From: Magnetococcales bacterium
GTDB taxonomy: Bacteria; Pseudomonadota; Magnetococcia; Magnetococcales; JADFZT01
Length of the DNA: 64,000 nucleotides
Assembly (NCBI GenBank): GCA_015232395.1
Contig: JADFZT010000002.1
Coordinates: forward strand, 20,249-84,248
Reading direction: 5' to 3'
Of this stretch, positions 1 to 64,000 are shown in pieces. Every line of letters starts with the position of its first letter. The stretch's first letter is position 1. The position numbers and the translations under genes are program-made. A model generated the notes under the pieces. It did not search any database. It saw only the letters and a program-made list of their open reading frames with translations, and was not told where the DNA came from.

Positions 1-147
1 ACAACGATCCAATGCTGACCGGGACAGATCCGGTAGGATAAATTCTCTGGCCACAACCAAAAAATCATCTAATGGAAGTAGGAGTTTGAAGCGAACGGCT
101 TGAAGCAGAACTGCTATGACTGGCATGGGGTTGGAACGCGGAGGGGA

Positions 148-1326
148 ATGAAAAAGCTGCTGATCATTGAGGACGATCTGGATCTGGCCCAGCTCTATCG
201 GGAAACCCTGGAGCTGGATGGCTGGCAGGTGACCAGTGTCGAGACCTGTAAGGAGGCCCTCTTTCGCTTGGTCCGTAAAGATTATCCCGAGGTGATTTTT
301 CTGGATCTCAATCTACCCGACTGTCACGGCCTGGAAATTTTGGAGCTGATCGAAAAGGAAAAGATTCCCTCGGAGGTGGTGGTGATCACCGGTGAAGGGA
401 GTGTCTCCGGTGCTGTGCAGGCGGTGCGTTCGGGGGCGGTGGATTTTTTGGAAAAGCCGGTGGATGTCATCAAGATGGTAGAGGTGGCCGAAATCGCTTT
501 GGAGCGACGCAAGCAGGCCCTGGAAAATTTACAGAAACAGCAGGCCCAGCCAGAACAGGCCCTCAAGCCGCCAATTGATCCTACTTCTGCCAGCAACCCC
601 TTTCCCACCAATTGTCCTGCCGCCAAATCCCTGCCCTCTCATCTGGCTCAGGGGTCGGATCTGAAAATACCAACCGCGCCAGCTTTTTCCCATGCTTCTA
701 CAGGTCTGCATTTAAGGCCTCCCGTATCCGCCTCTCCAGGGATGGGTAAATGGTTTTTGGCCGGGGGGGTGGTTTTGCTGATATTGGCGGGTATCGCTGT
801 TTTGTTGAAGGATGATCTGGTTCAACCCGGTTGGGAAGAGCTGCCACCCGTCGCAGCGGTCACCGAAACGCAGCAATCGGCGCAGCAGGGATTTGGTGGG
901 GGGATGTGGCCGCTGCCCAAGGAGGGGGGGGTGGAGGTGGATCGAGTCGGTTATTATTATACCCAAAAGCTCACCGGCTATTATTGCCGCCACTATCTCA
1001 AAACCGGTTGTGAAAATGTGCCCATTCAGTTGAACCCTCTGAAATCAGGGTTCGGCAACATCCAAGATGGCGCGGTGCTCTTTTCCCGGAAGTGTGCCCG
1101 TTGCCATGGGGATTCGGGTCGGGGGTTGGGGCGGGATGCGGTACAGTTGAATTTTCCTCCCAAGCGGCTTGATTTTGCCGGTGAGGGGGTTTTGACCCGG
1201 GACAACTATCTCTTTTGGTCCATTGCCGAAGGGGGAGGGGTATTGGGAACGGATATGCCTGCCTTTAAAGAGCAGTTGGGTGAGACGGAGATCTGGAAGT
1301 TGGTTCTCTTCGTCAATACCCTCTGA
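148..1326 (+). CDS. Response regulator receiver fused through a membrane segment to a cytochrome c domain
   Basis: About 392 residues. Residues 1-118 form a complete receiver domain: acidic pair after KKLLIIEDD, phospho-acceptor Asp53 in VIFLDLNLPD, Thr81 in VITGEG and Lys103 in FLEKP. A Pro/Ser/Gln-rich linker follows (about 120-195). One hydrophobic helix lies at about 201-220. The C-terminal class I cytochrome c domain has a CARCH haem motif at 316-320 and a likely Met ligand in GTDMPAF. The expected topology is receiver in the cytoplasm and haem in the periplasm. I chose the ATG at 148 because GGAGGGG lies just before it; a TTG at 100 would add 16 residues. The gene stands alone, followed by a convergent anti-sigma gene. 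Receiver and cytochrome identities are secure; the combined role (redox-linked signalling) is inference. Confidence 0.9.
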   Translation: MKKLLIIEDDLDLAQLYRETLELDGWQVTSVETCKEALFRLVRKDYPEVIFLDLNLPDCHGLEILELIEKEKIPSEVVVITGEGSVSGAVQAVRSGAVDFLEKPVDVIKMVEVAEIALERRKQALENLQKQQAQPEQALKPPIDPTSASNPFPTNCPAAKSLPSHLAQGSDLKIPTAPAFSHASTGLHLRPPVSASPGMGKWFLAGGVVLLILAGIAVLLKDDLVQPGWEELPPVAAVTETQQSAQQGFGGGMWPLPKEGGVEVDRVGYYYTQKLTGYYCRHYLKTGCENVPIQLNPLKSGFGNIQDGAVLFSRKCARCHGDSGRGLGRDAVQLNFPPKRLDFAGEGVLTRDNYLFWSIAEGGGVLGTDMPAFKEQLGETEIWKLVLFVNTL

Positions 1327-1473
1327 TTTTTTCCGAGATCCAATCTTCCACACATTCAGAAAAGCACAGAGGCTTTGCCCTGATGTGGCATCTCCGGGGG
1401 GGAGATTTGCACAGGATGTGGTGAGCCGTGGGAGCCCCATCCATTAAGACGGATGTTGCCCAAGGGGGGCGTA

Positions 1474-2301
1474 TCAGATGCCCCGGGCGCTACGATCACC
1501 CTTTTTTTCGGTGTCGTTGGCGCTTTCGATGGGAGTGTAGAGGCTGATGCTTTCGTTTTCGGGGCTGGCGCTGTGGGTGAAGACCACCACTGGGGCTTGG
1601 CCGTTGTTGCGGATGGTGACGGCGTCACCCGATTGGGGTTTGCTGAGGGAGGCGTAGGTGATGCCATCCACAGTGAAGGTGTGGACCTGATCTTTTTTGG
1701 TTTCGGGGTTGTGATGTTTGACTTGCAGCCCGGTGGGTTCGAAAGATTCGAATTGCAGATGCACCGGCTTGTTGGCACCAGCGTTCAGAGCCACCTGGGT
1801 GGAATCCCCAGGGTTGACGATAAAGCGGTTGGTCCAGTCGAGGCGGGGTTCGGCGTTGACAAACTGCACATCCTGGATCTGTAGACGGGCGGCCTCCATC
1901 CGGGCCGGGGCGATTCCGGGCTGTTGGGAGAGCATGGGGGAGATCAGCCCCAGCACCAGCAGGGCACTGGCCAGCCCTGTGGCAAAGGAGAGGGGCTGCA
2001 TGGAAAGACCCCGAGGGGAGTTGAACCAGCTCCAGATGCGATGGAGGGGGTTTGGTTTTTCCTGCCAGGCGTTTTGGTGGATGGCGCTTTCGATCCGTTG
2101 GGAGAGTTGGGGCGAGGGGGATTTCAGGTCGGCAAGCCCTCCCAGATCCAGAAGTCCCTCTTCCATCTCCACCAACTCACCCATCTCTTCCTGGGCTTCG
2201 GCATCGTAGGCGGCCAGGCGATAGAGAATACGCATCTCTTCCCGGTTGAGATCCGCTTCCAGCCCCCGGCTGATCAGTTCTGATATCTCATCCCGTTCCA
2301 T
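1474..2301 (-). CDS. Probable membrane-anchored anti-sigma factor
   Basis: 275 residues. The N-terminal ~85 residues are acidic and helical, as in sigma-binding domains of anti-sigma factors, but I see no HxxxCxxC zinc motif. A single hydrophobic helix (about residues 101-126) separates this from a C-terminal domain that would be periplasmic and is rich in beta-strand-like sequence. The gene lies immediately downstream of an ECF sigma gene on the same strand, the usual sigma/anti-sigma order, and that context carries most of the assignment. RBS-like GGAGAG precedes the ATG. The last residues are charged and low in complexity. The ligand or stress sensed by the outer domain cannot be told. Confidence 0.6.
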   Translation of the reverse strand: MERDEISELISRGLEADLNREEMRILYRLAAYDAEAQEEMGELVEMEEGLLDLGGLADLKSPSPQLSQRIESAIHQNAWQEKPNPLHRIWSWFNSPRGLSMQPLSFATGLASALLVLGLISPMLSQQPGIAPARMEAARLQIQDVQFVNAEPRLDWTNRFIVNPGDSTQVALNAGANKPVHLQFESFEPTGLQVKHHNPETKKDQVHTFTVDGITYASLSKPQSGDAVTIRNNGQAPVVVFTHSASPENESISLYTPIESANDTEKKGDRSARGI

Positions 2302-2449
2302 GACATCTCTCCATTGGCATTTTTGCTCCGATTTGCCGGGGGATCGTGGGTTCAGATCCCTTCTTGGGTGTCAGCGCATCGGTGGTCGAACGCACCTTGC
2401 CTGAGGAGTGGGTAACCAGGGTGGGATGAAAGTTCTCCAGGTTGGCCAT
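2288..2449 (-). CDS. Possible small ORF between sigma and anti-sigma genes
   Basis: A 53-codon open frame starting with ATG at 2449 fills the gap between the ECF sigma gene and the anti-sigma gene and overlaps the anti-sigma start by 14 bases. The peptide is polar, with no membrane segment and no recognised motif. The upstream sequence is only GGGAA followed by an A-run, a weak ribosome site. It may be a translational coupling leader or chance; conservation in relatives would decide. Confidence 0.22.
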   Translation of the reverse strand: MANLENFHPTLVTHSSGKVRSTTDALTPKKGSEPTIPRQIGAKMPMERCHGTG

Positions 2450-2465
2450 TTTTTTCAAATTCCCG

Positions 2466-3074
2466 TCATCCTTTGAAGAGATCCATTTGGCCCGACTGCT
2501 TCAGCGCCTTGCGCAGAGCGGATCGGGCTCGAAAGATGCGGGTTTTCAGGGTGCCCATGGGGATGCCGATCACTTGGGCGGCTTCGTCATAGTTCATCCC
2601 CTCCAGAGAGACCAGGGTGAGGGCCTCCCGCAGGTCTGGTGTGAGCTTGCCGAGCCCCTCTTTCAGGGCTTGGAGGCGGGCGGCCGCCTGGGCCTGCTCT
2701 TCGGGGCCTTTTTCAGAGTCGGCAATCTCCGCCATTTCGTCGGTGGGGATTTGATTGTAGCGGTAGCCCGGGGAGCGGTTGATGTGGTTGCGCACCATGT
2801 TGCGGGCAATGCCCAACACCCAGGTGGAAAAACGGGACTCCCCCCGAAAATGGGCAAAACGCCGATGGGCCTCCAGAAAGGTCTCCTGGGTGAGATCTTC
2901 GGCATCCTGGGGGGTGTGAATCTGGCGGCTGATAAAGCGAAAAACCCGGGTTTCCAGTCGGCGAACCAGCTCGGTAAAGGCGGGTTTATTCCCTCGTCGG
3001 GCGGCGGTCACCGCATCGGCATCCGGGTCCCCCGGATAGATGGCGGTATAAGTGCCGGGAGCAGAAAGGGGCAT
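2466..3074 (-). CDS. ECF-family RNA polymerase sigma factor (RpoE-like)
   Basis: About 202 residues with the standard ECF layout. Sigma region 2 spans roughly residues 15-95, with the RFISRQIHTPQDAEDLTQET core typical of region 2.1-2.4. A linker follows, then sigma region 4 at about 130-190, with LREALTLVSLEGMNYDEAAQ and the HTH GIPMGTLKTRIFRARSALR. The open frame extends upstream, but that extension overlaps the preceding gene out of frame and looks non-coding. I therefore take the ATG at 3074, two bases past the stop of the secreted-protein gene. That implies translational coupling, since no strong ribosome site is visible. The putative anti-sigma factor follows at 2301. Confidence 0.88.
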   Translation of the reverse strand: MPLSAPGTYTAIYPGDPDADAVTAARRGNKPAFTELVRRLETRVFRFISRQIHTPQDAEDLTQETFLEAHRRFAHFRGESRFSTWVLGIARNMVRNHINRSPGYRYNQIPTDEMAEIADSEKGPEEQAQAAARLQALKEGLGKLTPDLREALTLVSLEGMNYDEAAQVIGIPMGTLKTRIFRARSALRKALKQSGQMDLFKG

Positions 3075-3076
3075 GG

Positions 3077-3502
3077 TCAGCGCAGATGGGGAGGCAGTGG
3101 CTGACGGGCTCTTCTTTTGCCAGATCCCGGTCCAGCTGCCCCACCGACGTGACAGATGATTTTGTTGATATCGCCCGTGACCCGCACTGTTCCTCCCCGG
3201 CTGACCCGTGCCCGGCATTCAGAATCCCAGCCGGGGCGGTTGCCTTTACGAACCGGTACGAATCCCCCCATCACCAGAAGGGGGGTCATATCCTTGCCAC
3301 GCTTGACGCATCCATCCGGGCTACAGCAAGCCTCACTGCCGGGTTCGATGTCGGTGTTGAAGGGGCTGGAGTCCAGGGCGCGGACGTGGAGCGCCACTGT
3401 GGTTTTGTTGAGTACACAAAAGGCGTCAGCTGCTCCGGGTGTCAGCACCAGCAGAAAAAATCCCAGGAAGGCCAAAAAGCCCCGATAGGCCGTGATGGTC
3501 AT
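3077..3502 (-). CDS. Small secreted cysteine-containing protein, first gene of the sigma operon
   Basis: 141 residues. The ATG at 3502 follows a perfect-looking GGAGG and opens a classical signal peptide (hydrophobic core AFLGFFLLVLTPGA, cleavage expected near ADA-FC). The mature part is about 115 residues and holds seven cysteines, including CCSPDGC, which suggests disulfides or metal binding in the periplasm. I do not recognise a family. The gene ends two bases before the ECF sigma start, so it is likely co-transcribed with the sigma and anti-sigma genes and may be a sensor or a target of that circuit. The C-terminal end is Arg/Pro-rich. Confidence 0.6.
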   Translation of the reverse strand: MTITAYRGFLAFLGFFLLVLTPGAADAFCVLNKTTVALHVRALDSSPFNTDIEPGSEACCSPDGCVKRGKDMTPLLVMGGFVPVRKGNRPGWDSECRARVSRGGTVRVTGDINKIICHVGGAAGPGSGKRRARQPLPPHLR

Positions 3503-3809
3503 GGATCCTCCAGATAACATTGAAAACGTTTTCGGTTTGACCATGGGTGGCGAGGTGGCGGCAATTGGTTCCAAAAAAACGTAAACGCCTCCAGCCACAG
3601 ATCCATCTTCTTATGATACTCCCTTTTTAAAGATGGGCGAACCCTTCTTGGTGGGCATGGAGGGGGAGAGGGGGGAATGGATTGATTTTTTTTGCGGATC
3701 GTCAATTTTTTTTGAAACAATTTATTCAGGCGCGCTACTCACTCTTCAAATGGCGCTCGGATCGAGGGCGAAAAGGACAGCTTCCAAGAGAGTTTCAAAG
3801 GAGATGAAA

Positions 3810-4205
3810 ATGCGTTTGGCCAAAAAATTGAGTGTGCGGATGGTGATGGGATTGGCCCTGGCGATGGCCCTCGGCAGTGGTGTGGCTCAGGCGGACGAAG
3901 TGTCGGTTGGCCAAAAAACCTTCAAGAAAAAGTGTGGCACCTGCCACACCATCGAAGCGGGAGAGAAGGATCGTGTCGGTCCCAACCTTCACGGGGTGTT
4001 TGGACGCAAGGCCGGGGTCAAAGAGAGCTATACCAAATATTCCAAGGGAATGGTGGCATCCGGGCTGACCTGGGATGAGGCGACCCTGGACAGCTATTTG
4101 GCCAACCCTCGCAAAGTGATCAAAAAGACCCGGATGGCTTTTCCCGGCCTCAAGAAAAAGGCCCATCGGGATGCGGTGATCGCCTATCTGAAAACGATGC
4201 AATAA
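3810..4205 (+). CDS. Periplasmic class I cytochrome c
   Basis: About 131 residues. A signal peptide (hydrophobic GLALAMALGSGVAQA, cleavage near QA-DE) is followed by a cytochrome c2/mitochondrial-type domain: CGTCH haem motif, the family signature VGPNLHGVFGRKAG, and a Met ligand in TRMAFPG. It should carry electrons in the periplasm between a bc1-type complex and terminal oxidases or reductases. AAGGAG sits directly against the ATG at 3804 but six bases from the ATG at 3810, so 3810 is the better start. The gene is monocistronic and followed by a series of hairpins. The lysine-rich surface matches typical small electron carriers. Confidence 0.93.
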   Translation: MRLAKKLSVRMVMGLALAMALGSGVAQADEVSVGQKTFKKKCGTCHTIEAGEKDRVGPNLHGVFGRKAGVKESYTKYSKGMVASGLTWDEATLDSYLANPRKVIKKTRMAFPGLKKKAHRDAVIAYLKTMQ

Positions 4206-4220
4206 GGCCCTCTCCAATGA

Positions 4221-4253
4221 CCGAAGAGGTTTGCCCTGCCAGTGCCTCTTCGG
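4221..4253 (+). terminator. Hairpin 1 after the cytochrome c gene
   Basis: Perfect 9-bp stem CCGAAGAGG (4221-4229) / CCTCTTCGG (4245-4253) with a 15-base loop, 16 bases after the stop codon. Only ACATTTTT follows, so alone it is a modest terminator. Confidence 0.6.
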
Positions 4254-4261
4254 ACATTTTT

Positions 4262-4288
4262 CGAGCCGACCTGCCTGAGGTCGGCTCG
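4262..4288. repeat. Hairpin 2 (10-bp stem)
   Basis: Perfect inverted repeat CGAGCCGACC (4262-4271) / GGTCGGCTCG (4279-4288) with a 7-base loop. No T-run follows, so it may be a processing or mRNA 3'-end stabilising structure rather than a terminator. Confidence 0.6.
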
Positions 4289-4304
4289 ATATCCCTTCCC
4301 TTTG

Positions 4305-4343
4305 GCCGGAGAGGTCCCCCTTCCCCCTCTCCGGCTTTTTTTT
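4305..4343 (+). terminator. Strong rho-independent terminator
   Basis: 10-bp stem GCCGGAGAGG (4305-4314) / CCTCTCCGGC (4326-4335) followed at once by eight T. This is the clearest terminator for the cytochrome c transcript. Confidence 0.9.
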
Positions 4344-4421
4344 AAGTATTTGGTTTTTAGGTTTGGTGTGACAGCTGGGTTGGTGTGTCGAGCCGGTTAC
4401 CATGTTGCGCTTTCCCCTTGG

Positions 4422-4458
4422 CCCAAGAGGTTTCCTTCCACCTCTTGGGTCTTTTTTT
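4422..4458 (+). terminator. Second rho-independent terminator
   Basis: 9-bp stem CCCAAGAGG (4422-4430) / CCTCTTGGG (4441-4449) then C and seven T. It closely resembles hairpin 1 in sequence, so the four structures at 4221-4458 may be relics of a duplicated 3' end. A short transcript could also end here. Confidence 0.85.
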
Positions 4459-4630
4459 GTCATGATTCTAAAGTTGGGATCGCGGCTGGCATCGCAACTG
4501 GGGAACCAAACCGCCCAATGCTCTATCCCAAGAGGAGTCGGTCAGGGGCTGGAGGGGGAATTTACTGATCGGGATGGAATTAAACGCGGGGTTTTGTTTT
4601 CCCCATCCGGTTTCTCTAGAATGGCCCACC

Positions 4631-5539
4631 ATGAAACCAGCTCTCACGATCCGAAACCTCACCAAACGCTATGGCCGGGGGCTCACCGCTCTATCAGGGG
4701 TGAATCTTGAAATTGAAACCGGGGGACTGTTTGCGATTTTGGGCCCCAACGGTGCCGGTAAATCGACCCTGATCAACATCGTCTCCCAAGTGGTCCACAA
4801 GGGGGAGGGAGAGGTGGAAATATTTGGCGTCTCCATCGACCGGGAGCCCCAGCGGGCCAAGATGCTCCTGGGCGTAACCCCCCAGGAGATTGCCCTCGAT
4901 CCCTTTTTCAGTGTCCGGGACGTGCTCCATAACCACTCCGGCTATTACGGCATTCGGGATAATGGCGAATGGATCGAAACCCTGATCGAGCGCCTGGATC
5001 TGGCACACTCCGCCCATAAGAGCAGCCGCATGCTTTCCGGTGGCATGAAGCGACGCCTCACCATCGCCAAGGCCTTGGTGCACAAGCCGAAACTATTGAT
5101 CCTGGATGAGCCCACCGCTGGGGTCGATGTGGCCTTGCGCCATGGGCTTTGGGCCTTTGTCCGGGAGCTGCACGCCCAGGGGACCACGGTGATTTTGACC
5201 ACCCACTATCTGGAAGAGGCACAGGAGTTGGCGGATCGGGTGGCGATTTTGCAGGATGGCCAGGTGGTGGCGTGTGATCGCACCGAGGCGCTTTTGGAAT
5301 CTTTTGGTAACCGCTGGTTTGAAATTCTTCTCTCTGACAGCGAAGCGACCTTCCCCTTGGAAGCCGATTGTGAACCCAGTGACGCGGGGGTGCGGATTTC
5401 CGGCTCGTTCACCCCGGAGCACTCCAAGACTCTTTTTCAGTGGTTGGCCGACCAGGCCCACCGGGTGGCGGATGTGCGGATTGAGCGGGCGAGCCTGGAA
5501 GATGTCTTTTTGCATCTGACCCGGGATCGAAAACCATGA
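4631..5539 (+). CDS. ABC transporter ATP-binding protein (ABC-2/YadG-type)
   Basis: About 302 residues. All ATPase motifs are present: Walker A GPNGAGKST, Q-loop in VTPQEIAL, signature LSGGMKRR, Walker B LLILDEPTAG, and switch His in TTHY. After the nucleotide-binding core (about 1-220) a C-terminal extension of roughly 80 residues follows, as in DrrA/YadG-type subunits of exporters. It pairs with the ABC-2 permease 25 bases downstream to form an exporter of unknown substrate. The ATG at 4631 starts just before the conserved TIRNLTKRYG; the longer frame from 4574 has no support. A 29-bp direct repeat spans the gene junction. Confidence 0.9.
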   Translation: MKPALTIRNLTKRYGRGLTALSGVNLEIETGGLFAILGPNGAGKSTLINIVSQVVHKGEGEVEIFGVSIDREPQRAKMLLGVTPQEIALDPFFSVRDVLHNHSGYYGIRDNGEWIETLIERLDLAHSAHKSSRMLSGGMKRRLTIAKALVHKPKLLILDEPTAGVDVALRHGLWAFVRELHAQGTTVILTTHYLEEAQELADRVAILQDGQVVACDRTEALLESFGNRWFEILLSDSEATFPLEADCEPSDAGVRISGSFTPEHSKTLFQWLADQAHRVADVRIERASLEDVFLHLTRDRKP

Positions 5540-5564
5540 AGCCTTTCACCCGGGATCGACAATC

Positions 5565-6332
5565 ATGATGAACTGGTACGGCACCTGGTCTTTTTTCCGC
5601 AGGGAGTCCCGCCGATTTTTAAAGGTGTGGATGCAGACCGTGGGGGCGCCGCTCATCTCCTCTCTGCTCTATTTTGCGGTCTTTGGCGGGATTTTGGGGG
5701 AGCGGATCGGCACCACGGACGGGGTGGATTATCTGGCCTTTTTGGTGCCGGGGCTGGCGGCGATGGGGATGTTGCAGCACAGCTATCAAAACAGCAGCTC
5801 CTCCATGGTGCAGATGAAATATTTGGGGATGCTGCCAGCGGATTTTTTGGCCCTGCCCCTGACCTCTTTTCAGCTGGTTTTGGCTTTCACCGGTGCGGCG
5901 GTGGCCCGGGGACTTTTGGTGGGGAGCGTGATTTTGCTGGTTTCACGGTTTTTCGTCCCCTTTGGTCTGGCCCACCCCCTGCTCCTGCTTTTTGCTTCGG
6001 TCTCTCTGTCGGCGATCTTCGGTATTTTTGGTCTGCTGGTGGGGGTTTGGGGGCGCAACTATGACGATGTGGCGACGGTGGGTAATTTTTTGCTGACCCC
6101 CATGATCTACCTGGGAGGGGTTTTCTTCTCCCTCTCCATGTTGCCCCAGAGTTGGCATGTGGTGGCCCTGGGCAATCCGGTTTTTTATCTGGTGGATCTC
6201 TTTCGCTACGCCCTGATTGATGTTTCCCAGAGTGACCCTGGCGTGGCGGTAGCGGCTGTTGGGGGATTTGTGGTGGCTTTTTTTATGGTGGCGGTGGGGG
6301 TGATTCAGCGGGGATATCGGATTAAGAGCTGA
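5565..6332 (+). CDS. ABC-2 type transporter permease (YadH-like)
   Basis: 255 residues with about six hydrophobic segments and the ABC-2 layout. The N-terminal amphipathic stretch SFFRRESRRFLKVWMQTVGAPL precedes the first helix. The typical end LPQSWHVVALGNPVFYLVDLFRYA precedes the last helix. It forms the membrane half of the exporter encoded with the ATPase just upstream. Start is ATG at 5565 or the adjacent ATG at 5568. The substrate (polysaccharide, lipid, drug) cannot be deduced. Confidence 0.9.
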   Translation: MMNWYGTWSFFRRESRRFLKVWMQTVGAPLISSLLYFAVFGGILGERIGTTDGVDYLAFLVPGLAAMGMLQHSYQNSSSSMVQMKYLGMLPADFLALPLTSFQLVLAFTGAAVARGLLVGSVILLVSRFFVPFGLAHPLLLLFASVSLSAIFGIFGLLVGVWGRNYDDVATVGNFLLTPMIYLGGVFFSLSMLPQSWHVVALGNPVFYLVDLFRYALIDVSQSDPGVAVAAVGGFVVAFFMVAVGVIQRGYRIKS

Positions 6333-6356
6333 CTTCGTTTTTTCTCCTTGGTTTTA

Positions 6357-6400
6357 CCTCCCCCGGCAGTTGTGGGGAGGGGAGAGTCTGCCGGGGGAGG
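6357..6400. terminator. GC-rich 13-bp hairpin between convergent genes
   Basis: Perfect stem CCTCCCCCGGCAG (6357-6369) / CTGCCGGGGGAGG (6388-6400), 24 bases after the ABC permease stop. No T-run follows on either strand, so termination would be rho-assisted or the hairpin only stabilises the 3' end. Confidence 0.5.
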
Positions 6401-6490
6401 AGGGGAGGGATGTCAGAAAGAATACTCCTCACAGGCCCTCCCGGTTTACTGATCCATCTGATTTTCTTTCTTTCGTTTCAGGCTTGGGAC

Positions 6491-7210
6491 TTAACCATCC
6501 TCTGACCACTCGTCATTATCCTCTGGTCGAACCACCCGGTTACGCCATCTCCAGCTGTCGGACTCTTCGCTGTCGGATTCCCAGTCGCGGGATTCCCAGT
6601 CGTTGGATTCCCAGTCGTTGGATTCCCTGCTGTTGGATTTCCAGATACTGAGTTTCCAGTTATCTGATTGCCAGCTGTGGGATTGCCAACTGTTTGAATT
6701 CCGGCTGTTGGGCCTCCAGGCTTTGTAACGTCGCTTTTTTTCCAGTTTCAGGGTCACCTGCTGCACCTTCACATCCCCATTCAACACCAGCCGCCACTTT
6801 CCTGCCGAGCGGTCGGATTCATTTTCGAAGCGAAGCTCATCAGAGTTTTTTGCCTCTTTTTTGAAATGGCCCCGTTTTTTATAATGACCGCGCTTTTTGC
6901 CGGGGATGCGTTGGGTTTCCGATTTCCAGGAGCCCACCTTCAGTTGGGCCTTGGCACGACCTTTGCGGCTTGTGGCCTTCAGCTCCACCTCAGCCAGTTG
7001 GTAGCGTTTGAGATTGAGGTCGGGAAAATGTTTTTTGAGTTCGGATTTTAATCTCAGCTCATTGTTGAAGCCTGAAAAGCGCTGGTTGTCGTAATGGAGG
7101 ATGACACGCTTGTCGGCAGCTGCAGCTGCAGCTGCGGTTCCGGTGAGAAAAAAGAAAAAGAGCAGCGCCGGCATGGTGGCCCGAAGGATGTGATGGAGGC
7201 GTGTGTTCAT
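6491..7210 (-). CDS. Secreted protein with Trp-containing pentapeptide-like repeats
   Basis: 239 residues. A signal peptide (AFFFF-type core, then an alanine run encoded by GCTGCA repeats, cleavage near AAA-DK) leads into a basic, strand-rich domain (about 35-160). The C-terminal ~60 residues are a tandem repeat of the form SNDWE/SxxWQ, for example SNDWESNDWESRDWES, ending in an acidic tail. In DNA this is an imperfect 15-bp minisatellite at about 6550-6690. Charge flips from strongly basic in the middle to acidic at the end. I know no family; a surface, matrix or adhesion role is possible but unproven. It lies in the same direction as the glycine-zipper gene, 98 bases away. Confidence 0.65.
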   Translation of the reverse strand: MNTRLHHILRATMPALLFFFFLTGTAAAAAAADKRVILHYDNQRFSGFNNELRLKSELKKHFPDLNLKRYQLAEVELKATSRKGRAKAQLKVGSWKSETQRIPGKKRGHYKKRGHFKKEAKNSDELRFENESDRSAGKWRLVLNGDVKVQQVTLKLEKKRRYKAWRPNSRNSNSWQSHSWQSDNWKLSIWKSNSRESNDWESNDWESRDWESDSEESDSWRWRNRVVRPEDNDEWSEDG

Positions 7211-7308
7211 GGTTTCTATCCTGTTTGGCTGATCTGGTTTGGTTGTCTTTGGCGAATATGTTTTAGGGCCGTCTGTCGGAAAAATTCATTCCCCGGGCGA
7301 CAGGTCGA

Positions 7309-7659
7309 TTACCAGCGGCTGCGCTGTTTTTTATGAACATGATGATGGTGCACCACATGGACTACCCGGGGTGGGGGCGGGGGGGTGTGATGGATCACCG
7401 GGCGATGTTGGGGCCGGGGCCTGTGGGGCTGGGTGGTGGTTTCTGTCACGGTGTAGCCGACGATGAGCCCCACAGCAGCACCGATGGCGGCATTTTCCAG
7501 GCGATGTTCGTCGTCAGGGCCAAATACCGAACCCACCAAAGCGCCGGTGATGACCCCATCCACGGGACCGGATATCACGCTCCCCAGGCTGGAAGCGCTG
7601 GCTGGGGCTGAAGCAAAGAGCAGTGCGGCGCAAAAGGTGGTGGCAAAAAACTTTTTCAT
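7309..7659 (-). CDS. Glycine-zipper envelope protein with a His/Pro-rich tail
   Basis: 116 residues. The start at 7659 follows GGGAGGG and opens a signal peptide (FFATTFCAALLFASAPASA). A glycine-zipper segment follows, GALVGSVFG then AAIGAAVGLIVGYTV, of the type that packs in outer-membrane-associated proteins. The tail holds a proline run and clusters of histidine (HHTPPPPP, VVHHHHVHKK), a possible metal-binding sequence. The specific function is unknown. It lies upstream of the Trp-repeat gene on the same strand, so the two may share a transcript. Confidence 0.7.
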   Translation of the reverse strand: MKKFFATTFCAALLFASAPASASSLGSVISGPVDGVITGALVGSVFGPDDEHRLENAAIGAAVGLIVGYTVTETTTQPHRPRPQHRPVIHHTPPPPPRVVHVVHHHHVHKKQRSRW

Positions 7660-7894
7660 GGGAACCCTCCCGTTGGATCTATCGTCATTTCCCGTTCTGG
7701 TTTGACGGGTGACTGTCATGTTGTTTGGTGCTCATCAATCATGATGGCATTTGGAAAGTAGGTAACGGGGTGTGCCCGAAAAGTTCGGGAGGGGATAAAA
7801 AAAAAGAGCGGTACCTCGGGGAATTGTGGAGCTGTCTGGGGAGCAGAGGGTCGAAATAGTTGGATGATAATGTTCAGTAAAAAGTAATATATAA

Positions 7895-8018
7895 AAAAAT
7901 AAGGTAGGCCATTTCAGGTGGTATGAGGCATAATGGCGGGAGTCGTAAAAGAGCAGATCAGGCCGCTGATTGGAGCCGGTGAAAAGAGGGGGTGAGCTGC
8001 ATGGCAGCCCCTTTTTTT
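7895..8018 (+). ncRNA. Candidate small RNA or leader ending in an orphan terminator
   Basis: No gene on the plus strand precedes it, yet 7988-8018 forms a terminator: stem GCTGC/GCAGC with flanking G-run/C-run pairing, then seven T. A small hairpin ATCAG..CTGAT lies at about 7954-7967. AT-rich sequence near 7875-7900 could hold a promoter. The transcript start is a guess. It could be an sRNA or an attenuated leader of the PilZ gene at 8171. Confidence 0.3.
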
Positions 8019-8170
8019 AGATGCTGGGCTCTGAGTCAACTTGCTCCTTGAGGATTATTTGGCCAATATGCGCGCAGCTTCAGACAGAGATGTGGCGATT
8101 GTCAGAGATTATGGCCGCACTTTTTTTGGAGCAGACCAAACCAACCGGGTTCATTTTTGAGGGGAGGGGT

Positions 8171-8509
8171 ATGGAACAGCATCGTGAGTTCGATCGTCTT
8201 CGCCACGACAAAGTGCTGGTGTTGGAGCTTGGTGGAGAGCGCCGACTGAAAGGGTGGAGCCGGGATGTCTCCCTGGGAGGGGTCTTCCTGGAGGTGGAAG
8301 GTTCTGTGTTTGGCGTTTGTGTTGGTGATGAGGGGATTTTGCGTATGATGTCCGGCAAGGATGCCATGCAGTTTCCTTGTCGGGTGATCCGGGTGGCCAA
8401 AAATGGGTTGGCACTCTCCATCACCGAGCATCAGGCCCAGTTCGGCATGTCCATTTCCCACGATATCTACCATAAGATGAAGAACAACCTGGATCAGCAG
8501 TCTTCGTGA
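8171..8509 (+). CDS. PilZ-domain protein, likely c-di-GMP binding
   Basis: 112 residues forming a single PilZ domain. The N-terminal RxxxR motif is REFDR, and the second conserved element is SRDVSLGGVFLEV, fitting the D/NxSxxG signature; both bind c-di-GMP in this family. The start at 8171 follows GGGGAGGGG; a longer open frame from 8021 has no support. As a stand-alone PilZ protein it likely adjusts motility or envelope functions in response to c-di-GMP, consistent with the HD-GYP phosphodiesterase at 31577. A possible leader with a terminator lies just upstream. Confidence 0.85.
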   Translation: MEQHREFDRLRHDKVLVLELGGERRLKGWSRDVSLGGVFLEVEGSVFGVCVGDEGILRMMSGKDAMQFPCRVIRVAKNGLALSITEHQAQFGMSISHDIYHKMKNNLDQQSS

Positions 8510-8735
8510 TAGATCCCATCAGCTGGCTGGCTACAGCTCGGACTGTCTGCAAGAGCCGGTCGGTTTTTCAGTAGATTGGATGGGCGTCAGTTGTTGCGAG
8601 GCGTTTCAAAGCTGGTTGTCTTCTACAGATTTTTTCTCCCCCCCTGAAGCTTCTTTTTTCCTCTAAAACAATCCAGTCCGTGTAGGATGCCGTGACCCGG
8701 CGTTGGGGTTTCCTTGCCAGGCTGTCGGCAGCGAG

Positions 8736-8786
8736 TCAGCTGAGCACCATCCTTGGCGCCTTATCAGCTGGAGGCCATCCTTGGCG
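8736..8786. repeat. Short imperfect tandem repeat, 28-bp period
   Basis: Two copies of a 23-bp unit beginning TCAGCTG and ending CCATCCTTGGCG start at 8736 and 8764. They lie in the 340-bp stretch 8510-8849, which otherwise holds no gene or clear signal that I can see. Confidence 0.5.
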
Positions 8787-8849
8787 ATTCGTCAATACCT
8801 GAAACTTTCCAACCCGCCTGGCAGGCAGGATTGTTCTTTCGGATGCGAG

Positions 8850-9374
8850 TCAGGCTGGCGGTGTGGGATTGATCACCACCGCCATATCGCCAATCGCCGC
8901 CTGGACCGGGATGGAAACCAGCACGCGACCGGAGTGGGCGGTGGCATCGCTGCTGCCCAGGTGTTCACACAGCTCTGCCAGGGGGATGATTTTATTGTTG
9001 CGGTTGGTTTTTTGCCGACTGGCAGCCAACTCGGGCTGCTGACGGACCCACTTGAGTACCGTGGGGGTGGAGAGTCCCAGCAGGCGGGCAATGGCGCTCA
9101 TGGAGAAGCCGTTTTGATACAGGAGCCCTGCCAACATTTTTTCAGAGGCTGGGCGACCCCGGGGGGTCATGCGGGTGAATTGGTAACCACAGCCCTGACA
9201 CTTGTAGCGCTGTCTGCCATGTAGGCGGCCATTTTTTACGGTATGACCTTCCTGGCATTTGGGACAGTTTGGCGACATTTTCGTTGAACCTTCCGCGTCT
9301 TGTTTTTTGGAAATTGAGGGTGTTTGAGAGGGTTCCCAGGAGCGTGTCTCGATTGGGGGAGGCTCTGAATGCAT
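8850..9374 (-). CDS. IS1-InsA-like zinc-ribbon/HTH protein without a transposase catalytic domain
   Basis: 174 residues. Residues 36-66 hold a zinc ribbon (CPKCQEGH...CQGCGYQF) followed by TPRGRP and a helix-turn-helix (SMSAIARLLGLSTPTVLKWV), the layout of IS1-family InsA proteins. No DDE catalytic half, no InsB frame and no inverted repeats are visible. The C-terminal ~75 residues (ending DMAVVINPTPPA) are unlike InsA. The ATG at 9374 lies five bases after the stop of the magnetosome-like gene, so translation is probably coupled; an internal ATG at 9278 preceded by GGAAGG would give a minimal InsA-like product. It is probably a domesticated DNA-binding protein; a transposon remnant is the alternative. 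Confidence 0.7.
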   Translation of the reverse strand: MHSEPPPIETRSWEPSQTPSISKKQDAEGSTKMSPNCPKCQEGHTVKNGRLHGRQRYKCQGCGYQFTRMTPRGRPASEKMLAGLLYQNGFSMSAIARLLGLSTPTVLKWVRQQPELAASRQKTNRNNKIIPLAELCEHLGSSDATAHSGRVLVSIPVQAAIGDMAVVINPTPPA

Positions 9375-9379
9375 GGGGA

Positions 9380-9646
9380 TTATCCCTGTTTTTTAGGTAG
9401 TGCGGCTTGAATAAGATAATAAGTGGCTATGGTCAGCCCTACGAATCCCAGAACAGGCCCCAGATGGAGCCCGGTGGCGAAGGTGGGTAGAGCCAGTTTG
9501 GTGCTGGCGCTTGCCGTGGCTTTGGCAACACCGCCAAGCTTTGAAATTTGTACAGCGTTGCCAGCTTTGACCATCACCGGGCCGGGTCCAGCTACCTGTA
9601 TGGTCTCTCCAACGGCAAGTTTTGTTTGCAACGATGTGCCGACCAT
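9380..9646 (-). CDS. Small membrane protein, paralogue of the mms6-cluster gene at 46473
   Basis: 88 residues with AAAGGAG seven bases before the ATG. The first 40 residues are polar and strand-like (AGPGPVMVKAGNAVQISKLGG). One hydrophobic helix, LGPVLGFVGLTIATYYLI, precedes the short basic end KKQG. It aligns with the 104-residue protein at 46473 through GPGxVxxKxxNxVxxSKxG and LGPxLGxxxLxxxxYxLI. As that paralogue sits in an mms6-like cluster, I infer a magnetosome-membrane-associated protein of the Mms6/MamD/MamG general type; exact family membership is unproven. It is the first gene of a two-gene unit with the zinc-ribbon protein. Confidence 0.65.
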   Translation of the reverse strand: MVGTSLQTKLAVGETIQVAGPGPVMVKAGNAVQISKLGGVAKATASASTKLALPTFATGLHLGPVLGFVGLTIATYYLIQAALPKKQG

Positions 9647-10349
9647 TGTTTCTCCTTTTTTCAGGAAATAATTGACTATTGAAGGGCTCAGTACGGACTG
9701 TCATCAAAATTTGTTGCGGATTTTTGTGCAAATACTTCGTCAAAATGTCTTGAGAGCAAGCGTAACATATTGAAATTGGAAAGAAATGTGTTTTTTTTTT
9801 TTTGTTTGGGGGGTAAAGTTGAATTTTGTTTCAACAGAAAGTGGTTCGGGAACTGGGGTTGAGGAAGGATGGTTTATAAGTATTCGTTATGACCGGATAG
9901 AAGATGGTGTGGGTATTGGGGTAGAAGGTCGCGTTGGGAAATGATGCGGATAATTTTTATGTTTTTTTAAAAAAATCAATCCAGTGCAAACGATGGCGGG
10001 GAGGTTGCCAGGGTTGATTCTGTTTCAAAAAAGTTTGCAAAAGTGATGATGGTGGTGGAGAGGGGCAGAAGAAAGGAAAAAGGGTGTGCTGTTCTTCTTC
10101 GGTCAGGAGGGCTGTTTGGTTGGATATTTTGAATTGAATGAAAGTTCAATATCACCTGATAACGAAGAAGTTTGCAACAGAAAAGTTGAGTTGAATAATG
10201 ATTATACTTTACTCAAAATGGTGAGTGTTTATTTTATGAATCTGCATGGAATCGTTGCAGTCTTGCAATCATTGGACAGGGCATTGAGTCGATTTGGACA
10301 GTGCCAAGGCGCCCCTATCAGGTAAAAAAAGGTTGATAGAGAGTTCGGA
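9647..10349. other. AT-rich intergenic region with a T13 tract
   Basis: About 700 bases without a convincing gene. It includes a run of 13 T at 9791-9803 and short AT-rich stretches, and probably carries the promoter of the minus-strand unit ending at 8850. An open frame at 10086-10325 lacks a ribosome site and family resemblance. Confidence 0.5.
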
Positions 10350-11003
10350 TCAGGAAGATGCCAGGTGTTTGCGTAACTCCTTGAGGCCGGTGAGGAGATT
10401 TTTTCCGGTTGGGGTCAGTTGATAGGCTCGGGAGCGGTTTTGGTCGATGATTTCCGCCTCCTTCAGGGATTTCAGATGGAACAATACCTTGGAACGATCA
10501 TTGATCTTGAGCTGTTGGGCCAGCTCCACCAATCGTTTGGGCTCCCCGGAGCTCAGGAGTTCGACCACTTTGCGTCGGGTGGGATTGGATAGCGCCACCA
10601 GGGTTTGATCGAGATCGCCGATACGCACCTCCTCCTCAAACCGGGCTTCCTCCCTGACCCGGTGGATGGTGAGAATCAGATTGTCCAGCTGAAAGGGCTT
10701 GGAAATATAGTCATGAGCCCCTTTTTTGATGGCGAAAACGGCGTTGTCGATGGTGGCGAAGGCGGTGAGCATGATCACCTTCAGATGGGGGCGGATTTTT
10801 TTCAGGTTGGAAAGGGTCTCAATACCATCCTGGAGGGGCATGATGAGATCGAGGAGCACCATGTCATAGGGGTTGGCGGTGACCATTTTTTCAGCCACCG
10901 GTCCCGACTCGGCCTGCTCAGCGCTAAACCCCCGATTGTTCAGGGAAGTGCAGAGGCTATCCCGCAGGTCGGCATCGTCATCCACAATCAAAACACGTAT
11001 CAT
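10350..11003 (-). CDS. Response regulator with an ArsR-type winged-helix output domain
   Basis: 217 residues. The receiver domain (1-120) has the acidic cluster VDDDAD, Asp in MVLLDLIMP, Thr in MLTAFA and Lys in YISKPF. The C-terminal half (about 132-215) resembles ArsR-family winged helices (LVALSNPTRRKVVELLSSGE, then LVELAQQLK...LFHLKSLKEAEII). ArsR-type output is uncommon among response regulators. The start overlaps the stop of the upstream kinase gene (11000-11003), so the two are translated together and almost certainly form a pair. The metal-binding cysteines of metal-sensing ArsR proteins are absent, so control is by phosphorylation. Confidence 0.88.
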   Translation of the reverse strand: MIRVLIVDDDADLRDSLCTSLNNRGFSAEQAESGPVAEKMVTANPYDMVLLDLIMPLQDGIETLSNLKKIRPHLKVIMLTAFATIDNAVFAIKKGAHDYISKPFQLDNLILTIHRVREEARFEEEVRIGDLDQTLVALSNPTRRKVVELLSSGEPKRLVELAQQLKINDRSKVLFHLKSLKEAEIIDQNRSRAYQLTPTGKNLLTGLKELRKHLASS

Positions 11004-13576
11004 TTGCTGTTCTCCTGAGCCAATGGTAGTCGTACGGTTACCTCGGTTCCCTCTCCCGGAGTGCTTGATAGCGCCAGATGGCCTTCATATTGAACCAGAA
11101 TGCCATAGCTGATCCAGAGCCCGAGACCGGTCCCCTTGCCGGGTGGTTTGGTGGTAAAAAAAGGCTCCATCGCCTCTTCGAGGGTTTTTTCATCCATCCC
11201 CTCACCACTATCCCGGATGGCCACGACGCAACCCGGCCCCTCCTTTCGGGAAGAGATGAAAAGCGTTCCCCCTTCAGGCATCGCTTCCAGAGCATTTTTA
11301 AGGATATTGACGAACACCTGCTCCAGCTTGCCAAAAACCCCCATCACCTCAATCGGATCCTCCAAAGATTCCTTGAGGGTAACCCCTTCCAGACCGACAC
11401 CCACTGAAAAAATGGCGGATTCCAGAACTTCGTTGAGATCGACGATGGAAAGCCCCATTTTTTCGTGGCCGACCTGGATCTGGGCTTCCTTGACGATTTG
11501 GGCGGCGCGATGGACGTTGCGTTCCACCACCTCCAGATAGTGGCTGGGCTTGGCGGAGTGGGCGTGGGGGGCCTCCAGGGCCAGTTTCAGCTCCTGAAGA
11601 TTGATGGAGGCGCTGGTGAGGGGGTTGTTGACCTCGTGGGCCAGGCCAATGGCCATGCGTCCCAGGGAAAACATCCAGCGAGAGGCTCGGAGGCGGTTTT
11701 CCAGTTCTTCCTGTTCGGTGGTGTCGTGAATGGTGCCGATCATGAAGGTGTGCTCGCCCCGGCTGTCTTGTTCAAGCCGGGCGATGGCGACGATGTGCCG
11801 CTGCCGCCCCTTAAAAGGATTCAAGCGGAAGTTTTCCTGAAAAGGCGTGCTCTCCTTGATGGCCTGTTTGATGGCGTTCTCCACCCGTTCCTGATCTCCG
11901 GGGTGGATGCGGCTGATAAACATTTGGTAGGTGAAGGGGTAGCAATCAGGCTCCAGGCCAAAAATACGGTAGGCCTCCTTGGAGAGCAGGGCATCGTTGG
12001 TTTTGAGGTTCCATTCCCAGTCACCGATGTGGGCCAAGCTTTGCGCCTTGTCTTTTCTCTCTTCGTTTTCCAGTAGCCGCTTTTCCCAGGCGAGCTGTTC
12101 GGTCAGGTTGGTGATCAGGGCGAAGGAGCCTAAAAAAAGCCCATCCCCGGAAAAGAGGGGCTGAGGGGAGATGAGGGTGGATATTTCGGAATTGGATCTA
12201 TCCACGAATACAATTTTATATTGGCGATTGCCACCCAATTTGCGCCAGGCAAACTGCTCCTTGAACCAAGCCCGGGATTGGGGGGTGAGAAAGTCGGTGA
12301 TGGGTCGCCCGGTGATCTCCTCCAGGGGGCGGTCCAGCATTTCGATGAATGAGGTGTTGCAAAAGGTAAAAAGGCCCGCTTCATCCAGGGAAATCATCCC
12401 CTGGGACATGGTTTCCACCAGGAGCCGATAACGCAGTTCGCTTTCAGCAAGGCTCCTGGCGGCCTGTCTGCGGTGGAGATACCAGGAGCCGAACACCGCA
12501 CCAAAGGCCAGAAGCCCAATGGCCAGGATGATGTTTCGGGAACGGTTGCTCCCTTCCGAAATCTCCCGTTGGGGATCCCAAACAAAGGTGTCCGGGAGGC
12601 GTGTTGATGCCACCACCCCGGCTGCGGCCAGTTTGTCGTAGAGGCGCTGCCAGCGTTGGAGATCGTTATAACCCAGGGGGATGGTCGGATAATGGGTCAG
12701 TGCCATGACGGCGGGGATTTGCAGTCGATTGTAGTGCACTCTTTCGCTGAGGGTGAATGGCGCAGGCAGTTCCCGGGCGATCCGATCAGAAATTTTATCG
12801 TGATGGATGTGGGCATAGCGCCACCCCTTGAAGCTGGCGGCCAGAAAGCGTTTGACGAGTTCGGGGTGTTGTTGGGTGATTTTTTCCGAGGTGAAAAGGG
12901 TGTCGCCGTAAAAGTCCGCACCAAAGTGAGCGGGTTTCATCTGAGCGGGTTCCTGGCCGGTTTTCCAGGTGATCCAGTCGCTATTGATGGAAGAGTAGGC
13001 GGTGGCATCCACTTGGCCTTTTTGGAGTGCCTCCATTCCATCCTGGACCAGAATTGCCGCCGGAAAATCCTCTGTCGGATCGAGTCCTGCCCCGTGCAGC
13101 ATCACCTTGATTTCCGCTTCTCCCACGCCATCTCGTTGGAAGAGGCCCAGTCGCATCCGGGTTAAATCAGCCGGTTCCAGCAGGTCGGATTCAGGCTGGG
13201 AAAGCAGCACCAGGGCGCTTTCCTGAAAGATGGGGGCCAGGGAGATCAACGGCAGGCCTTTATCATAGGCCAGCAGTAGATCGGTAGCGGCGATGCCGAA
13301 TTCCGCCCGATCTTCAGCTACCTCCTGGGGGGCGTTGAGGATTTTTCCATCCTCAATCCCAGGCCGGATGGTCACATCAAGCCCGGCGTCCTGGTAATAT
13401 CCCTGCCACAAGGCGGCATAATACCCGGCAAACTGGAACTGGTGGTGCCAGCGGAGTTGCAGGGTAACCTGCTGGTTTGCCTGGAGATTTATGGGGGTTA
13501 ATACCCACACAAACGCCAGAATGGATAATAGCCGATAAGCCGTCATGGGGGCATTATCGATCCTTCCCGCCTTCAT
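11000..13576 (-). CDS. Sensor histidine kinase with a periplasmic NMT1/THI5-like sensor domain
   Basis: About 858 residues. The signal/anchor helix is followed by an NMT1/THI5-type substrate-binding domain (about 40-330; [20 protein letters not shown] is its hallmark). This family binds pyrimidine or thiamine-precursor-like ligands when it serves transporters. A transmembrane helix ([19 protein letters not shown]) leads to two PAS domains, a HisKA domain with phospho-His in [12 protein letters not shown], and a HATPase with DSGEGMD and GTGLGLWIS. It should phosphorylate the overlapping REC-ArsR regulator. I chose the ATG at 13576, which has AAGGGTG before it; 13546 is the other option. The ligand is unknown. 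Confidence 0.88.
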
Positions 13577-13761
13577 TGCACCCTTTGAGTGGCGGGGAAA
13601 CAAAATAACTCCCCCTTTTGCACAGTTGGTGACGTATACTACTTGGTCTCAAGGAGAGGGGAACCCGGACCCGCTGCCAAGGGTCTGAAGGGAGAAGGGT
13701 TCCAAAGGAGGGGTGCTCCGAAACCTCGTTACCATCAAGCCCACCAAGGAGGGCGGAAATC

Positions 13762-14703
13762 ATGGCGCCAGATCAACTATTCGACGAGGTGGAAAAACGG
13801 GCCAATCTGGCCTTGAGCAATGAGATGGAGATGCTGACGTTCTACCTGAACGACAAGCAGCTCTATGGCCTCAATGTGTTTAAGATTATCGAAATTTTCG
13901 AGACCCCCAAAACCATCACCCGGATTCCCTATTGCCACCCCACCATCAAGGGGGCTATCGACTTTCGGGGCAGTGCCATCAACCTGATCGATATTGGGGA
14001 ATATCTGGGGATGCCCCCGGTGGATTTCAAAAATGAAATCAGCTATGTGATGATTTGTGAATATAGCCGGACCACACAGGGGTTTCTCGTCACCCAGCCC
14101 AACGTGCTGATCACCAAGGGATGGGATGACATCATCAAGCCTGATGGTGCCATCTACGACAGCAGCTGCCTCACCGCCATCACTTATCACGATGAGGTGA
14201 TGGTGCAGATGCTGGATGTGGAAAAAATATTGGGGGAGATCGTCGGTATCGATATCCAGATTTCCGACGAACTGGTGGAAAAAGGCAAGGAGATCGTCAC
14301 CGATGCCCACCACATTCTGGCAGTGGATGACTCCAAGGCGGCCTGTTCGTTGATTCGGGATGTGTTGGACCAGATGGGCATCCGTCACACCGTCGTGGAC
14401 AATGCCCCCCGAGCCCTGGAAATTTTGGAGGGTTCCATCGGTGCCGATGGCAAAAGCAGCTTTACGATGGTGTTTACCGATATTGAAATGCCGGTGATGG
14501 ACGGTTTCACCTTTACCCGCAAGGTTCGGGCAAACCACAAGCTCGACCACGTCCATCTGGTCGTTAACAGCTCTCTTTCCAATCGATCCAATCAGTTGAA
14601 GGCCGAACAGATGGGGGCCAACGATTTTGTCCCCAAATTTACCCCCGACAACATGGCCAAGATTGTTCTTGAGCAGGTGGAAAAGGCCAATGTGAACGGC
14701 TGA
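13762..14703 (+). CDS. cheV: Chemotaxis coupling protein CheV (CheW-receiver fusion)
   Basis: 313 residues. Residues 20-165 are a CheW-like domain (FYLNDKQLYGLNVFKIIEIF...GAIDFRGSAINLIDI), which bridges chemoreceptors and the kinase CheA. Residues 182-305 are a receiver with acidic residues in AVDDSKA, Asp in FTDIEMPVMDG and Lys in FVPKF. This is the CheV arrangement, where phosphorylation of the receiver is thought to tune receptor coupling or act as a phosphate sink. AAGGAGG lies nine bases before the ATG. No other che genes adjoin it; it lies divergent to the NMT1-domain kinase. Confidence 0.95.
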   Translation: MAPDQLFDEVEKRANLALSNEMEMLTFYLNDKQLYGLNVFKIIEIFETPKTITRIPYCHPTIKGAIDFRGSAINLIDIGEYLGMPPVDFKNEISYVMICEYSRTTQGFLVTQPNVLITKGWDDIIKPDGAIYDSSCLTAITYHDEVMVQMLDVEKILGEIVGIDIQISDELVEKGKEIVTDAHHILAVDDSKAACSLIRDVLDQMGIRHTVVDNAPRALEILEGSIGADGKSSFTMVFTDIEMPVMDGFTFTRKVRANHKLDHVHLVVNSSLSNRSNQLKAEQMGANDFVPKFTPDNMAKIVLEQVEKANVNG

Positions 14704-14929
14704 TACCCTGAGCCTGTCAACTTCCGTCCCAGACCATTCCCGTCAGATGGATCTATCTGTCAGGTGATTTTCCATCAAGCGTGCCTGCTGTTTGGCAGAC
14801 GGTGCATAGGGGGATCGCTTCCAGTGCCTCTCCCTATGCCACCAAACCGGAGCCGGGCTCAATCCATGAGTTCCGGATGGCTTCCGATTCGAAAGATCGT
14901 CCGATAGAAAAAAATCCCGGCTTAGCTTG

Positions 14930-15016
14930 TCAGGAGCCAAACATCAGCGGCAGTGCGGAAAGCCCGGCAAAGAGACCTACAACGACCAGCAGGGTGAAAG
15001 CGGATTCCATTTTCAT
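14930..15016 (-). CDS. 28-residue single-span membrane peptide
   Basis: ATG at 15016 follows GGGAG at good spacing. The 28-codon frame encodes a near-continuous hydrophobic helix (MESAFTLLVVVGLFAGLSA then LPLMFGS). Nothing else overlaps it on either strand, and an operator-like palindrome lies about 55 bases upstream. It resembles small accessory subunits of membrane complexes (CydX/KdpF class) only in size and shape, not sequence, so no function is given. The combination of ribosome site, start and membrane segment makes it a plausible real gene. Confidence 0.5.
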   Translation of the reverse strand: MKMESAFTLLVVVGLFAGLSALPLMFGS

Positions 15017-15061
15017 GGGGATTCTCCCAAAAAGGTTATTGGACAGATAAACAGTGCGTAC

Positions 15062-15097
15062 AAGATAATTAGAATATTCTAAAAAAGATAATTAGAA
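15062..15097. promoter_or_regulatory. Palindrome plus direct repeat upstream of the 28-residue peptide
   Basis: A perfect 14-bp palindrome TTAGAATATTCTAA lies at 15069-15082. AAGATAATTAGAA occurs twice (15062-15074 and 15085-15097), giving three TTAG-like half-sites. The AT-rich block is 45-80 bases upstream of the peptide start, where an operator and -10 region would sit. The stretch 15098-15539 holds nothing else that I can support. Confidence 0.5.
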
Positions 15098-15539
15098 ATA
15101 TACATAACTGGATCATTCCGTTTTATGGTCGTTTCATTTTTTTGAAATCCCGCCCAAAAGCAGCAGACCTTCGCCTCCCCTTCCAGCCTCACTTTTCTGA
15201 ATGGCAGCGTTCAGGTAGAACCTGCAAGAATAGCACCAAATATGTCCGATAACTGTCGTCTGTTGGGCCAGTTCATGCTGTTTGGGTGTTGATCCGGATC
15301 TGCCTGGATTCCTGCTTGTGGGGGGAGTTGTCGAAAAGAGTGGATATCTATATGGAATATAGGCTGTTTTTAGTTGATATCTCTGTGTGGAGCAGCTTGT
15401 TCAGGAGGTTGAATCGGCAGGAATTATCGGATTGAACAGCAGGGGATGGATTGGACCGAGAGGATGCCCAGATAGCGTGGTAGGCGGGACGTGTCAAAAT
15501 ATGGTTGCATGAGGCTGGGTGAGGGGTGGCAAAGCGCCT

Positions 15540-15938
15540 TCAGGGGAGCGGCTTGCCAACGCCAGCCAGGGAAATTTCCACCAAGCCTTGGAGGGTGGAG
15601 GGATCCACCGGCTTGCTGAGATAATCCGCCGCTCCCAATGCCAAGCCCCGTTCCACGTCTGGGGCTTCCCGGCGACCCGTGACAAAAATCACCGGAATTT
15701 GGGCTGTTTCGGGGTTTGCTTTCAACCGTTCGCACACCTCATAACCATCCATATCCGGCATCACCACATCCAGCAGAATGAGGTCCACATTTCCCTTGGC
15801 AGCGGCCTCCAGGGCATCCGGACCATTGGCAGCCATCACCACCTGGTAGTTCCCTTTTAGAACAACAGCCAGGGCTTTGACGTTGCTGGGGACATCATCA
15901 ACGATGAGTACTCGGGGTTTTTTTGGGGTTGCAGTCAT
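15540..15938 (-). CDS. Single-domain response regulator
   Basis: 132 residues, all receiver domain: acidic pair in LIVDDVPSN, phospho-Asp in LILLDVVMPDMDG, Thr in FVTGRRE and Lys in YLSKPVDP. There is no output domain, so it acts by phosphotransfer or protein contact. It starts two bases after the stop of the giant hybrid kinase at 15941 and is probably its partner, receiving phosphate from the kinase's HPt domain. The YLSKPVDPSTL ending is common in receivers tied to hybrid kinases. Confidence 0.9.
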   Translation of the reverse strand: MTATPKKPRVLIVDDVPSNVKALAVVLKGNYQVVMAANGPDALEAAAKGNVDLILLDVVMPDMDGYEVCERLKANPETAQIPVIFVTGRREAPDVERGLALGAADYLSKPVDPSTLQGLVEISLAGVGKPLP

Positions 15939-15940
15939 TT

Positions 15941-18900
15941 TCAGCCTTCCTCAATCTCGATCTTAACCAGTCGGGCCAGGGCTTCTAGAGAGGTTCCAGC
16001 GGCTTTAAAATCGATCCGTTCCAGCTGTTCTTCGAACTGCTGCAAAAGTTGATCCACCTCTGGGGAAGCACCGATCAGGAGTGGTTTGATCTCATAGAAC
16101 ATTTCTTCAGCCTCGAACTCCATCCCCTGAATGTGGCTGTTCAGAGTCCTGAACAGGGGGGTGAGTTTTTCCTGGTCGATGGGAGTGGGGCCATCCTTTT
16201 GGCCATGCTCCTTTTCGGCTCGGGCGGTTTGATCCTCTTCGGATTTTATTTTTAGGATGGCAGCAATCACCGCTTCCATGGCCTCTTCGAAAGGGACGAT
16301 GCTTTTGGGGATGCCTTGGGGCTGGTTGGTGATCTCCTGCTCCAGGGTTTGAGAGGTATGGAAGAGCGTTTTGGCAGAAAAATTACCGGCCATTCCCTTG
16401 ATGGTGTGAAGCAATCTGCTGGCAATTTTCCGGTCATTTTTGCGGTGGCCTGCCAGGGCAGAACGAATCTCCTGAGGGGCCTTTTCATAATCCCGGAGAA
16501 ATTCGAAGAGCAGGGAGCGCAACAGACGGCGGTTGCCATTTAAACGCTCAAGGGCCGCAGAAATATCGATGCCGGGCATGCTTTGTGGAATGCCGATTTG
16601 ATCTTGATCCATCTCCAGTTGGTGGGCTACCCGTACATTCCCCCCCAACCCTTTCCGGGGACGAATCCATTTGATCAGGGCGCTATAAAGCTGGGTTTTG
16701 TCAATGGGTTTGGTGATGTGGTCGTTCATCCCGGCATCGAGACATTTTTCCCGGTCTCCCGCCATGGCGTGGGCGGTCATGGCCAGGATGGGGAGGTCGT
16801 GGAGAGCCATCTCATGTCGCAACCGATGGGTCGCCTGGAAGCCGTCCATCACCGGCATCTGAATATCCATCAAAACCAGGTCATAACTCATTTCAGTCAC
16901 CATGGTGACCGCTTCCAGGCCGTTGGTGGCGATTTCCACGACCAGACCGGCCCCCTCCAGAATCTCAATGGCCACCTGCCGGTTGATGGCGTTATCCTCT
17001 ACCAACAGCACCCGAGCCCCTCCCACCTGGCGAATCACTTCGGTGGGTTTGATGCCCTCTCGCCCTGGACGCAGCGCCTTGGCGACCTCCTTGCCGAACA
17101 CCTCCATGGTGGTATCAAACAGAATGGAACAGTTGATCGGTTTGATGAGATAGCTGTTTATCCCAACCATATCTCCCTGGGCGCGCACCTCCTCTTCCCG
17201 GCCAAAGGGCACCATGAAAAGAATTTTGATGGCTGGATCCAGCTGGTCTTGATTTTCTTGAGAGGCCAGCTCACGGATTTGGCGGGCGGTTTCCAGGCCA
17301 TCCATTCCCGGCATGAACCAATCCACCACCACCATCTGCAAGGGAGGGTCTGAAGCTTGGCGATGGGCGATGGCTTCGAGGGCTTTTTCTCCGGAAGCCG
17401 CCCCCGTGGACTTGAAGCCGAAGGTGGTGAGCATTTTCATCAGGGCGTTGCGGGCGGCGGGGTTGTCGTCCACCACCAGGGTTTCCAGTCGCTCCATCTC
17501 CTCTGGAGGGATCATGTCAGCTTCTTCAAGTCCCAGCCGGCGCGCGATGGAGATGGTGAAATGAAAGGTGCTTCCCCCCCCGGGAACGGACTCGACCCAG
17601 ATGCGTCCCCCCATCAACTCCACCAGCTTGCGGCTGATGGAGAGCCCGAGTCCGGTGCCACCAAATTTGCGGGTGGTGGAGCTGTCCGCCTGGGTAAATA
17701 CTTCAAAAAGTTTGGCCGTCTGCTCCAGGGTCATGCCGATGCCGGTATCCCGCACCGAAAAAGCCAGCTCCACCTGTTGGGCTGACTCAGCCAGGGTGCG
17801 CACCTGTACCTCCACCTCTCCCTCGTCGGTAAATTTGATCGCATTGCCGATGAGGTTCATCAAAATCTGCTCCAGGCGCAGGGAGTCGCCGTGGAGTTCG
17901 TAGCGGCACTCCTCACTGGCACACATGATCAATTCAAGGTGCTTGTTGGTGACCTGAGCCCGGAACATGTCTGCCAAGTGGTCGAATAAATTGCGCAGGA
18001 GAAAGTCGGATTTTTCCAGCTCCATGTGTCCGGCTTCGATTTTGGAAAAATCGAGAATGTCGTTGATGATGCGTAGCAAGGAGCGGGCAGAGTTGGAAAT
18101 TTTGCTGAGATAGTCGTGGGTTTTGGGGGGCAACTGGGTCTGAAGAGCCAGATCCGCCAAGCCAATCACCGCATTCATCGGGGTGCGGATTTCGTGGCTC
18201 ATGTTGGCCAAAAATTCACTTTTGCTCTGGCTGGCCAGCTCCGCCTGATCCCGGGCCGAGGCCAGGATGGTCTCCATCCGTTTGCGTTCGGTGATATCCC
18301 GAAACACCACGATGGCCCCATCCAGCTGCTCCCCGTCAAAAATGGGGTTGCTGGTATACTCCACCGGAAAGGCGGTGCCATCCTTGCGCCAGAACACTTC
18401 GTTTTCCACCGTGTGGGAGTGGCCGTGGCGAAAGGTTTTATGGATGGGGCATTCCGTGGCCGGATAGGGGCGGCCATCGGCGTGGCTGTGGTGGAAAAGA
18501 GCGTGGAGTGACTTGCCGATTAGCTCCTCCGGGAGCCTGCCGACCATTTTGGCTCCAGCAGGGTTGATAAAGGTGGCGACGCCGTGGGAGTTGAGCCCAT
18601 AGAGCCCTTCTCCAGCGGAGTTCATCAGGAGTTCGTTATATTTTTTCGCAGCTTCCAGAGCGCAACGCTCCTTTTCCAGATCACGGGCCATCTGCTTGAA
18701 TGCCTGGGCCAACTCCCCGATTTCATCCTGGGAATCGAGATCGAGATCGAGATCGAGATCGAGATCGAGATCAAAGCGGCCCTTGCCCACGACATGGGTT
18801 GCGTGGAGGAGTTTTGCCAGGGGGTGGGAAATTTTGCGGGCCAGCAGAAGTGCTACCAAAATGGCTGAAAAGAGGGCCAAAACTGCCAGAAACAGGCTCG

Positions 18901-19720
18901 CCTGGGTTGATTCTTCGGCGTCGTCCTGGATTATTTGCAGTACCTCCAGCATTTCACCCTCAGCTTCTTCTTCGAGCTCTTCGATTTCCAACTGCATGTT
19001 TCGGCTTAATGGTTCCTGGGAGGTTTCAAACTCCTCCCGCAGCTGTTGGGCGGTATGCTCAAGAGATTTTGGATTCAGGGAAGGGGAGGTGAGAATTGGT
19101 TTTAACGTGGTGACAAATCGATTGGCATACCCGATAAACTCGGTGGACATTTCCTTGAATTCCAGCAGCTCTTCCAGCTCCTCTGCTTCACTGGCTTTAT
19201 GGAATGCTTCATCGGCATCATCCGTCTCTGTTTCCTCGGTATCGTTCCCCAGGTTTTTTGGGTCAGGAGCCTCTTCCTCCTGTTCATCCGTCCTGTTTTC
19301 TTCTTCAAAGCGGCCTTGGATAATGGCCAGATGGATCGCCTGCTCCCAGGTTTGCAGGGTGTCGCCGAGAATGGAGGCGCTTTGTTCAATAGCGTTTAAA
19401 GAGTGATGAATTTCCGTTCTCTGACGGCTCTCTTCCTCCTCTTCTGGTTCAGCTTTATTGCCCGCTTGGTGGTGGGTGGCCTCATGGGCTTCGATGACCA
19501 CTTCCTGAAGCTCCAGAAAGATTTCGCGAATGTTGGATTTGATGCGCTGGATACGATAGCGAATTTCATTGGCAGAATGGATTTCCAGATAGTTGCTCTT
19601 TCGGATTTCTTCTGCTTTTTCCTGGATGTCGTGACTGAAAAAAAGAACAGCCCCTCCCAAAATCGACACAAAAAAGGCGATACCGAGAAAGCCCAGGATC
19701 AATTTTTTTCGAACACTCAT
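15941..19720 (-). CDS. Membrane hybrid histidine kinase (HAMP-PAS-HisKA-HATPase-REC-REC-HPt)
   Basis: 1259 residues. The N-terminal helix ([20 protein letters not shown]) and a second at about 277-297 bracket a very acidic helical sensor region of about 250 residues. HAMP follows and contains a (Asp-Leu)n run encoded by an ATCGAG/GATCTC hexanucleotide repeat. Next come PAS (about 365-480), HisKA with [11 protein letters not shown], HATPase ([18 protein letters not shown]), REC1 ([11 protein letters not shown]), REC2 ([13 protein letters not shown]) and an HPt domain with phospho-His in [11 protein letters not shown]. All phosphorelay residues are intact. The single receiver gene follows directly. 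The stimulus is unknown. Confidence 0.95.
18734..18772. repeat. Hexanucleotide microsatellite inside the kinase HAMP region
   Basis: ATCGAG repeated six and a half times in frame. On the coding (minus) strand it gives alternating Asp-Leu ([18 protein letters not shown]) just after the HAMP start. Slippage would add or remove Asp-Leu pairs without shifting the frame. Confidence 0.9.
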
Positions 19721-19939
19721 CCAGTTGACCTCAGGATGGAAATGGCAAGGAGTTTAATGGCTATTTTGTAGCAAAATGTACTCTATACCATTTCTATTGA
19801 CAAAACGACGCCATAATCAGGTGTTTCAAGGGGGGGGAGGTCATCAGGAAATGGTTTGAAGGCAAGGGGAGGTTTGGAAAGGCTTGGGGTGGGCTTTCAA
19901 TGGGGAGTGAGCTGTTGGTTTGTCGGTTGATCCTTCTCC

Positions 19940-20236
19940 TCAGAGGAATTCCATCTCCGTTAAACTTTCGCGTATTTCCTGGGCCAGTTCGTATCTCTTG
20001 TCGTAAGCCAGCTCAGCGCTACCCACTTTTTCCAGTCTCTCTTGAACTTGTCGGTGCAGTGTCAAAAACAACTCCTCATCCGAGCTGCGCTTTTCAGGTG
20101 CCATCCGGCTGATTTCCTGATGTCGATCAGCCAGTTCCAAAAAGGCATCCTGCAAGCCATCCCGGATCCGGTCGTGAAAGCTGTCCACTTCCTGGCCTGC
20201 GGGGCAGTCATCAAACTCCTCATTGTCAGCTGTCAT
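19940..20236 (-). CDS. Small acidic helical protein of unknown function
   Basis: 98 residues, predicted almost wholly helical and acidic (EEFDDCPAGQEVDSFHDRI at the start, EIRESLTEMEFL at the end), with no membrane segment. GGAAGAAG precedes the ATG. It stands alone between the hybrid kinase and the YhbY gene, with more than 200 bases on either side. I do not recognise a family. Confidence 0.5.
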   Translation of the reverse strand: MTADNEEFDDCPAGQEVDSFHDRIRDGLQDAFLELADRHQEISRMAPEKRSSDEELFLTLHRQVQERLEKVGSAELAYDKRYELAQEIRESLTEMEFL

Positions 20237-20465
20237 CGCTTCTTCCAGGGTTACTTACGTTTTTAAACCTTTTGCCATCACCAACATGGCAGCTCTTGTC
20301 TTAAAGAACTTACTGACTGGCCAAACAGCAGGCAAGTTCCCAAAAAATCCCGTTCCGGTATTTTCTTTCTCTCCTTCGGGATGAACCCTCTTTTGCAAGA
20401 GCCAGCTGAATGAGAGATGGCAGAAGCGGGTGAGGTGGGGAAGAGTCCTGTTCAGGTTGCGGTGG

Positions 20466-20816
20466 CTACCGATCTTTTTTGATCACTGTTTTCGAGGGTT
20501 TTGTTTTTTTTGGGGGCTTTTCGCCGGGGAAAAAAATTTTCCGTTTTTCCGGCTCTTCCCGGGACCGGTAGAGGGTGGCGACGTGGCCGATCATTCCAGC
20601 GGCCTCACTGCCGGTCTCTTGGGTGATTTTCTCAAGCAGCTCTTTTTTTTGCTCCTTGTGATCGTTAAAACGAATTTTGATCAGCTCATGCCCCTCCAGC
20701 GCTTCTTCCACAGAGGCCAGAAGGCTGGGGGTCACCCCACCGCCGCCAATCAAGACCAGTGGCTTGAGAGAGTGGGCCAATCCCCGCAAATATTTTTTCT
20801 GGGCTGGATTTAACAC
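20466..20816 (-). CDS. yhbY: CRM-domain RNA-binding protein YhbY
   Basis: 116 residues. The CRM domain (about 1-95) opens with LNPAQKKYLRGLAHSLKPLV and carries the GxxG-type loop in IGGGGVTPSLL, then HELIKIRFND. YhbY proteins bind the 50S ribosomal precursor. A lysine-rich tail of about 25 residues (KKTKPSKTVIKKDR) extends past the usual end. The gene stands alone, downstream of the tRNA-Pro gene and its terminator on the same strand. Confidence 0.92.
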   Translation of the reverse strand: MLNPAQKKYLRGLAHSLKPLVLIGGGGVTPSLLASVEEALEGHELIKIRFNDHKEQKKELLEKITQETGSEAAGMIGHVATLYRSREEPEKRKIFFPGEKPPKKTKPSKTVIKKDR

Positions 20817-20950
20817 AGTATCAGTTACTCCTTTTTTTCACCGAAATGTCGCTGGAATGCATGCTTTGGCTCCAATCATTCCAGGCAACCCAAAATCCAT
20901 CCGTTTTTGGGAGAGAATCGTTGTTGCGTCATCGTGGTTGATCGGACAAA

Positions 20951-20984
20951 GAAAAAGCGGTTAGAGTATTGGCTCTAACCGCTT
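20951..20984 (-). terminator. Rho-independent terminator of tRNA-Pro
   Basis: Perfect 12-bp inverted repeat 20955-20966 / 20973-20984 (AAGCGGTTAGAG / CTCTAACCGCTT). On the minus strand it is followed by a T-run and lies 17 bases beyond the tRNA 3' end. Confidence 0.92.
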
Positions 20985-21001
20985 GATAAAACCGGGAATT
21001 T

Positions 21002-21078
21002 TGGTCGGGGTGAATGGATTCGAACCATCGGCCCCTGCCTCCCGAAGGCAGTGCTCTACCAGGCTGAGCTACACCCCG
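21002..21078 (-). tRNA. tRNA-Pro (CGG anticodon)
   Basis: 77 nt including an encoded CCA. Acceptor stem CGGGGTG/CACCCCG, D-arm GCTC..GAGC, anticodon stem CTGCC/GGCAG around loop TTCGGGA (anticodon CGG), and T-arm with TTCGAAT. All arms pair. It is followed by its own terminator. Confidence 0.97.
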
Positions 21079-21157
21079 ATATCATTTGGTACTAAAATCG
21101 TACAGCCCCTGAATCTGTGATGGCATCCAGGGGCGGTGGGCAGACAAACTAGAAGGA

Positions 21158-22150
21158 TCAGAAGGAGCGGTCAACGGAAAAATCGGCCAGCTTCGCCATG
21201 GCGTCCCGTTCCGGGGTGCTGGGCAGCGGATCCAGATAGGTTTTGGCTTCCATGGCAAAGGCCCGGGCTTTGTCCATCGCATAGTGGATGGAGCCCCGCT
21301 TGTTGATCAGCTCCAGCGCCCGCTTGAAGCTGGTGTCGGTCTGCTGGCCATCCTCCAGGCAATCCCGCCAGAAGGCCCGCTCTTCCTCGGTGCCGTGATG
21401 GTAGGCGTGGATCACCGGCAGGGTGATTTTACCCTCCTGGAAATCATCACCGATGGCCTTGCCCAGGGTCTTGGTACTGGCCGCATAGTCCAGGGTGTCG
21501 TCCACTACCTGATAGGCGTTGCCCAGGAGCAGTCCATAGCGGGCGAGGCTTTTTTCTTCTTCTTTGGGGCGCTCGTTGAGCACCGCACCGATCTGGGCGG
21601 CGGCTGCGAAGAGGGTGGAGGTCTTACCACTCACCACCTCCAGATATTTATCTTCGGTGGTGTTGAGATCGTTGCTCACCACCAGCTGTTTCACTTCCCC
21701 TTCGCTGATCACCGCACAAGCATCGGCGATGATTTCGAGGATGCGCAGGTCGCCATAGGCGGTCAGGAGCTGGAAGGCTCGGGAAAAGAGAAAGTCTCCC
21801 ACCAGGACCGGCGCTTTCAATCCCCACACGGAATTGGCGGTGGCTTGGCCCCGCCGGGTGTCGGAATGATCGACGACATCGTCGTGGAGGAGGGTGGCGG
21901 TGTGGATAAACTCAATCACCGCTGCCATCAGGGCAGCCTGGTTGCCTTTATAGCCAAAAAGCTTGGAGGTCACCAGAGTGAGAATGGGCCTCAGCCGTTT
22001 GCCGCCACCATTGATCAGGTGGGCGCCCAAGGTCGGAATCAGCTCTTCCTTGGCTTTCAGGTTGTCCAGAATGATCTGGTTGGTCCGCTCCAGATCGTCG
22101 CCGATCAAGGCGTGTAACTCTGCCAGGATCCCTGCTTTGGTTTGGGACAT
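21158..22150 (-). CDS. ispB: Long-chain polyprenyl diphosphate synthase (octaprenyl type)
   Basis: 330 residues of the trans-prenyltransferase fold. The first Asp-rich motif is LLHDDVVDHSDTRRG and the second is YQVVDDTLDYA; GGGKRLRPIL and the helix-rich core are typical. It extends farnesyl or geranylgeranyl diphosphate with IPP units to make the ubiquinone side chain. Length matches IspB, whose residues before the first motif are small, consistent with long-chain products. The exact chain length cannot be read by eye. It is divergent from maf; the 320-base gap between them holds the two promoters, and I see no further gene there. Confidence 0.93.
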   Translation of the reverse strand: MSQTKAGILAELHALIGDDLERTNQIILDNLKAKEELIPTLGAHLINGGGKRLRPILTLVTSKLFGYKGNQAALMAAVIEFIHTATLLHDDVVDHSDTRRGQATANSVWGLKAPVLVGDFLFSRAFQLLTAYGDLRILEIIADACAVISEGEVKQLVVSNDLNTTEDKYLEVVSGKTSTLFAAAAQIGAVLNERPKEEEKSLARYGLLLGNAYQVVDDTLDYAASTKTLGKAIGDDFQEGKITLPVIHAYHHGTEEERAFWRDCLEDGQQTDTSFKRALELINKRGSIHYAMDKARAFAMEAKTYLDPLPSTPERDAMAKLADFSVDRSF

Positions 22151-22471
22151 GTGAAGTGAAATCCGACTTGATTAGGGTAACCGGTCTTATGGGGCCGTCA
22201 CGTGGCTATCTGCCAATTGCGATTGCAAAGGCAGGGCAATCCGGAAAAAAATAACCCGCCCAAAAAAACAGATCGGCCCGGATGTGGCTGGGATCCGACA
22301 TTTTTTTACTATCTGGACAGGCTTGGTGTTTTGTTTAAGATGCCTGCTTTCCCCTTTGGTGATGCATGTCCGAATTTCCGATAAATCAGAATGCCGGATA
22401 CCCACGAGGAGAGCTTACCGCACCAGGGGAAAGATTATCCCAGGAACCAGGCAAACAATGAAGGAAAAATC

Positions 22472-23101
22472 GTGACGATATTTAACTCAGGTTTGCCTTG
22501 GGGGAACCCAAAGCTGAAAATTTGTCTGGCATCGGCCTCCCCCAGGCGTCTGGAACTCCTGGGCCAGGTGGGTCTGCACCCAGAGGTTTTGCCGGTGGAT
22601 ATCGATGAGAGCCGACATCCCGGAGAGGGGGTCAAACCCTTTGTGGAGCGTCTGGCCCGCTCCAAAGCCGAAGCGGCGGTGGTGGGGGATGGGGTGGATC
22701 TGGTGATCGGGGCGGATACGGTCGTGGTGGTGGGAGAACATATATTGGGCAAGCCTGAAAATGAACAGGAGGCCCGGGAAATGCTTAAGCAGCTTTCGGA
22801 TCGTCCCCACGAAGTGGTCACGGGGGTGGCCGTGTTGCGCCCTGTGGATCAGCTCTGCCGCTCCCGGGCGGTGGTGACGAAAGTGTGGTTCAAACCCTTA
22901 AGCCAGAAGGAAATCAACGCCTATGTCGCCTCTGGAGAACCGCTGGATAAAGCCGGGGCCTACGGCATCCAGGGGCTGGGAGGCTTTATGGTCTCCCACC
23001 TGGAGGGTTCCTACACCGGCGTGGTGGGGCTGCCCCTTTTCGAAACCCTGGAAATGATCGCCGGGTTTCAGAATAGAGAAGCCGGAGGGGAGCGGGGGTG
23101 A
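22472..23101 (+). CDS. maf: Maf-family nucleotide pyrophosphatase
   Basis: About 209 residues. Family motifs are SASPRRLELLGQVG (substrate/phosphate loop), the catalytic-site DLVIGADTVV, KP in ILGKPENEQEA, and the C-terminal GAYGIQGLGGFMV...GSYTGVVGLPL. Maf proteins hydrolyse non-canonical or canonical nucleoside triphosphates (dTTP/UTP or m7GTP) and are linked to septum control. I favour GTG at 22472 with AAGGA before it, since 27 extra residues from ATG at 22391 do not look like Maf. The start is therefore uncertain, the family is not. Confidence 0.93.
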   Translation: MTIFNSGLPWGNPKLKICLASASPRRLELLGQVGLHPEVLPVDIDESRHPGEGVKPFVERLARSKAEAAVVGDGVDLVIGADTVVVVGEHILGKPENEQEAREMLKQLSDRPHEVVTGVAVLRPVDQLCRSRAVVTKVWFKPLSQKEINAYVASGEPLDKAGAYGIQGLGGFMVSHLEGSYTGVVGLPLFETLEMIAGFQNREAGGERG

Positions 23102-23147
23102 GCCGCTTTCCTGTTGTGGATCCGGGTTTCGGGGTAGAGTGGCGGCT

Positions 23148-23900
23148 ATGAAAAAAATGGTAAAGTTTTTCTCTACCCGGCCCCTGGTGGGTGAGCTGCT
23201 GTTTTGCATTTTAGTGGGGCTGGGGCTTTTTGCAGGCGTCATGCTGACCTGGGCGTTTCCCCTGGTCACCGCCGCTTGCCTGGCTGGCCTGCTGATCGCC
23301 CAGTGGCGGGTGGGGCGCCAGCCGGGGGATGACCGGGTGATGCTGATCGCCCCATTGTTGGGCACGCCAGCGGAGATGGTGGAGGTCTATCTGGGGGAGT
23401 GGACCTATCACGCATCGGTGTTGGTTTGGGGGGTGCCTCTATGGCTGCCTCTGGTTTGGGCCAACCTTTTTGTTCTGTTTCGTCGGTTGATGCGGCTGAT
23501 GTTGGCTCTGCTGGACTATTTTAATGTGTGGGGGCTTGGCCGAAGCATTCTGTTTGGCAGCTTGGGGGGTGTGCTGCTGATTTTTTGCATGGTCGCGCTC
23601 TTTCTGATGGAAAAAGGCCCCTTGATCATCGGGCTCTATAGTGTGGTGATCGTTTTCCTGGGCAGCCATCAGCTGAGGGAGCGGGATGTTTTGATTTTTT
23701 TTGTGGCTGGGATTTTGGGGGCTGTGGGGGAATATAGCGCCATCCAGGAGGGGTATTGGCACTACCGCAACCCTTATTTTTCAAGTTTGGGGGTGGATAT
23801 CACGCTCCCCCTTGATTGGGGCTTGAGCGCCATCATCATCAACCGTCTGGCAGACATGGGCCAAAAACTGGATCGTGACCGGGAGATGTGGCAGACATGA
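23148..23900 (+). CDS. Integral membrane protein of unknown function
   Basis: About 250 residues with some seven hydrophobic segments. The conserved-looking stretch GEWTYHASVLVWGVPLWLPL resembles bacterial inner-membrane proteins of DUF type in which a Trp/Pro motif ends a loop, but I cannot name the family with confidence. Another marker is EYSAIQEGYWHYRNPYF near the end. It starts 46 bases after maf on the same strand and may be co-transcribed with it. ATG at 23148 or 23139 are equally possible starts. Confidence 0.7.
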   Translation: MKKMVKFFSTRPLVGELLFCILVGLGLFAGVMLTWAFPLVTAACLAGLLIAQWRVGRQPGDDRVMLIAPLLGTPAEMVEVYLGEWTYHASVLVWGVPLWLPLVWANLFVLFRRLMRLMLALLDYFNVWGLGRSILFGSLGGVLLIFCMVALFLMEKGPLIIGLYSVVIVFLGSHQLRERDVLIFFVAGILGAVGEYSAIQEGYWHYRNPYFSSLGVDITLPLDWGLSAIIINRLADMGQKLDRDREMWQT

Positions 23901-24048
23901 TCTGGGGAGGATGAAGGCGTGATCTGAGGAAAATGAAGGCATAACAACTCTCCCGGGGTCTGAAATAAATCAGCCATCCCCCATCGTCCCAGGGTGGAGC
24001 AAACCGGGGTCTCGTGGGGAGCGGCGTGGCAAAATAGGAAACCTAACG

Positions 24049-24864
24049 ATGCATCCGATACTGTTTCAGGTGGGCCAGGTGACGTTTTTCACCTACGGCT
24101 TTACCATGATGGCCATACTGTTTTTGCTCTATTTTTTGGCTTCCCGGCAGATTGATGGGGTGGAAATCACCGAAAAACGCTTGGGCCACATCTCCTTCAT
24201 GGTGGTTTTTTCCATCTGGTTTGGGGGGGCTTTTTGGCTGTTGGGTCGCCACCTGCTGGGTTCGGTTACAGGCTCCGGGTTGGAGGGGGGAGGGGGCTCC
24301 GGGCTGCCCGGGTTGTTGGATCCCCAAAACCTGCAAACAGCTGAAACCTTTCCCATTGTGGCCCTGTTTGGCTTCCTGCTGATTTTATATTGCCGCTGGC
24401 AGCATCTCTCCTTTATACGGGTTCTGGCTTTTCTGCTCCCCTATTTTATCCTGGGCTATGGGCTGCAACGTCTCTTCGGCTGTTTTTCCGCTGGCTGCTG
24501 CTACGGTACGCCGACGGATGTGATGTGGGCGGTGCGTTTTCCCGACACCCTGGGCGTGGGGCCTCTGCCGGGGCTTGCGGTGCATCCCACCCAGCTCTAT
24601 ATGGCGGTGGGGGCTTTGGTTGCTTATGGCTTTATGGCCTTCTCCCCCTTTCGTCACCGGGGACCGGAGGCGATTTTGGGGATGGCGCTGGTGGGGCTCT
24701 TTGGACCCTATTTTTTGACCACCTTTTTTCGGGGGGATGTGCGGCCGGAAACCACCTTTTATTGGGGGCTATCTCCCAGGCAGATCATCTCGTTGGTGGG
24801 GTTTATGATCGGATCGGGATTTTTGGTTCGGGTCTGGCGCAGGGGGGCGTGCGCTGAACCCTGA
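24049..24864 (+). CDS. Prolipoprotein diacylglyceryl transferase-like membrane protein
   Basis: 271 residues with about seven helices and the Lgt layout: FTYGFTMMAILF at the N-terminus, HPTQLYMAVGALVAYGF near the middle and FRGDVRP late. The canonical GRxGNFxNGE signature of true Lgt is replaced by RLFGCFSAGCCYGTPTD. This is typical of a second Lgt-like subfamily with cysteines at this site. It could transfer diacylglyceryl to lipoproteins or have a diverged membrane role. AGGAAACC lies before the ATG. A glycine-rich insert (about residues 73-92) is unusual. Confidence 0.8.
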   Translation: MHPILFQVGQVTFFTYGFTMMAILFLLYFLASRQIDGVEITEKRLGHISFMVVFSIWFGGAFWLLGRHLLGSVTGSGLEGGGGSGLPGLLDPQNLQTAETFPIVALFGFLLILYCRWQHLSFIRVLAFLLPYFILGYGLQRLFGCFSAGCCYGTPTDVMWAVRFPDTLGVGPLPGLAVHPTQLYMAVGALVAYGFMAFSPFRHRGPEAILGMALVGLFGPYFLTTFFRGDVRPETTFYWGLSPRQIISLVGFMIGSGFLVRVWRRGACAEP

Positions 24865-25060
24865 TCGGGTGGCGTGAGTGGTGCTGTTTGCAGGCTGTTT
24901 TGGAAAAATTTGACGCGATGGTGGATGGTTTTTCCGACCATCCATCGATCTTCTGGCCGGGTGCGAGATAGAGACATCTGTTGCAGGTTTTTTTTGAGGG
25001 GTCGAGTCGGGAACGATCATTGTATAAAATTATTTTTGGGGGGATAGTGGGGCCGTTTGA

Positions 25061-27274
25061 TTGGATGTTGTGTCAGCATTGGATTGGATCGATATGGATG
25101 TGAAGGATGATTTCGAGCAGGAGAGGGCTGTTCTCGCTGCCGGTCGGCGGCTCCGGAGTCGGGGAGAGGGAGAAGTTCACCCTTTGGCCCAATCCCATGA
25201 TGCCCTCCTGGAGGTTTGTCGGGGATTGCTTGAAAGATGCAGCGGCTTGGAAGAGGCGTTGAACGAGGCCCGCAAGGAGACCGCCCAAGCCCGCAAGGAG
25301 ACCGCTGAGGCGCAGAGTCTCAAAGAAGAATTTTTAGCCAACATGAGCCATGAAATCCGCACCCCCATGAACGCCATCGTGGGAATGAGTGATTTGGTTT
25401 TGGCCACTGAGTTGGATCTGGATCAACGGCAATATCTGGAAATAGTCCAGCAATCGGCGGACGCCCTTCTCTCCACCCTGAACGGTATTCTGGACTATTC
25501 CCGACTCCAGGCGGGGCGGATGAAGCTCGACCACTGCGGTTTCAAGCTGCAAGAGGTGGTGGAGCATGTCAGTGAAAATCTGGCCCCTCTGGCCCATCGT
25601 AAAAATCTCGCTCTGGTCTTTTCCGTAGACCCCACCGTGCCCCAATATCTTCTGGGGGATCCGATGCGGCTGGGCCAAATTTTACGCAATCTGCTCGATA
25701 ACGGCATCAAGTTTACCCAGGTGGGAGAGGTGGTGCTGAAGGTGGGGTTGGCGGAAGAACAACCCTCCCCCAAGCCCGACACCCCACCATCGGATGATCC
25801 ACCGGTTTGGCTCCATTTCCAGGTAGCCGATACCGGGGTCGGCATCCCCAAGGATAAGTGGACCACGGTTTTTCAAAGCTTTGTCCAGGTGGAAGGGAGT
25901 ACCACCCGGCGGTTTGGTGGATCGGGGTTGGGGCTCTCCATGTCTCACCAGTTGGTGGAGTTCATGGGGGGGCGGATGTGGTTGGAGAGTGTGCCGGAAG
26001 AGGGAAGCACCTTTCACTTTATGCTGCCCTTGAAGCTGGACCATTCGGTGAGTAAAAAATCCTTTTTCACCCAGGAAGCGGACCTCACCGGCATGCGGAT
26101 ATTGCTGGCGGACTGTTCGGATTCTGATCGTCAGCGCTTGAGGCGTCTGCTCTCCATGTGTGGCGCTGTTATCTCTACAGTGGAAAGCGGGCGGGATGTA
26201 CTCACCTCCCTGCGTAACGCCTGGCGGGCGGGGCGGCCTTTTGATCTGGTGCTCTTCGACTGCCGCATGCCCGATATCGGAGGCTTCGCCATCGCTGATC
26301 GGATACGCCACAATCCCGATTGGGTTTGGAAAACCGCCGTCATGCTCCCCACCCGGCACCGCCCCACCGACATTCCTGAATTTCGCAAGATGGATATCTC
26401 CGCAAGCCTGGTCAAACCCATTCGAAGGGATACCCTTTTGCGGACCATTAATGGCGCTTTGGGCCGCTCCATCTCCCTTTCCGGTGAGGGGGGGAGTGAG
26501 TCGGATGTCTCCGGCAAACCATTACCCCCCATGCGGATTCTCAGCGTAGATGACGATCCGCGCAACCAGACCGTCATTCAGGAGGTGTTGGGGCAGGGGG
26601 GGCATTCGGTGGTGTGCTCCTGGAACGGCCAGGAGGCCCTGGAAATGTTGGAGCGGGAAACCTTCGACCTGGTTTTGCTGGATCTGGCCATGCCCCAGAT
26701 GGATGGGATTTCCCTGACCCGCACCATTCGCAAGGGGGATATCCCTGGACTCAACCCGAAAATTCCCATTTTGGGGGTGACGGCCCATGTCCGGAAAGAG
26801 GACCGGGAAGCCACGCTTGCAGCTGGTTTTGATGGTTGTCTGGCCAAGCCTTTCAAGGGCGGTGCGCTGCTTCAGGAGATCCGTCGGGTGATGGGGAGCT
26901 CTGCCAAGCGGGAGATGTCGGCAGATGTTCAAAAGAGCCCTCGGCCAACCTTGCCCAAGGGGCCGCTTTTTTCCCCGCCAGTGGAGGATTCCTCTCTGCG
27001 TCAGGCGCGGGAACTCTTTTTGGAGCGGGCGGCCCTCTCTTTGGAAATGATGGCAATGGCCCTGGAAGATCGCAACCATGGCCGACTGGAGGCAGAAGCG
27101 CAAAAATTCAAGAAAGCAGCCCAGGAGGTGGGGGCGGTGCAGGTGAAGGGAGAGGGTTTGCGCCTGGTGATGGCTGCCCGGATGGAACGGGTGGAAAAAG
27201 AGGCGATGCATCTGAAAAATCTGGTGAGCTTGATGCAATCTCTGGAAAAGGCCATGGCGGACTCCTCCCGGTGA
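25061..27274 (+). CDS. Soluble hybrid histidine kinase with two receivers and a degenerate HPt
   Basis: 737 residues with no membrane helix. Residues 50-85 hold a coiled coil with a duplicated [17 protein letters not shown]. HisKA has [11 protein letters not shown], HATPase has NLLDNGIKF and [12 protein letters not shown]1 begins [14 protein letters not shown] and lacks one of the usual acidic residues but keeps Asp in [13 protein letters not shown]2 is complete ([25 protein letters not shown]). The last ~90 residues look like an HPt domain, but the phospho-His position in [13 protein letters not shown] is Gln. Phosphate may therefore go to a separate HPt protein. The input is unknown. Confidence 0.9.
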
Positions 27275-27410
27275 AGGGGCTGTTTTTTCCTTCTGGATAT
27301 TTTGATCCGTTACCGGTATTTGCCGCTTTCTGCTGGTAGATGCCGCTACCCTCCCAAACGACGACGATCTTTCCTTGCTCTCCCATAGCCGCCTGATCGC
27401 TTCTGATTAT

Positions 27411-27573
27411 CCTAAATCCGGCAGTTGGGCGTGTGTGGCTGGTGCAGAATATTGGTTCGCATAGTGAATTGGGAGAAATCGCTGTCACCTTATTGGTCAC
27501 AAGACTTTCTCCCGATTTGCCTGGTGGATCAAGAGGCTGGGGCATGTACGTACGCCCAACTGCCGGATTTAGG
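27411..27573. mobile_element. 163-bp MITE-like element with target site duplication
   Basis: The ends are perfect 22-bp inverted repeats beginning CCTAAATCCGGCAGTT (27411-27432 and 27552-27573). They are flanked on both sides by ATTAT (27406-27410 and 27574-27578), as expected of a 5-bp target duplication. No coding capacity lies inside. It sits in an otherwise gene-free stretch (27275-28110) where I see nothing else firm. Movement would need a transposase elsewhere that recognises these ends. Confidence 0.85.
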
Positions 27574-28110
27574 ATTATGGATTGGGGATCCCCTCAGATG
27601 TCGGCCCTCAGTTGTCGGTATCGAACTACGCTTGGCTGGCCAGGACCGATGGCAACATGATTTTCCCCATCACTCTATCATGTTTGTTCTATAGATGGGG
27701 TCGTGAATGCTCAAAAAAACCCTTAAATTATATTAAAGAGGGGTTGTCGACTGCACGGCAGAGGCGTGTTTTATTCTGTCTGGGTTATATCACAATGAGC
27801 TGTTGGGGTGTCGGTTCTTTGAAATTGTTGTTTTGTTGGAGCGTGCGTTTTGGAGGTGATTCAGCTATGTTACGTAAATGGGGTATCCCCCATCGATTAT
27901 AAGCCCCTGTTTTCTGGCTTTGCCGATTGGGAGGCCAAAATAGCTTGGATGAAGCGCGCATTTGCAGATGATTTTTTTCTTTAATGATAAAAACAGTTCT
28001 TGCGTTAAATGTTGAGGTTGGATTTGTTAAAGAATTAAGAGTGCTGGATCGACCAGCATTACACCCTTTCAGGAATGTCGTTTTTGCCGAAAAAATCATA
28101 GAGGTGGGGG

Positions 28111-28578
28111 ATGAAAACGTTTGCCTGGATCGTTGTTGTATTTGGTTTGATTTTTTCGGCTACCACCCTTCAAGCCGGTGAGCATCCCGAGGTACCTCTC
28201 ATCCTGGAGGGTATTCCGGTGGTGGATTCCCAACAAGTTCTTGAGCTGATGGAAGGGGGGGATACCCTGTTTGTGGATGCCAGAAAAAGATCGGATTATC
28301 AGCATGGCACCATCCCCGGGGCCATCAACTGCCGGGTCACTTCAGGGGCACCCGAACTCTCCCCCTCAGAGGTGGAGCAGACTCTACAGGATTTTAAATC
28401 CTGCCCTGATATCAATCAGGCCGACCCCAGCCAGCGGATCGTGGTTTTTTGTAACGGGGTGCATTGTTGGCGGAGTGGCAAGGGAGCTTTGGCTCTTGAA
28501 AAAATTGGGTTTTTGAATATCCTTTGGTATCGCGCAGGCATGAATGATTGGAAACGCCTGGGGTTGCCCATGGAGTAG
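28111..28578 (+). CDS. Periplasmic rhodanese-like protein
   Basis: 155 residues. A signal peptide (FAWIVVVFGLIFSATTLQA) precedes a rhodanese domain (about 35-150): FVDARKRSDYQHGTIPGAINC is the classic entry motif, and the active-site loop is VFCNGVHCWRSG, whose first Cys is the likely sulfur-accepting residue. It would transfer or bind sulfur, or handle redox, in the periplasm. GAGGTGGGGG precedes the ATG. The gene lies 156 bases upstream of the CACHE-type kinase on the same strand, so a shared transcript is possible. Confidence 0.88.
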   Translation: MKTFAWIVVVFGLIFSATTLQAGEHPEVPLILEGIPVVDSQQVLELMEGGDTLFVDARKRSDYQHGTIPGAINCRVTSGAPELSPSEVEQTLQDFKSCPDINQADPSQRIVVFCNGVHCWRSGKGALALEKIGFLNILWYRAGMNDWKRLGLPME

Positions 28579-28734
28579 GATCCGGCTTGCCATGGCGCGA
28601 GAGTTGCGGCCTGATAAAATAAGATGATCAGGTTGAGGAAAATGGTGCAAGCCATGAATAAACCAAGTGTTGCATGTATAAACCGGGTCTGTTTAACGGG
28701 CCGTTGATCGATAGCTGATAAAAAAATTAATAAC

Positions 28735-31539
28735 ATGGCCTTTAAACCAACCCTCCGCACTCAGCTGTTACTGGTTGTAATTCTGCCACTATTGGTCGTA
28801 GGTATCACCTCCCTGGCATCTATTTTTGCCTTGGAGGATACCAACTTCGAACAGATCCTGCACACCAAGCACGACTATTATGCCAACACCCTGGATTCGA
28901 TCATCCACTCCAAGGGGGATTTTCTCTCCTTCAGCGCCACCCTGATCCGGCAAAACAAACCCCTCATTCAATCCCTGAAAAACGGTGATGCCGCTACCAT
29001 CGCCAACCATACCGACAACCTTTGGAACCAGGTTTCCGACGGGATTCAGGTGCTCTTTTTTTGGCGTCAGGAGGAGAGCCAAGGGAAAATTCTTTATGCC
29101 ATGGGAGAGATGGGGGCCGGGTTGGACGATTTTAGCGTTCCGCTCCTGGAGCAGGTCGCCAGGGAAAAGCGGGCTGCTTTCGGGGTGGAAACATTTCCCG
29201 ACGGCCAAGTCCGGCTGATGCAGGTTTCCCCCTATTTCAACGCCCCGGGAAAACCCTATAACCTGGTGGTGCAGGGAATTGATTTTGATCAGGTTTTAAA
29301 GAAGTTCAGCACGATTGTCGGGGTGGATAATGTCGTGCTGGAGGTTTGGAAGGATGGGGAGAAGGGTCAGAGTGGCCACTACCATCTGCGGGAGCACCAT
29401 CTGGCTGAATATCACTATCCTCTCACTAACGCAGCAGGCCATCCCATCGCCCAGGTCACGGTTACCGAAAATCTTTCGGTTCTTTACAAGGCCTTTGAAA
29501 AATCGGAGCGGATTACCTTTTTGACTCTGAGCGGCCAGATTCTTCTCTCCCTTATTCTGATCTATCGTTTTTTGATCTGGCTGGGCAGGCGTACCGGATC
29601 CATCCTCGACATGCTCCACTGGATTTCCCAGGGGCGGGCTTTGGATCATGGGCAGACGGTGGCCAACCCGGATGAATTGCAGCGCATTGATCAGGGGATC
29701 CGTGCTCTCAGCCAGACGATTGAGGAGAGCCGGGAGCGCCTTACCAGAGCCAAGGAGGCTGCCGAGCGGGAGGTGGTTGAACGCAAACAGGCTCAATCTG
29801 ATCTCCAGGCGTTGAGTCAACAGAACAAACTCTTGTTGGAGGGGGCCGGGGAGGGGATTTACGGTATCGATCTGGAAGGTCATACCACCTTCATCAATCC
29901 CGCTGGTGCCAAAATGGTCGGCTGGGAGCCTGAGGAGTTGATCGGCAAACCCCAGCATGCCCTCCTTCATCACACCCGGCCCGACGGAACTCCCTATCCG
30001 GCAGAAGCGTGCCCCGTTCATGCCGCCAGTCAGGATGGCCAGGTCCATTTTAAGGATAATGAACTTTTTTGGCGGCGGGACGGCACCAGCTTTGCGGTGG
30101 AATATACCTCCACGCCCATTCGGGAGGGGGATGAAATCAAAGGGGCAGTGGTGGTGTTCCGGGATATCACCCGGCGCAGTGAAAATGAAAAAAGAACCCA
30201 GCGTTCCATCACTTTTCAGATGGTTCTCAATGCCATCTACCAAATTTCCTTCCAAGATATCCCCCTGGAGTATCAGTTGGGCCGGGCCCTTGGAAAAGTA
30301 CTCACCATTCCCTGGCTTTTTGTGCAATCCAAAGGGGCCATATTTTTGGTGGATGAGGATAGCAGGGAGCTGCGTCTGGTGGCTCAAAAGGGATTGCCGG
30401 ATGCGTTGTTGACCCAATGCGCCCGCTTGCCCTTTGGTCACTGTCTCTGTGGTCGTGCTGCCCTGGAAAGGCGGGTCATCCATGCGGCACATGTAGATGA
30501 TCGTCACGACACCACCTTCCCGGATATGGCCCCCCATGGTCATTATGTGGTGCCTCTGGTCACTGGTCAGCGCCTGATTGGGGTGTTGACTCTCTACCTG
30601 GAAGATGGCCACATCCGGGAGCCAGAGGAGGAGGATCTGCTCAAGGCGGTGGGCAACTCCATTGCCAGCCTCATCGAAAGAGGGCGGGCTGAGGAAAACA
30701 TGCGCACCCTGAACGTCAGCCTGGAAGAGCGGGTTCAAGAGCGCACCCTGGAGCTACAGGAATATGTGGAATCACTGAAGGAGGCCCAGGATCAACTGGT
30801 GCGCTCCGAGCGGATGGCGGCCCTGGGGGGGCTGGTGGCCGGGATCTCCCATGAAATCAAAACCCCGGTGGGTATCAGCTACACCTCCGCCACTCATCTG
30901 GAGACTGAAACCAAGCGGTTTTTGGATAAACTTCAGGAAGGAACACTGGCCCGGGCTGATTTGGTGGTTTATCTGGACGAGGTGGAGGGGGCCTCGGAGT
31001 TGATCATCAACAACCTCAAACGGGCCGCAGAGCTGATCCAGAGCTTCAAGGCGGTGGCGGTGGATCAAACCAGTCAGGAAAAACGCACCTTTGATCTCGG
31101 CCTCTATCTGGATGAAATTCTCTTAAGCCTGCGTCCCGAACTGAAAAAGAGTGATCACAAGGTGGCGGTTATCTGTCCGGAGGGGGTAGAGGTGAAAAAT
31201 TATCCCGGGGCCTTGTCACAGATTGTCACTAATCTTATCATGAACTCTCTTGACCATGGGTTTGATGGAAAAGAGAGCGGCGAGATTTGCCTGGAGGCGG
31301 TTTCAGATAATGGAACCATCTCCCTAAGCTATACCGATAACGGTCAGGGGATGGATGCCAACACCTTGAAACGCATGTATGAGCCATTTTTTACCACCAA
31401 CCGCAATAAGGGCGGGAGTGGATTGGGGATGCACATTGTTTTCAATCTGGTGACCCAGCGACTGAACGGCACCTTGCACTGTGACAGTGGCCCCGGAGAA
31501 GGGGTCCGGTTCTTGATTCAATTTCCGAAACAAGTTTAA
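28735..31539 (+). CDS. Membrane sensor kinase (CACHE-like, PAS, GAF, HisKA, HATPase)
   Basis: 934 residues. Two helices (LLLVVILPLLVVGITSLASI and TLSGQILLSLILIYRFLIWL) enclose a periplasmic CACHE-like domain (about 35-255). A HAMP-like/coiled-coil link leads to PAS (about 370-480), whose core ([20 protein letters not shown]...HH...PYPAEACP) is nearly the same as in the kinase at 15941. A GAF domain (about 500-645) with several His and Cys follows, then a coiled coil, HisKA with GISHEIKTPVG, and HATPase with DNGQGMD and GSGLGMHI. There is no receiver, so the partner is likely the REC-HD-GYP gene 37 bases downstream. Confidence 0.92.
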   Translation: MAFKPTLRTQLLLVVILPLLVVGITSLASIFALEDTNFEQILHTKHDYYANTLDSIIHSKGDFLSFSATLIRQNKPLIQSLKNGDAATIANHTDNLWNQVSDGIQVLFFWRQEESQGKILYAMGEMGAGLDDFSVPLLEQVAREKRAAFGVETFPDGQVRLMQVSPYFNAPGKPYNLVVQGIDFDQVLKKFSTIVGVDNVVLEVWKDGEKGQSGHYHLREHHLAEYHYPLTNAAGHPIAQVTVTENLSVLYKAFEKSERITFLTLSGQILLSLILIYRFLIWLGRRTGSILDMLHWISQGRALDHGQTVANPDELQRIDQGIRALSQTIEESRERLTRAKEAAEREVVERKQAQSDLQALSQQNKLLLEGAGEGIYGIDLEGHTTFINPAGAKMVGWEPEELIGKPQHALLHHTRPDGTPYPAEACPVHAASQDGQVHFKDNELFWRRDGTSFAVEYTSTPIREGDEIKGAVVVFRDITRRSENEKRTQRSITFQMVLNAIYQISFQDIPLEYQLGRALGKVLTIPWLFVQSKGAIFLVDEDSRELRLVAQKGLPDALLTQCARLPFGHCLCGRAALERRVIHAAHVDDRHDTTFPDMAPHGHYVVPLVTGQRLIGVLTLYLEDGHIREPEEEDLLKAVGNSIASLIERGRAEENMRTLNVSLEERVQERTLELQEYVESLKEAQDQLVRSERMAALGGLVAGISHEIKTPVGISYTSATHLETETKRFLDKLQEGTLARADLVVYLDEVEGASELIINNLKRAAELIQSFKAVAVDQTSQEKRTFDLGLYLDEILLSLRPELKKSDHKVAVICPEGVEVKNYPGALSQIVTNLIMNSLDHGFDGKESGEICLEAVSDNGTISLSYTDNGQGMDANTLKRMYEPFFTTNRNKGGSGLGMHIVFNLVTQRLNGTLHCDSGPGEGVRFLIQFPKQV

Positions 31540-31576
31540 TAAGTTTCAAACAATTTCCTGTTCAAGGAGTGGTTAC

Positions 31577-33202
31577 GTGACGGACGAGGTGGATCTGTTG
31601 TTTCCCCTGGATGGAAAAATGACCGTGGGGGAGGAAGGTGGGGCTGGGAGAGAAGAAGGGGGTGGTAAAAACGATGATTTCCAACACCCCTGGAAAGTTT
31701 TAGTCATCGACGACGACCCCGATGTGCACCCTTTGACCCAAATGGTGCTGAAAAAAATGCGCTTCCAGGGTCGGCCTTTGCAGTTTATCAACGGCTATTC
31801 CGGCGCAGACGCCAGACGCTTGCTCATGGAACACCCCGACACGGCCATTCTCCTGCTGGATGTGGTGATGGAGAGTGACCAGGAGGGGCTGGAGGTGGTC
31901 CGCCATGTCCGGGAAGAGCTGAAAAACCCCTTTATCCGGATTATTCTGCGCACCGGCCAACCGGGCAGTGCCCCGGAATCCCACGTGATTGCCAATTTTG
32001 ATATCGACGACTACAAGGACAAGGTGTCCATGAGCAGCCAAAAGCTCATCACCTCGGTCACCTCGTGTCTGAGAGCATTCAACCTGCTGCGCACCATCGA
32101 AAATACCCGGGTGGGCCTGAAAAAAATCATCCAAGCCACCAGCCGTCTCTACGAACCCAACTCCCTGGGCCAGCTCGCTACCGGCATCCTCACCCAGCTG
32201 GCGGCTCTCATCAGTCATGACGATGGGAAGGGTTCCGACTATCCCGTCGAATGTTTTGCTGCTACCGAAAAACACGGTTTGCTTAACATTTATGCCGCTT
32301 TTGGCAAATATGAAGGCTCTGTCGGAGCGCCGGTCAGCGAGACGGTCGGCCCCGAGGTGATGGCCATCGTCAAACGCGCCGAGGGGGAAAAGCGTTCGGT
32401 TTTTACCGAACGGGATTATCTGGGCTTTTTCCAGACCCGCAACGGCATGGAAAATTTGATCTATCTCCGGGGCCATCGGCAGCTGAACGAGGTGGATCGG
32501 GATCTGATCGAGGTTTTTTCATCCAGTATCGCTTCGGCTTTTGAGCAGCTGTTTCTCAATCGCGCCATCTCCAAAACCCAGAAGGATGTCACCTTTACCC
32601 TGGGGGAGATTATTGAGGCCCGAAGTGAGGAGGCGGGGCAGCATGTGCGCCGGGTGGCGGAAAGCTCCCGATTGCTGGCTCAGTTGGCCGGGCTTTCTGC
32701 GGATGAGGTGGAGATGATCTGGATCGCCTCTCCCATGCACGATCTGGGCAAGATCGGCATCCCGGACGCTATTTTGAACAAACCCGGCAAGCTCACCGAT
32801 ACCGAGTGGCAAACCATGCAAAATCATACCCGTATCGGCTATCAGGTGTTGGAATCCAACGATCAGGAAATTATCCGCACTGGTGGGATCATCTGTGCTC
32901 AGCATCACGAAAAGTGGGACGGCAGCGGCTATCCGGCAGGGCTCAAGGGGGAGGAGATCCACATTTTTGCCCGAATCACCGCCTTGATCGATGTTTTCGA
33001 TGCCCTCACCCATGAGAGAGCCTACAAAAGGGCCTGGTCTACGGCTCAGGCGTTGGATCTCATTAAAAAAGAGCGGGGCAGCCATTTCGAACCCCGATTG
33101 GTGGATCTTTTTCTGGCCAACATTTCCGACTTTCTCGATATCCAGAAAGCCTTCGCTGAAATCCCCGAGTCGGAGGCTCCGGCAGATTCCCCGATTCCCT
33201 AG
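31577..33202 (+). CDS. Response regulator with DUF3369/GAF-like and HD-GYP phosphodiesterase domains
   Basis: 541 residues. After an acidic lead, the receiver (about 40-165) has VLVIDDDPD and Asp in ILLLDVVMESD. A middle DUF3369/GAF-like domain covers about 175-335. The C-terminal HD-GYP domain keeps its metal and signature residues (MHDLGKIGIPDAIL, HHEKWDGSGYP, DVFDALTHERAYK). It should degrade c-di-GMP when activated, probably by the kinase encoded just upstream, and would oppose PilZ-mediated effects. The start is GTG at 31577 preceded by AAGGAG. Confidence 0.93.
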   Translation: MTDEVDLLFPLDGKMTVGEEGGAGREEGGGKNDDFQHPWKVLVIDDDPDVHPLTQMVLKKMRFQGRPLQFINGYSGADARRLLMEHPDTAILLLDVVMESDQEGLEVVRHVREELKNPFIRIILRTGQPGSAPESHVIANFDIDDYKDKVSMSSQKLITSVTSCLRAFNLLRTIENTRVGLKKIIQATSRLYEPNSLGQLATGILTQLAALISHDDGKGSDYPVECFAATEKHGLLNIYAAFGKYEGSVGAPVSETVGPEVMAIVKRAEGEKRSVFTERDYLGFFQTRNGMENLIYLRGHRQLNEVDRDLIEVFSSSIASAFEQLFLNRAISKTQKDVTFTLGEIIEARSEEAGQHVRRVAESSRLLAQLAGLSADEVEMIWIASPMHDLGKIGIPDAILNKPGKLTDTEWQTMQNHTRIGYQVLESNDQEIIRTGGIICAQHHEKWDGSGYPAGLKGEEIHIFARITALIDVFDALTHERAYKRAWSTAQALDLIKKERGSHFEPRLVDLFLANISDFLDIQKAFAEIPESEAPADSPIP

Positions 33203-33312
33203 CCCGTTGGGCATGATATGCTAAGGATTGGTGGCCCCGCTCGTGTGTCTGTGATGGCGCTTGGTGGTCGGGGTTGGTGGTGGTCTATACGGGCAGTGGA
33301 AATGGTGTTGCG

Positions 33313-34464
33313 ATGAAACGATGGGGTGTGGGGATCCTGGTGGCGGGGGGGCTTTTTTTATCCGTGGGAGGGGGTGCGGTTGCGGCTCCCCTCCTGACCG
33401 AGGCAGACGCCCTCCAGGTGGGGGGGATGTTTGCTGTGCCGCCGCATCTTTCTCCCCAGCCCAGGGTCTCTCCCAAGCGCCGTGACCTGTTCCAAAACCA
33501 GGAGAGTGCCACCGTCCAGGATCTGGAGCGACTGCTCAGAGCTTGGTTTGTGGAACCGCCGGCCTCTTTTCATTTTCACTATGCCCAGGTGCTTTGCCGC
33601 TCTGAAAAGCTGGAAGCGGCTCGGGTGGAGCTGAAAAAATATCGCCAAAAAGCCCAGCCCCAGGATGAAAATCGTGCTGAAGCCGAACGGTTGGAGAAGG
33701 ATTGTGGCAAAAGCCGCCCTCCGGTGCTCAACCCCCTTTCAGTACAGGCCTCTGTTGCCTCGCCCAAAAGCGTGGAGGGTCAGTGGCGGGATCCGGTCAC
33801 CGGTATGGTGTTCGTCCAGCTGCCCAAGGGGTGTTTTCAAATGGGGCGCAATAGGGGATATACCGATGAATCCCCAGCCCATGAAGTGTGCGTAGATGGT
33901 TTTTGGCTGGCCAAGCATGAGGTCACCCAGGGGCAGTGGCAACAGGTGATGGGAGACAACCCGGCCTATTTTAAAATAGGCGACGACCACCCCGTAGAGA
34001 GTGTCAGCTTCAACGATGCCCAGCTTTTTATCCGCCGTTTGAATGGCCGTGGACCGGCCCAGCGCTATCGCCTACCCACCGAGGCCGAGTGGGAATATGC
34101 TTGCCGCTCGGGAGGACGCCATACCGATTTTTGCGGGGAAGGGGCGTTGGGAAAAGTGGCCTGGTTTATGGATAACTCCGGCATGACCCATCACCCGGTG
34201 GGCGAGTTGCAGCCCAATGCCTTTGGGCTCCACGACATGAACGGCAACGTTTGGGAGTGGGTGGGGGATCGCTATGGCGCGGACTATTATGGCCAAAGCC
34301 CCCGTCACAATCCCCAGGGGCCCGGGCAGGGAGAAGCGCGGGTGAATCGAGGGGGGAGCTGGTTTGACGGTGCACGGCAGGTGGGGGCGACAGTGCGTTA
34401 TCGCTATCCCCCGGGCCATCGGGATCGTTTGTTGGGCTTTCGGCTGCTGATGCAGCGCCCCTGA
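33313..34464 (+). CDS. Secreted SUMF1/FGE-fold protein lacking catalytic cysteines
   Basis: About 383 residues. A signal peptide (GILVAGGLFLSVGGGAVAA) is followed by a ~120-residue helical region and then an FGE-sulfatase (SUMF1) domain (about 165-380): FVQLPKGCFQMGRN, HEVTQGQWQQVMGDNP, YRLPTEAEWEYACR, GLHDMNGNVWEWVGDRY and RGGSW. The active-site cysteine pair that follows RGGSW in true formylglycine-generating enzymes is missing (FDGARQVGATVRYRY). A binding or structural role is therefore more likely than sulfatase activation. Start is the ATG at 33313; the frame is open further upstream. A cell-envelope location is inferred. Confidence 0.88.
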   Translation: MKRWGVGILVAGGLFLSVGGGAVAAPLLTEADALQVGGMFAVPPHLSPQPRVSPKRRDLFQNQESATVQDLERLLRAWFVEPPASFHFHYAQVLCRSEKLEAARVELKKYRQKAQPQDENRAEAERLEKDCGKSRPPVLNPLSVQASVASPKSVEGQWRDPVTGMVFVQLPKGCFQMGRNRGYTDESPAHEVCVDGFWLAKHEVTQGQWQQVMGDNPAYFKIGDDHPVESVSFNDAQLFIRRLNGRGPAQRYRLPTEAEWEYACRSGGRHTDFCGEGALGKVAWFMDNSGMTHHPVGELQPNAFGLHDMNGNVWEWVGDRYGADYYGQSPRHNPQGPGQGEARVNRGGSWFDGARQVGATVRYRYPPGHRDRLLGFRLLMQRP

Positions 34465-34616
34465 AGCCTGCTGGATAGAGGGGCAACCGCTCTTTTGTGA
34501 GGGCTGCAACCCCTATCCTGTGACCCTGAAACGCTTCAATACAACCCCCTCACTCCCAACGACCCGGATGCTGGGTGGTTGGGAGCGATAGATTTGGCCC
34601 CTCTTCCCGGAAAGAG

Positions 34617-34982
34617 TCAGTAGGGGCCGTGGCCGGTTTTGTCCCGATCTTCGAATGAGCACGATTTTTCGTGGATGTGGCCCGGATAGTGTTCCTCAAA
34701 AGAGCGGCAGATCTCTGGTTTGAAGAGCCACTCTCCCTTCTCGTTGAGCCAAAACTTTTTTTCGATCTCCTTTTCCTGATCCTGATACACCTCATAAACC
34801 CGGACTTTGGCTGGATCCATGTCGGTATGGTGGAGCTGTTCCACCAGGGAGCAGACCGTTTCGGCATGAAACGAATGAAACGTCCCCTCCAGGCCCTCGA
34901 TGGGATAGCGGGCTTCGTAGAGGTAGGGGATGGATTTGTCGTATCTCGATTTGGGTCCGACTATTTTTTGGAAAATTTTCAT
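34617..34982 (-). CDS. Conserved-looking small cytoplasmic protein of unknown function
   Basis: 121 residues from ATG at 34982 (MKIFQKIVGPKSRYDKS). It is polar with alternating charge (QEKEIEKKFWLNEKGEW) and ends in an EEHYPGHIHEKS stretch with several His and Cys. No signal peptide or membrane segment. I do not recognise it. It is convergent with the SUMF1-fold gene. The 423 bases behind its start (34983-35405) are AT-rich, with no gene that I can support. Confidence 0.5.
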   Translation of the reverse strand: MKIFQKIVGPKSRYDKSIPYLYEARYPIEGLEGTFHSFHAETVCSLVEQLHHTDMDPAKVRVYEVYQDQEKEIEKKFWLNEKGEWLFKPEICRSFEEHYPGHIHEKSCSFEDRDKTGHGPY

Positions 34983-35405
34983 CGGGTGTGCCCCGTTATG
35001 AGTTGTTTGTGGTGTGCGTGTGATCGTTTGCATCCAATGCCAGGAGAGTGCAAAGGCTTGCCAGGGCGTCCAGGTATTAAAAGAATTTAAACATACTTTC
35101 CCTGGAATGGGATCCTCCCCCGAGGACGGACGGTTTTTACAGGTTCTGGGCGTTTATGTTTGTTTGTAAAGCAACACAAGGCTTCTCCCAGTGAATTAAT
35201 ATTAATTTGCCTGGGGCTGTATTGCAAATGATCCGGGGTTTTCGTTGTTTTCTTGCTTGCTTTATGGTGTTGAAATTTAAACAAAAACTTTGTCTTCATG
35301 GCGTGTTTGTGCGGTGTTTTTGTGAATGTTTTTGCGATATGTCAATTTTGTTTGCAGGATGAGGTGTTGGAAGCGGAATAACGGTTCTGTTTTCAATATA
35401 GGAGG

Positions 35406-37022
35406 TCAAAGATCCCGATAGTCCGGCCCACTTCCCCCTTCCGGTGGGGTCCAGCGATAACGTTTCAGGGGATCCTTGATGTCGCAGGTTTTGCAGTGAA
35501 GACAGTTGTCAGGGGTTTTTCGGCTCTGTTGAGCGCCATCGTTTGTTTCGGCCAGCTCAAACACGCCGCCGGGACAAAAACGGGTTTGGGGGTGGGCAAA
35601 CCGGGCGGGATCGGACGCTGCGGTCGTTTTTTGAGCCGTTTGTTCGACAATATGACACGGCTGCTCCGGTGGATGGTGGAGTCCGCTCAGGGCCAGGGCT
35701 GCGGAACGATTGTGGCTGATTCCGGGGATAGGCTTTGCGGTGGGTGGAGGAGGGGAGCTTTTGGCGCTTTTGAGCCGCTCCCGATCTTTTTTGTTCAGCC
35801 GCCAACTCCAGGGGGAGTGGCCTTGGGTCAGGGCTTCCCAGGCGGCGTTGATGAGTCCCAGCCAAAGCCCTTGGCGAAATCCGGGGCGTATATTGCGGGC
35901 GGCTTTAAGCTCCCGGGCCAGGGGCGAGGCCTGGAAGAGGGTCTCATAGTGGTGCAGCCCCTCCCTGGAAAAATCTTCATTTTCAAAAGCCTTGGCGATA
36001 CCTCTGGCCGCGAGCAAACCCGAATGGATAGCCGGGCCGATCCCTTTGAGTTTGGCGGCATTGAGAAAACCCGCCCCATCCCCCACCAACACCCCCCCAT
36101 CAAAGGCCAGAGCGGGCAGGGCACCGATGCCACCTTGAACCAACGTCCGGGCCCCAAACCCCAAAGGTCGCCCCCCTTGCAGGAGCGCTCGCACCTGGGG
36201 GTGAATTTTCCAGCTCTGAAAAGCTTCGAAGGGGTCGAACCAGGGATTTTGGTAGTCCAGGCCTGCGACAATGCCCAGAGCGAGGCGGTTTTCCGACAGG
36301 TGATAGAGAAACCCTCCCCCGTGGGCGGTGCCGGAGAGGGGCCAGCCCAGGGTGTGCACGGCAAGCCCCGGGGAGGCTTTGGGAAGCTCCCACAGCTCCT
36401 TGAAACCCAGAGCGTGGGTTTGGGGGGAGCGGCCGGCATCGAGCCCCAGGCGTTTGATCAGGGGGGTGGTGAGAGAGCCCCGACACCCTTCAGCCAGCAC
36501 GGTGACCTTGGCGTGGATCTCGATCCCGGGTTGAAAACCGGCTTTGGGGGTGCCCGTTCGATCCCGGCCCTGATCTCCAGTACGCACCCCCACGACCCGG
36601 TTATGGTCAAAAAGCAGCTCCTGGGCGGGAAAACCGGGAAAAAGATCGATCCCCAGCGCTTCTGCCCGCTCTCCCATCCAGCGGCAGAGGCGACCCAGGG
36701 AGATCATGTGGTGGCCCAGGTGGCTGAAGGGTGGGGGGGTGGGCAGGGGATGGGCGTTGTCGCGGCTTAAAAAGAGAAACTCTTCCCGGGTGACTTGGGC
36801 ATCCAGGGGAGGCGGTGGGTCGACTTGGGGAAAGAGCTGTTCGAGAATCGAGGCATCCAGGAGGGCACCGGAGAGGAGATGCCCGCCAATGCGGGAGGCC
36901 TTTTCCAAAACGCAGATGGAGAGCTGCCTTTGGGGATCCTTCCGGCGCAAGCCCAGGGCGGTGGCCAAACCCCCGGGCCCGGCACCCACCACCACGATGT
37001 CATAGTTCAGGGATTCACTCAC
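35406..37022 (-). CDS. Electron-transfer flavoprotein:ubiquinone oxidoreductase
   Basis: 538 residues. The N-terminal FAD-binding motif is VVGAGPGGLATALGL; the ubiquinone-binding/middle part includes GTAHGGGFLYHLSENRLALG and VGDGAGFLNAAKLKGIGPA. The C-terminal 4Fe-4S region has CPGGVFELAE and CLHCKTCDIKDP, then TPPEGGSGPDY. It passes electrons from ETF to ubiquinone at the inner membrane, tying fatty acid or amino acid oxidation to respiration. No etfAB genes adjoin it here. The segment between the FAD and cluster domains (about 405-470) is low in complexity and poorly conserved. Confidence 0.95.
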   Translation of the reverse strand: MSESLNYDIVVVGAGPGGLATALGLRRKDPQRQLSICVLEKASRIGGHLLSGALLDASILEQLFPQVDPPPPLDAQVTREEFLFLSRDNAHPLPTPPPFSHLGHHMISLGRLCRWMGERAEALGIDLFPGFPAQELLFDHNRVVGVRTGDQGRDRTGTPKAGFQPGIEIHAKVTVLAEGCRGSLTTPLIKRLGLDAGRSPQTHALGFKELWELPKASPGLAVHTLGWPLSGTAHGGGFLYHLSENRLALGIVAGLDYQNPWFDPFEAFQSWKIHPQVRALLQGGRPLGFGARTLVQGGIGALPALAFDGGVLVGDGAGFLNAAKLKGIGPAIHSGLLAARGIAKAFENEDFSREGLHHYETLFQASPLARELKAARNIRPGFRQGLWLGLINAAWEALTQGHSPWSWRLNKKDRERLKSAKSSPPPPTAKPIPGISHNRSAALALSGLHHPPEQPCHIVEQTAQKTTAASDPARFAHPQTRFCPGGVFELAETNDGAQQSRKTPDNCLHCKTCDIKDPLKRYRWTPPEGGSGPDYRDL

Positions 37023-37067
37023 ATCCGACCCGCACTCAGGGCAACGCCACGCTCCACGATGGTCGGA

Positions 37068-37475
37068 TTAGAGAATATCCGCACCCTTGAAGACCAGATC
37101 GGAGAGGGAAATCATCCCTATCAGATCACCGTTGCCATCTTCCACCGGCGCTCGTCTGAGGCGGTGGTTGCTGAAGAGTCCCGCGACATAGCGAATGTCC
37201 AGCTCCGGGCGCACGGTGATGATGGGTTTGGCCATCACTTCATAGACGTGGGTTTGGTCGGGGTTGCGGTTGGTGGCAATCACCCCTTTGGCCAGATCCA
37301 AAACGGCGATGAGCCCCCAGGCATCGTTGGGGTGGCGTTTTTTGACCACCAGGCAGGTGACATTATTATCCCGCATTTTGCGCATGGCTTCCCGTACGGT
37401 AGCCATGCCGTCGATGGTGACGACTCCAGCTTTCATCAAGTCTTTGGCAGTCATGATTTGTCGTTGTTCCGACAT
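37068..37475 (-). CDS. CBS-domain pair protein
   Basis: 135 residues forming two CBS motifs: MTAKDLMKAGVVTIDGMATVREAMRKM (first) and VYEVMAKPIITVRPELDIRYVA (second), each closing with the usual strand (GLIAVLDLAKGV, GMISLSDLVFKG). Such stand-alone pairs bind adenine nucleotides and act as energy sensors for partner proteins. The partner is unknown. It lies 45 bases downstream of a stem-rich repeat element and upstream of ETF-QO on the same strand. Confidence 0.9.
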   Translation of the reverse strand: MSEQRQIMTAKDLMKAGVVTIDGMATVREAMRKMRDNNVTCLVVKKRHPNDAWGLIAVLDLAKGVIATNRNPDQTHVYEVMAKPIITVRPELDIRYVAGLFSNHRLRRAPVEDGNGDLIGMISLSDLVFKGADIL

Positions 37476-37547
37476 GGGGGCCTCGGTAGGTGTTAAAGGT
37501 CAAAGATGGCAAGAGGAGCCAGGCACTCCCTGGGCTCCCCGGTGATT

Positions 37548-37689
37548 AGAGGCTGTTTGGTGATTGCGTCCTGCTTGCTGCGGCGGCGTTAAAATCGTGC
37601 TCAAATCCTCACGTACTGGAGTACGCCCGGTTTTCCGCGCGATTTTGCCTTGCCGGGGCGGCGCAATCCACAATCACCAAACAGCCTCT
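37548..37689. repeat. 142-bp inverted-repeat element (hairpin repeat)
   Basis: Perfect 19-bp ends AGAGGCTGTTTGGTGATTG (37548-37566 and the reverse complement at 37671-37689). The interior continues an imperfect long hairpin and carries the palindrome CGTACTGGAGTACG at the centre. No clear target duplication. It has no coding potential and is probably one copy of a dispersed repeat. Confidence 0.8.
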
Positions 37690-37825
37690 TAGGGCACAGC
37701 TGTTAAAACGCTATGGCTTCAGCTGAATGGTTTCGTCAAGGCTTTGTGAGCAACCATCATTCTATCCAGCTCCAGCCAGGGACAATACCCGCTCCAGCCA
37801 GCCACAATACCCGCTCCAGTCAGCC

Positions 37826-38173
37826 TCAATAGTAGTGTTGGCTGACCTCTTTTTGGAAGCGGGGGATCTGGCTTTCCAGGCCGATTACCTGTTCCACATC
37901 CAGGACAAAGGCGATGCCGGTGCCGGGTTTGGTAAACTCACCCGCCTCCTGAATGGCATCCACCACCGGCCTGGTCAGGTGCTCCTCCACCAGAAAGAGC
38001 ATCACATCCCGCTGGATCTCCAGGGAGAGGCCGAAGAAGGTTCTGGCCTCGTTGACGCCAGTACCCCGGGCCGGAATGATGGTGGCGCCGGTGGCCCCTT
38101 TTTCCTTGGCGGCATCGACGATAATGTTGGTCAGATCGGTTCGGGCTGTAGCCACCACCAGTTTGAAACGCAT
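37826..38173 (-). CDS. PII-like signalling protein in the DUF1538 operon
   Basis: 115 residues with a PII/GlnB-type ferredoxin-like fold pattern: MRFKLVVATARTDLTNIIVDAAKEKGATGATIIPARGTG opens the domain. The classical T-loop Tyr that is uridylylated in GlnB is not present. It starts four bases after the stop of a DUF1538 gene, so it is co-transcribed and probably regulates that transporter by binding a nucleotide. This gene order is known from DUF1538 systems. Confidence 0.85.
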   Translation of the reverse strand: MRFKLVVATARTDLTNIIVDAAKEKGATGATIIPARGTGVNEARTFFGLSLEIQRDVMLFLVEEHLTRPVVDAIQEAGEFTKPGTGIAFVLDVEQVIGLESQIPRFQKEVSQHYY

Positions 38174-38177
38174 CTAC

Positions 38178-38963
38178 TCACTCCTTGCTTGTTGAGAGTC
38201 GGGCGCGCTTGGCCCGCCACTGAACCAGTTGAGCGTAACCCATAACCGACATGATTGGAAACAGGCTAGCAAAGGCAATGAGCCCAAAACCATCCAAAAT
38301 GGGATTTCGGCCCGGTATGGTGCTGGCAAGTCCCAGCCCCAAAGCGGCAACCAGGGGGACGGTCACCGTTGAAGTGGTCACACCGCCGGAGTCAAAGGCC
38401 AGGGGCACGATCATGGGGGGGGTGAAAAAGGTTTGGAGCAGCACCACGACATATCCTGTGACGATAAAATAGACCAGCGACAGGCCGCTGACGATGCGAA
38501 AAGCGCCCAAGGCGATACCAATGGCCACCCCCAGGGCCACCGCTACCCGCAGTCCCGTGGGATGAATCGCCCCTCGGGAGACTTCGTTGGCTTTTAACGC
38601 TACCGCCAACAGCGAGGGCTCGGCGATGGTGGTGGAAAAACCGATGAGTGCGGCAAAGAGATAGACCCAGCCATAATCGAGCCAGGAGATCACGGCCGGG
38701 GCTTGGGCGGTGCCGAAAACCCACAGAGGATCGGTCAATTGAGCCGCCATGATCTGCCCGATGGGAAAGAGGGCGCGCTCCAACCCCACCAGAAAAAAGG
38801 CCAATCCCAATAGAACATAAATAAATCCCACCACCTGCCGTCGCCAATCGGGAATGGTGCGCTTGAGGACCAATACTTGAAATCCCACCAGCAGCGCCAG
38901 GATCGGCACCACATCGGTGATGGTGGTCCAGAGGGTGGTTAACAGCTGCCAGAGAAGGGACAT
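38178..38963 (-). CDS. DUF1538 membrane protein, second copy
   Basis: About 261 residues with seven or so helices. Family signatures are LVGLERALFPIG, IGFSTTIAEPSLL and [20 protein letters not shown]...DGFGLIAFASLFPIM. DUF1538 pairs (UmpAB) have been reported as two-component cation/proton antiporters, so a cation transport role is inferred. It is paralogous to the gene just upstream. GGGGTGAG precedes the ATG at 38963, four bases after that gene's stop. Confidence 0.88.
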   Translation of the reverse strand: MSLLWQLLTTLWTTITDVVPILALLVGFQVLVLKRTIPDWRRQVVGFIYVLLGLAFFLVGLERALFPIGQIMAAQLTDPLWVFGTAQAPAVISWLDYGWVYLFAALIGFSTTIAEPSLLAVALKANEVSRGAIHPTGLRVAVALGVAIGIALGAFRIVSGLSLVYFIVTGYVVVLLQTFFTPPMIVPLAFDSGGVTTSTVTVPLVAALGLGLASTIPGRNPILDGFGLIAFASLFPIMSVMGYAQLVQWRAKRARLSTSKE

Positions 38964-38967
38964 CTGC

Positions 38968-39723
38968 TCACCCCTTACCGAAAATGAGGATGCCATATCC
39001 CATGACGAAGATCATGGGAAGCAGGGAGGCCAGGGCGATCAGTCCAAAACCATCCACCATGGGATCCCGTCCCCGGATATCGCTGGCAAGTCCAACGCCC
39101 AAAGCGGTCACCAGGGGGACGGTAACGGTGGAGGTGGTGACACCTCCGGAGTCATAGGCGATGCCGATAATTTCCACCGGGGCCAGAATGGTCATGATCA
39201 CCACCACCAGATAGCCACCGATGATCAGGTTGCGCAGAGGCCAGCCCAGGACGATGCGCAACACCCCCAGGGTGATGGCCGTTCCCACTGAGAGTGCCAC
39301 CGCCAGCCGCAAGCCCCAGGCATAGGACTCCCGGGCTTCCAGATCCCCGGCAATGGCCCCGGCGGTGGCGGCTACCTGGGCGGCTTCGTCGGCCACAGCA
39401 ATCAGGGCGGGCTCGGCCACAGTGGTGGAAAAACCCAAGGCAAAGGCAAAGGTGAGGAGTAAAAAGGCGCTTCCCTTGCGGGAGAGGGTGTGGGCCAGGG
39501 ATTCCCCCAGGGGAAAAAGACCCATCTCCAGCCCCCGAACAAAAAAGGCCAGCCCCAACAGCACCATGAAAGCCCCCACCAACACCTCCCCCAGATCGGG
39601 AAAGGGTTTTTGCAGGACCACCAGCTGAAAAAAGGCGATCACCACAATGATGGGCACCAGATCCCGCCCGGCTGCGGTCAGCCAGTTGAAGGGTGCTCTG
39701 AGATGTTCGAATGAGATTTTCAA
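38968..39723 (-). CDS. DUF1538 membrane protein, first copy
   Basis: About 251 residues, aligning with its neighbour through [27 protein letters not shown] and [20 protein letters not shown]. The frame is open to 39783, but that part overlaps the SH3 gene out of frame. Length comparison favours TTG at 39723 ([11 protein letters not shown]...). A 14-bp tandem duplication (39711-39738) covers exactly this start, so the real start may have been disturbed. Together with the second copy it would form the two-subunit DUF1538 transporter. Confidence 0.85.
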
Positions 39724-39738
39724 GATGAGATTTTCAAA
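39711..39738. repeat. 14-bp tandem duplication at a gene boundary
   Basis: ATGAGATTTTCAAG is followed immediately by ATGAGATTTTCAAA. It spans the 3' end of the SH3 gene and the start of the first DUF1538 gene. A 14-base unit would shift reading frame on gain or loss. Confidence 0.85.
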
Positions 39739-40429
39739 GGGTATCGTAGGTGCGACGTCTGCGGCCCTGCATGGCGCCACCAATGAAACCGAGGATCAAA
39801 ACCCCAGCCCCCGCCAGCAGAAACAGGGTGTCGGAACGCCCTTCCAGGTTTTCCTTTTCCAACGTGACCTGTTTCAGCTCAGCGGTGATATTTTTGAAGC
39901 GTTGGTTGAGATCCGCATAATCCTCCCGCAGGGTGAGGGCTTCGTTGGAGGCGGAGGTGATCTGGTTGAGTTCCGCTTCCAGGGCCTCCTGGGATTGCAA
40001 TCGGGTCTTAAGGGAAGCCAGTTCTTCTTGCAGACGATCCCGCTCTATCAAGGCCTCTTCACGGAGCTTTTCCGCCTCTTCCATCCGTTCCCGGGCCGGG
40101 GGGGCATCGATCAAAAAGCGCCGAAGCACCCAGCCTTCCAGGCCTCTGCGTGTGCGCACCAGATCCCAGCCGTTGCTGCCCTTTTCCAGCAGTTCCAGTC
40201 GGGTGCCTGTGGGAATCACCTTGACCACCCGAAAGGTGGCTTCCGGACCTTTGCGCATGGTGATTCGGAACTGATCGGTGACATAGCGGATGATTTTTTC
40301 AGGTTCACTCTGGGGCGTTGTGTCGGTTTCGGCCAGGAGCTTTTGGGGTAGCCACAAGGTCAAAATCAGAATAACGGCCAGCCAGCCAAAGGCCGTTTTT
40401 TGGGAAAGTGTGCTCGGTTTGATCATCAC
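39734..40429 (-). CDS. SH3-domain membrane-anchored coiled-coil protein (YgiM/TIGR04211-like)
   Basis: 231 residues. A signal peptide or N-terminal anchor ([17 protein letters not shown]) precedes a bacterial SH3 domain (about 45-105; [17 protein letters not shown]...[15 protein letters not shown]). A coiled coil follows (about 115-195), then a C-terminal helix with basic tail ([17 protein letters not shown] then RRRRTYDTL). This is the SH3-plus-anchor layout. It probably binds the cell wall. It is first in the DUF1538/PII transcript, an arrangement worth noting, and is divergent from argB. Confidence 0.85.
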
Positions 40430-40587
40430 TCAGGTGCCTGCTTCCTGATTGCGGCCAGGGAATAAAGGAGGTTTAAGCCTCTGGGGGCGGTTGACTTGCA
40501 GAGGCTTTCGGGGAAAGAGTAAAACAGCATCAAAAGCTTATGCAAAAAAAATCGTCACTAAACCAACCCGTCGAAAGAAAAATACCC

Positions 40588-41472
40588 ATGACCATGGAAG
40601 GACAAATCGCCAAGGCCGATATTCTCATTGAGGCCTTGCCTTACATGCGCCGGTTTGATGGCCGGACCTTTGTGATCAAATATGGCGGTCACGCCATGGT
40701 CAACGAAGAGCTTAAAAATGCCTTTGCCCAGGATATTATCCTCATGCGCCAGGTGGGCATCAACCCGGTGGTAGTGCATGGTGGCGGACCCCAGATCGGT
40801 TCATTTTTAAAAAAAATGGGGCTTGTGTCCCATTTTGTCGATGGTCACCGGGTGACCGATGAAGAGACCATCAATGTGGTGGAAATGGTGCTCGCGGGCA
40901 AGGTCAACAAGGATATCGTCAATCTGATCAACTTGAATGGTGGTCGTGCAGCCGGGCTTTCCGGCAAGGATGGCCACACCATTACAGCCAAAAAACTCAC
41001 CCATGTGCGCCGGGGGCCTGACACGGAAGTGCCGGAAATCATCGATCTGGGCTGGGTGGGCACGGTGGAGCGGATTGAAACCAATCTGCTGGAATTGTTC
41101 AAGCGTTCCGACATCATCCCGGTGGTGGCTCCGGTGGGGGTGGGGAGCAGTGGTGAGACCTATAACATCAATGCCGATACAGTGGCCGGTCATCTGGCGG
41201 TGGCGCTGAAGGCGGAAAAACTGGTGCTGCTGACTGATGTTCGTGGCATCCAGGATGAAAAGGGCCGCCTGAAGAGCCGCCTGACCTCAGACAAAGCGGA
41301 TACGCTGATCAATGACAAAACCATCACGGGGGGGATGATCCCCAAGGTAAAAACCTGTCAGCACGCCCTGAAAAAGGGGGTGCCATCGGCCCACATCATC
41401 GATGGTCGGATCAAGCATGCGCTATTGTTGGAAATCTTCACCGATAAGGGCATCGGGACAGTTTTGACTTGA
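40588..41472 (+). CDS. argB: Acetylglutamate kinase
   Basis: About 294 residues. Motifs of the amino-acid-kinase fold are [23 protein letters not shown], GFxD-type [26 protein letters not shown], the nucleotide region [10 protein letters not shown] and [10 protein letters not shown]. It carries out the second step of arginine synthesis, phosphorylating N-acetylglutamate. The N-terminal helix ([16 protein letters not shown]) is the kind used for arginine feedback. The ATG at 40588 fits other family members; a longer frame from 40540 is possible. Confidence 0.95.
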
Positions 41473-41492
41473 GTGTTGAAAAAACCGGATAT

Positions 41493-41519
41493 CTTCCCCC
41501 CTGTCTGACAGAGGGGAAG
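41493..41519. terminator. Hairpin between convergent argB and K-channel genes
   Basis: Stem CTTCCCC-CTGT / ACAG-GGGGAAG with a 3-base loop and one mismatch. Short T-runs follow on both strands at a distance (GTTTGTT on plus, GGTTTTTTC on minus), so it may serve both genes. Confidence 0.5.
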
Positions 41520-41544
41520 GTTTGTTCCAGGCTTTTTTATGGGG

Positions 41545-43080
41545 CTACCGCTCTTCCAAGGCTTGGCGAAAGCGGACCAGGTCGTCCACATGTCCCAGGC
41601 AGACCAGGATATCGCCGGCGTTGAGTTGGGTGTCGGCTTTGGGATTGAAGAGGATATCACTGCCGGGACCGGTGGGCATGTAGCCGACGATGATGACCTC
41701 GTTAAACTCTGGGCGTGCATAGACACTTTTAAGAGGTTTGCCCTCATAGGTAGAGCCCTTGGCGATGGCGACCTCTTCCATGTCCAGCTCCACATGATCC
41801 CGTTTGAAGGCCATGTCGAAAAACTGAATGGCGGTGGGACGCAGAGCGGTGTTGGCCATCTGGGCGCCGCCGATCTGGAAGGGGGAGATGACCCGGTCCG
41901 CTCCCACCCGCTTGAGTCGGCGTTCCGAATCGCTGCTCCCCCCACAGGTGACGATAAAGCAGTCGGGCTGGGCTTCCCGCACCATGAGGATGATATAGAC
42001 GTTGGCGGCCTCATCCACCAGGGAGCTGATGACGCTGCGGGCCCGTTTGATCCCCAACCGGCTCCACACCTCCTCTTCCGTGACATCCCCGTGGATGGCG
42101 ATCCAATCTTCCCGCTGGGCATCGTCCACCAGTTCGTGATTGATATCCACCGCCACAAATTGGATGCCTGCGTCCTTCAGAGTGCGGCACACCGAACGGC
42201 CCAGCATGTCCAGACCGCAGACGATGATGTGGTCCTTGAATCGTTCTATCTGGCGTTCCATGCGATGCTCCGTCAAGTTGAAGATGCGTTCGGTCAGGGC
42301 CGAAACGATAATGGAGGTCATGAAGACGATGACCCACATTCCAAACAGGGTGCCCAGTACTGCGATCACTTGCCCGGTGGGGGTGGCCGGGGTGATATCG
42401 CCATAGCCCACGGTGGTGATGGTGATGATGGCCCAGTAGACCGCCTCCCAGATGGTGGAGATTTTTTCGTTGACCCCCCGCTCGGCGACATAAAAGGCCA
42501 CCGCCACCATGCCCCAGGTTACTGCAGCGACGGTGAAAAGGCTCATTAATTCATAGGAGCGCTCCTGGAGAATGTCGCTAAAAAAGGAGAGCCTGCGAGA
42601 GTAGCGAAAGAGCTTGAGCAGCCGAAGGATTCGCAGGATCCTGAGGAGTCGGAACATGCGGAAGATCGGTAGGATGGCCAACAGATCCACCACCGAAAGG
42701 GGTTCGGCCATCCATTTGAGTTTGGGGATCATCGCCTCACGAAAGGCGAGCCACTTGACATAGAGGGGATGGGGGTCGTGCAAGCGCCGAATGATCCGGG
42801 TCTGGGCGGCGATATAGTCCCCTCGGAAGTCGGAGCAGACCCAATAGCGCAGGATATATTCGGTCATGAAGATGGCGATGAAGATATCTTCCAGATAATC
42901 GAAGAGACCCTGTTCCGCCTGGGTGATGCCGGGTTCCGCCTCCAGAACCATGGCCACCACCGAGCAGAGCACCACCAGCATCATGCCGGCATTGAAGTAG
43001 TGGCGGGCTCCGCTATCGGGATCTTCCAAAAGATGGTAAGCTAGTCTCTTGACTTTGTTGCGGCGTCGGTAGTCCGTCAT
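41545..43080 (-). CDS. Six-helix potassium channel with S4-like segment and RCK/TrkA domain
   Basis: 511 residues. The N-terminal half has six helices, an arginine-rich S4-like helix (RMFRLLRILRILRLLKLFRY) and the selectivity filter TTVGYGD. From about residue 275 a TrkA-N/RCK domain follows (HIIVCGLDMLGRSVCRTL), then a TrkA-C-like end (NAGDILVCLGHVDDLVRF). It is a gated K+ channel of the inner membrane; the RCK part probably binds NAD(H), nucleotide or ion. The linked S4 suggests voltage sensing, though bacterial relatives do not always gate by voltage. It is convergent with argB. Confidence 0.93.
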   Translation of the reverse strand: MTDYRRRNKVKRLAYHLLEDPDSGARHYFNAGMMLVVLCSVVAMVLEAEPGITQAEQGLFDYLEDIFIAIFMTEYILRYWVCSDFRGDYIAAQTRIIRRLHDPHPLYVKWLAFREAMIPKLKWMAEPLSVVDLLAILPIFRMFRLLRILRILRLLKLFRYSRRLSFFSDILQERSYELMSLFTVAAVTWGMVAVAFYVAERGVNEKISTIWEAVYWAIITITTVGYGDITPATPTGQVIAVLGTLFGMWVIVFMTSIIVSALTERIFNLTEHRMERQIERFKDHIIVCGLDMLGRSVCRTLKDAGIQFVAVDINHELVDDAQREDWIAIHGDVTEEEVWSRLGIKRARSVISSLVDEAANVYIILMVREAQPDCFIVTCGGSSDSERRLKRVGADRVISPFQIGGAQMANTALRPTAIQFFDMAFKRDHVELDMEEVAIAKGSTYEGKPLKSVYARPEFNEVIIVGYMPTGPGSDILFNPKADTQLNAGDILVCLGHVDDLVRFRQALEER

Positions 43081-43219
43081 GGTTCTGGATCCATTGCCAA
43101 GAATTTCATTGTCGCAAAAATATCTCTATATCAATATCCTATAGCAATATCAGCGATGAAACGGAACCCTGCATGGGCTCTTGTCATCGGGAAATTCGAA
43201 AAAAAAGGGGGAATTCACC

Positions 43220-44152
43220 ATGGAAGCCATGGCAACACTGGTTGTTTTTATCTTGGCGTTGGCAGTGATTGTTGCGCCACTGAGTATCAAAATTGTTCCC
43301 CAGGGGAGGGAATATACCCTGGAGCGGTGGGGACGTTATACCCGTACCCTGGTGCCGGGTTTTAATGCGATTATCCCCATTTTTGACCGGGTGGGGCAAA
43401 AACTCAACATGATGGAGCAGGTTTTGGATGTTCCCTCCCAGGAGGTGATCACCAAAGATAACGCCATGATCCGGGTGGACGGGGTGGTCTTTTTCCAGAT
43501 TCTCGACGCCCCCAAGGCCGCCTACGAGGTGAACAATCTGGATTATGCCATCCTCAACCTCACCATGACCAACATCCGCACCGTCATGGGCTCCATGGAT
43601 ATGGACGAGCTGCTCTCCAAACGGGACGAGATCAACAGCCGACTCCTCACGGTGGTGGATGAGGCCACCAATCCCTGGGGGGTCAAGGTCACCCGTATCG
43701 AAATCAAAGACATCACCCCGCCCAAGGATCTGGTGGATGCCATGGCCCGGCAGATGAAGGCCGAGCGGGAAAAGCGGGCTTCGATTTTGGAGGCGGAAGG
43801 GTTCCGGCAAGGGGAAATTCTCAAGGCCGAAGGTGAAAAACAGTCCGCCATCCTTAAAGCCGAGGGAGATCGGGAAGCCGCCTACCGGGAGGCTGAAGCG
43901 AGAGAGCGCCTGGCTGAAGCCGAGGCCAAGGCCACCCACATGGTTTCCCAGGCCATCGCCAAGGGGAATGTGCAGGCGATCAACTATTTTGTTGCCCAAA
44001 AATATGTCGATGCCTTGGGTAAGATCGCTTCAGCCGATAATCAAAAGGTGATTTTCCTCCCCGTGGAGGCCACCAACGTCCTGGGCTCTCTGGGGGGGAT
44101 TGCTGAAATAGCCAAGGAGGCTTTTTCCAAACAGCGCCCTGAGGTGAGGTGA
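43220..44152 (+). CDS. SPFH/stomatin-like membrane protein (QmcA type)
   Basis: About 310 residues. The N-terminal helix (TLVVFILALAVIVAPL) is followed by an SPFH domain (QGREYTLERWGRYTRTLVPG, RVDGVVFFQILD, MDELLSKRDEIN, WGVKVTRIEIKDI). A long helical/coiled segment rich in KAEGEKQ/KAEGD repeats and a C-terminal LPVEATNVLGSLGG close the protein. Such proteins make membrane microdomain assemblies. AAGGGGG precedes ATG at 43220. It overlaps the NfeD-like gene (TGATG), the standard pairing. Confidence 0.93.
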   Translation: MEAMATLVVFILALAVIVAPLSIKIVPQGREYTLERWGRYTRTLVPGFNAIIPIFDRVGQKLNMMEQVLDVPSQEVITKDNAMIRVDGVVFFQILDAPKAAYEVNNLDYAILNLTMTNIRTVMGSMDMDELLSKRDEINSRLLTVVDEATNPWGVKVTRIEIKDITPPKDLVDAMARQMKAEREKRASILEAEGFRQGEILKAEGEKQSAILKAEGDREAAYREAEARERLAEAEAKATHMVSQAIAKGNVQAINYFVAQKYVDALGKIASADNQKVIFLPVEATNVLGSLGGIAEIAKEAFSKQRPEVR

Positions 44153-44610
44153 TGGAATCCCTCCTCTCTCAAGTGGAGCACTGGCATTGGTGGATTTTGT
44201 CGGTTCTCCTGATCATTCTGGAAATATTGGTGCCTGCGGTCTTTTTCCTCTGGCTGGGGATTGCTGCGGGCCTGGTTGGTGGGCTGTTGTTGCTCTTTCC
44301 GGAGATGGGCTGGAAGGCTCAGGTGCTCTGGTTTTCCGGGCTTGCAGTCGCCTCCATCGGGGTGTGGCACGGTTATCTGAAAAAAAACCCCACCTCCACC
44401 GATCAGCCCACCCTGAACCGTCGGGGATCCCAATATATCGGACGGGTGTTTACCCTGGATGAACCCATCGAAAATGGTGTGGGGCGCATTCGGGTGGATG
44501 ACACCGGCTGGAAAGTTTCCGGCCCGGATCTCTCTTCCGGAGCCAAGGTTCGGGTGACCGGCACCAAGGGGACGCTGCTGTTGGTGGAGGCGGTTTCGCC
44601 AACTGCTTGA
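44152..44610 (+). CDS. NfeD-like membrane protein partner of the SPFH protein
   Basis: 152 residues with two to three helices in the first half (ILSVLLIILEILVPAVFFLWLGIAA, then VLWFSGLAVASIGVWHGYL) and an NfeD-type OB-fold at the C-terminus (LNRRGSQYIGRVFTLDEPIENGVGRIRVDDTGWKVSG). The ATG at 44152 overlaps the stop of the SPFH gene, so translation is coupled. NfeD partners are thought to organise the SPFH assembly. Confidence 0.92.
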   Translation: MESLLSQVEHWHWWILSVLLIILEILVPAVFFLWLGIAAGLVGGLLLLFPEMGWKAQVLWFSGLAVASIGVWHGYLKKNPTSTDQPTLNRRGSQYIGRVFTLDEPIENGVGRIRVDDTGWKVSGPDLSSGAKVRVTGTKGTLLLVEAVSPTA

Positions 44611-44900
44611 GATTGAATCTGTCTGGCGTCAGATGAAATTGACATTTGTCCGTTGGGTATTCCCTGTAGGGTGTGACATACTGCCGGGCTGTTTGAGTTG
44701 AGCCCAAATTCGGCTACCCGGGTCAGAGCCAAGCCCGGAGGTGGAAACCGGCATGTTTGGGTAGACCTGTTTTTTCAGAGCGACTCAATACATTTATTGC
44801 CAATCAGGGGTGTCTGCCGAGGGGGGGCATTCACTTGGAATTGGATCCATCCCATCGGCGAATCGGGTTGCCACCCGACCCGAGCAATTTTTGGAACAAC

Positions 44901-46289
44901 ATGCCAGATTTTTCCCTCTCTGATCCCATAACCACCCGCGACCCCCTGATTGCCTGGCTGGAGTCGGGCTGCAAACCCAAAGCCCAATGGCGGGTGGGGA
45001 CCGAACATGAAAAATTCGGTTTCAACAAACGGGATCTGCGCCCGATACCCTATGAAGGCCCTTCCGGGGTGCGGGCGGTGTTGGAGGGGATGGCCGAGCG
45101 GTTTGGCTGGCAGCAGGTGCTTGAGGAGGGGCTCCCCATCGCCCTCACCAAAGGGGATGCCGCCATCACCCTGGAGCCGGGGGGGCAGCTGGAGCTGGCC
45201 GGAGCACCGGTGGACTCCATTCACCACACCCAAGAGGAGATCAACAGCCACCTGGGGGAGCTGGGGGTGGTTTGTCAGGGGCTTGATATCGCCTTTTTGG
45301 GGGTCGGGGTGCAACCCAAATCCACCTATGAAGAGATTCCCTGGATGCCCAAGGGGCGTTACCGGGTGATGCGGGAGTATCTGCCCAAAAAAGGCCGTTT
45401 GAGCCTGGAGATGATGACCCGGACCGCCACGGTCCAGGCCAATATGGATTTTTCCGACGAGCGGGACATGGGGGAAAAATTTCGCCTGGCCATGGCCCTG
45501 CAACCCCTGGTCACAGCGCTTTTTGCCAACTCACCCCTCACCAACGGTCAACCCAACGGTTTTCTCTCCTGGCGGGCGGAAATCTGGCGATTTACCGATC
45601 CGGATCGATGCGGCTGGCTCCCCTTTGTGTTTGAGGAAAATATGGGCTTTGAGGCCTATGCCGACTATGCGTTGGCTGCGCCGATGCTGTTTTGCTATCG
45701 GGGTGGGCAATATCAGGATGCCGGGGGGGTGCCTTTTGGGGAATTTTTGGCAGGACGTTTACCAGCTCTCCCGGGAGAGCGGCCCACATTGACCGATTGG
45801 ACGCTACACCTTTCCACCCTTTTTCCGGATGTTCGGCTCAAATCCTATCTGGAATTTCGGGGAGCGGATGCCGGTAACTCCGCCACTCTCTGCGCGCTGC
45901 CCGCTTTCTGGAAGGGGCTTTTGTATCATGGTGACTCCATGGGGGCTGCGTGGGAGTTGGTTTCGGGGTGGAGCCTGCTGGAGCGGGAGGAGATCCATCG
46001 GATGGTGCCCAAATTGGGGCTGAGGACGCCGGTTCCAGGGGGTATGACCCTCCGGGAGGTGGCACGCCAAGTGCTTAAATATGCCCGGGCCGGTCTTAAC
46101 ATGCACAATCGCCGCAATGCCGATGGCTGTGATGAGGCGGTTTTTCTCCAGACACTGGAGGAGACTGCCGAGAGTGGTGTCACACCGGCAGAGCGCTTGC
46201 TGGAGGCTTTTCATGGCCGCTGGCAAGGGCAGGTGGATCCCATTTTTCGGGAAGAGGAGTTTGACTCGTTCCTGGCTCAATGTAGCTAA
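44901..46289 (+). CDS. gshA: Glutamate-cysteine ligase (plant/alphaproteobacterial type)
   Basis: About 462 residues. The N-terminal GTEHEKFGFNK, GDAAITLEPGGQLELAGAP and GRYRVMREYLP stretches are diagnostic of the GCS2/plant-type ligases common in Alphaproteobacteria. TVQANMDFSDE, FRGADAG and NADGCDEAVFL continue the match. It makes gamma-glutamylcysteine from glutamate and cysteine, the first step of glutathione synthesis. I use ATG at 44901; 48 upstream residues in the open frame do not look like the family. gshB is not adjacent. Magnetosome-type genes begin 184 bases downstream on the same strand. Confidence 0.94.
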   Translation: MPDFSLSDPITTRDPLIAWLESGCKPKAQWRVGTEHEKFGFNKRDLRPIPYEGPSGVRAVLEGMAERFGWQQVLEEGLPIALTKGDAAITLEPGGQLELAGAPVDSIHHTQEEINSHLGELGVVCQGLDIAFLGVGVQPKSTYEEIPWMPKGRYRVMREYLPKKGRLSLEMMTRTATVQANMDFSDERDMGEKFRLAMALQPLVTALFANSPLTNGQPNGFLSWRAEIWRFTDPDRCGWLPFVFEENMGFEAYADYALAAPMLFCYRGGQYQDAGGVPFGEFLAGRLPALPGERPTLTDWTLHLSTLFPDVRLKSYLEFRGADAGNSATLCALPAFWKGLLYHGDSMGAAWELVSGWSLLEREEIHRMVPKLGLRTPVPGGMTLREVARQVLKYARAGLNMHNRRNADGCDEAVFLQTLEETAESGVTPAERLLEAFHGRWQGQVDPIFREEEFDSFLAQCS

Positions 46290-46472
46290 ACCCTTTTGAC
46301 TCAACAGCTCTTCGTTTGTAAATGAGAACGGTTTCGTGTTGAAAGCGAAAAAAAAGCCCCGGAATGATAGGGGGGGCACGAATACGTTGAAAAATCAGCC
46401 ACCAGTCACTATGATTGCCCAGGTCTTAAGCTATCAAGTGATTTGTTTTCAATCACCGGGAGTGCCATCTAT

Positions 46473-46787
46473 ATGGGAACGACTGTCATTACTACCCTGG
46501 CCGCCCAGGATTCGTTACAACTGACCGGACCGGGTTTGGTCAAACTGAAGACAGCCAACTCCGTAACGCTCTCCAAGGTCGGAGCCGCCAAGTCCGTGGC
46601 CATGGTCAAAGCCCAGACCGGGCTTCTCAACGGCGGTGCTGGCGTGGCGTTGACCACCCTTGGTCCCATCCTGGGGATGGCTGTGTTGACGGTAGGGCTA
46701 TATTGGCTGATCAAAGAAACCGCCGCACCCGATGCAGCGGTCCCCCCTGTGGCCGCCAAAACTATCGAAGAGCCTGCACAGAGTTGA
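46473..46787 (+). CDS. Small membrane protein of the mms6-like cluster
   Basis: 104 residues. Polar N-terminus with TGPGLVKLKTANSVTLSKVG, then a Gly/Ala/Leu-rich helix (LTTLGPILGMAVLTVGLYWL) and a C-terminal Pro/Ala/Glu tail. It aligns along its length with the protein at 9380-9646. GGGAG precedes the ATG. Its place two genes upstream of an MmsF-like gene and beside an Mms6-like gene suggests a magnetosome-membrane protein, perhaps related to MamD/MamG/Mms5-type LG-repeat proteins, though the match to any one of these is not exact by eye. Confidence 0.7.
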   Translation: MGTTVITTLAAQDSLQLTGPGLVKLKTANSVTLSKVGAAKSVAMVKAQTGLLNGGAGVALTTLGPILGMAVLTVGLYWLIKETAAPDAAVPPVAAKTIEEPAQS

Positions 46788-46899
46788 TGGTTGAAAAAAA
46801 GGCGGCCTTGACTGCCACATTTTCGTGGCCTGGTACATAACTAAAAACGTTTTTTTTTTTTTTGGTGGGAATGACTTTGATTATTCGGAGGCGCGTATC
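46788..46899. promoter_or_regulatory. Spacer with hairpin and T14 tract before the Mms6-like gene
   Basis: GCCACATTTTCGTGGC forms a short hairpin and TTGACT (46808-46813) could be a -35 element. A run of 14 T at 46850-46863 lies 36 bases before the Mms6-like ATG. Long homopolymers are prone to slippage and could tune expression. Promoter assignment is tentative. Confidence 0.35.
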
Positions 46900-47772
46900 A
46901 TGATTCCAAAAGCGGCTGGAGCAGCCAACAAGGCAGCGGGTGTACAGCTTCCCCCGGGCATGGGTCCCATTCCGCCGGGTGCTGAATGGGAGTTGCCGGA
47001 AGTAGCCAAGGCTGCAGCTGGTACCCCAGGTGCTGCTGGTCAGGGAGCCGGGGCCAAGGCGGCTGGTGGTAAAGGAGCCGCTGGCAAGGCAACTGGAGCG
47101 AAGGCTGCGGGTGCCAAGGGTGCCGCTGCCAAAGGAGCTGTTCCGGCAGCATTTCCGCCAGGTGTGGAATGGGAAGCACCGGAAGGGGCCAAAGCCGCTG
47201 CTGGTGCCAAAGCGGGCGGTGCCAAGGCGGGTGCAGCCAAAGCGGGCGGTGCTAAAGCGGGTGCAGCCAAAGCGGGTGCGGCCAAAGCGGGTGCGGCCAA
47301 AGCGGGGGGTGCCAAGGCGGGTGCAGCTGTGGCCCCCGGGGCTACCATGCCTGCCAATCTGCCCCCTGGTGCCGAATGGGAAGCGCCGGAAGTGGCCAAG
47401 GCCGCCGCAGGCAAGGCTGGCGGGGGTGGCAAGGCTGGCGCCATGGCCGCCAAAGGCAAGGCCGCGGGTAAAGGGGCTCTTATCACGGGGAATGGTACCG
47501 TCATGACCGGTAACGGTGGGGTGATGGCCGGCAATGGTGCTGCTGTTGCTGGTAAGGGTGCGGCAGCGACCAAAACAGCCGCTGCCACCAAGGCCGCTGC
47601 AACGGGAACTGGAGCCGCAGCCAAAACCGCAGCGACAGGTGGAGCGGTCTGGTCCGGTAAAAGTGGGCTGGGTTTGGGGTTGGGTTCTGCCATGGCACCG
47701 GTGGCTGTGGTGGGGCTTCTGGCTGCCTTGGGGGTTGGAATCTACAGCTACCTGAACAGCAACAAAGAATAA
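46900..47772 (+). CDS. Mms6-like magnetosome protein with long Ala/Lys/Gly repeat N-terminus
   Basis: 290 residues. Three copies of PPGxEWExPExAKAAAG (starting near residues 24, 84 and 155) alternate with Ala-Gly-Lys repeats of the type AKAGAAKAGGAK. An NGTVMTGNGGVMAGNG stretch comes next. The last ~45 residues are GGAVWSGKSGLGLGLG followed by a helix and YSYLNSNKE. This copies the Mms6 module GGTIWTGKGLGLGLGLG plus helix of Magnetospirillum. Mms6 is a magnetosome-membrane protein that shapes magnetite crystals. The acidic C-terminal tail of Mms6 that binds iron is missing here. CGGAGG precedes ATG at 46900. The next gene, MmsF-like, starts 90 bases downstream. Confidence 0.8.
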   Translation: MIPKAAGAANKAAGVQLPPGMGPIPPGAEWELPEVAKAAAGTPGAAGQGAGAKAAGGKGAAGKATGAKAAGAKGAAAKGAVPAAFPPGVEWEAPEGAKAAAGAKAGGAKAGAAKAGGAKAGAAKAGAAKAGAAKAGGAKAGAAVAPGATMPANLPPGAEWEAPEVAKAAAGKAGGGGKAGAMAAKGKAAGKGALITGNGTVMTGNGGVMAGNGAAVAGKGAAATKTAAATKAAATGTGAAAKTAATGGAVWSGKSGLGLGLGSAMAPVAVVGLLAALGVGIYSYLNSNKE

Positions 47773-47862
47773 TAAAAATCAAACGGAAACGTCGGGGGGG
47801 GTTTCTGATCGGTTGGTAACCATAAAAGCTCAATATAAACACTGGTGGGTGGGGATAAAATA

Positions 47863-48183
47863 ATGGCGCAATCACTGAAAAGAAAAAAAGGCGCAAGAGG
47901 GCAAATTCTGGCACTCTTCAGCTATCTCAGCATTCTCTGTCTCGTTCCATTGATGTTCCATCGGGATGACGAATACATCTATTTCCATGCGCGCCAGGGG
48001 TTGGTGCTCTGGATCTGGGGGGTGCTCGCCATCTTTGGGCTCTACCTGCCGGTGGTGGGAGGCTTCTTTTTCAGCGTTTCAGTGGTACTCATCAGCGTGG
48101 TCTCTCTGATCGGCGTGGTTTCAGTGCTCCTCGGCAAGGCATGGCGTCTGCCTGGCCTGAGCCTGGTGGCGGATCAACTCTGA
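47863..48183 (+). CDS. mmsF: MmsF/MamF-type magnetosome membrane protein
   Basis: 106 residues with three helices. The family core is plain: LFSYLSILCLVPLMFHRDDE, then YFHARQGLVLWIWGVLAIFG and the ending GKAWRLPGLSLVADQL, which match MmsF and MamF of Magnetospirillum motif by motif. In those organisms MmsF controls magnetite crystal size and shape and works with Mms6. The family also relates to DUF4870 proteins of non-magnetic bacteria, but context (Mms6-like gene just upstream) favours the magnetosome assignment. The gene ends 57 bases before a strong terminator. Confidence 0.88.
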   Translation: MAQSLKRKKGARGQILALFSYLSILCLVPLMFHRDDEYIYFHARQGLVLWIWGVLAIFGLYLPVVGGFFFSVSVVLISVVSLIGVVSVLLGKAWRLPGLSLVADQL

Positions 48184-48240
48184 TTCCAGCGCCCTCTTCC
48201 GGTGGATGATGAATCGGGAAGAAGGGTTGAATTTGGATCC

Positions 48241-48281
48241 AAAAAAGGCTTGGTGGCGTTTTGCGCCCCAAGCCTTTTTTT
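48241..48281 (+). terminator. Rho-independent terminator of the mms6-like cluster
   Basis: Stem AGGCTTGG (48246-48253) / CCAAGCCT (48268-48275), extended by A-run/T-run pairing, followed by seven T. It closes the three-gene cluster that begins at 46473. Confidence 0.92.
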
Positions 48282-48360
48282 CGTTATATCGCCTTTCATC
48301 TAATATGAATTTTGGTTCAAACGATGAACTTAAGGCCATCGTTTGAGCTTCATTCAAAAC

Positions 48361-48492
48361 CGAAAAATCTGCCACAGAGAGCACAAAGGCCACAGAGGAA
48401 AAGCATGAAAAACAGCTGAATATTCCGACCACTACCGGGCACGGGTTTTGGCTGGATTTTGGTGTTCTCTGCGTCCTCTGTGGCTAACCGTT
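48361..48492. repeat. Dispersed-repeat-like block with inverted CCACAGAG ends
   Basis: The left end reads GCCACAGAGAGCACAAAG, and the right end reads GTTCTCTGCGTCCTCTGTGGC, its imperfect reverse complement. No coding potential. Such 'cacagag' blocks occur as repeats in many genomes; copy number here cannot be told from one window. Confidence 0.5.
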
Positions 48493-48620
48493 TTTTTGTT
48501 CGACTCATCTGTTGCGCTGGAATTGGTCTAAATGGTACCTGCAATCCCGCTTTGCCGTCCTGATCCCTTGGGCGTGTGTCCCATTTTCAAATGGGAAGGC
48601 CATAGCCTTTTCAAGGGGAC

Positions 48621-50639
48621 TTAATTTTTGTATCGGCGAATCATGACCGATTTGATGATCCCCTGTTTTTTGGCAACATCTCCCCCTTGATTGGCGCTCT
48701 CCTGGCTGTCAAACGGCCCTCCGTAGAGGCAACTCATGGGGGTGCCTTTGACCGAAACCGATTTTTTATAGGCGGGCACTTCCAGGCCCATGAGTTTGGT
48801 CAGCTTTTCGTCGGCAAACTCCGGGGTGGAAAAGCAGCCCATGGGCACAAAAAAACCGGTCTTGACCCCAAGAGCCACCGTGCTTGTGGCTGCTGGAGAG
48901 GGGGGCGTGGTGACCTTGGAAACCGCTCCGGTGGTCGTCCCTTTGGTTCTGTTTTGCCTGGTTGATGGGGCCGTAGCGGTTGTGGTGAGGGGAATTTTGG
49001 GAGAGGTCGATTTTTGGCTGACCGTCGTGGAGGAGCCGGGGGGGATGGCTGGCTGCTTTGATCCGTTGCGGACACTTTTGGATGGTGTTTGATCGGCTGC
49101 TTTTCCCTTGGTCCCGGGGAGTTTATTGGCCTGAGGGATGGCTTTCCCGGCGGTAGGGGAGGGCCAGCCTACCAAGGGAGGCTCTGTGGCATAGTTGATG
49201 GTGGGTTTTGGTTTGGCTTGGGCTGTTTTGCTCTGTTTTTCCTGGCTGGGGGCGGCTGTTGGTGAGGGCCAACCGACCAGAGGGGGCTCTTGGGTATAGT
49301 TGATGTCCGGTTTTTTTTGGGCTGGATTAGCTTTGTTTTTTTTAGCTTTTTTTTCTTCGCCGGGGGCGGTTGTCGGTGAGGTCCAGCCCACCAGGGGAGG
49401 CTCTTGGGTCAAGCTGTTGGAGGGGGTGCTGACGGCGCTTTGTTGAATCTCCAAGGTGGACCCGGAAAGTGCTGCGGCCATCTGGGTGTTGCTTTTCTCG
49501 GGTTTAGGGAAGGGTGTGGGGCTTTCAAGCCAGCGGATCAGCCCGGCACCATCGTCCCGAAAGTGGTTTTCAGCGATATGTCTGCTCTGAAGGAGGAGGG
49601 GGGCAGCCTCTTGGGGGCGGTTGTTTTTTTGCAACAGCCCACCCAGACTCATCAAAACCCGGGCTTTTTGGAGGTCGTTGGCAACCAACCGGCGGTTTTC
49701 CACCTCCAGGGCCTCGCTCAGAGCGCTGGCAGCCTGATTTGATTTGTCCTGGGCCATATAAGCCGCTGCCAGATCATATTGCATTTTCCCCCAACGTTGC
49801 AGCTCTGGATGGGGTTGGGCTTTTTGGATGGTGAGGGCTCGTTGCAGGTGGGGCAGGGCCTTGCTGTAGCGTTTTTGACCCATGTGAAACCGTCCCAGAT
49901 CGTGGAGGGATTGGGCGACCAGGGGGTGGTTGCGTCCATGGGCTTTTTCCCGGATCGTCAGGGTCTTTTTAAAATAGGATCCGGCCCGGTAGATCTCTCC
50001 CCTTGCCAGATAGCGTTCGGCCAGGAGTTTGCTCCCCAGGGCGACCTCCTCCAGCTCTCTATCCAGATGGCGTTCCAGAATGGGCAGTGCCGACTGCAAA
50101 AGGGTGATTACCTTGGTGTGGGCCCGGGGGTCGGTCTGTAAATCAAGGGCCTGATGAAGGTGGGTTCGGGCCAGCTCCCGGTTGAACAGGGTTACCAGCC
50201 GATGATGGGCACCGAGTGTTGGTTTTAACCAACCGAGAAGATGTTTAAGCTGTTGTTCAACAAGGCCATAACGCCCTTTTTGGATGTCGATCCGGACCAG
50301 TTTCAGTCGGGTGTCCATCGCCTTGGGGTCGGTTTTGGCGTAGTGGCGTTCCTGAATGTTCAGCGCTTGTTGCAAGAGGGGCTCGGCCATGGATGGGCGG
50401 TCCAGGGTCAGATAAAGGTCAGCCAGCGCCAGCAGCGGGGCCAGGGTTTCCAGGTGACGGGGCCCCAGGGTGCGATGGGCTTGTCGCACTTTTTCCCATG
50501 CCCGGTTGAGTTGGGCCTGGTTCTTTTCAGTGGAGGGGGGAAGCTGATCGGCAGTGATGCCCAGGGGAGGCTGAAGGAAGAGCCCCGTCAGCAGGCCAAT
50601 CAGGATCAAAAGGGAGATGGGGAGGGCTGGGCTGGTCAT
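48621..50639 (-). CDS. TPR protein with EPPLVGW repeats and a C-terminal SPOR domain
   Basis: 672 residues. After a signal peptide (LLILIGLLTGLFL) about seven TPR units cover residues 45-370 (EPLLQQALNIQERHY, ALPHLQRALTIQKA). A low-complexity Pro/Thr/Lys region follows with three copies of EPPLVGWxSPT (near residues 413, 448 and 481). The last ~75 residues form a SPOR domain (TGFFVPMGCFSTPEFADEKL...YGGPFDSQESA), which binds denuded septal peptidoglycan. The layout suggests a periplasmic scaffold near the division site. The repeat is not one I know. Confidence 0.8.
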   Translation of the reverse strand: MTSPALPISLLILIGLLTGLFLQPPLGITADQLPPSTEKNQAQLNRAWEKVRQAHRTLGPRHLETLAPLLALADLYLTLDRPSMAEPLLQQALNIQERHYAKTDPKAMDTRLKLVRIDIQKGRYGLVEQQLKHLLGWLKPTLGAHHRLVTLFNRELARTHLHQALDLQTDPRAHTKVITLLQSALPILERHLDRELEEVALGSKLLAERYLARGEIYRAGSYFKKTLTIREKAHGRNHPLVAQSLHDLGRFHMGQKRYSKALPHLQRALTIQKAQPHPELQRWGKMQYDLAAAYMAQDKSNQAASALSEALEVENRRLVANDLQKARVLMSLGGLLQKNNRPQEAAPLLLQSRHIAENHFRDDGAGLIRWLESPTPFPKPEKSNTQMAAALSGSTLEIQQSAVSTPSNSLTQEPPLVGWTSPTTAPGEEKKAKKNKANPAQKKPDINYTQEPPLVGWPSPTAAPSQEKQSKTAQAKPKPTINYATEPPLVGWPSPTAGKAIPQANKLPGTKGKAADQTPSKSVRNGSKQPAIPPGSSTTVSQKSTSPKIPLTTTATAPSTRQNRTKGTTTGAVSKVTTPPSPAATSTVALGVKTGFFVPMGCFSTPEFADEKLTKLMGLEVPAYKKSVSVKGTPMSCLYGGPFDSQESANQGGDVAKKQGIIKSVMIRRYKN

Positions 50640-51200
50640 TTATGTGCAGGTGTCGGTGTTGTGTGTCAGTTGAGGCAGGCGGAAAAAAAGCGCGAAAATA
50701 TCCGCTGCACAGGGCTTGTTGCAACAGGCTCATCAGAGAGAATCAGACGGCTGTTTTTATCCGCTGAGAGGGGGAAGAAATGCACCTTGAAGTCGGAAAA
50801 AAAGGCCCTCCTCCCTTTTTTTCCAATGATGCCCAAATGCCACTTATTCTACCATTGCCAAGGCTGGGTGGACAACTTGACATGCTTGGCTGTTTTTAAC
50901 AATATACGGAACTACCCATAGAAGAGAGAGTTGGGCGCATTTGTCTCTTGAATCGCTCCTGGCTAACGGTTTTTTCAGGGTGGGTGTGACAGTTTTTGAG
51001 GGGGTGGGGCGTTCCACTTCTGAAATAGGGGGCTTTGGGTGGTTTGACGGCGCTGTCGTTTTTGGGCTTTCCAGACCACGCAACCTTTTGGATGGCGGCC
51101 AACGCCATCTGTTTCGATTGGGAACCCTCTGTTCGATCAGGAGGAGCCCCTCTCCGGAGTCCATTTTATATATCAACGCCATTTCGAACAGGTATAGGTC
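50640..51200. other. Divergent promoter region without a gene
   Basis: 560 bases between the TPR-SPOR gene and the Sel1 gene. Several frames are open, but none has a ribosome site or family resemblance. I see nothing further that I can support. Confidence 0.4.
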
Positions 51201-52040
51201 ATGGCGGATCCAAGCCATTTATATTTTTCAAAGCGTTTACGTATCGGGCAGCCAGCCTGGAAACGGGGCACGGACATGGCCAGGGAAAGCAAAGGGAAGT
51301 CACTCATCAAGATCACCCCCCACTGGTTGGCGCGTTTGTATGACGGGAAAGCAGGCGCGGTTTTGCTGCTGCTGGTCTCTCTGTTTTTTCCCTTCCATAA
51401 CGTAAATGCCGAAAGCTACGCCCTGGAACTCTTCCAGGAGGTGGCGGAAAAAGGGGATGCCAGGGCTCAATCCATCCTCGGTTCCCTGTACTACTACGGT
51501 GTCGGCCTACCCCAGAGTGAAGCCAAAGCCTTTCAATGGTATCGGGCTGCAGCAGAGGGGGGGGAGGGGCTCGCCCAGTTTAATCTTGGGGTGATGTACT
51601 ATAACGGTGAAGGTACCAACCGAAATCGCTACGAAGCCCTGAAATGGTTTCATAAGGTTTCCGACCAGGGCATGCAACTGGATGAGACAGTCCCCGACGT
51701 GGTGAGTTGGGCACAGCTCAAACTGGGTTTCATGTATCACGACGGCAAGGTAACAGCTCCCAACGATGTGGAGGCCCTCTACTGGTTTCGCCGGGCTGCT
51801 GATCGAGGGGTTCCCCTGGCCCAATACATGTTGGGGCAGATGTTCCACAAAGGACGTGGTGCCCCTCAGGATGCTGTCAGGGCTTTCATGTGGTACGAAC
51901 TGGCAACCCTTTCCGGAAATAAAGAGGCCAAGCAGGGGCGCAGCCAAATATTGGATCAACTAACGCCTGGCCAGATCGACCAAGGGCGGCAGATGACCGA
52001 AGAGTGGTACCGCAATACCGGCAACAAACGGGTCAACTGA
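51201..52040 (+). CDS. Sel1-repeat protein
   Basis: 279 residues from ATG at 51201 (an internal ATG at 51276 would give 254). A hydrophobic segment (AVLLLLVSLFFPFHNVNA) near residue 55-75 is a likely signal or anchor. It is followed by four or five Sel1-like repeats (ARAQSILGSLYYYGVGLPQSE, AQFNLGVMYYNGEG, AQLKLGFMYHDGKV, AQYMLGQMFHKGRG). Such repeats form helical scaffolds for protein binding, here in the periplasm. It is flanked by an inverted-repeat element downstream. Confidence 0.85.
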   Translation: MADPSHLYFSKRLRIGQPAWKRGTDMARESKGKSLIKITPHWLARLYDGKAGAVLLLLVSLFFPFHNVNAESYALELFQEVAEKGDARAQSILGSLYYYGVGLPQSEAKAFQWYRAAAEGGEGLAQFNLGVMYYNGEGTNRNRYEALKWFHKVSDQGMQLDETVPDVVSWAQLKLGFMYHDGKVTAPNDVEALYWFRRAADRGVPLAQYMLGQMFHKGRGAPQDAVRAFMWYELATLSGNKEAKQGRSQILDQLTPGQIDQGRQMTEEWYRNTGNKRVN

Positions 52041-52047
52041 CTCTTGC

Positions 52048-52256
52048 TTTAGGGCCTGTTAACACTTGAGGCGAAGATCGTGTTTTTGCATAAAAAGGTA
52101 TCAGGCAAGGCTTGAGGAACGCCGTTTGGTGACTCCAAACAAGTGACGAAAACGCAGCATGATGCCTTTTTAGGCAAAACCCGAAGGGCAGGAGGCCATT
52201 TGTTCCTAAAAATGGTCTCCTGCGCGACTTTGAATCAAGTGTTGACAGGCCCTAAA
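52048..52256. repeat. 209-bp inverted-repeat element
   Basis: Ends of 22 bp differ at one base (left end TTTAGGGCCTGTTAACAC, 52048-52069; right end its complement, 52235-52256). An inner hairpin pairs AGGAGGCCATTT with AAAATGGTCTCCT. No coding potential and no clear target duplication. It is probably a non-autonomous dispersed element. Confidence 0.8.
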
Positions 52257-52397
52257 TCCGGTCCCCCGGAATATTTCGATCCCAAACTCTTATAAGTCCA
52301 GGTGATCGTGAATGGTTGGATCGGTTACAGCCTGACCTCTGGGAAGGTCGGGGTTCCAGATGTTTTGTCGAGGATACCTTTGGGAGGGGAGATCGTC

Positions 52398-52595
52398 ATG
52401 GGCAAAGATAAACAGAAGGATCAAAAGAAGAAAGATAACCCCTGGAAAAACAATGATTCTGAGGTAGAGATTGCGGTCGAAACCCAATCGGTCCAGGTGG
52501 AAAACCTGCTACCCGGCGTGGTCAATTTGCTGGGTGACATGGTGGGGGGAGTGGTGAATATGACCAAGAGTACCCTCAAGAGGATGGGTGTGTAG
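52398..52595 (+). CDS. Small Lys-rich protein with an amphipathic helix
   Basis: 65 residues from ATG at 52398, preceded by GGGAGGGGA. The N-terminus is lysine-rich (KDKQKDQKKKDNPWK), the middle acidic, and the end a Val/Gly helix (LLPGVVNLLGDMVGGVVNM) that could lie on a membrane. I do not recognise it. It stands alone between the inverted-repeat element and the SPOR-domain gene. Confidence 0.5.
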   Translation: MGKDKQKDQKKKDNPWKNNDSEVEIAVETQSVQVENLLPGVVNLLGDMVGGVVNMTKSTLKRMGV

Positions 52596-52802
52596 GGATC
52601 AGGGCTTTTTTCTCGCCCGGGCTATTTTGAACGGGAGCCCATTGCGGTTTCCTTCGAGTTGTTTTTTTTGAGCTATCCCAGGGGAGTGTTCGCTTCTCTT
52701 CACATTGCAGTGGTGACTGTCCGAGCAGATTTCCCACTGTTGGAAATCCCTTCGGCATGACATTTACAGGGTCTTTCCCAAGCTTGAAAAAGGCGTTCTG
52801 GC

Positions 52803-53573
52803 ATGATGGCAAGAGGCTTGAAACCGAAAGCCAATACCCACATGAATCTTCAGGAATACCGAAGGCATCGGAAACTGCTCAGGAGAAAACGCCTGGAAAA
52901 GCTGTTTTTCAGTGGTCTGGCGGGATTGGTGGCTGTGGTGTTTTTTTCCTGGCAGCCGGATGTTCCTGCCACTTCTTCGCCTGCAACCCCTCTGGACCTG
53001 ACTGAAACCAACCCGGTAGAGAGCACGGAACCAACTTCAGCAGTCGCTGTGACGTCGCCAGCGCTCACCAGGGGTGAAACCGGAGCCACTCAATATTCGA
53101 CAACAGCCCGTGCTGCCTCTCCTGCCAAACCGGTAACAGCCCCCAGTCAAGGCATCAAACGCCAACCAGCGGTCAGCCAAAGAGCGCAGCGGCAGACGCG
53201 ACCAGCTCCTTCAGCCCCTGTCGTTTCTTCCGCTTCCATGTCTTTTAGTGAAATCAACGTGATCCCGGGATTTCCTCCCATCGCCACAGGCCGCTACCTG
53301 ATCCTGGCCGGTTCTTTCGGTAACACCCGGGACGCCGGGCGTAAATTGGCACAACTCACCGCCCAGGGGGTTCCCGCCCACATGCAGGAATCCCGGGGGA
53401 TGGTGCATGTCAAGGTAGGGCCGTTTCAGCGGGAAGAGGAAGCCAACCAGGCGACCGTGCTGATCCGCAACCAGACCAGCAGTGATGTCCGCTATATCCA
53501 TTCCAAATATAACTGGTGCGTGGCCGATTCCGGTAAAGGGGATGGTGTGCGGATGGTGAGTCGCTGTTCCTGA
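52803..53573 (+). CDS. Membrane-anchored SPOR-domain protein
   Basis: 256 residues. A basic N-terminus (RRHRKLLRRKRLEKL) and one helix (FFSGLAGLVAVVFFSW) put the rest in the periplasm. A Pro/Ala/Thr linker (about 55-150) leads to a SPOR domain (about 160-240; GRYLILAGSFGNTRDAGRKLAQL, VKVGPFQREEEA). It should bind septal peptidoglycan and act in division or envelope maintenance. The start could also be ATG at 52842 (MNLQEYRR). Confidence 0.85.
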   Translation: MMARGLKPKANTHMNLQEYRRHRKLLRRKRLEKLFFSGLAGLVAVVFFSWQPDVPATSSPATPLDLTETNPVESTEPTSAVAVTSPALTRGETGATQYSTTARAASPAKPVTAPSQGIKRQPAVSQRAQRQTRPAPSAPVVSSASMSFSEINVIPGFPPIATGRYLILAGSFGNTRDAGRKLAQLTAQGVPAHMQESRGMVHVKVGPFQREEEANQATVLIRNQTSSDVRYIHSKYNWCVADSGKGDGVRMVSRCS

Positions 53574-53614
53574 TGGAATCTGTTCGAATTGCTGTAAGAA
53601 ATGAGCGGGCTGCT

Positions 53615-56600
53615 TTAGACGCCAAACTGAGAGCCCAGGTGGGCTTGAATCGTCGTCAGTGCGTTTTTCGCCCGGTCCAGCAGTATAAAGGATTCCAGCT
53701 TTAGATTTTTTAGTAGATGCAGGTTTTCCTCGGTTTGGGGGCTGGCCGACTGCAATACCTGCTCCTTGCGCTTCAAGACCATTTCAGCCTCTTTGGCCGA
53801 CTGCTCCAATATCGCCTTTTGTTCCTGATAGGCCTGCCAGGTGGCGGGGGAGTGGCTCTGGGTTTTATGCAGGTTCCAGCCCATCATGTTGGTGCGTAAT
53901 ACCATCTGGGTGGTCTCCTGGCAAAACTGATCGATATCCCCCAGCAGTTCCTCCATCTCCTGAATGATGGCGCTTTCCATTTTCCGGGCTCTGACAGACA
54001 TCTCCTGAGCTTGGTCCAGCAACGCATTGATGCGGTCGCTGAAGACACAACTCTGGTCTCCTTCCTTGCGCACCAGGCTTGAAAATTCGTCCAACTCCAC
54101 GCTGCAAACCCGGGAATAAATCAAGGATTCATCCCCCATCAACTGGGTGATCACCCACATTTCCAGGGATTCTGATTCGATCTCTTTCACCCGAACCTGT
54201 ACCCCTTGAAGTTCGTTGATGCCTTTTTGTCGACAGGTTTCCGGAAAACGGGTGCAGATATCCGAGAGAGGATTCAACAGCTCCTTTTTCAGTTTCGGCA
54301 GGGTGGTCAGCAGGGTCTCTTTCAGCTCTGGAATAAAGCTGTAAAGCGCTTCCAGGTTTTCCAGGGAGTGCTTGTCGAGAAAGGCAAGCTCCTTGAGCCA
54401 GTTTCGCCGGGTATGGGAAAAAGAGGCTGCCGGGAGAATGATGGGGCGAAAAAAAATCGGGTAGAAAAAATGGTATACCTTTTTATGGTGAGACGATGAA
54501 TCGGGCTTTTGCTCCTCAAAAAGCGCATAAGCAGTGAGGTCGGAGGGGGTCAGTTGGTTGGCTGTTTCAGCATTCTGGAGCTTTTTTTCCACCGCTTGGC
54601 GAGAAGCTTTCAGGCTGTCTCCCAGCTCTTGATGGCCTGAGTAGGTGAAACCATTTTTGGAATCAGGCGATGATTCCTGGCCAGGCTTTTTGATCCTTTT
54701 GCTCAGTTTTTCAAGCGTCTTTTTGAGCGCTTTTTGTTCTTCCAGATCGTCATCCAGGGGATCGTCGGCAAAATGGTGAACCTGCTCCCGAACCTGTTGC
54801 AGTTCCAGCAGGAACGATTCCCGATTGATTTTTTGCCCCAGGATGATTTTTTCGAACAGGGATAAAAAGGTGTTCTGCCCCAGCCCCTGATCGAAACGAA
54901 GACCGGGAAAAACATGCTGGATAAAGAGGGGATAAAAATGCTCTCGGCGTTTAAAAAAAAGATGGATCGCCCGCGCACGATCATTGTAGCCCTGCATGCC
55001 GTTGATGCGGGGGGCGCGGAACAGCCCCCGAATCCAATACCAGCCGTTCTCCAGGAAGCTGCGATCATCGGGTTCCTTGAGGTCGGGATCGATCTGTTCG
55101 ATGCAGTGGAAAAAGGCGTTGCGTAACCCTGTTTCATTGGGGCAGGTGATCCCTTTCAAAATTTGGCGAACATCCCCTTGGTCAAAAAAATTGGCAGCAT
55201 TGCGAATCAGCTGGGATTCCCACTCTTTTAACTTTTCCAGCAATATTTTCAGCGATTTCCGGTCTCGTTTGCCCTGATGGGCCGCCCAGCGTCCATAGAC
55301 CAACGGGTCAGCCAGATCCATGCTGATGGAGAGTATGAAGATGAGGGTGAGCATCATGCCAGCCAAGGCCAGACCATAGGCCTCCACCAAAAACTGCTTC
55401 AACTCTTCAAAGCTTTTGTGGGTCGCTGCCGGAATCTGCCCTTTGCGCAGGGCATCGATAGCGGCAATCTCCGGAATGGTGAGGTGGGCATCAATGTCGT
55501 AATTGTTGAAATGGGCAGCCCCGGCTTTGTCCACCTGTTTGAGGAGCGCCACATGGCTTGCGATCAGGTGGTTGAGGGCTTCGGCCACTTCGGCAAAAAT
55601 CTGTTTGTTGGCCTCCAGGCGGATCACCATGGTGGCGACGATATCATTGATCTGATAGTGCTCCAGGGTGAATACCCGATTGATCTCCCCTAAACTGTAA
55701 TCCCCCATGTGCATCATGGTGTTGAGCCGGTTGAGGTCGGCTTCGATGATGGCTTCGGTTTCGGCCAGGTGGTGGGTATAACGCTCTTCGAGGGCGGTGA
55801 TTTTGTCGAAGATCGAGGCCCTCAACTCCAAGTCTGACTCCTTCAGCATCCGGGTGATGTTTTGGGAGAGGGCGTGGTTGTTGTAGGTGAGGATGACATC
55901 ATTGACCCCCGCCTCAAAACCGCCGTGGACGATAAAATGTTTGCCCCAATATCGCGGACCTTTGCGGGCATCGTTGCTGGAAGCGACCCCTTTGACCTCA
56001 TCTTCGGGTACGAGACGGAATTTTTCCCGGGCCTGGCGGGTGGTTTGTACGAGGCTTGCCCCCAGATCTCTGAGGGAGGTTGGCTGGTCGGGATGGCGAT
56101 GCCGGGGGTGTCCCAAGGCTGCCCGTACCCGCTCGCTGATCAACTGGGATTGCTGGGTTAGATCCCCTTGTTTGGAAATGATGGAGACGATGCCGTCATA
56201 GTTGGTTTTGATGGAGACCAGAGTCAGGAGGGTGGCCAGCACCATCCAGCGGGGGGAGCGTAAAAAGGCGTCCCGAATACCTCCCAGCACCTGTCCGGCT
56301 TCGGCCATGGCGTGGAAAATCCGCCCCTTGAAATCGAGAATGGCCGAGGAAAGCAGGAGTCCGGCTGAGATGGAGAGCAGATAGCGCGTCATTTCCGCCT
56401 GGCTGCCATCGAAGAGTCCTCCCAGTTGCTGGGAGATTATGGACAGCTGTAAAAGGTCGTTCACCCCACGGGCCGTGGTGATGGAAGAGCCGAAAAAGAG
56501 CAAGAGCGCCAAAGGCAAACGCCCTGCTACGAGCCACTTGCCCAGGGTCTCCAGCACTCTTGCGGCGATCCCCGGTTTGCGACGGGGGCCGAACCAAATG

Positions 56601-57136
56601 TCACGATAATGGCGGGCCAGAGGGACAATCCCGGGCTTGCGCCGAGAGAGCTTTCCCACCAGGTGGTCAAAGAGATTATTGGCGGCGGTTAGATTATGGC
56701 GAAAGACAAGCCGGGTCAGTTCATAAAAAGGATTGCCAGTGAGCAGGCGTTCATCACCGGTTTGGAGAGCCTTGCGGAAGGTGATGAGATGAAAGTGGGT
56801 GGCCCCTTCAGTCTGGGGATCGGGGGCTGCTTTAGAGGGGATGGGGGAGGGGGGGGCTTCCTGGGAGGGCTCTGCCCTGTTTTTAATTTTGGAGAGGTTG
56901 AGCTCATCCGCCAGATTGCGGCGCAGGTGATCCACGACCTCTTGAGTGCGTTGAATATCCTTGGGGTCGGTCTGCTTTTCCAGATGGCCATGGCCGGGTT
57001 TGGTGGGAATGACCCGAATGGGGTCACCGATGTTGCTTTCCGCCTGAAAAAAGCCATCCACGACCCGACCGAAGGTTGTGAAAAGTGGGTTGGGTTTTTC
57101 GTCGGCGTTGGGCATGGTCGGTTTATGGATGGCCAT
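53615..57136 (-). CDS. Giant membrane/coiled-coil protein, paralogue B
   Basis: 1173 residues. Residues 1-195 are polar. Helices lie near 200-222, 252-270, 298-312 and 586-607. The ~275 residues between helices 3 and 4 would be outside the cytoplasm; the last ~565, mainly coiled coil, inside. Core stretches (LLFFGSSITTARGVNDLLQ, AILDFKGRIFHAMAEAGQVL, GKHFIVHGGFEAGVNDVIL, TLEHYQINDIV, HLTIPEIAAIDALRKG) are shared almost word for word with the upstream neighbour. I know no family with this layout. It begins 117 bases after the end of that neighbour on the same strand and arose by tandem duplication. Start ATG at 57136, no strong ribosome site. Confidence 0.8.
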   Translation of the reverse strand: MAIHKPTMPNADEKPNPLFTTFGRVVDGFFQAESNIGDPIRVIPTKPGHGHLEKQTDPKDIQRTQEVVDHLRRNLADELNLSKIKNRAEPSQEAPPSPIPSKAAPDPQTEGATHFHLITFRKALQTGDERLLTGNPFYELTRLVFRHNLTAANNLFDHLVGKLSRRKPGIVPLARHYRDIWFGPRRKPGIAARVLETLGKWLVAGRLPLALLLFFGSSITTARGVNDLLQLSIISQQLGGLFDGSQAEMTRYLLSISAGLLLSSAILDFKGRIFHAMAEAGQVLGGIRDAFLRSPRWMVLATLLTLVSIKTNYDGIVSIISKQGDLTQQSQLISERVRAALGHPRHRHPDQPTSLRDLGASLVQTTRQAREKFRLVPEDEVKGVASSNDARKGPRYWGKHFIVHGGFEAGVNDVILTYNNHALSQNITRMLKESDLELRASIFDKITALEERYTHHLAETEAIIEADLNRLNTMMHMGDYSLGEINRVFTLEHYQINDIVATMVIRLEANKQIFAEVAEALNHLIASHVALLKQVDKAGAAHFNNYDIDAHLTIPEIAAIDALRKGQIPAATHKSFEELKQFLVEAYGLALAGMMLTLIFILSISMDLADPLVYGRWAAHQGKRDRKSLKILLEKLKEWESQLIRNAANFFDQGDVRQILKGITCPNETGLRNAFFHCIEQIDPDLKEPDDRSFLENGWYWIRGLFRAPRINGMQGYNDRARAIHLFFKRREHFYPLFIQHVFPGLRFDQGLGQNTFLSLFEKIILGQKINRESFLLELQQVREQVHHFADDPLDDDLEEQKALKKTLEKLSKRIKKPGQESSPDSKNGFTYSGHQELGDSLKASRQAVEKKLQNAETANQLTPSDLTAYALFEEQKPDSSSHHKKVYHFFYPIFFRPIILPAASFSHTRRNWLKELAFLDKHSLENLEALYSFIPELKETLLTTLPKLKKELLNPLSDICTRFPETCRQKGINELQGVQVRVKEIESESLEMWVITQLMGDESLIYSRVCSVELDEFSSLVRKEGDQSCVFSDRINALLDQAQEMSVRARKMESAIIQEMEELLGDIDQFCQETTQMVLRTNMMGWNLHKTQSHSPATWQAYQEQKAILEQSAKEAEMVLKRKEQVLQSASPQTEENLHLLKNLKLESFILLDRAKNALTTIQAHLGSQFGV

Positions 57137-57252
57137 TTGGTCAAATAACTGGGCGCTACAGGCTCCCCTTGAGAGCAGGATCAGCAGGTCATCAAGGGGG
57201 GTAGGTTGTCAAATTCATGTTAATGAGTCAATTGAAGTTACGATTGTAGCGA

Positions 57253-60200
57253 TTAATTGCCCACACCAATCTGGAGCCCCATGGCCGCCATCAATCGTTT
57301 GACCCGCCCCTGAAGGGTGATGGCTTCGGAACGCAATTCCATCAGATGGATGCGCAGGTGTCTCATGGTTATGGAATCATTGAACAGGTGCCTGTTTTTG
57401 GTCTCAGCGATGGTGGCCAGTTTTCGTGAGGCTTCCACCAGGCTGGGCTGATGTTGACGATAATTTCTGAGGGATTCCTGAGAGGTGTCGGTCATCTCCT
57501 GCAGCTTGCGGCCCCATTGTTCGATTTTTTGCAACATGCGGTTGGTATCCTGAAGATAGTCATCTATTTCAGCCGATAGCTTATGGCGCTCCTGGAGAGC
57601 TGGATCATTTTGCGGCTCAGTAGGGATGTTCCGGGGAGAGGTGGGGCCAGCCTGGGTGTTGGCAATGCGTGTGCTTCCTGCTATGGAGTTGGATTGTGCA
57701 CTGGCGGAATTGTCCGGGCCGGGAAAGGGAATGGGAGAAAATAGACCTGGATCGTTGCCGGGGGATTGAAACGGGCTGGCAGAGGGCTCGATCAGGGAAC
57801 TCTGGACCTCCTTGACCCGTTCCAAAACCGACCGGGACTCTTTGGTTAATTCCGTCAGCAATCGCAGGCTTTCTTCGGCACTGGCGTGGGAATCACTTTC
57901 GATCTCGGCGAGTCTTTCCAAAATGGCCTGGGCCATTTTTGGGGCCTGCTCCACCAATATTTTATTCTCTTGAAAGGATTGCAGGGGGCTAGAGGGTGTG
58001 AGCTGTTTTTTTTGCAACTCCCACCCCCGCATGGTGATGGCCAGGGTGGCCTGAATCACCTCTTCGCAATGGTTGCTTACCTGGGCGGCCAGGAGATCCA
58101 TTTGCAGAAAGCTTTCCGATTCCAAAGTCTGGGCACGCTCCAGGGTAGCCATGGTCTGTTCGATCAAGCTTTGAATCCGGTTGGTAAAAACCGATGTCTC
58201 CCCTTCTTCCTGGCGCACCAGGCTCGACATTTCGTCGAGATCCACGATACAGACCCGAGAGTAGAGTAGTGCCTCATCCCCCAGCAGCTGGGAGACCCCC
58301 CACATTTCCAGGGTCTCCTTTTCGATTTCAAGGTAGCGTGTTTGCAGATCTTGTGCGGTCTGGAAAAGCTCTGCCTGTTTGGGATCATTTTTAAATCGAT
58401 CACAGATTTCCAGCAGGGGCTCCAGGGAGGCTTGCCTGATTTTGGGCAGGGTGGAGAGCAGTGTTCGTTTCAACTCCGGAATAAAGCCATAGAGGGCTTC
58501 CATGTCGTCGAGGGAGTTTTTGTCGAGGGTGGCGATCTCCTCCAGCCAGCCCAAACGGTTGTGGGAAAAGGGTGGGGCTGGAGGTAAAAAGGATTTCTGA
58601 AATAAAAGATACCGGAAGCGTTGAATGGATTTCCGTAATTTTCGTTGAAAATTCCGTTGGTTCGGTTGGCTTGGTGGGGTGGTTTCAGTATAGGCCTCTG
58701 CCAAGAGTTCCTGTAGATGCTCCCCGCTTGGAAAATGGTTTTCACTTTCAAGATCATCGTTGCCAGGCAGCAGGTGGGGGGGCAAATTTGGTTTGTTTGC
58801 GGGATGTGGGAAATTTTGTATCAGGGATTCATCGCCGATCCGGACGATGGTATCGGTTAATATTTTGTGTTCATCCAGTTGTTCCACTATCTCCACTTCG
58901 GCTTTGGCCTTGCGCTGCCGGGCTTTTTGCAGCTCCAGCGGGAACTGTTCCTTCTTCTGCTTTTGTCCTGCTGCGGTCAAAACCAGCAGATCGTGAAAGG
59001 TGGCCTGGCCCAGTCCGGAGCTTATTTCCACGCCAGGCAGCAGAAGCGAGATTAATTTGGGAAAGTGGAGATCCCGGCGTTGTATCAGGTCGTGGATGGT
59101 CGCCACCCGGTCGTTATATCCGGTGATGGTATTGATGCGGGTATTGCGAAAAAGCGACCGGAACCAGTGCCAAAAGCGTTGGAGAGGCGTTCTTTCTGCT
59201 GGATGTTTCAGGTCGGGATTGATCTCTTCCAAGAGGGAGAGATAGTCGTTGCGGATGCCGTTTTCGTTGGGAAAAGTCAGCCCCTTCAGCGCTACTTGCA
59301 CATCGGGGCGGTTAAAAAAAAGCTTGGATTGATGGACAAAACCGTTTTCCCACTCTTTCAGGGTTTTAAGGGATTGGGGAAAGATCAGTTTATCCCGAAC
59401 GCCCCGCCGTGCGGTCCAGCGCCCATAAATCAGGGGATCGGCCAGATCCATGCTGATGGCCAGTGCAAAGATGAGGGTGAGGAGCAGGCTGGCCAGGGCC
59501 AAGCCGTGGGCCTCTACCAAATAGTGCTGCAACTCTTCAAAATTTTTGTGGGTGGCTACCGGAATTCGGCCTTTGCGCAGGGCATCAATGGCGGCAATCT
59601 CGGGAATGGTGAGGTTGGCCTCAATATCATACTGATTGAAACGGACGCCACCGGCCTTGTCTACCTGTTTGAGTAGGGCCACGTGGCTGTCGGTCAACTG
59701 GTTGAGTGCTTGGGCCACTTGGCCAAAAAGTGCTTTGTTGGCCTCCAGGCGCGCGACCATGCGTGTCACGATGTCGTTGATCTGGTAATGCTCCAGGGTA
59801 AAAACCCGATGGATCTCCCCCAGGGAATAATCTTGCGCCCCCATCATGGTGTTGAGCTGTAAGAGGTCCTGCCCGATAGCGGCTTCGGTGCGGCTGAGGT
59901 GATCGCGATAGCGTTGATGGAGGCGGTTGATTTTGTTGCTGATAGAGGTGGTCAGATCCAAGCCCGACCCTTGCAACATGCGGGTGATTTCCTGGGAGAG
60001 GGGCAGGTTGTTAAAGGTGAGGATGACATCGTTGACCCCGGCTTCAAAACCGCCGTGAACGATAAAATGTTTACCCCAGTAGCGTGGACCTTTGCGGGCA
60101 TCCTTGCTGGAGGCGACTCCTTTGACCTCATCCTCAGGCACCAGCTGAAATTTTTCCCTGGCCTCCCGGGTGGCTTGTTCGAGGCTCGCCCCGAGTCCTC

Positions 60201-61272
60201 TTAAGGAGGTGGGGTTGTTGGCGTCGAGGGTTCGGGGATTTCCCAAGGCTCGGCGCACCTGTTCACTGATCATCTGGGACTGTTGGGCGAGATCCCCTTT
60301 TTTGGAAATGATGGAGACAATGCCGTCATAGTTGGTCTTGATGGAGATCAGGGTCAGGAGGGTGGCCAGCACCATCCAGCGGGGATTGCGCAAAAAGGCA
60401 TCCCGGATGCCTGCCAGCACCTGCCCGGCTTCGGCCATGGCGTGGAAAATCCGTCCCTTGAAATCGAGAATGGCCGAGGAGAGCAGGAGTCCGGCTGAGA
60501 TGGAGAGCAGATAGCGGGCGATTTCCGCTTGGCTGCCATCAAAAAATCCTCCCAACTGCTGGGAAATCACGGGCAGTTGCAAAAGATCGTTCATGCCCCG
60601 GGCGGTGGTAAGGGAGGAGCCGAAAAAGAGAATGATCGCCAGGGGTCTGCGCCCGGATATCAGCCATTTCCCAAATGTTTCCCATAATTTATCAAAAAGG
60701 GTCTCCCGTTTTTTGGATCGACGCCAGATCTCCTTCAAGGGCCGGGAGGTGCGTACCCGTTTGGGCAGTTGGGAGGTGGAGGTGGCGTGTTGTAGCTGGT
60801 CGAAAAGGTTTTTCAGCCCGCCTAAAACGTGCCGGAAAATGAGCTTGGTCAGTTCGTAGAAGGGATTTCCCTGGAGCTCTGTTTCGTCCTTTGCCTTGAC
60901 CGATTCCTGAAAGATTTGAAAATGATGATTGATCTGTTCTTCAGCGACCGCTTTTTCGATTTCGTCGGTGGAGGGTTGGGACTGTTGCTGGATGATGTGG
61001 TGGAGCTTTGATTCCTCTTTTTCCCGTCTGAGAATGCGCCGCAGATAATCCACGGACGCTTGGGTTTTTTTCAGGGCTTTGGGATCAACTGTTTGGCTGA
61101 GTCGCAGGGATTCGTTGTGGGTTCCCGGCAGGCTGCTTGTGGCATCTTCTTCTTCTTCTTTGGGGAACACCGAGATGGAATCGCCGATTTTGTTTTCGGC
61201 AGCAAAATAGCCGCTGACCAGTGAGCCATAGGCTGCGAAGAGGGTGTTTTCTTTGGCGGTTTGGTTCGACAT
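57253..61272 (-). CDS. Giant membrane/coiled-coil protein, paralogue A
   Basis: About 1339 residues from ATG at 61272, where homology with paralogue B begins (NTLFAAYGSLVSGYFAAENK versus NPLFTTFGRVVDGFFQAESN). Membrane core and external loop are as in paralogue B. The cytoplasmic end is longer, carrying extra coiled coil and a Pro/Ser/Asn-rich insert before a final helical segment (ITLQGRVKRLMAAMGLQIG). The core is highly conserved between copies, whereas the C-terminal halves differ. No enzyme motif is visible. A structural or tethering role at the inner membrane is possible but is inference. A longer frame starts at 61398. Confidence 0.8.
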   Translation of the reverse strand: MSNQTAKENTLFAAYGSLVSGYFAAENKIGDSISVFPKEEEEDATSSLPGTHNESLRLSQTVDPKALKKTQASVDYLRRILRREKEESKLHHIIQQQSQPSTDEIEKAVAEEQINHHFQIFQESVKAKDETELQGNPFYELTKLIFRHVLGGLKNLFDQLQHATSTSQLPKRVRTSRPLKEIWRRSKKRETLFDKLWETFGKWLISGRRPLAIILFFGSSLTTARGMNDLLQLPVISQQLGGFFDGSQAEIARYLLSISAGLLLSSAILDFKGRIFHAMAEAGQVLAGIRDAFLRNPRWMVLATLLTLISIKTNYDGIVSIISKKGDLAQQSQMISEQVRRALGNPRTLDANNPTSLRGLGASLEQATREAREKFQLVPEDEVKGVASSKDARKGPRYWGKHFIVHGGFEAGVNDVILTFNNLPLSQEITRMLQGSGLDLTTSISNKINRLHQRYRDHLSRTEAAIGQDLLQLNTMMGAQDYSLGEIHRVFTLEHYQINDIVTRMVARLEANKALFGQVAQALNQLTDSHVALLKQVDKAGGVRFNQYDIEANLTIPEIAAIDALRKGRIPVATHKNFEELQHYLVEAHGLALASLLLTLIFALAISMDLADPLIYGRWTARRGVRDKLIFPQSLKTLKEWENGFVHQSKLFFNRPDVQVALKGLTFPNENGIRNDYLSLLEEINPDLKHPAERTPLQRFWHWFRSLFRNTRINTITGYNDRVATIHDLIQRRDLHFPKLISLLLPGVEISSGLGQATFHDLLVLTAAGQKQKKEQFPLELQKARQRKAKAEVEIVEQLDEHKILTDTIVRIGDESLIQNFPHPANKPNLPPHLLPGNDDLESENHFPSGEHLQELLAEAYTETTPPSQPNQRNFQRKLRKSIQRFRYLLFQKSFLPPAPPFSHNRLGWLEEIATLDKNSLDDMEALYGFIPELKRTLLSTLPKIRQASLEPLLEICDRFKNDPKQAELFQTAQDLQTRYLEIEKETLEMWGVSQLLGDEALLYSRVCIVDLDEMSSLVRQEEGETSVFTNRIQSLIEQTMATLERAQTLESESFLQMDLLAAQVSNHCEEVIQATLAITMRGWELQKKQLTPSSPLQSFQENKILVEQAPKMAQAILERLAEIESDSHASAEESLRLLTELTKESRSVLERVKEVQSSLIEPSASPFQSPGNDPGLFSPIPFPGPDNSASAQSNSIAGSTRIANTQAGPTSPRNIPTEPQNDPALQERHKLSAEIDDYLQDTNRMLQKIEQWGRKLQEMTDTSQESLRNYRQHQPSLVEASRKLATIAETKNRHLFNDSITMRHLRIHLMELRSEAITLQGRVKRLMAAMGLQIGVGN

Positions 61273-61398
61273 GACGGGGAAACCTGATGGATCCTCCGGC
61301 CACGCACCCCACCTTGATTGGTCTGGTGGGGAAAGGGCAATGGGGTGGGCGAACGAATAAGCGCCGATTGGATGGTCGATCTTTCGATGTTTCAGCAA

Positions 61399-61756
61399 TC
61401 ATCCAAAAAAACAGTTTAGCGTCAAACTGCTGAAGTTGATAGATCTGGCCTTGGGGTGGGTCGACTGGGGGAGGATCCTGGGGAAGTGAGATAAATTTTC
61501 AGAAAAATAAGGGGATGGCTGAGATTGTGGCGGTTGGTCATGGGGTGGGGTTGGCGTGGACCAATCCAATCGGGCATCGCAGTTGCATGGGTTTTCGCAC
61601 ACAAGGAGCCTCTTGCCGAAAGAAATCAGGAAAATGGATCGGAAGGGGAACCTGATGGATGAGAATGAATCTCAATATCTGAATGCGTATTGATTTTAAT
61701 CGTACTTTTCAGGTTGTGTCCCCTCACCAGAGCGACCCAAGGAAGGAAGCGTTAGT
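61399..61756. other. Divergent intergenic region
   Basis: About 360 bases between paralogue A and the 89-residue protein. It should hold both promoters. No gene or repeat that I can support. Confidence 0.4.
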
Positions 61757-62026
61757 ATGAACCCCTGGCAAAAAGTGGCTCGGAGTGTCACTGATTCCAA
61801 TACTACCCCCCAGTTTTTTGACTTTGTGGATCATTTTTTGGGGCGTCTTGAAAAGTCCTGCCCAGAGGGTGTCAGCGCAGGAGAGGCCCTCAATTCGGTT
61901 TACAAGGAGGCCAGAGAGGAGGGGGTGGATCCAACCATTTTGGCGTTGATTTTGAGAGAACGCAAGATGGCGGCAGCATTGGACCAGCTTTTGGGCTATC
62001 CTGAAGAGTGTTTGATGGGTTCTTGA
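61757..62026 (+). CDS. Small helical protein of unknown function
   Basis: 89 residues with AAGGAAGGAAG before the ATG. Wholly helical and charged (FFDFVDHFLGRLEKSCPEGV, YKEAREEGVDPTILALILRE). No signal or membrane segment. Not recognised. It lies 129 bases upstream of the flavin-reductase-like gene on the same strand. Confidence 0.6.
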   Translation: MNPWQKVARSVTDSNTTPQFFDFVDHFLGRLEKSCPEGVSAGEALNSVYKEAREEGVDPTILALILRERKMAAALDQLLGYPEECLMGS

Positions 62027-62154
62027 GCGGGTGCGGCTGAGAGATTGTTTTTCTGTTATGGCGTTTTCGGGATGATTTCCCTGTAGAGTCTGGTGTTTGT
62101 GGGTGGATCTTTCCTGATGAGCTGATGATTTGTTTGGAATGAGGGGGGGAGTTC

Positions 62155-62769
62155 ATGATTGTCGATCTGGAAGCGGCCTCAGCAAAGCAGGCCTATTTTT
62201 TGTTGTCCAAAACCCTGATTCCCCGGCCCATCGCCTGGGTGCTTTCGGAAAACTCCCAAGGGGGATTGAATCTGGCCCCCTTTTCCTATTTCAGCGGGGT
62301 GTGCAGCGATCCGCCGTTGCTGATGCTCTCCATCGGTAAAAAAAGCGATGGCACACCCAAGGATAGCCGCGCCAACATTCAGGAGCGTCGGGATTTTGTG
62401 ATCCACATTCCTGATCGTCCGCTGCTGAAAAGTATGGTGGATAGCTCCGGGGAGTTTCCTGAAGAGGTCTCGGAGGTGGAGATGTTGCAGCTGGGGGTGA
62501 GCGATTTTCCCGGCTCCAGGCTTCCCCGCTTGACCGACTGCCCCATCGCTTACGGCTGCACCCTCTACCGAATCGAGGAGATCGGACCCAAGGGGCAGGC
62601 GATGATCCTGGGTGAGGTAAAAACTATCTATATGGCGGATGAGGTCGCGGAGGGTGATCCTGCCGGGCGCATTCAGATCCACACGGATCGAATAGATGTC
62701 TTGGGTCGCTTGGGAGGGGATGAATATTACGCCAACGGCAAAATCCTGAGAGTTCCCCGCCCCAAATAA
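62155..62769 (+). CDS. Flavin reductase-like (FMN-binding split-barrel) protein
   Basis: 204 residues. The flavin reductase/flavoredoxin pattern is clear: LIPRPIAWVLSENSQGGLNLAPFSYF, PPLLMLSIGKKSDGTPKDS(R)ANI, then FVIHIPD and the substrate-loop region. It probably binds FMN and reduces it or passes electrons in the cytoplasm. A partner oxygenase is not adjacent. The ATG at 62155 follows GGGGGGAG. A gap of 306 bases follows, AT-rich, without a gene. Confidence 0.87.
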   Translation: MIVDLEAASAKQAYFLLSKTLIPRPIAWVLSENSQGGLNLAPFSYFSGVCSDPPLLMLSIGKKSDGTPKDSRANIQERRDFVIHIPDRPLLKSMVDSSGEFPEEVSEVEMLQLGVSDFPGSRLPRLTDCPIAYGCTLYRIEEIGPKGQAMILGEVKTIYMADEVAEGDPAGRIQIHTDRIDVLGRLGGDEYYANGKILRVPRPK

Positions 62770-63075
62770 TCAATGACTCCGGCTTGTTCCTAAGAGCCTT
62801 TCCCCCCTGGTTCCCTATTCAGATCAGGGGCGGGCCCTTCCCTCCCTGGTTTCGATGATCCAGAGATTTCAAATAAGACGTATGGACTGGGCTTGTTTGA
62901 AATTTCATTCCAAGCAATTGATAATTAAATATAAAATTATGTCTTGTTGTGTTGGACGGTTTTAAAGTTGGTTGAAAAATTGGGTATGGGTCCATTCTTT
63001 TTTTTCACATTTATTGGAAAATGGTTTCAGGTTTAAAATGGCAAAAGGGAGAGGGAAAGTGCTTTGGGGAAGGAT

Positions 63076-63909
63076 ATGACCAATCAACGCAGCGTTCTCA
63101 TCACCGGCTGCTCCACCGGGATCGGTCGGGTGGGGGCGGAAATATTGCGGCAGCGGGGGTGGCGGGTGTTTGCGACCGCTCGCAAGCCGGAAGATGTAGC
63201 CAAGCTGAAAGAGGCAGGGTTCGAGAGTTGCCAACTGGATCTGGATGAGGTGAACTCCATCCGCCAGGGGCTTGCGTGGGTGCTGGAGCGGAGTGGGGGA
63301 ACACTCGATGGCCTGTTCAACAATGGTGCTTACGGTCAGCCAGGAGCAGTGGAAGATATCACCATCGAGACGCTGCGGGCTCAATTCGAAACCAACGTTT
63401 TCGGCACCCACGAATTAACCCGGCTGGCGATTCCGGTGATGCGCCAGCAAGGACATGGCCGCATCGTGCAAAATTCATCGGTGCTGGGGTTTGTCTCACT
63501 GCCCTATCGCGGGGCTTATAATGCCAGCAAATATGCCCTGGAAGGATTGTCCGATACCTTGAGACTGGAACTGCACGGCACCGGGATTCACGTCTCCCTC
63601 ATTGAGCCCGGTCCCATCACCACCCGCTTCAGAGCCAATGCCCTGGCCGCCTTCCTGAAAAATGTCGATACCGAAAATACCGTTCATAAAGAGAGCTATA
63701 AACGCCGCATCGAAGAGCGCTCCAAAGAAGGCGAGACCGGGCGCTTTTCCCTGCCCCCGGAAGCGGTAGTTAAACACCTGATCCACGCCCTGGAATCCCC
63801 CCATCCCAAGGCAAGCTATTATGTCACTTTTCCCACCTACCTTTTTGGCTATCTCAAGCGGGTGCTGCCGCGAAAATGGCTGGACCGGATCCTGATGCGG
63901 GCTTTGTGA
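63076..63909 (+). CDS. Short-chain dehydrogenase/reductase
   Basis: About 277 residues of the classical SDR type. Cofactor motif is TGCSTGIG, NAG-equivalent is FNNGAYG, and catalytic residues are Ser in NSSVLGF and the YNASK pair (Tyr-x-x-x-Lys). An unusual basic-rich C-terminal ~70 residues ends in LKRVLPRKWLDRIL, which may touch the membrane. The substrate is unknown. ATG at 63076 has AAGGA close before it; a TTG at 63064 is the alternative. Confidence 0.92.
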   Translation: MTNQRSVLITGCSTGIGRVGAEILRQRGWRVFATARKPEDVAKLKEAGFESCQLDLDEVNSIRQGLAWVLERSGGTLDGLFNNGAYGQPGAVEDITIETLRAQFETNVFGTHELTRLAIPVMRQQGHGRIVQNSSVLGFVSLPYRGAYNASKYALEGLSDTLRLELHGTGIHVSLIEPGPITTRFRANALAAFLKNVDTENTVHKESYKRRIEERSKEGETGRFSLPPEAVVKHLIHALESPHPKASYYVTFPTYLFGYLKRVLPRKWLDRILMRAL

Positions 63910-64000
63910 GGTTTGATGGGTGATTGGATGTGCGGTTGGGATGTAAGTCAAAATCAAAAGAAAAAATCAAAAGAAAGATCAAGACCTTGGGGGCCAGCCC

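Follow-up and report, generated by a model that had tools for sequence, protein, structure and literature searches.

The gene at positions 148–1326 (plus strand) of the stretch of Magnetococcales DNA analysed here (64 000 nucleotides, referred to as the window) raises the question of what a receiver (REC) domain does when it is joined across a membrane to a cytochrome c. Two-component and phosphorelay signalling normally learns of respiration via cytoplasmic redox sensors or via kinases with periplasmic domains, and a first-pass annotation of the window had proposed that in this protein the cytochrome is a response-regulator output. In what follows, loci and genomes carry L and G labels respectively, A1 and A2 are alignments, and 'the order' is Magnetococcales.

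Domain organization of the window protein

The ORF starts with an ATG, has a ribosome-binding-like GGAGGGG ahead of it (140–146) and continues for 392 residues with no interior stop or frameshift; all features in this paragraph are on the plus strand. Residues 5–113 (160–486) match the Pfam family Response_reg (PF00072; 77.3 bits, E-value 1.3e-21, cut-off 30.2), and the residues associated with phosphorylation are all present (E8, D9 and D10, the acceptor D53, T81 and K103). A low-complexity linker rich in proline, alanine and serine follows (residues about 120–198, 505–741), which has no Pfam match, and then the one strongly hydrophobic segment of the protein (residues 202–220, WFLAGGVVLLILAGIAVLL; 751–807), with a mean Kyte–Doolittle value of 2.66. 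Beyond this transmembrane (TM) helix lies a juxtamembrane stretch of the form R..YYY......YYCxxYLxxxC......NPL (931–1062), which is conserved in A1 and includes Cys280 and Cys288. The C-terminal domain (residues 304–389, 1057–1314) is a mono-haem cytochrome c, matching Cytochrome_CBB3 (PF13442; 41.4 bits, 1.8e-10, above the cut-off) and, at residues 306–392, Cytochrom_C (PF00034; 2.2e-6). Its haem-attachment motif is CARCH (residues 316–320, 1093–1107), of which both cysteines and the histidine are invariant in A1, and Met370 of the sequence MPAF (1255–1257) is the probable distal haem ligand, the MP pair also being invariant in A1.

The window protein is thus a REC head, one TM helix and a mono-haem cytochrome c of the His/Met type, and the complete receiver, single helix and CXXCH cytochrome with a Met ligand listed in the first-pass annotation were all confirmed by Pfam, hydropathy and inspection of the residues. 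Pfam searches of the protein found no sigma-54 AAA+ domain, HTH, enzyme or other usual REC output; nor did they find HisKA and HATPase domains, so that it is not a sensor histidine kinase. No DNA-binding winged helix is present at the N terminus, where the REC domain stands, and no Cache fold with a haem motif (sCache_heme, DUF3365) was seen, the periplasmic part matching Cytochrome_CBB3 and Cytochrom_C only. The haem of CXXCH motifs is attached in the periplasm, and the motif together with the single TM helix points to an N-in/C-out topology. Lysine and arginine are more numerous before the helix than after it in most members of the family described below, weakly so in the window protein (2 versus 1). 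The proposal that a cytoplasmic phospho-acceptor is tied to a periplasmic haem is therefore supported at the level of predicted anatomy. An AlphaFold model of the window protein built from the single sequence had a pLDDT of 41.

The first-pass annotation had also raised the possibility that a frameshift had joined two genes. A frameshift or an assembly chimera is excluded by the uninterrupted ORF and by the same domain order in two other genomes, G013 (locus L019) and G028 (L041), in each of which Pfam finds a full REC domain and a cytochrome.

A constant TM–cytochrome module with exchangeable heads

A survey that covered 60 relatives at first and then all 48 genomes of the order found the TM helix, juxtamembrane stretch and cytochrome together in 21 copies, distributed among 13 of the 48 genomes; the family is missing from G011, which is a single contig. 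In A1, the alignment of this TM–cytochrome part, CxxCHG and MP are invariant, and the juxtamembrane signature R..YFY......YYCxxYLxxxC.......NPL is specific to the family. The cytoplasmic heads are of several kinds, with REC domains in three copies (the window, L019 and L041), haemerythrin in one, short heads in two and alpha-helical heads in the other 15 (L014, L015, L017, L018, L021, L022, L024, L025, L027, L035–L038, L040 and L002; alignment A2). The helical head was compared, profile against profile, with Xer-type core-binding domains (14, all from the order), which gave a probability of 96.5 (E-value 7.8e-10), while the value for a REC control was 0.3; single members have weak Pfam matches (5e-4 to 0.2, the best being Phage_int_SAM at 5e-4), and no match was found among PDB profiles. 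These heads are accordingly referred to as core-binding-like, and we note that a domain resembling the core-binding part of tyrosine recombinases, with no catalytic domain, serves here as the head of a membrane cytochrome c.

The haemerythrin copy (L020:1498–2580; Pfam 2.3e-12, NCBIfam 4e-22) has the order haemerythrin, TM helix, cytochrome c and is nested among the core-binding copies in the cytochrome tree (100/99), which implies a further exchange of heads. The TM–cytochrome part is thus constant while the cytoplasmic head has been swapped, the heads being core-binding-like, REC (taken up twice) and haemerythrin. In three further relatives (L004, L055 and L056) nothing but a hydrophobic segment at the N terminus precedes the cytochrome; one such headless relative in the genome of the window (L004/L074) is located, judging by sequence, near nitrate-reductase-like and multihaem-cytochrome-like genes.

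Evenly drawn samples from the phylum (399 genomes) and from one class (369) provided about 720 genomes from outside the order. The tethered module was found in none of these, where matches covered the cytochrome core only (model positions 90 onward) and belonged to proteins with no such tether, mostly small cytochromes. As far as sampled, the tethered form appears confined to the order, in agreement with the earlier suggestion that the REC–cytochrome c join is rare; the samples bear on this cytochrome family, and REC–TM–cytochromes built from other cytochrome families may exist elsewhere. When the full window protein was compared with the genome collection the best segments were in the REC domain only, and no plasmid record covered 80 % of the full REC–TM–cytochrome protein.

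Origin of the REC heads and phosphorelay context

When 42 REC domains were placed in a tree, the window REC fell within an NtrC-like clade (100/98) that includes RECs of sigma-54 activators of the order, although the sigma-54 AAA+ and HTH domains that follow REC in the NtrC family are lacking. Its sisters are the RECs of L023 and L026 (98/90). The L019 and L041 RECs group instead with stand-alone RECs of immediately neighbouring genes (100/99). A constrained tree in which the three fused RECs, a group defined by architecture, form one clade was rejected (p-AU 8.8e-6), while in the cytochrome tree a single clade of the three REC-headed rows was not (p 0.13). The placement of the fused RECs in different clades indicates that REC was joined to the module at least twice, or that one REC was later exchanged for another. 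The acceptor Asp, the Thr/Ser and the Lys are kept in all three.

Genes for phosphorelay proteins adjoin two of the three REC-headed copies. Downstream of L041 are genes for a hybrid kinase composed of GAF, HisKA, HATPase, REC and Hpt domains and for a REC–SpoIIE protein, with a stand-alone REC upstream; L019 has a stand-alone REC and an Hpt-containing hybrid kinase encoded upstream of it. No cognate kinase adjoins the window gene. The nearest REC paralogue in its genome (48 % identity) is a sigma-54 activator, encoded in a cluster with a sugar epimerase, an HPt protein, an NMT1-like protein and a histidine kinase, and this HPt, at L120:6718–7140, is a plausible candidate phosphodonor for the window REC.

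Sister proteins and polysaccharide loci

The sister REC domains belong to proteins (L026:1480–3216 and L023:142–1866) consisting of REC, a basic RR-rich linker, a TM helix and a periplasmic sensor domain that is PF21623-like (7e-11 and 7e-7 in the L023 and L026 proteins). They share with the window protein the related REC, the single helix and the absence of a kinase domain, but their periplasmic domain is Cache-like and has no haem motif, whereas that of the window protein is a cytochrome c. A REC–TM–Cache-like gene of this kind in G022 lies in a polysaccharide locus with a flippase, Wzy_C, Wzz with a tyrosine-kinase AAA domain, Poly_export/SLBB and a BBP2_2 porin. In the g17 genomes the core-binding–TM–cytochrome genes and the short-headed L085 occur in loci of this type (Wzy_C, Wzz and BBP2_2, with Poly_export in three). 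GT9 and GT2 glycosyltransferases adjoin the cytochrome copies L075, L076 and L084, sugar dehydratases adjoin L083, L085 and (by sequence) L073, and Wzy_C adjoins L088 and L090, but not every copy is so placed, L077 being beside lon. No kinase or polysaccharide gene is beside the window gene itself, the product of which joins a head and a tail that are both known from membrane proteins of polysaccharide loci.

The repeated placement in such loci would also be expected if the head merely positioned the cytochrome at the polysaccharide machinery or a kinase, or acted as a phosphate sink, with no signal crossing the membrane. The unrelated folds of the heads fit such a tethered electron carrier, as does the finding that the nearest untethered relatives of the cytochrome are small periplasmic cytochromes; the preservation of the acceptor residues in every fused REC and the two separate REC captures speak against it, and we regard it as unlikely.

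Local context of the window gene

The 5′ end of the gene is abutted by the antisense remnant of a decayed transposase (1–126, and L072:9350–9520; minus strand), which ends about 20–55 bp from the start codon and was recognized by tblastn with the L124 transposase (4e-10). Its pieces are in three frames and flank a 479 bp gap of Ns. A hidden gene in this gap is unlikely, since the missing part of the transposase, about 160 codons (about 480 bp), corresponds to its length. No further copies of the upstream sequence (query, window 1–200) were found in the same genome, and no sigma-70-like promoter was found on the plus strand upstream of the gene. The abutting transposase and the lack of a promoter match make its expression uncertain and, with its isolated context, are what would be seen if the gene were a dying or accidental fusion that a mobile element had cut from its locus and that was not expressed. 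The intact ORF, the ribosome site, the retention of all REC and haem residues and the recurrence of the same order in two other genomes make this improbable.

Beyond the transposase remnant are a gene for a BLUF blue-light sensor (L072:8881–9306) and, at L072:5410–7926, genes for a TPR protein with a caspase fold (PF00656) and, after it, a protein with an FGE-sulfatase domain. On the other side, the minus strand at 1474–3218 carries the gene for an ECF sigma factor and, downstream of it, an ORF with no Pfam match, possibly its anti-sigma factor. The stand-alone cytochrome c to which the first-pass annotation drew attention does exist (about 3669–4205; best match Cytochrom_C). It is, however, 2.3 kb away, behind two opposite-strand genes and outside the transcription unit of the window gene; no conserved operon with it or with the ECF sigma gene was seen in relatives, and its proximity loses its value as evidence.

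Relationship to known systems

With response regulators (PF00072, NtrC-like clade) the window protein shares a full REC domain with acceptor and switch residues, but it differs in spanning the membrane and carrying a periplasmic haem domain in place of an AAA+/HTH or enzymic output. One-component regulators of the ToxR/CadC type have an N-terminal cytoplasmic head, one TM helix and a C-terminal periplasmic domain, a layout that the window protein shares according to the hydropathy prediction, although its head is a REC domain and not a winged helix, and its periplasmic domain is a cytochrome. The latter is the same domain as in class I mono-haem cytochromes c (c552, PDB 7o9u and 9vr0; PedF c550), with CXXCH, a Met ligand and similar sequence, to which are added an N-terminal TM anchor, a cytoplasmic head and the juxtamembrane stretch with two cysteines. 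Covalently bound haem c in signalling-linked periplasmic domains is reported for Geobacter GSU0582 and GSU0935 and for sCache_heme (PMC3460858, PMC12889525); these are PAS or Cache folds on chemoreceptors or other transducers, whereas the window protein combines a true cytochrome c with REC. No description of a REC–TM–cytochrome c, or of a cytochrome module whose cytoplasmic heads are interchangeable, was found in the open-access literature. Each of the parts is already known, and there is a real chance that in combination they represent transmembrane redox regulators of a new class.

Direction of signalling

The reading that we prefer, to which we would assign a probability of roughly 0.4, is that a phosphorelay-linked head learns the redox state of the periplasm from the cytochrome, probably in the control of envelope polysaccharide, by analogy with ToxR-like proteins. 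The protein would be a single-pass inner-membrane adaptor, N-in/C-out, whose cytochrome may exchange electrons with the periplasmic carrier pool and whose redox or partner-bound state would be conveyed through the TM helix to REC. The REC domain would receive its phosphate from a phosphorelay (HPt or hybrid kinase) and would be biased by the redox state in its phosphorylation, dephosphorylation or partner binding, giving a redox-gated node in envelope-polysaccharide control. The anatomy proposed in the first-pass annotation stands, but the cytochrome as output is one of two possible directions, and both the direction and the coupling across the membrane are inferred. The cytochrome as input is favoured mainly because the same REC lineage, that of the closest REC relatives, carries a Cache-like periplasmic sensor in its place, and because the same module bears non-REC heads, most of them related to a DNA-binding fold. 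The hybrid kinases with Hpt and stand-alone RECs beside L019 and L041, the REC–SpoIIE gene beside L041 and the similar polysaccharide loci of the sister REC proteins and the g17 core-binding–TM–cytochromes support it as well, as do the periplasmic c-haem sensor domains established elsewhere (PMC3460858, PMC12889525). Further support comes from the intactness of the ORF and its domains, the recurrence of the domain order in G013 and G028, the two origins of the fused RECs with their acceptor residues retained, and the HPt gene next to the REC paralogue.

Several observations weaken it, among them the surroundings of the window gene, which has no kinase or polysaccharide neighbour and no promoter match, and whose 5′ end adjoins the transposase remnant. 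The cytochrome is more like soluble electron carriers (c552, PedF) than known sensors, and coupling through one helix is made doubtful by the roughly 80 low-complexity residues between REC and the membrane. REC and haemerythrin are usually input domains, which fits the reverse direction, in which phosphorylation of REC (or O2 at haemerythrin) would switch the cytochrome, for example through dimerization or altered access of redox partners, making the cytochrome the output. Such inside-out control would account for a constant, carrier-like cytochrome beneath varying classic input heads. It is opposed by the core-binding-like nature of most heads, which is no known input, by the joining of the sister REC to a Cache-like sensor and not to an electron carrier, and by the same low-complexity linker, and we consider it rather unlikely. 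For the family as a whole we suggest, tentatively, a hitherto undescribed class of transmembrane redox regulators, restricted to the order, in which a constant TM–cytochrome c with exchangeable heads may connect periplasmic electron flow directly with DNA, with a phosphorelay or with the sensing of oxygen when envelope polysaccharides are regulated.

In this protein the receiver itself carries, across the membrane, a periplasmic haem of the electron-transfer kind, through a join apparently made at least twice in evolution. If redox state and phosphorylation communicate, the protein would be a small and testable system in which a single membrane helix links electron flow with signalling, and the swappable heads amount to a natural experiment that may tell the input end from the output end. 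The varied inside domains on a shared membrane–cytochrome part suggest a little-known link between electron flow at the cell surface and signalling.
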